Below, piece after piece: positions 1 through 11,128 of a DNA stretch of 11,128 nt. The position numbers were made by a program, and so were the translations under genes. The stretch's first letter is position 1, and the number at the start of each line of letters is the position of its first letter. The stretch is from Promethearchaeota archaeon (GTDB lineage Archaea; Asgardarchaeota; Lokiarchaeia; Sigynarchaeales; SOKP01): positions 1 to 11,128 of the forward strand of contig JAGXNZ010000085.1 of NCBI GenBank assembly GCA_019894655.1. Reading direction: 5' to 3'. The notes under the pieces were generated by a model. The model was not told the origin of the DNA, did not search any database, and worked only from the letters and a program-made list of their open reading frames with translations.

Positions 1-411
1 GAATAGGATTGTATTAAGAAGACCACCAACTACGGCTCCATAAAAACCCAATTCGGGCCACCATTCATATGCGCTATTAGTTATTCCAAAGGAAGCAAGT
101 CCAATAATAGCAAATATCCAAGTTAAAATTGCTAAATACATGCCGTATTTGGTAATATCTTTGGGAATGAATTTATTAGGTAGCAATTCGTTTAAAGCAA
201 TGATTATTTGAATCACGAATAATATTAGAATTAAGATTTGAAGTATATAATCAACAGGTGTACTATATTCACAATCCAAACACGAATATCTATATTCAGA
301 ACCACCTAGCCAGAAAACTGCGAAGGGACCTATTATTTCCATTATAATTGCGATGATACTAAGGACTAATATCAATAACGAAAAAGGATCTATCTTTCTT
401 TCTTCTGACAT
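1..411 (-). CDS. Multi-pass membrane protein of unknown function, 3' end cut off by the window edge
   Basis: An open frame of 137 codons starts at the ATG (reverse strand) at 411 and runs off the left edge, so the C-terminus is missing. The N-terminus is short and charged (MSEERKIDPF). Hydrophobic segments lie at about residues 10-34, 55-76 and 91-112, and a fourth begins near 120, which suggests at least four membrane helices. Between the first two is a short polar loop (about 37-54) with a C-x-x-C pair (Cys44, Cys47) and several Tyr and Ser. If the N-terminus is cytosolic, this loop faces outside, where the pair could form a disulfide. A charged loop (NKFIPKDITKYG) follows the second helix. 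I do not recognise the family. It is divergent from the propeller gene across 140 AT-rich bases. The reading frame is convincing; the function is unknown. Confidence 0.8.
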   Translation of the reverse strand, partial: MSEERKIDPFSLLILVLSIIAIIMEIIGPFAVFWLGGSEYRYSCLDCEYSTPVDYILQILILILFVIQIIIALNELLPNKFIPKDITKYGMYLAILTWIFAIIGLASFGITNSAYEWWPELGFYGAVVGGLLNTILF

Positions 412-551
412 TTCTTTTCACTTACAAAATTTTATTTTAAATTTATTCTTAATTTATTTTTAAATTATTTATAATTATATTTTATTAAAAATAATTTCTT
501 TTTCATACAATTAACCCTTAATAAACTAGTGAAAGTAAAGTAGATGTAAGA
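412..551. promoter_or_regulatory. Divergent intergenic promoter region
   Basis: This gap between two divergent genes is almost entirely A and T between 425 and 500, as expected of archaeal promoters read from both sides. TATA-like stretches are seen around 450-462 (for the minus gene) and 467-483 (for the plus gene). Neither gene has a clear Shine-Dalgarno sequence before its ATG. The exact boxes cannot be fixed because the whole stretch is AT-rich. Confidence 0.4.
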
Positions 552-1673
552 ATGGTTAATATTAAAGAACGATGGGACTTCCATTCCAGTGAACCGATTC
601 TTGGGATTGAAATAGGAGATGTTAATAATAACGGCCAAAATGAAATTATAGTATTCTCTAAATCCGGGAGACTTCTTATTATTTCACTAAGTGGTAAAAA
701 AATAACCGAATTAGAAATCTCAGAAAATTCCTCTATTTGGCAGGTAATGATTTGTGATATTGATCGTGACAATAATAACGAAGTTATCTTGGGGGGTTTA
801 GATGGTCTATTAAGAACGTTCAAATGTAACACCTCTTATGAATTACAACCTTTTTGGGCACATCAATTTGGTGCCTCTATTAGCGGTTTCTTATATGCGG
901 ATGTTAATGCTGATAGTATAGAAGAAATTATAGCGTATTCAATTGATAAAAGTATACGATGTTTAAATCCCGCTGACGGTTCTTTAATATGGGGCCAATT
1001 ATTTGAAGACGGAGTTGGTGATGCTATTTTATGGAAAGATCCTCTAAATCCTCTAACTTTAGAGATAATCGCTTGCGGAAATGATGGAACTATTCGCAGC
1101 TTTAAAGGAAATAATGGTGAATTAATTTGGTTTAAGCGATTTAAGAATAAAATTCGTTGCGTTTCAGGTTTAAAATCAGATAATAAAGATTTAATCGTTT
1201 GTGGAGGAGATGATAAAAAAATTCATATAATTGATAAAAATACTCATGAAGATTTAAAATCGTTTCAATTCGAAGATTTCGTATGGAAATGCGCATCATT
1301 TACACTTGGAAAGAAATCAAATTTATTTGTAAGTACTTACTCATTTAGCTTTTTTGACGATTCTGTTAAAGTCCAGGATATCGAATTTAGTTCAAAAATT
1401 TTGTGTTTAAATTCCGAACTAGAGAAAAAGTGGGAGATTGAGAATATAAATCTGGAATGTTTTCTTCAAGCAGAAATTTTTTCTAATAAATATTTCATTA
1501 TTGGAACGACTAAAGGAAATATTCTAATCTTAGAAGCTGATTCTGGTAATTTAGTCGCTAATATTAACAAAAAATCCTGTGTTAATGACATTAAATATGA
1601 TTCAGAGTTAAAAATTCTTATTAGTTGTCATGATAACGGTTCTATATTCGCTTACTTTTTAGGTGAGATTTAA
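552..1673 (+). CDS. Soluble FG-GAP/WD-like beta-propeller protein
   Basis: A 373-residue protein made almost wholly of propeller-type repeats. Near the start are calcium-loop-like FG-GAP segments: GDVNNNGQNEIIV (22-34), CDIDRDNNNEVILGG (68-82) and a looser copy at 116-128. Later blades look more like PQQ/WD repeats, for example GNDGTIRSF (176-184), GGDDKKIHIID (218-228), GTTKGNILILEADSG (318-332) and HDNGSIFAYF (360-369). I count about seven or eight blades (roughly 15-48, 61-90, 108-140, 154-194, 201-238, 243-295, 301-338, 342-371). The N-terminal segment up to about residue 10 may close the last blade. There is no signal peptide or membrane segment, so it is probably cytosolic and works as a binding scaffold. 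The repeat style recalls eukaryotic ITFG2 and BBS propellers, but that is impression only. An amidotransferase gene follows 38 bases downstream, probably in the same transcript. The fold is well supported; the partner is unknown. Confidence 0.8.
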   Translation: MVNIKERWDFHSSEPILGIEIGDVNNNGQNEIIVFSKSGRLLIISLSGKKITELEISENSSIWQVMICDIDRDNNNEVILGGLDGLLRTFKCNTSYELQPFWAHQFGASISGFLYADVNADSIEEIIAYSIDKSIRCLNPADGSLIWGQLFEDGVGDAILWKDPLNPLTLEIIACGNDGTIRSFKGNNGELIWFKRFKNKIRCVSGLKSDNKDLIVCGGDDKKIHIIDKNTHEDLKSFQFEDFVWKCASFTLGKKSNLFVSTYSFSFFDDSVKVQDIEFSSKILCLNSELEKKWEIENINLECFLQAEIFSNKYFIIGTTKGNILILEADSGNLVANINKKSCVNDIKYDSELKILISCHDNGSIFAYFLGEI

Positions 1674-1711
1674 TTTTGATATACAGATATAGTACATCTA
1701 AAGGATAAATT

Positions 1712-2452
1712 ATGTGTCGCATGTTTTTTAAGTGCTCTCTTAAGCCATTCTACATCAATTACGCAATTCTAAAACAATTTCTTGCAACATGTCACTGGCG
1801 TTATTTTAGGAAGTATGACATATTGGGGCACCATGGTTTAGGTTGGGGTTTTGCATATCTCTCAGAAAATAATAAGGAACTTGTTATTAAACGCGATATT
1901 AACCCAATTTACCACGCTGATTGGGAAAGCATTACGAAGATTAAAACTCGATTTCTTTTAATTCACGCAAGGAAAACACTCCCTTGGAAAAGGAAATTTG
2001 AAAATGTACACCCTATAAATATTGGTGAGAAGTATCTTATTACTCATAACGGCATAATTAAAAATTTTCCTAAAAAAAAACTAAATAATCCTGAATTGAA
2101 TAGAATTTATAGGGAAACTAGCTTAGATACTCGAAAGTATTTATGCGCTATAATCGACCAAATACAAGAAAATAAAGATTTAGAGAGTGGTTTGGAATTT
2201 GTATTTAAGGAAATTGAAATTGGGGCTGGAGCTAACGCGTTCCTCTTTAATTCTCATATGTGTAATGTGATTACTAACCATAATACAAATTTTAACGGTC
2301 GACACCATACTTTGTTTATAAGTCGAAATAACGACGAAGTCGTTGTAAGCACAACACCCCTTATAAAAGACGCTAAAGAAATTCCTAATTATTCCTTAAT
2401 TCAAATTAATTTAGCAAATCTGGATATGAACTTTACGAAATTACACTTTTAG
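1712..2452 (+). CDS. Stand-alone class II glutamine amidotransferase (GATase_4-like)
   Basis: This 246-residue protein begins Met-Cys-Arg, which puts Cys2 as the N-terminal nucleophile once Met is removed, as in class II (Ntn) glutaminase domains. Further family marks are HHGLGWGFAY (40-49, the GWG region), HARKTLP (85-91, Arg87 likely binding the glutamine carboxylate), HPINIG (100-105), THNGIIKN (111-118, the oxyanion-hole Asn-Gly), TSLDT (136-140) and STTPL (213-217). This matches YafJ/EgtC/Dug3-type proteins, which hydrolyse a gamma-glutamyl amide. No synthetase or sugar-isomerase domain is attached, so the substrate cannot be read off. The start is set by the Cys2 requirement and by a Shine-Dalgarno-like AAGGA at 1701-1705, six bases upstream. 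The Asp that often precedes GWG is replaced here (Gly-Leu-Gly-Trp-Gly). It probably shares a transcript with the upstream propeller gene. Confidence 0.85.
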   Translation: MCRMFFKCSLKPFYINYAILKQFLATCHWRYFRKYDILGHHGLGWGFAYLSENNKELVIKRDINPIYHADWESITKIKTRFLLIHARKTLPWKRKFENVHPINIGEKYLITHNGIIKNFPKKKLNNPELNRIYRETSLDTRKYLCAIIDQIQENKDLESGLEFVFKEIEIGAGANAFLFNSHMCNVITNHNTNFNGRHHTLFISRNNDEVVVSTTPLIKDAKEIPNYSLIQINLANLDMNFTKLHF

Positions 2453-2470
2453 GATTATATCCATAATATC

Positions 2471-2490
2471 AAAATAAAAAAAATAAAAAA
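2471..2490 (-). terminator. T-rich terminator for the small minus-strand membrane protein gene
   Basis: Read on the minus strand, this stretch is T-rich (two T runs broken by single A residues) and begins 16 bases after the TAG stop of the gene at 2507-2824. Archaeal RNA polymerase often terminates at such oligo-T tracts without a hairpin. It lies in the 54-base gap between two convergent genes. Confidence 0.5.
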
Positions 2491-2506
2491 GTTAATTATA
2501 CTTTAT

Positions 2507-2824
2507 CTACTCTCCAGATTCTTCTTCAGAAGCTAACTCCGCCTCTAATTCCTCTAATGGAACGGGTGCTGGAGTAGTGAGCATGCTGTACCCTATCCAA
2601 ATAGCAATAATTGCTATTAGAAGAACCATAATCCAGAGTGGTAGAACTGTAAATAATCTATAATCGAGCCAATCGATCTCAAACAGCCTAAACATTATAT
2701 CCCAATTAGGGATGCCTCCTATGGTATTAGCCCATAAATCAACAACGCTTCCCATTGTGTAGATAATAGCGATTAGAATGCCAAGGATCATAACGATTGC
2801 TCCAATTACCTTATCTTTAGCCAT
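2507..2824 (-). CDS. Small two-helix membrane protein with acidic C-terminal tail, function unknown
   Basis: A 105-residue protein with two clear membrane helices, at about residues 6-24 and 61-82. They are joined by a segment rich in aromatic residues and Asp (Trp31, Trp41, Trp52, Tyr55), and a strongly acidic tail (EELEAELASEEESGE, 91-105) ends the protein. The basic N-terminus (MAKDK) and two helices would place both ends on the cytosolic side by the positive-inside rule, but that is inference. A Shine-Dalgarno-like AAAGGT (minus strand, 2832-2837) sits seven bases before the ATG. It is monocistronic, converging on the amidotransferase gene and divergent from the kinase gene. I do not recognise a named family. 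Confidence 0.7.
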   Translation of the reverse strand: MAKDKVIGAIVMILGILIAIIYTMGSVVDLWANTIGGIPNWDIMFRLFEIDWLDYRLFTVLPLWIMVLLIAIIAIWIGYSMLTTPAPVPLEELEAELASEEESGE

Positions 2825-3023
2825 ATTAAATACCTTTATGAATTTCAGACAATTTTTTTTTTAATATTTTCAAGCAAGTTTACCTTACTTATTATGTATT
2901 TTTAAAATTATATTAAATTAAAACTATTCGTTAAGGATCATTTAGTTTTAATTGTGATGTTCCATAATTTGATATTATATTAAGAAATATGATTTAAAGA
3001 ATCGTTTTTATAAAAGCACTATC
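2825..3023. promoter_or_regulatory. Divergent promoter region between the small membrane protein and the kinase
   Basis: The 199-base AT-rich gap separates divergent genes and must drive both. On the minus strand a TATA-like TTTTAAAAATA lies at 2897-2907, about 75 bases before the ATG at 2824. On the plus strand an ATTATATTA at 2974-2982 would give a start near 3005, close to the kinase ATG. A second TTTTATAAAA (3005-3014) lies too near the ATG for a normal leader. Box assignments are guesses in AT-rich DNA. Confidence 0.35.
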
Positions 3024-3986
3024 ATGTCAAATCTTGAGCGCTATGTTCTTGTCGTTGGTTCAAGCAATATAGATTTGAATATTTACTCTGAAAGATTTCC
3101 AAATCCCGGAGAAACGGTAACTGGAGGCGTTTTTAAGCAATTTTTAGGAGGGAAGGGTGCGAATCAAGCAGTTGCTTCTGCTAGGTCCGGTTCAAATACT
3201 ACTTTTATTGGTAAAATTGGAACAGACGTATTTGGAGCCCAAATGATTTCTCAATTAAAATCTGAAGGGATTAATGTTGAACACATTATTAGGGATTCCA
3301 GCGAATCAAGCGGTGTTGCTTTTATTTTGATAGATAAAACTGGTGAAAATATGATTAGTGTGGCACCAGGAGCTAATTTTAATTTAACACCCGGTGATGT
3401 TAAAACGAATAATGAAATTATTAGAAAAGCGAATTCTTTAGTCGTTCAGATGGAAATACCGTTAGTAACTATTGAAGAATTATTTAAAATGGCAGCTCAA
3501 GGAAACTGTATAAAAATTCTTAATCCTGCCCCTCTAAAACCTATTAATCATTCGATCTTAAGTAATGTAGATATCCTAATCCCCAACGAGGGAGAACTAT
3601 TACGTCTACATTCATTATTGAATCTTAATGATTTAAAAGGAGAGAAAAAAGAAAGGATAATCCAAGCTTCCAGAAATATATCAGAATATGGTGTGGATGT
3701 AATCATAACAACACTTGGGAGCAAGGGGTCTTTAATATATGACGCAAAAAAGGATAGAATTACAGATGTTCCTGCCTTAAAAGTTCAAGCAGTTGATACT
3801 GTAGGTGCTGGCGATTGTTTTAATGGCGTTTTAGCAAGTATGTTAAACCAAGGCGAGAACCTAATAAAATCTGTAAAATATGCATCGGCTGCCGCTTCTA
3901 TAGCCGTCACTAGAAAAGGAGCGCAAGCATCATTACCTTATTTAACCGAAATTAAGGAGCGTTTTAAAGAATATAGTAGAATATAA
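3024..3986 (+). CDS. rbsK: Ribokinase-like PfkB-family sugar kinase
   Basis: A 320-residue member of the PfkB carbohydrate kinase family, of the usual length for ribokinase, which phosphorylates ribose at O5 with ATP. Visible marks: the N-terminal strand VLVVGSSNIDL (8-18), the first family signature LGGKGANQAVA (41-51), substrate-side APGAN (114-118), NPAP (167-170), the PNE motif (187-189), the nucleotide-site TLGSKGSL (230-237) and the second signature VDTVGAGDCFNG (257-268), in which Asp264 is the expected catalytic base with the GAG anion hole before it. Nothing is missing. GGKGANQA is strongly ribokinase-like, but other nucleoside or sugar kinases share it, so the substrate is not certain. 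There is no clear ribosome binding site. The cupin gene follows after 18 bases and is probably cotranscribed, which suggests a small sugar-phosphate operon. Confidence 0.88.
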   Translation: MSNLERYVLVVGSSNIDLNIYSERFPNPGETVTGGVFKQFLGGKGANQAVASARSGSNTTFIGKIGTDVFGAQMISQLKSEGINVEHIIRDSSESSGVAFILIDKTGENMISVAPGANFNLTPGDVKTNNEIIRKANSLVVQMEIPLVTIEELFKMAAQGNCIKILNPAPLKPINHSILSNVDILIPNEGELLRLHSLLNLNDLKGEKKERIIQASRNISEYGVDVIITTLGSKGSLIYDAKKDRITDVPALKVQAVDTVGAGDCFNGVLASMLNQGENLIKSVKYASAAASIAVTRKGAQASLPYLTEIKERFKEYSRI

Positions 3987-4004
3987 AAGTCAAAGGTTAG
4001 CTAT

Positions 4005-4679
4005 ATGAAGGAAGAAGTCATTCAACCGGGTAGAGGAACAATCCTTAGAGAAAATGATCAGAAAGAACTTAGGATAATTCTAGATTCCAATCGTCTGGAT
4101 AACATTTTTCTTATAAATGGCAATCATTTTTACTCTCAAAATTTAAAACAAGTTAATTTGGTTGTAAAACCAAACGATTGTTACATGTTGATTAATAAAG
4201 CTGATGATAATATTGACATTAGCTATAGTAACGATTTTTCTAATCACAAAACGATTTATAATCCTTATAAATTTGAATTATCTGAAAAAGCAAGGATTGA
4301 CCCAGTAAAATTCGCAAAGAAATTTAACGTTCCAAATGGATTCCTTGAGGTATTAAATAAATGGTACAGCATCAAATTCACCTACTCAGACTATAATTTA
4401 ATATATGTTAAACCGGGGATCGGCATTTCAATCCAAACACACAGGTTCAGAAGCGAAGAATGGAGGATTCTAAAAGGTAAGCCCATAATTATAAATGCGA
4501 ACAAAGTTCATTATTTTGTTGAAGCGGAAACGAAATTTGTAAACCCTAAAATGATGTATCATTCGATCATGAATCCTAATGACGATCCTAAACAATACGT
4601 GATTGTTGAAGAACGGTGGAGTGGAGAGTTTAATGAAGAAGATATCGTTAGAGCATTTGATCCAAATAATTATCGCTAA
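4005..4679 (+). CDS. Cupin protein related to type II mannose-6-phosphate isomerase C-terminal domain
   Basis: This is a 224-residue protein. Its second half (about 128-224) matches the cupin that ends bifunctional mannose-1-phosphate guanylyltransferase/mannose-6-phosphate isomerases: YVKPGIGISIQTHRFRSEEW (134-153), cupin motif 2 as P181...H186...N190, and a terminal ERWSGEFNEEDIVRAFD (203-219), which parallels the family's Glu-Asp-Asp-Ile-Val-Arg ending. Candidate metal ligands are His146, Glu151 and His186. The usual His-His-His-Arg-Ala-Glu-His-Trp is changed to His-Arg-Phe-Arg-Ser-Glu-Glu-Trp, so some ligands are lost. The first 110 residues are beta-rich and I do not recognise them; they are not a nucleotidyltransferase domain. 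The start is supported by AAAGG at 3992-3996, eight bases upstream. It lies 18 bases after the kinase gene, so a role in sugar-phosphate interconversion is plausible but not shown; a non-catalytic role is also possible. Confidence 0.7.
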   Translation: MKEEVIQPGRGTILRENDQKELRIILDSNRLDNIFLINGNHFYSQNLKQVNLVVKPNDCYMLINKADDNIDISYSNDFSNHKTIYNPYKFELSEKARIDPVKFAKKFNVPNGFLEVLNKWYSIKFTYSDYNLIYVKPGIGISIQTHRFRSEEWRILKGKPIIINANKVHYFVEAETKFVNPKMMYHSIMNPNDDPKQYVIVEERWSGEFNEEDIVRAFDPNNYR

Positions 4680-4741
4680 TCAGTCGTAAACGAAACTTGA
4701 AATTCTCCTCTTAATTTCATCGATAAAAAATGAGATTTAGA

Positions 4742-4771
4742 GATGTCTCGATTTTCCTCGAAGGTCACATC
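4742..4771 (+). terminator. Weak hairpin followed by a T-rich tract, possible end of the kinase-cupin unit
   Basis: GATGT (4742-4746) can pair with ACATC (4767-4771), with an inner TCGA/TCGA stem (4748-4751 and 4758-4761) closing a six-base loop; an asymmetric internal loop separates the two stems. A T/G-rich stretch with three T runs follows at 4778-4810. This could end the transcript of the upstream pair, or belong to a leader of the ribosomal operon. The stem is short, so chance is a real alternative. Confidence 0.25.
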
Positions 4772-4914
4772 GCAACCTTTTAAGTTTTTGGTTTTTGGTT
4801 CTCTGGTTTTAATAAAATTAAAATTTGATAGATAACTAATTTCATTACACGTGTTCATAGTAGCGTAAAAAATAAACATAAAATATAGAATGGAACAATC
4901 AGATTGGTGGAAAA
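4772..4914 (+). promoter_or_regulatory. Promoter and leader region of the ribosomal protein cluster
   Basis: This is the second part of the 235-base gap before uS19 (4680-4914); I see no tRNA or other gene in the gap. A TATA-like TTTTAATAAAATTAAAA lies at 4807-4823, which would place a transcription start near 4840-4850 and a leader of about 70 bases. A second AT-rich box near 4876-4888 is too close to the start codon for a normal leader. A Shine-Dalgarno-like GGTGG (4906-4910) lies four bases before the uS19 ATG. As the previous gene belongs to another pathway and the cluster starts here, a strong promoter is expected in this gap. Confidence 0.4.
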
Positions 4915-4928
4915 ATGGCTCCAAATGA
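4890..4928 (+). other. Possible short upstream ORF overlapping the uS19 start
   Basis: An ATG at 4890 opens a 12-codon frame ([12 protein letters not shown], then TGA) in another phase, which ends 14 bases inside uS19. It contains two adjacent Trp codons. It has no clear ribosome binding site of its own, and a frame this short easily arises by chance; it is recorded because it covers the start of a ribosomal operon. Confidence 0.15.
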
Positions 4929-5469
4929 AGAACAAGACGATGAAGAACAAAAAGAAAGGACACCGGATGAATTACCTGAAGAGTCTTCAGAAGAAATTGA
5001 TGAAGAATCAAAAGAAACTGATGAAGAATCAAAAGATAAAGAATTAGACTTAGGTAAAGAAAGAGATCGACTCAAATTTCATTATCGCGGCCATACTTTA
5101 GAAGAGCTCAAGAAAATGAATATGGATGAGTTTATTCAATTATTACCGGCACGAGCACGAAGATCGTTAAGAAGAGGATTACCTCCCAGGCAAAAAAAAC
5201 TTCTTGAAAGATTAAGAAGGGCATATAGAGCTAAGAAAAGAGGAAAAGATCTTCTTACAAGGACGCATATTAGAGATATGTTAATCTTCCCAGAAATGGT
5301 GGGTTTGCAAATTGGGGTCTACAACGGGAAATCTTACGAAGTAGTAGAAGTAAAACCTGAAATGATTGGTCATTATCTAGGAGAATTCTCCCTAACTAGA
5401 AAACATGTTCAGCACGGGTCTCCCGGAATTGGAGCCACACGTTCAAGTAAATATGTTCCATTAAAATAA
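4915..5469 (+). CDS. rps19: Small-subunit ribosomal protein uS19 with acidic N-terminal extension
   Basis: Component of the head of the small ribosomal subunit. At 184 residues it is longer than usual (archaeal uS19 is typically 130-150). Residues 1-51 are a low-complexity acidic extension rich in Glu, Asp, Lys and Ser, ending near [14 protein letters not shown]. The core follows: [20 protein letters not shown] (61-80), a basic helix with PPRQKK (90-95), [15 protein letters not shown] (116-130), [13 protein letters not shown] (151-163) and the family ending [16 protein letters not shown] (167-182). The ATG at 4915 is kept because the acidic frame is continuous and GGTGG lies just upstream, but a later start near Met68 or Met70 would cut the conserved region. 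It is the first gene of the cluster here, where uL2 would usually precede it. Confidence 0.95.
4999..5036 (+). repeat. Two tandem 21-base units inside the uS19 acidic extension
   Basis: The 17 bases GATGAAGAATCAAAAGA occur identically at 4999-5015 and 5020-5036, a 21-base period (seven codons) coding Asp-Glu-Glu-Ser-Lys twice. In-frame duplication explains how the extension could have lengthened. Confidence 0.8.
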
Positions 5470-5496
5470 TTAAAATAATAAATGAGATGATAATTA

Positions 5497-5976
5497 ATGC
5501 CTAACTGGGGTTATTCTTTCATAGAGCAAAAATATGATGCAGATAGGTTGGCTAAAGCTTCGGGTAGAGATTTGCGAATAAAACCAAAGCCTGCAAGGGA
5601 AGTTTGTGCGATGATTAAAGGGATGAAGCTGGAGCAAGCCAAGATATATCTAGAGAAAGTTATTCAACTTAAGCAATCCGTACCATTTAGAAGACATAAA
5701 AAAAAACAAGCTCACAGAAAAGATTTGAAACAATTTAACTGGTATGCTGGTAGATATCCCCAAAAAACCGCTGCAAGAATCTATGAAATCCTTACTTCCG
5801 TTGAATCTAACGCAGAATTTAAAGGATTAGATACTGAGCAATGTAGAATTATTCACGCCGCAACACACAGAGGGCGAATAATAAAACGTTACATTCAAAG
5901 AGCTCATGGTCGATCTTCTCCTAAATTTGGCCATTTAAGTCACGTAGAAATTGTAGTGTACGAATTTCCAAGTTAA
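5497..5976 (+). CDS. rpl22: Large-subunit ribosomal protein uL22
   Basis: This protein lines part of the peptide exit tunnel and binds 23S rRNA domains. The 159-residue length is normal for archaea. Archaeal/eukaryotic traits are the opening GYSF (5-8), the helix PAREVCAMIKGMKLEQAKIYL (32-52), VIQLKQSVPFRRHKK (55-69, the tunnel-side beta loop region), GRYPQKTA (85-92), a helix around 93-105, and the C-terminal strand KRYIQRAHGRSSPKFGHLSH (130-149) with EIVVYE after it. The start is supported by a Shine-Dalgarno-like GAGATGA (5484-5490) six bases upstream. It lies 27 bases after uS19 and 50 before uS3, all in one direction. Nothing unusual is seen. Confidence 0.97.
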   Translation: MPNWGYSFIEQKYDADRLAKASGRDLRIKPKPAREVCAMIKGMKLEQAKIYLEKVIQLKQSVPFRRHKKKQAHRKDLKQFNWYAGRYPQKTAARIYEILTSVESNAEFKGLDTEQCRIIHAATHRGRIIKRYIQRAHGRSSPKFGHLSHVEIVVYEFPS

Positions 5977-6026
5977 AATTAAAATTTTTAATAGATTAAA
6001 TTAGAAAATAAAAGAGAATAAAGAAT

Positions 6027-6818
6027 ATGAGTCCTTTAGCCAAACATTTTATTGAACAGGGAATCAAGCTAATGCAAATAAACGAATATTTGAGATCTGA
6101 ACTTGTACGGGCTGGGTTTGCTGGTGTTGACATACAAAAAACCCCGCTTGGAGTAAGAATCACTCTCCGCACATCCCGCCCTGGTCTTGTCATTGGGAAG
6201 GGAGGAAAACGTATTCAAGAAATTACGGAATATCTTCACGATTTTTTTGGGTTAGAAATGCCCCAGATAGAAGTCGAGGAGGTTACCAATCCCGATTTGA
6301 ATGCACAGATTATGGCGGAACGTTTAGCGTATTCGTTAGATCGGGGAAGACATTACAGGAGAGCAGGCTATTACATATTACGTAAAATCATGGATTCTGG
6401 AGCTAAAGGTACAGAAATCATCGTTTCGGGTAAGGTCACTTCACAGAGAGCCAGAACGACGGTGTTTAGAGCAGGTACGATGAAAAAATCAGGTCAACCT
6501 GCGCAAGAAGGAGTGGATAAAGGAGTAGCTCAGTGTATTATGAAGTCTGGAACTTTAGGGATAATCGTGAAAATAATGCACGCTGACATAAGAATGGGTG
6601 ATACAATCATAATAAAAGATGAAGAATTAGCTAAGCTTCAAGCAAAAAAAGAGGCCGAATTAAGTAAAACAAAAATGGAAAAAGACTACGAAACGAGTGA
6701 GGAAAAAAGAGAATTAAGCGAAGAAGAAAAAGAACTGTTCGAAGAAGTAGAAGAAGAAGAAATCTCTGAAATTTCTCTGGAACCAGAATTAGATCCAAAT
6801 GAAGATAGTAATGAATAA
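6027..6818 (+). CDS. rps3: Small-subunit ribosomal protein uS3 with acidic C-terminal tail
   Basis: Head protein of the small subunit at the mRNA entry channel. The 263 residues contain the N-terminal segment (1-40), a type II KH RNA-binding domain with the GxxG loop LVIGKGGKRIQEI (54-66), and the C-terminal S3 domain from about 95 to 197 (LAYSLDRGRHYRRAGYYILR, SGKVTSQRARTT, ADIRMGDTIII). After about residue 199 comes a charged tail of some 65 residues, ending in a run of Glu, Ser and Asp (222-263); it is longer and more acidic than the basic tails common in this family. The first ATG before MSPLAKHFIEQGI is the natural start and only a weak AGAGAA precedes it. The gene sits between uL22 and uL29 as in other archaea. 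Confidence 0.96.
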   Translation: MSPLAKHFIEQGIKLMQINEYLRSELVRAGFAGVDIQKTPLGVRITLRTSRPGLVIGKGGKRIQEITEYLHDFFGLEMPQIEVEEVTNPDLNAQIMAERLAYSLDRGRHYRRAGYYILRKIMDSGAKGTEIIVSGKVTSQRARTTVFRAGTMKKSGQPAQEGVDKGVAQCIMKSGTLGIIVKIMHADIRMGDTIIIKDEELAKLQAKKEAELSKTKMEKDYETSEEKRELSEEEKELFEEVEEEEISEISLEPELDPNEDSNE

Positions 6819-6853
6819 CATAATACGAAACAAATATGGAGAGCGCCTAAAAT

Positions 6854-7051
6854 ATGGATATTATAACCGCTAAAAAAGTCCGGGAAATGGATGAAAGAGA
6901 AAGAGAAAGAAGTTTAATAACCCTAAGAGAAGAATTGATGATGTTATACAGCCAACAAACTGGTGGCGGTATCTCAGATAATCCCGCGAAAGCGAAATTA
7001 CTGAGAAAACAAATTGCAAGAATTCTTACAGTAAAAAATGAAGAAAAATAG
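6854..7051 (+). CDS. rpl29: Large-subunit ribosomal protein uL29
   Basis: A 65-residue helical protein of the large subunit near the exit tunnel mouth. The sequence fits the family: a start followed by charged helix 1 with the REMDERERERSL pattern (10-21), a second helix LREELMMLYSQQTGGG (24-39), and NPAKAKLLRKQIARILTV (43-60), the conserved arginine-rich helix. Length and place between uS3 and Rpp29 agree with archaeal gene order. GGAG at 6838-6841 is 12 bases upstream, rather far for a ribosome binding site. It ends in TAG, unlike the TAA stops of most neighbours. In many archaea an eIF1 (SUI1) gene follows; here it does not. Confidence 0.95.
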   Translation: MDIITAKKVREMDERERERSLITLREELMMLYSQQTGGGISDNPAKAKLLRKQIARILTVKNEEK

Positions 7052-7062
7052 TTGAAATTATA

Positions 7063-7353
7063 ATGATAAGCCCCAAATATCTGATCTACCACGATTTAAT
7101 AGGTTTTAGAGTGCAAGCTAAACTTAAGTCGAAGCCAACTCATTCCAAATTTATGGATGTGGGCGTGGTAATTGATGATACTCAAAATATGTTAATATCA
7201 GAAAAAAAAAATGAAATAAAAAAATACATCAAGAAAGATTATATTTTTAGATTTACGCTTGATGATGGAATGTTAGAGGTTAATGGATCGAAAATAGTTG
7301 GCATTCCAGAAAATAGATTGAGAAGTTTAAAGAAAAAGAAATGGTCGAGATAA
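7063..7353 (+). CDS. rnp1: RNase P protein component 1 (Rpp29/Pop4)
   Basis: Protein subunit of archaeal RNase P, the ribonucleoprotein that cuts 5' leaders from pre-tRNA; Rpp29 pairs with Rpp21 to bind the specificity part of the RNA. Seen in the 96 residues are LIYHDLIGFRVQ (7-18), GVVIDDTQNMLIS (34-46, the conserved G-V-V-x-D-E-T-x-N-M-L region, here Asp-Asp-Thr) and VNGSKIVGIPENRLRSL (73-89), in the Sm-like barrel order of the family. The family's usual Arg before Pro-Glu is Ile here (GIPENR), a minor change. It starts 11 bases after uL29 and ends four bases before uS17, so it lies inside the ribosomal operon, as in other archaea. This couples RNase P protein supply to ribosome synthesis. 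Confidence 0.93.
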   Translation: MISPKYLIYHDLIGFRVQAKLKSKPTHSKFMDVGVVIDDTQNMLISEKKNEIKKYIKKDYIFRFTLDDGMLEVNGSKIVGIPENRLRSLKKKKWSR

Positions 7354-7357
7354 TATA

Positions 7358-7711
7358 ATGAGTGTTAGAAATATCGGCATTCCAGGAGTTAATCCTCCAT
7401 CAAAACGTGAATGTAATGATAAAGATTGTCCTTTTCATGGGAACACACGAATTAGGGGAAAAATTACTCAAGGAGTAGTCGTCAATAAAAAATCCAGAAA
7501 CACAGTAATAATTAGGCAGGATTATGTTCAATTTGTTAAGAAATATCAGCGTTATGAAAGACGTAATTCACGACTGGCATGCCATCTTCCAGAATGTTTA
7601 ACCAACGATATTGAAGTTGGCGATTTAGTACGTGTAGGAGAAAGTAGAAAACTGTCAAAAACTAAAGCCTTTATAGTTTTAGATAAAATAAAAGCAGGAG
7701 CAGCGAGTTAA
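7358..7711 (+). CDS. rps17: Small-subunit ribosomal protein uS17
   Basis: Primary 16S rRNA-binding protein with an OB fold. The archaeal/eukaryotic form is recognised by the Cys-x4-Cys-Pro-Phe-His-Gly motif (Cys19, Cys24, His27), the strand RIRGKITQGVVVNKKSRNTV (31-50), KKYQRYERRNSRL (61-73), and the ending GDLVRVGESRKLSKTKAFIV. Cys80 in LPEC is the family's usual position; Cys75 (ACH, where Ala-His is typical) is an extra cysteine, giving a possible four-residue metal set (Cys19, Cys24, Cys75, Cys80). The 117-residue length is normal. Its ATG follows the Rpp29 stop by four bases and its stop directly abuts the uL14 start, so translation is probably coupled. Confidence 0.96.
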   Translation: MSVRNIGIPGVNPPSKRECNDKDCPFHGNTRIRGKITQGVVVNKKSRNTVIIRQDYVQFVKKYQRYERRNSRLACHLPECLTNDIEVGDLVRVGESRKLSKTKAFIVLDKIKAGAAS

Positions 7712-8137
7712 ATGGGAACAAGAAGAAAACTTGGAAGAAAAACATTAGCCAAACCTAGAACCAGTTATGGTGTCCAAAACGGTTCGAGAATTTTTATTAC
7801 CGATAATTCTGGAGCAAAAATCGCTCAAATTATCAATGTCGATGGTTCCAAAACACGAATAAGGAGACTGCCAAAGGCATCAGTAGGATCTGTCTGTACA
7901 GTAACTATTAAAAAAGGTCGACCCGATTTGCGGGGAAATATTGTAAAAGCTGTTATCGTAAGACAAAAAATGATTTATAGGAGAGTAGATGGCACGAGAT
8001 TATGTTTTGAGGATAATGCTGGCGTAATAATTACTAAGGAAGGTGACCCCAAAGCAACCGAAATTCGTGGACCTATTGCAAGAGAGGCAGCAGAATTATT
8101 TCCAAGATTAGCATCAATTTCATCGTTAATCATTTAA
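7712..8137 (+). CDS. rpl14: Large-subunit ribosomal protein uL14
   Basis: A protein of the subunit interface, contacting the small subunit (bridge region). The 141 residues include the beta-barrel core: FITDNSGAKIAQIINVDG (28-45, the family signature region), RRLPKASVGSVCTVTIKKG (51-69), and AVIVRQKMIYRRVDGTRLCFEDNAGVI (80-106), then GDPKATEIRGPIAREAAE (111-128) and the family ending around LFPRLASI. The N-terminal basic 20 residues are typical for archaea. The start codon immediately follows the uS17 stop, and a purine-rich GGAG-like sequence lies inside the uS17 end. Nothing unusual. Confidence 0.97.
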   Translation: MGTRRKLGRKTLAKPRTSYGVQNGSRIFITDNSGAKIAQIINVDGSKTRIRRLPKASVGSVCTVTIKKGRPDLRGNIVKAVIVRQKMIYRRVDGTRLCFEDNAGVIITKEGDPKATEIRGPIAREAAELFPRLASISSLII

Positions 8138-8163
8138 AAAATAAGGATAAAGGTATAAAAGAA

Positions 8164-8595
8164 ATGAAAGTAAAATCAAAACAACCTCGAAAGCAAAGAA
8201 AAGCATTGTATAATCGTAAAAACCATCAGAGGTCAAAATTATTAACAGTAAGAGTAGTTGATTTCGTACGAGAAGAGTACGGGATTAAAACACTTCCACT
8301 AAGAGTGGGAGATGGAGTCAGAATAATAGGAGGCGAATTCAAGGATTTTGAAGGAGAAGTCACCGAAATCACTAAAAATCAGAGAGCAAAAATCAAAGAA
8401 GCTTCTTTTGATAAAGTGGATGGAACTCAATTTCACCCTGCTATTCACATCTCAAAAATGGTTATAACAAAATTCACGAAAGAGAAAAAAATGGATCCAT
8501 GGAGAGCAAATATGATTGAAAGAAAAGCGATCTTTGGGTTCAGAGAAGATGAACTAACAGGCCCAAAAAAACAGAAAGGGGAGGATGAAGATTAA
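8164..8595 (+). CDS. rpl24: Large-subunit ribosomal protein uL24
   Basis: An early assembly protein of the large subunit near the exit tunnel. The 143 residues show an archaeal-type basic N-terminus (KSKQPRKQRKALYNRKNHQR, 4-23), the KOW motif LRVGDGVRIIGGEFKDFEG (46-64) with its continuation EVTEI, and HISKMVITKF (95-104). A C-terminal extension of about 35 residues (from 108) ends in a short acidic run (GEDED). It lies 26 bases after uL14 and its stop abuts the eS4 ATG. A GGGGAGG-containing stretch at 8578-8584, inside its last codons, can serve as ribosome binding site for eS4. Confidence 0.95.
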   Translation: MKVKSKQPRKQRKALYNRKNHQRSKLLTVRVVDFVREEYGIKTLPLRVGDGVRIIGGEFKDFEGEVTEITKNQRAKIKEASFDKVDGTQFHPAIHISKMVITKFTKEKKMDPWRANMIERKAIFGFREDELTGPKKQKGEDED

Positions 8596-9348
8596 ATGAC
8601 CAAACATGGAGGTTCAAGAACGCTAAAAAGACTGAACACACCTAAATTCTTACAGATAAAAAGAAAGCACGGTAAATTCTTTATGACCCCTTCACCGGGA
8701 CCTCACCCGAGTAGATTATGCTTGCCTTTATTGCATATCGTAAGAGATCTTCTTGAGATCGTTGATAACTACAGAGAAGCAAAAAAACTAATAGGATTAG
8801 GGAATTTTAAAGTCGACGGAAAAATTGTTAAGGACAGGACATTCCCAGTAGGATTGATGGATGTGCTAAGTATCGTAAAAACGAACAAACATTATCGTAT
8901 CTTACCTGACTCACATCATGGATTAATTTTGCACGAAATTCCTGAAGCAGAAAGCACATTCAAACTATGTAGGATAACGCAAAAAACTACTTTAAAAGGG
9001 GGTAATATACAATTAAACTTGCACGATGGGAGGAATATTTTTATCAGTGTTAAGGATCCGAAGAATCCTAAAGAAGATGTCTATAAAAGAATGGATGTAT
9101 TAAAAATTACAGTTCCAGAACAAGAAATTTTAAAAGTATTAAAATTTAAAGAAGGAAATCTAGCAATAATAATGTCCGGTAAAAACATAGGACAGCTAGG
9201 AAAGGTTTTAACAATATTAAAGCGATTTGGTCCAAAAGCAAGTACTGTTTCTATACAACATAATTCAGAACATACAGAAACGCTTTACGATTATACCTTT
9301 ATAATAGGAGAGGGTCAATCGGAGATTAATTTACCAAAATCAGAATAA
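8596..9348 (+). CDS. rps4e: Small-subunit ribosomal protein eS4
   Basis: A protein found only in archaea and eukaryotes, at the small-subunit body. Of its 250 residues, the start MTKHGGSRTLKRL, the conserved PSPGPHPSRLCLPL region (32-45), the S4 RNA-binding domain around 42-94 (with KKLIGLGNFKVDGKIVKD, 63-80), the central domain ending near GGNIQLNLHDGRNI (135-148), and a KOW-like segment EGNLAIIMSGKNIGQLG (186-202) all fit. The conserved YRILPD (100-105) and an acidic-tending C-terminus are also seen. Translation is likely coupled to uL24, whose stop is directly before the ATG. Its presence is strong evidence that the window is archaeal. Confidence 0.97.
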   Translation: MTKHGGSRTLKRLNTPKFLQIKRKHGKFFMTPSPGPHPSRLCLPLLHIVRDLLEIVDNYREAKKLIGLGNFKVDGKIVKDRTFPVGLMDVLSIVKTNKHYRILPDSHHGLILHEIPEAESTFKLCRITQKTTLKGGNIQLNLHDGRNIFISVKDPKNPKEDVYKRMDVLKITVPEQEILKVLKFKEGNLAIIMSGKNIGQLGKVLTILKRFGPKASTVSIQHNSEHTETLYDYTFIIGEGQSEINLPKSE

Positions 9349-9368
9349 TATAAAAAGATGATTAAATA

Positions 9369-9974
9369 ATGTCAGCGAGAGCAGCAAGAGAAACTAAGAA
9401 AAAATCTATAAAAGAGCAAGAGAAGACTTTTGAAGAAATGTGGGCTAACCCTATGAAAAAACCATATTTAGAAAAGGTAGTACTAAATATTGGAGTAGGA
9501 GCAGGCGGTGAAGAATTGGAGCGAGCAGCTACAGTGTTACAAACTATCTCTGGCAAAACTCCTATGAAAACTCTTTCTAAAAAAAATGTTAAAGAGTTCA
9601 ATTTACGAATTGGACGCCCAATAGGCACAATGGTAACTATACGAGAACAAGAGGCAGAAAAGTTATTAAAACGATTACTTGTAGTTAACAATGACAAAAT
9701 GCTTAGAAGGAGTTTTGATAATTATGGAAATTTCGGTTTTGGGATAACTGAGCATATTACCATTCCTGGAGTTGAATATGACAATATTATTGGTATTTGG
9801 GGCCTTGATGTCGTTGGGAGAATTGTAAGACCTGGAATGAGAGTAAAATTTAGAAGAAAAAGTAGAGCAAAGGTTCCCAAACACCACTATGTTTCGCGAG
9901 TAGAAGCACAGTATTTCTTGAAAACGAAGTTTGGAGTCGAAATCGTAGACAAATTAGATTTAGACTATATTTAA
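9369..9974 (+). CDS. rpl5: Large-subunit ribosomal protein uL5 with N-terminal extension
   Basis: Binds 5S rRNA and contacts the small-subunit head. The conserved core begins at ANPMKKPYLEKVVLNIGVG (26-44) and continues with GKTPMKTLSKKNVKEFNLRIG (62-82), RPIGTMVTIR (83-92), FDNYGNFGFGITEHITIPGV (115-134), and IWGLDVVGRIVRPGMRVKFR (143-162); all are typical of the archaeal form. About 25 residues precede the usual start (MSARAARETKKKSIKEQEK and the rest), a charged helical segment. An in-frame Met24 (ATG at 9438) could be the true start, giving a normal N-terminus, but the longer frame is open and no decisive binding site is seen for either. The gene lies 20 bases after eS4. Confidence 0.96.
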   Translation: MSARAARETKKKSIKEQEKTFEEMWANPMKKPYLEKVVLNIGVGAGGEELERAATVLQTISGKTPMKTLSKKNVKEFNLRIGRPIGTMVTIREQEAEKLLKRLLVVNNDKMLRRSFDNYGNFGFGITEHITIPGVEYDNIIGIWGLDVVGRIVRPGMRVKFRRKSRAKVPKHHYVSRVEAQYFLKTKFGVEIVDKLDLDYI

Positions 9975-9983
9975 AAGAATAAA

Positions 9984-10139
9984 ATGATGATTATGCCGCA
10001 AGGTAAAATAGGTAAAGGTCAAAGAGAGTGTAGACGATGTCATACTCATAGAGGCTTGATAAGAAGGTATGGCTTATATATATGTCGTAGATGCTTTTAC
10101 GAAATTGGAAAAGATATTGGATTTTATAGGTATGATTAA
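9984..10139 (+). CDS. rps14: Small-subunit ribosomal protein uS14 (zinc-binding, short)
   Basis: Zinc-binding protein of the small-subunit head, 51 residues. It contains the paired Cys-x-x-Cys sets of the archaeal form: CRRC (16-19) and CRRC (34-37), which chelate one zinc ion, and the GLIRRYGL segment (24-31) with a family ending near IGKDIGFYRYD. Three in-frame ATG codons lie at the start (9984, 9987, 9993), so the exact N-terminus is uncertain by up to three residues. The last one gives MPQGKIGKG, closest to usual archaeal starts. No Shine-Dalgarno sequence is seen. It lies nine bases after uL5 and before uS8, the normal archaeal order, and is easily missed because it is so short. Confidence 0.93.
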   Translation: MMIMPQGKIGKGQRECRRCHTHRGLIRRYGLYICRRCFYEIGKDIGFYRYD

Positions 10140-10155
10140 AACGATATTTTGGTAT

Positions 10156-10161
10156 GAGGTG
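10156..10161 (+). promoter_or_regulatory. Shine-Dalgarno sequence deciding the uS8 start
   Basis: GAGGTG is an exact six-base part of the archaeal consensus (GGAGGTGAT) and is six bases upstream of an ATA codon at 10168. It is one of the best such sites in this cluster. It is 27 bases from the first ATG (10189), too far to serve it, so it argues for initiation at the ATA. Confidence 0.75.
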
Positions 10162-10167
10162 TAGAAA

Positions 10168-10551
10168 ATAGCGAATACATTAGCCGATATGTGTAATAAT
10201 CTTAAGAACTCAGAAAGAGCAAGGAAGAAGGAAGTAACCATCAGTCCTGCTTCTAAATTAAACCAAATGGTTCTTAGAATCTTTCAACAACACGCATATG
10301 TTGGAGAGTTTGAAAGATATGACGATGGGAGACAAGGTAAATTCAAAGTTGCGCTATTAGGCAAAATTAATCATTGCTCGGGTTTAATGAGGCTTAATTA
10401 CAACATCTCGCAATTCGAATCACTTGAAAGAAAGCTACTACCAGCACCAGGTTTAGGAATAATCGTGTTAACTACAAATCAAGGCATTATGACCATGAAA
10501 GAAGCCGAAGAAAAACATATTGGCGGTATGACTTTATGTTATATCTACTAA
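10168..10551 (+). CDS. rps8: Small-subunit ribosomal protein uS8, apparently starting at ATA
   Basis: Primary 16S rRNA-binding protein of the central domain. Conserved segments: ANTLADMCNNLKNSE (from the second codon; matches the family's DPLADAL...IKNAE helix), VTISPASKLNQMVLRI, YVGEFERYDDGRQGKFKVALLGKIN, and the ending ending with LPAPGLGIIVLTTNQGIMT and EEKHIGGMTLCYIY. The first in-frame ATG is at 10189, which would remove seven N-terminal residues from this conserved helix. Upstream, the frame is open only back to a stop at 10162. The one plausible start there is ATA at 10168, read as Met, with GAGGTG six bases before it; that gives 127 residues, a usual length. ATA starts are rare; a base error in a true ATG is the main alternative. 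Two tandem stops (TAA, TAG) end the gene. Confidence 0.85.
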   Translation: MANTLADMCNNLKNSERARKKEVTISPASKLNQMVLRIFQQHAYVGEFERYDDGRQGKFKVALLGKINHCSGLMRLNYNISQFESLERKLLPAPGLGIIVLTTNQGIMTMKEAEEKHIGGMTLCYIY

Positions 10552-10573
10552 TAGTGGAGAAAGGTAAGGATAT

Positions 10574-11128
10574 ATGGTAAAAATAGCATTTTTTAAGGAA
10601 GAACTGGAAATTCCGGAGGGTGTCACTGTTTCCCTTGACGGAAACCATCACATTAGTGTAAGTGGACCTAACGGAAAGATAACAAAGGACTTTTCGCATA
10701 TCAGAGGAATAAAGGTTTCAATTGAAGACAATCTTATGATTTTCACTACAAACTTCCCAAAAAGTGGAACCCTTGCTTTAGTTAAAACTATTATCAATCT
10801 AATTAAAAATTTAATAAATGGAGTTCAAACAAACTATAAATACATTTGTAAAATATGTTATAGTCATTTTCCATGCACGGTGGAAGTCAAACCGGATAAA
10901 ATGGAAATTCACGTTGTAAACTTCCTTGGAGAGAGAGCTCCAAGAGTTACTAAATATCTAAAAAATGTAGAAGTTAAAGTTGACGGCGAGGATGTAATAT
11001 TAACCGGCCCCGATAAAGAAACATTAGGTCAGACTGCTGCCAACATAAAAAAAGCTTGTAGAATAAGAAAGAAAGACCCAAGAGTCTTTCAAGATGGTGT
11101 ATACCTCTATAAAATTCAAAGTGGAGAC
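10574..11128 (+). CDS. rpl6: Large-subunit ribosomal protein uL6, nearly complete, cut by the window edge
   Basis: A large-subunit protein near the factor-binding site. 185 codons are open to the right edge, which is close to full length for archaeal uL6 (about 180-185). Seen are the N-terminal beta domain (EIPEGVTVSLDG, 12-23; VSGPNGKITKDF, 29-40), GVQTNYKY (83-90), YSHFPCTVEV (96-105), VVNFLGERAPRV (114-125), and the second domain with VILTGPDKETLGQTAANIKKAC (141-162), then RIRKKDPRVFQDGVY (163-177), the family's C-terminal signature. Cys92, Cys95 and Cys101 replace the more usual Met, Val and Ile positions. Purine-rich GGAG (10556-10559) and AAGG just before the ATG make a good ribosome binding site. 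Confidence 0.95.
   Translation, partial: MVKIAFFKEELEIPEGVTVSLDGNHHISVSGPNGKITKDFSHIRGIKVSIEDNLMIFTTNFPKSGTLALVKTIINLIKNLINGVQTNYKYICKICYSHFPCTVEVKPDKMEIHVVNFLGERAPRVTKYLKNVEVKVDGEDVILTGPDKETLGQTAANIKKACRIRKKDPRVFQDGVYLYKIQSGD

Follow-up and report, generated by a model that had tools for sequence, protein, structure and literature searches.

The ribosomal protein gene uS8 of one Lokiarchaeia clade seems to start at AUA, close behind a strong Shine-Dalgarno sequence, and it has company. The best explanation overall, to which we give a probability of about 0.85, is that real near-cognate starts dependent on Shine-Dalgarno sequences are in use, the uS8 AUA among them. Judged by comparison of sequences from many genomes, AUA, AUU and AUC very probably serve as start codons in an archaeal lineage close to eukaryotes, in genes for ribosomal proteins and for a fidelity factor.

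The window (the whole stretch of DNA analysed, 11,128 nucleotides) is a Lokiarchaeia spc-type ribosomal protein operon. Its nearest relative is locus L001 (uS8 identity 99%). The gene order is uS19, uL22, uS3, uL29, RNase P subunit p29, uS17, uL14, uL24, eS4, uL5, uS14, uS8 and uL6. Family-model searches in the operon covered uL5, uS14, uS8, uL6 and p29, with uS14 scoring slightly below the cut-off of its Pfam model (PF00253, 23.3 bits against 27). The remaining names (uS19, uL22, uS3, uL29, uS17, uL14, uL24 and eS4) are what we take these genes to be from their sequence and order. Located 5' of the operon (552-1673 and 1712-2452) are a beta-propeller repeat protein and a class-II glutamine amidotransferase-like protein. 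The features around the start of uS8 are as follows.

9993..10139, + strand: uS14 gene, 5' of uS8, with an ATG start in the window and its stop at 10137
10154..10171, + strand: mini-ORF ATG AGG TGT AGA AAA TAG, overlapping and out of frame, which underlies a frameshift alternative
10156..10161, + strand: Shine-Dalgarno sequence GAGGTG, conserved within the clade
10162..10164, + strand: TAG stop, in frame, closing the uS8 frame upstream
10168..10551, + strand: uS8 gene, 127 residues, the start residue and then ANTLADMCNNLK... (NCBIfam PRK04034.1, Pfam PF00410)
10168..10170, + strand: probable ATA start codon of uS8, with a homologous ATA in 12 of 55 loci
10189..10191, + strand: first in-frame ATG of uS8, the start in public gene calls, rejected as the true start
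10574..11128, + strand: uL6 gene, 3' of uS8, with an ATG start, truncated by the end of the window

The leader reads GAGGTG, TAG, AAA, ATA (10168), then GCG AAT ACA TTA GCC GAT, then ATG (10189). A gap of six bases separates GAGGTG from ATA, and the codons between ATA and ATG encode ANTLAD. From the upstream stop to the conserved N-terminus there is no ATG, GTG or TTG, an arrangement to which L054 is the exception among the loci with ATA (see below). The protein matches the archaeal model PRK04034.1 over its full length and above the cut-off (profile 4-130 of 130; PF00410 is also matched), scoring 136.8 bits when read from 10165 versus 129.2 from 10189 (cut-off 126). The first-pass annotation had described the frame stop at 10162, the GAGGTG six bases away and the ANTLAD ahead of ATG 10189, and all of this is confirmed in the sequence. 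It had also called ATA the only codon in the interval that would serve. By context that stands. ATA 10168 is the only plausible start: the frame is closed by the TAG at 10162, GAGGTG stands six bases ahead of the codon, and the codons after it evolve as coding sequence. As a statement that no other near-cognate codon can be named in the interval, it does not stand. Nevertheless, an ATA start of uS8 behind a strong Shine-Dalgarno sequence is well supported by the layout, by the homologous ATA of related loci and by codon-structured change, and we hold with high confidence that ATA 10168 is the uS8 start in this clade.

The related loci come from a single scan of a genome collection. It gave 56 loci, all titled metagenome-assembled, and 55 were used (L056 was excluded, sharing its contig with L051). 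At the codon homologous to the uS8 ATA, 31 loci have ATG, 12 have ATA and 10 have TTG, with the other two (L046 and L047) placed one codon earlier. The ATA loci (L001, L004-L012, L022 and L054) stem from several isolates and projects. GAGGTG precedes the ATA in all 12, at a spacing of six bases in 11 and of seven in L054, and the stop ahead of it is TAA in 10 and TAG in L001, with none directly upstream in L054. Could the ATA of the window simply be a misread ATG? This one-base assembly or sequencing error had been put forward as the plain alternative. However, the same ATA in 12 further loci, from different isolates, projects and assemblies, refutes it; its probability is negligible and it is rejected. 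An alignment of relatives for ATA versus ATG had been proposed as well. ATA does recur in the relatives, and the sisters L002, L003 and L051 have ATG exactly where the window has ATA.

In a quick IQ-TREE search with five neighbouring proteins, the window, the 12 ATA loci and these three sisters make up one 16-row clade (SH-aLRT 99). The near-cognate codon is kept across related genomes, being ATA in 13 of the 16 rows with the window included. On our reading of the printed tree, ATA would have been gained once and ATG regained once, in L002, L003 and L051. The smallest totals of change obtained by script are 8 for uS8 (three states), 5 for uS14 and 3 for uL15, the last of which rests on ATT coding in 12 rows, with L014, L019, L021 and L026 miscoded (in these four, an ATG or GTG in the uL15 frame precedes the codon by one to three positions).

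Public annotations of uS8 follow a different start. Calls are cut short in P0001-P0005, P0008 and P0010, and the close-relative entries P0002-P0005, P0008 and P0010 are called from the equivalent of ATG 10189, giving 120 aa. Common gene callers reject isoleucine codons as starts, and the short public calls of uS8 and aIF1 are apparently due to a start other than ATG, GTG or TTG. Taken at face value, the 120 aa entries would mean that uS8 begins internally, at ATG 10189, with the first seven residues absent. However, no Shine-Dalgarno motif stands ahead of ATG 10189, in many relatives that codon is not ATG and the start lies at the position further 5', and codons 3-7 hold NTLAD and change mostly synonymously. 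Within the 16-row clade, parsimony changes per site at codon positions 1, 2 and 3 are 1.00, 0.17 and 1.50 for codons 2-7 and 0.33, 0.17 and 1.79 for codons 8-127. The change at position 1 in codons 2-7 is largely an A/T replacement (codon 2) plus synonymous TTA/CTN exchange (codon 5), and codons 3-7 show two replacements only (T to R in L009 and A to T in L022). An internal start is hardly credible. The Shine-Dalgarno sequence has also been kept, with 1 change over the 6 sites of GAGGTG versus 48 over the 21 sites at -45 to -25 (2.29 per site), a rate that comes from an ungapped comparison and is possibly inflated by indels, L051 and L054 being excluded from the upstream sites.

The mini-ORF offers another way to reach the uS8 frame. 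Ribosomes would start at ATG 10154 (MRCRK), slip back one base (-1) on the run of A ahead of the mini-ORF stop and join the uS8 frame at ATA. The window does have the pattern ATG AGG TGT ARA AAA TAR, as do 11 of the 12 further loci with ATA. In L054 a run of seven A, not six, puts ATG AGG TGT AAA AAA in frame with ATA, so that an in-frame ATG lies five codons 5' of it, which also speaks for this route; the extra A may be genuine variation or an error in a homopolymer. However, L002 and L003 share the layout and have ATG exactly at the ATA position, the conserved bases of the mini-ORF double as the Shine-Dalgarno sequence, and the leaders of uS14, aminotransferase and aIF1 genes show similar starts with no mini-ORF. 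A frameshift is very unlikely, and initiation at the ATA itself is the reading that we carry forward.

A separate observation concerns the interior of uS8. Inserts of about 29-32 bases that carry stops occur at two nearby sites after HAY(IGE) (L051, L052, L053 and L042; G112 and G156). For the L053 insert, folding predicts a hairpin (4 bp plus 6 bp, 3-base bulge; z -2.4), a structure that suggests a small archaeal intron of the bulge-helix-bulge type. The other three folds are unconvincing, and the stretch of L051 that was folded missed part of the insert.

uS8 had been presented as a special case, which it turns out not to be, since several Lokiarchaeia genes have such starts. A strict count over the same locus set accepts an ATH start if no ATG, GTG or TTG is found in the five upstream codons. 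It gives 18 of 52 loci for uS14 (9 ATA, 8 ATT and 1 ATC), 9 of 50 for uL15 (8 ATT and 1 ATA) and, with the window excluded, 11 of 52 for uS8 (all ATA), this last count omitting three late-match loci and scoring L054 as an ordinary start. The uS14 clade consists of 18 rows, 17 of them scored, with ATG, GTG or TTG in none, and uS14 starts vary among ATA, ATT and ATC inside one clade other than that of the window. A Shine-Dalgarno-like 4-mer precedes all 38 ribosomal protein ATH starts versus 58 of 116 ordinary starts, a difference that the Fisher p of 6.6e-10 overstates because the loci are related and the counts are not independent. In L044, uL22 and uS3 have ATT at the aligned start, preceded by GAGATGG or GGTG.

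Further cases were drawn from 400 kb of one Lokiarchaeia chromosome (G010), and they extend beyond ribosomal proteins. In a pterin dehydratase (Pfam Pterin_4a, 103 bits), ATT aligns with position one of the best NCBIfam model (score 113.8, below the model cut-off of 133); among three loci with the N-terminus the start is ATT in two and ATG in one. A second case, an aminotransferase (Pfam class I and II), has LL-diaminopimelate aminotransferase as its best NCBIfam match, at 498.8 bits slightly below the cut-off of 507. A search of 30 genomes yielded 25 usable N-termini for it, with ATT in 16, ATA in 2, ATC in 2, ATG in 4 and one unclear. Eight of the 20 ATH loci have no in-frame ATG, GTG or TTG upstream, and 12 have the GTG of the Shine-Dalgarno sequence or another ordinary codon as a potential start. 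A phosphodiesterase/sulfatase-like protein provides an ATA case. Genome-wide enrichment of ATT or ATA after Shine-Dalgarno motifs was not found in these 400 kb (ATT 1.03, ATA 0.90, ATG 4.36), and ATH follows such motifs 14 times versus 10.3 for control motifs. Therefore, such starts are a minority. As a lineage-wide class in Lokiarchaeia, AUU, AUA and AUC starts led by a Shine-Dalgarno sequence are nevertheless very probable from these alignments.

How far does this extend beyond Lokiarchaeia? Among 40 further Asgard loci, 35 have a uS8 at most 50% identical to that of the window and are 'non-Loki' by that threshold. In these 35 an ordinary in-frame codon lies between the stop and the aligned part in every gene found (uS14 34/34, uS8 35/35 and uL15 21/21). 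A nearer group of five loci (uS8 56-57% identical), with uL15 found in three, likewise has ordinary codons available.

The most telling case is the gene of aIF1, a translation factor of the SUI1 family that rejects non-AUG starts, and its link with near-cognate starts is the unexpected part of the finding. The NCBI name for the protein is 'stress response translation initiation inhibitor YciH'. SUI1 is present in 199 of 227 genomes of the Asgard phylum, many of them Lokiarchaeia, with no match in some (G110, G128 and G133). Loss of aIF1 had been considered as the cause of relaxed starts, and this distribution led to its rejection.

The start of aIF1 was compared across 50 loci, of which 47 copies were kept (one is partly N and two duplicates were dropped); 46 belong to Lokiarchaeia or close kin by similarity, and L214 comes from the nearer group. 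In 42 of the 47 no ATG, GTG or TTG occurs from the upstream stop to the first Cys of the CxxC motif. The other five (L214, L247-L249 and L272) have GTG; often such codons sit inside the Shine-Dalgarno motif, and they could be the start. Counted from that first Cys, codon -6 is ATT in 41 copies and ATC in one, a set that differs in part from the 42 with no ordinary start, and in L269-L271 the ATT lies seven codons before the Cys. A subset of 40 copies starts with ATT in 39 and ATC in one after a conserved GGTTGTGA-like leader. All 11 aIF1 loci from genomes of the window's clade have ATT (L256-L258, L260-L265, L267 and L268). As a control, all 30 aIF1A loci compared have an ordinary codon close to the start of the gene; aIF1A was found in 24 of the 28 Lokiarchaeia genomes searched, and 22 of these are in the aIF1 set too. 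The Lokiarchaeia aIF1 gene thus appears to start at AUU, with a predicted N-terminus of KDDDICPICSFPK.

Some public entries already agree with this start. P0121-P0126 have the Met set at the ATT codon (MKDD...). Others are shortened to 84 or 70 residues (P0155, P0160 and P0210) or called from slightly further upstream (P0129, P0133 and P0134; MW[KR]K...IKD). From three genomes only a second, diverged copy was taken in (L247, L248 and L249, from G144, G149 and G139). There GAGGTGA abuts ATT AAA/AAG GAT, with the GTG in frame. The two aIF1 copies of G144 are 63% identical. Outside Lokiarchaeia, most of 30 aIF1 loci have ATG or GTG. Four of them (L131, L136, L138 and L140) have no ATG, GTG or TTG ahead of the aligned region and possibly start at ATA or another AUH codon behind an AGGAGG-like sequence. 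Because of these four, the habit of a near-cognate aIF1 start may be older than Lokiarchaeia.

How might such codons be read? An initiator tRNA with a UAU anticodon was one candidate. In 12 genomes an exact search for the initiator-type stem GGGCTYATAACCC found the anticodon CAT in six and TAT in none, the other six having no match, so that the six stems found give no sign of such a tRNA. ARAGORN placed a tRNA-Met at two of the six CAT-stem genomes, and a shorter tRNA pattern gave matches not resolved into tRNAs. A mechanism with the ordinary tRNA can be proposed. The initiator tRNA would tolerate a mismatch at the third base while Shine-Dalgarno pairing holds the mRNA. Starts at AUA, AUU or AUC would then initiate at a lowered rate, which aIF1 would reduce further. 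Because aIF1 itself appears to be AUU-started, its level would set its own synthesis together with that of the other genes with near-cognate starts. The result would be a start-codon regulon, in which AUU limits aIF1 and AUH codons tie uS8, uS14, uL15 and some metabolic genes to the amount of free aIF1 relative to small subunits. This regulon is a tentative proposal, and a regulatory role of aIF1 on these starts is likewise conceivable rather than probable. The first-pass annotation had suggested that the ATA could throttle uS8 or couple it to initiation-factor level, and the apparent ATT start of aIF1 lends the coupling idea some indirect, unforeseen support.

What if the same starts are used and nothing is regulated? 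A strong Shine-Dalgarno sequence might simply let AUA pass, with the third base free to drift and uS8 output set elsewhere. The drift of uS14 among ATA, ATT and ATC in one clade fits this, as do the return of uS8 to ATG and the Shine-Dalgarno-like motif before all 38 ribosomal protein cases. Third bases of codons 2-6 of the aIF1 gene are identical in 37, 28, 27, 17 and 35 of 40 copies, compared with 39 of 40 for the start codon. None of the neighbouring third bases is thus better conserved than that of ATT, yet the exact codon stands out only moderately, and because codons 2 and 6 are well kept too, ATT need not be specially selected. On the other hand, AUG is normally favoured, and yet these starts persist, with no ordinary codon in any of the 17 scored rows of the uS14 clade or in 42 of the 47 aIF1 copies. 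We put neutral tolerance at about even odds, which makes it a likelier single reading than regulation by aIF1. Both share the main reading, that the near-cognate starts are real and Shine-Dalgarno-dependent.

Precedent in the literature is sparse. Among the matches listed, titles and abstract openings make no mention of AUH starts for Lokiarchaeia or of aIF1 starting at AUU, preprints and most subscription papers being outside the scope. Within those limits, the Asgard precedent in print is a single ATT start, that of the Kariarchaeaceae tubulin AtubA, proposed from a too-short annotation and a plausible ribosome-binding site and called rare (PMC13394414). Like the cases described here, it is an Asgard example of an ATT start behind a plausible ribosome-binding site. 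However, it is one gene from another Asgard group, and the passage that describes it does not mention conservation across a clade, ribosomal proteins or aIF1. Another study describes Shine-Dalgarno sequences as rare in Lokiarchaea (PMC12993045).

The familiar GTG and TTG starts of archaea are similar in being non-AUG and often accompanied by a Shine-Dalgarno sequence, and uS8 itself has TTG in 10 of the 55 loci. They alter the first base, whereas the Lokiarchaeia cases alter the third and arrive at an isoleucine codon. Another parallel is the classical one of bacterial infC, the gene for IF3, which has an AUU start with autocontrol. The AUU start and the autocontrol were reportedly described in 1987, by Butler and by Brombach and Pon. 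The likeness is that the gene of a factor that rejects poor start codons bears AUU itself, and in Lokiarchaeia that gene would be aIF1; on sequence comparison a near-cognate start on a fidelity factor's own gene is found for aIF1 and not for uS8. The difference is that uS8, uS14 and uL15 are ribosomal proteins, not a fidelity factor, and that for aIF1 such feedback is a proposal.

The folds of aIF1 and IF3 suggest no common ancestor, according to a review (PMC7531240). In a Sulfolobus solfataricus system, the destabilising effect of aIF1 was specific to a non-AUG complex (PMC6237735). In eukaryotes, eIF1 restrains its own production because the AUG of its gene stands in a poor context (Ivanov 2010, cited in PMC6237735). 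The comparison with eIF1 is between homologues whose genes each carry a weak start site. However, eukaryotes keep AUG and weaken the context, whereas Lokiarchaeia alter the codon. If aIF1 does control these starts, a weak start site on the gene of a fidelity factor would have arisen independently in all three domains, and the evolution of start-codon stringency would become directly testable. The regulon, if real, would be an archaeal invention parallel to IF3 and infC in bacteria and to eIF1 in eukaryotes.
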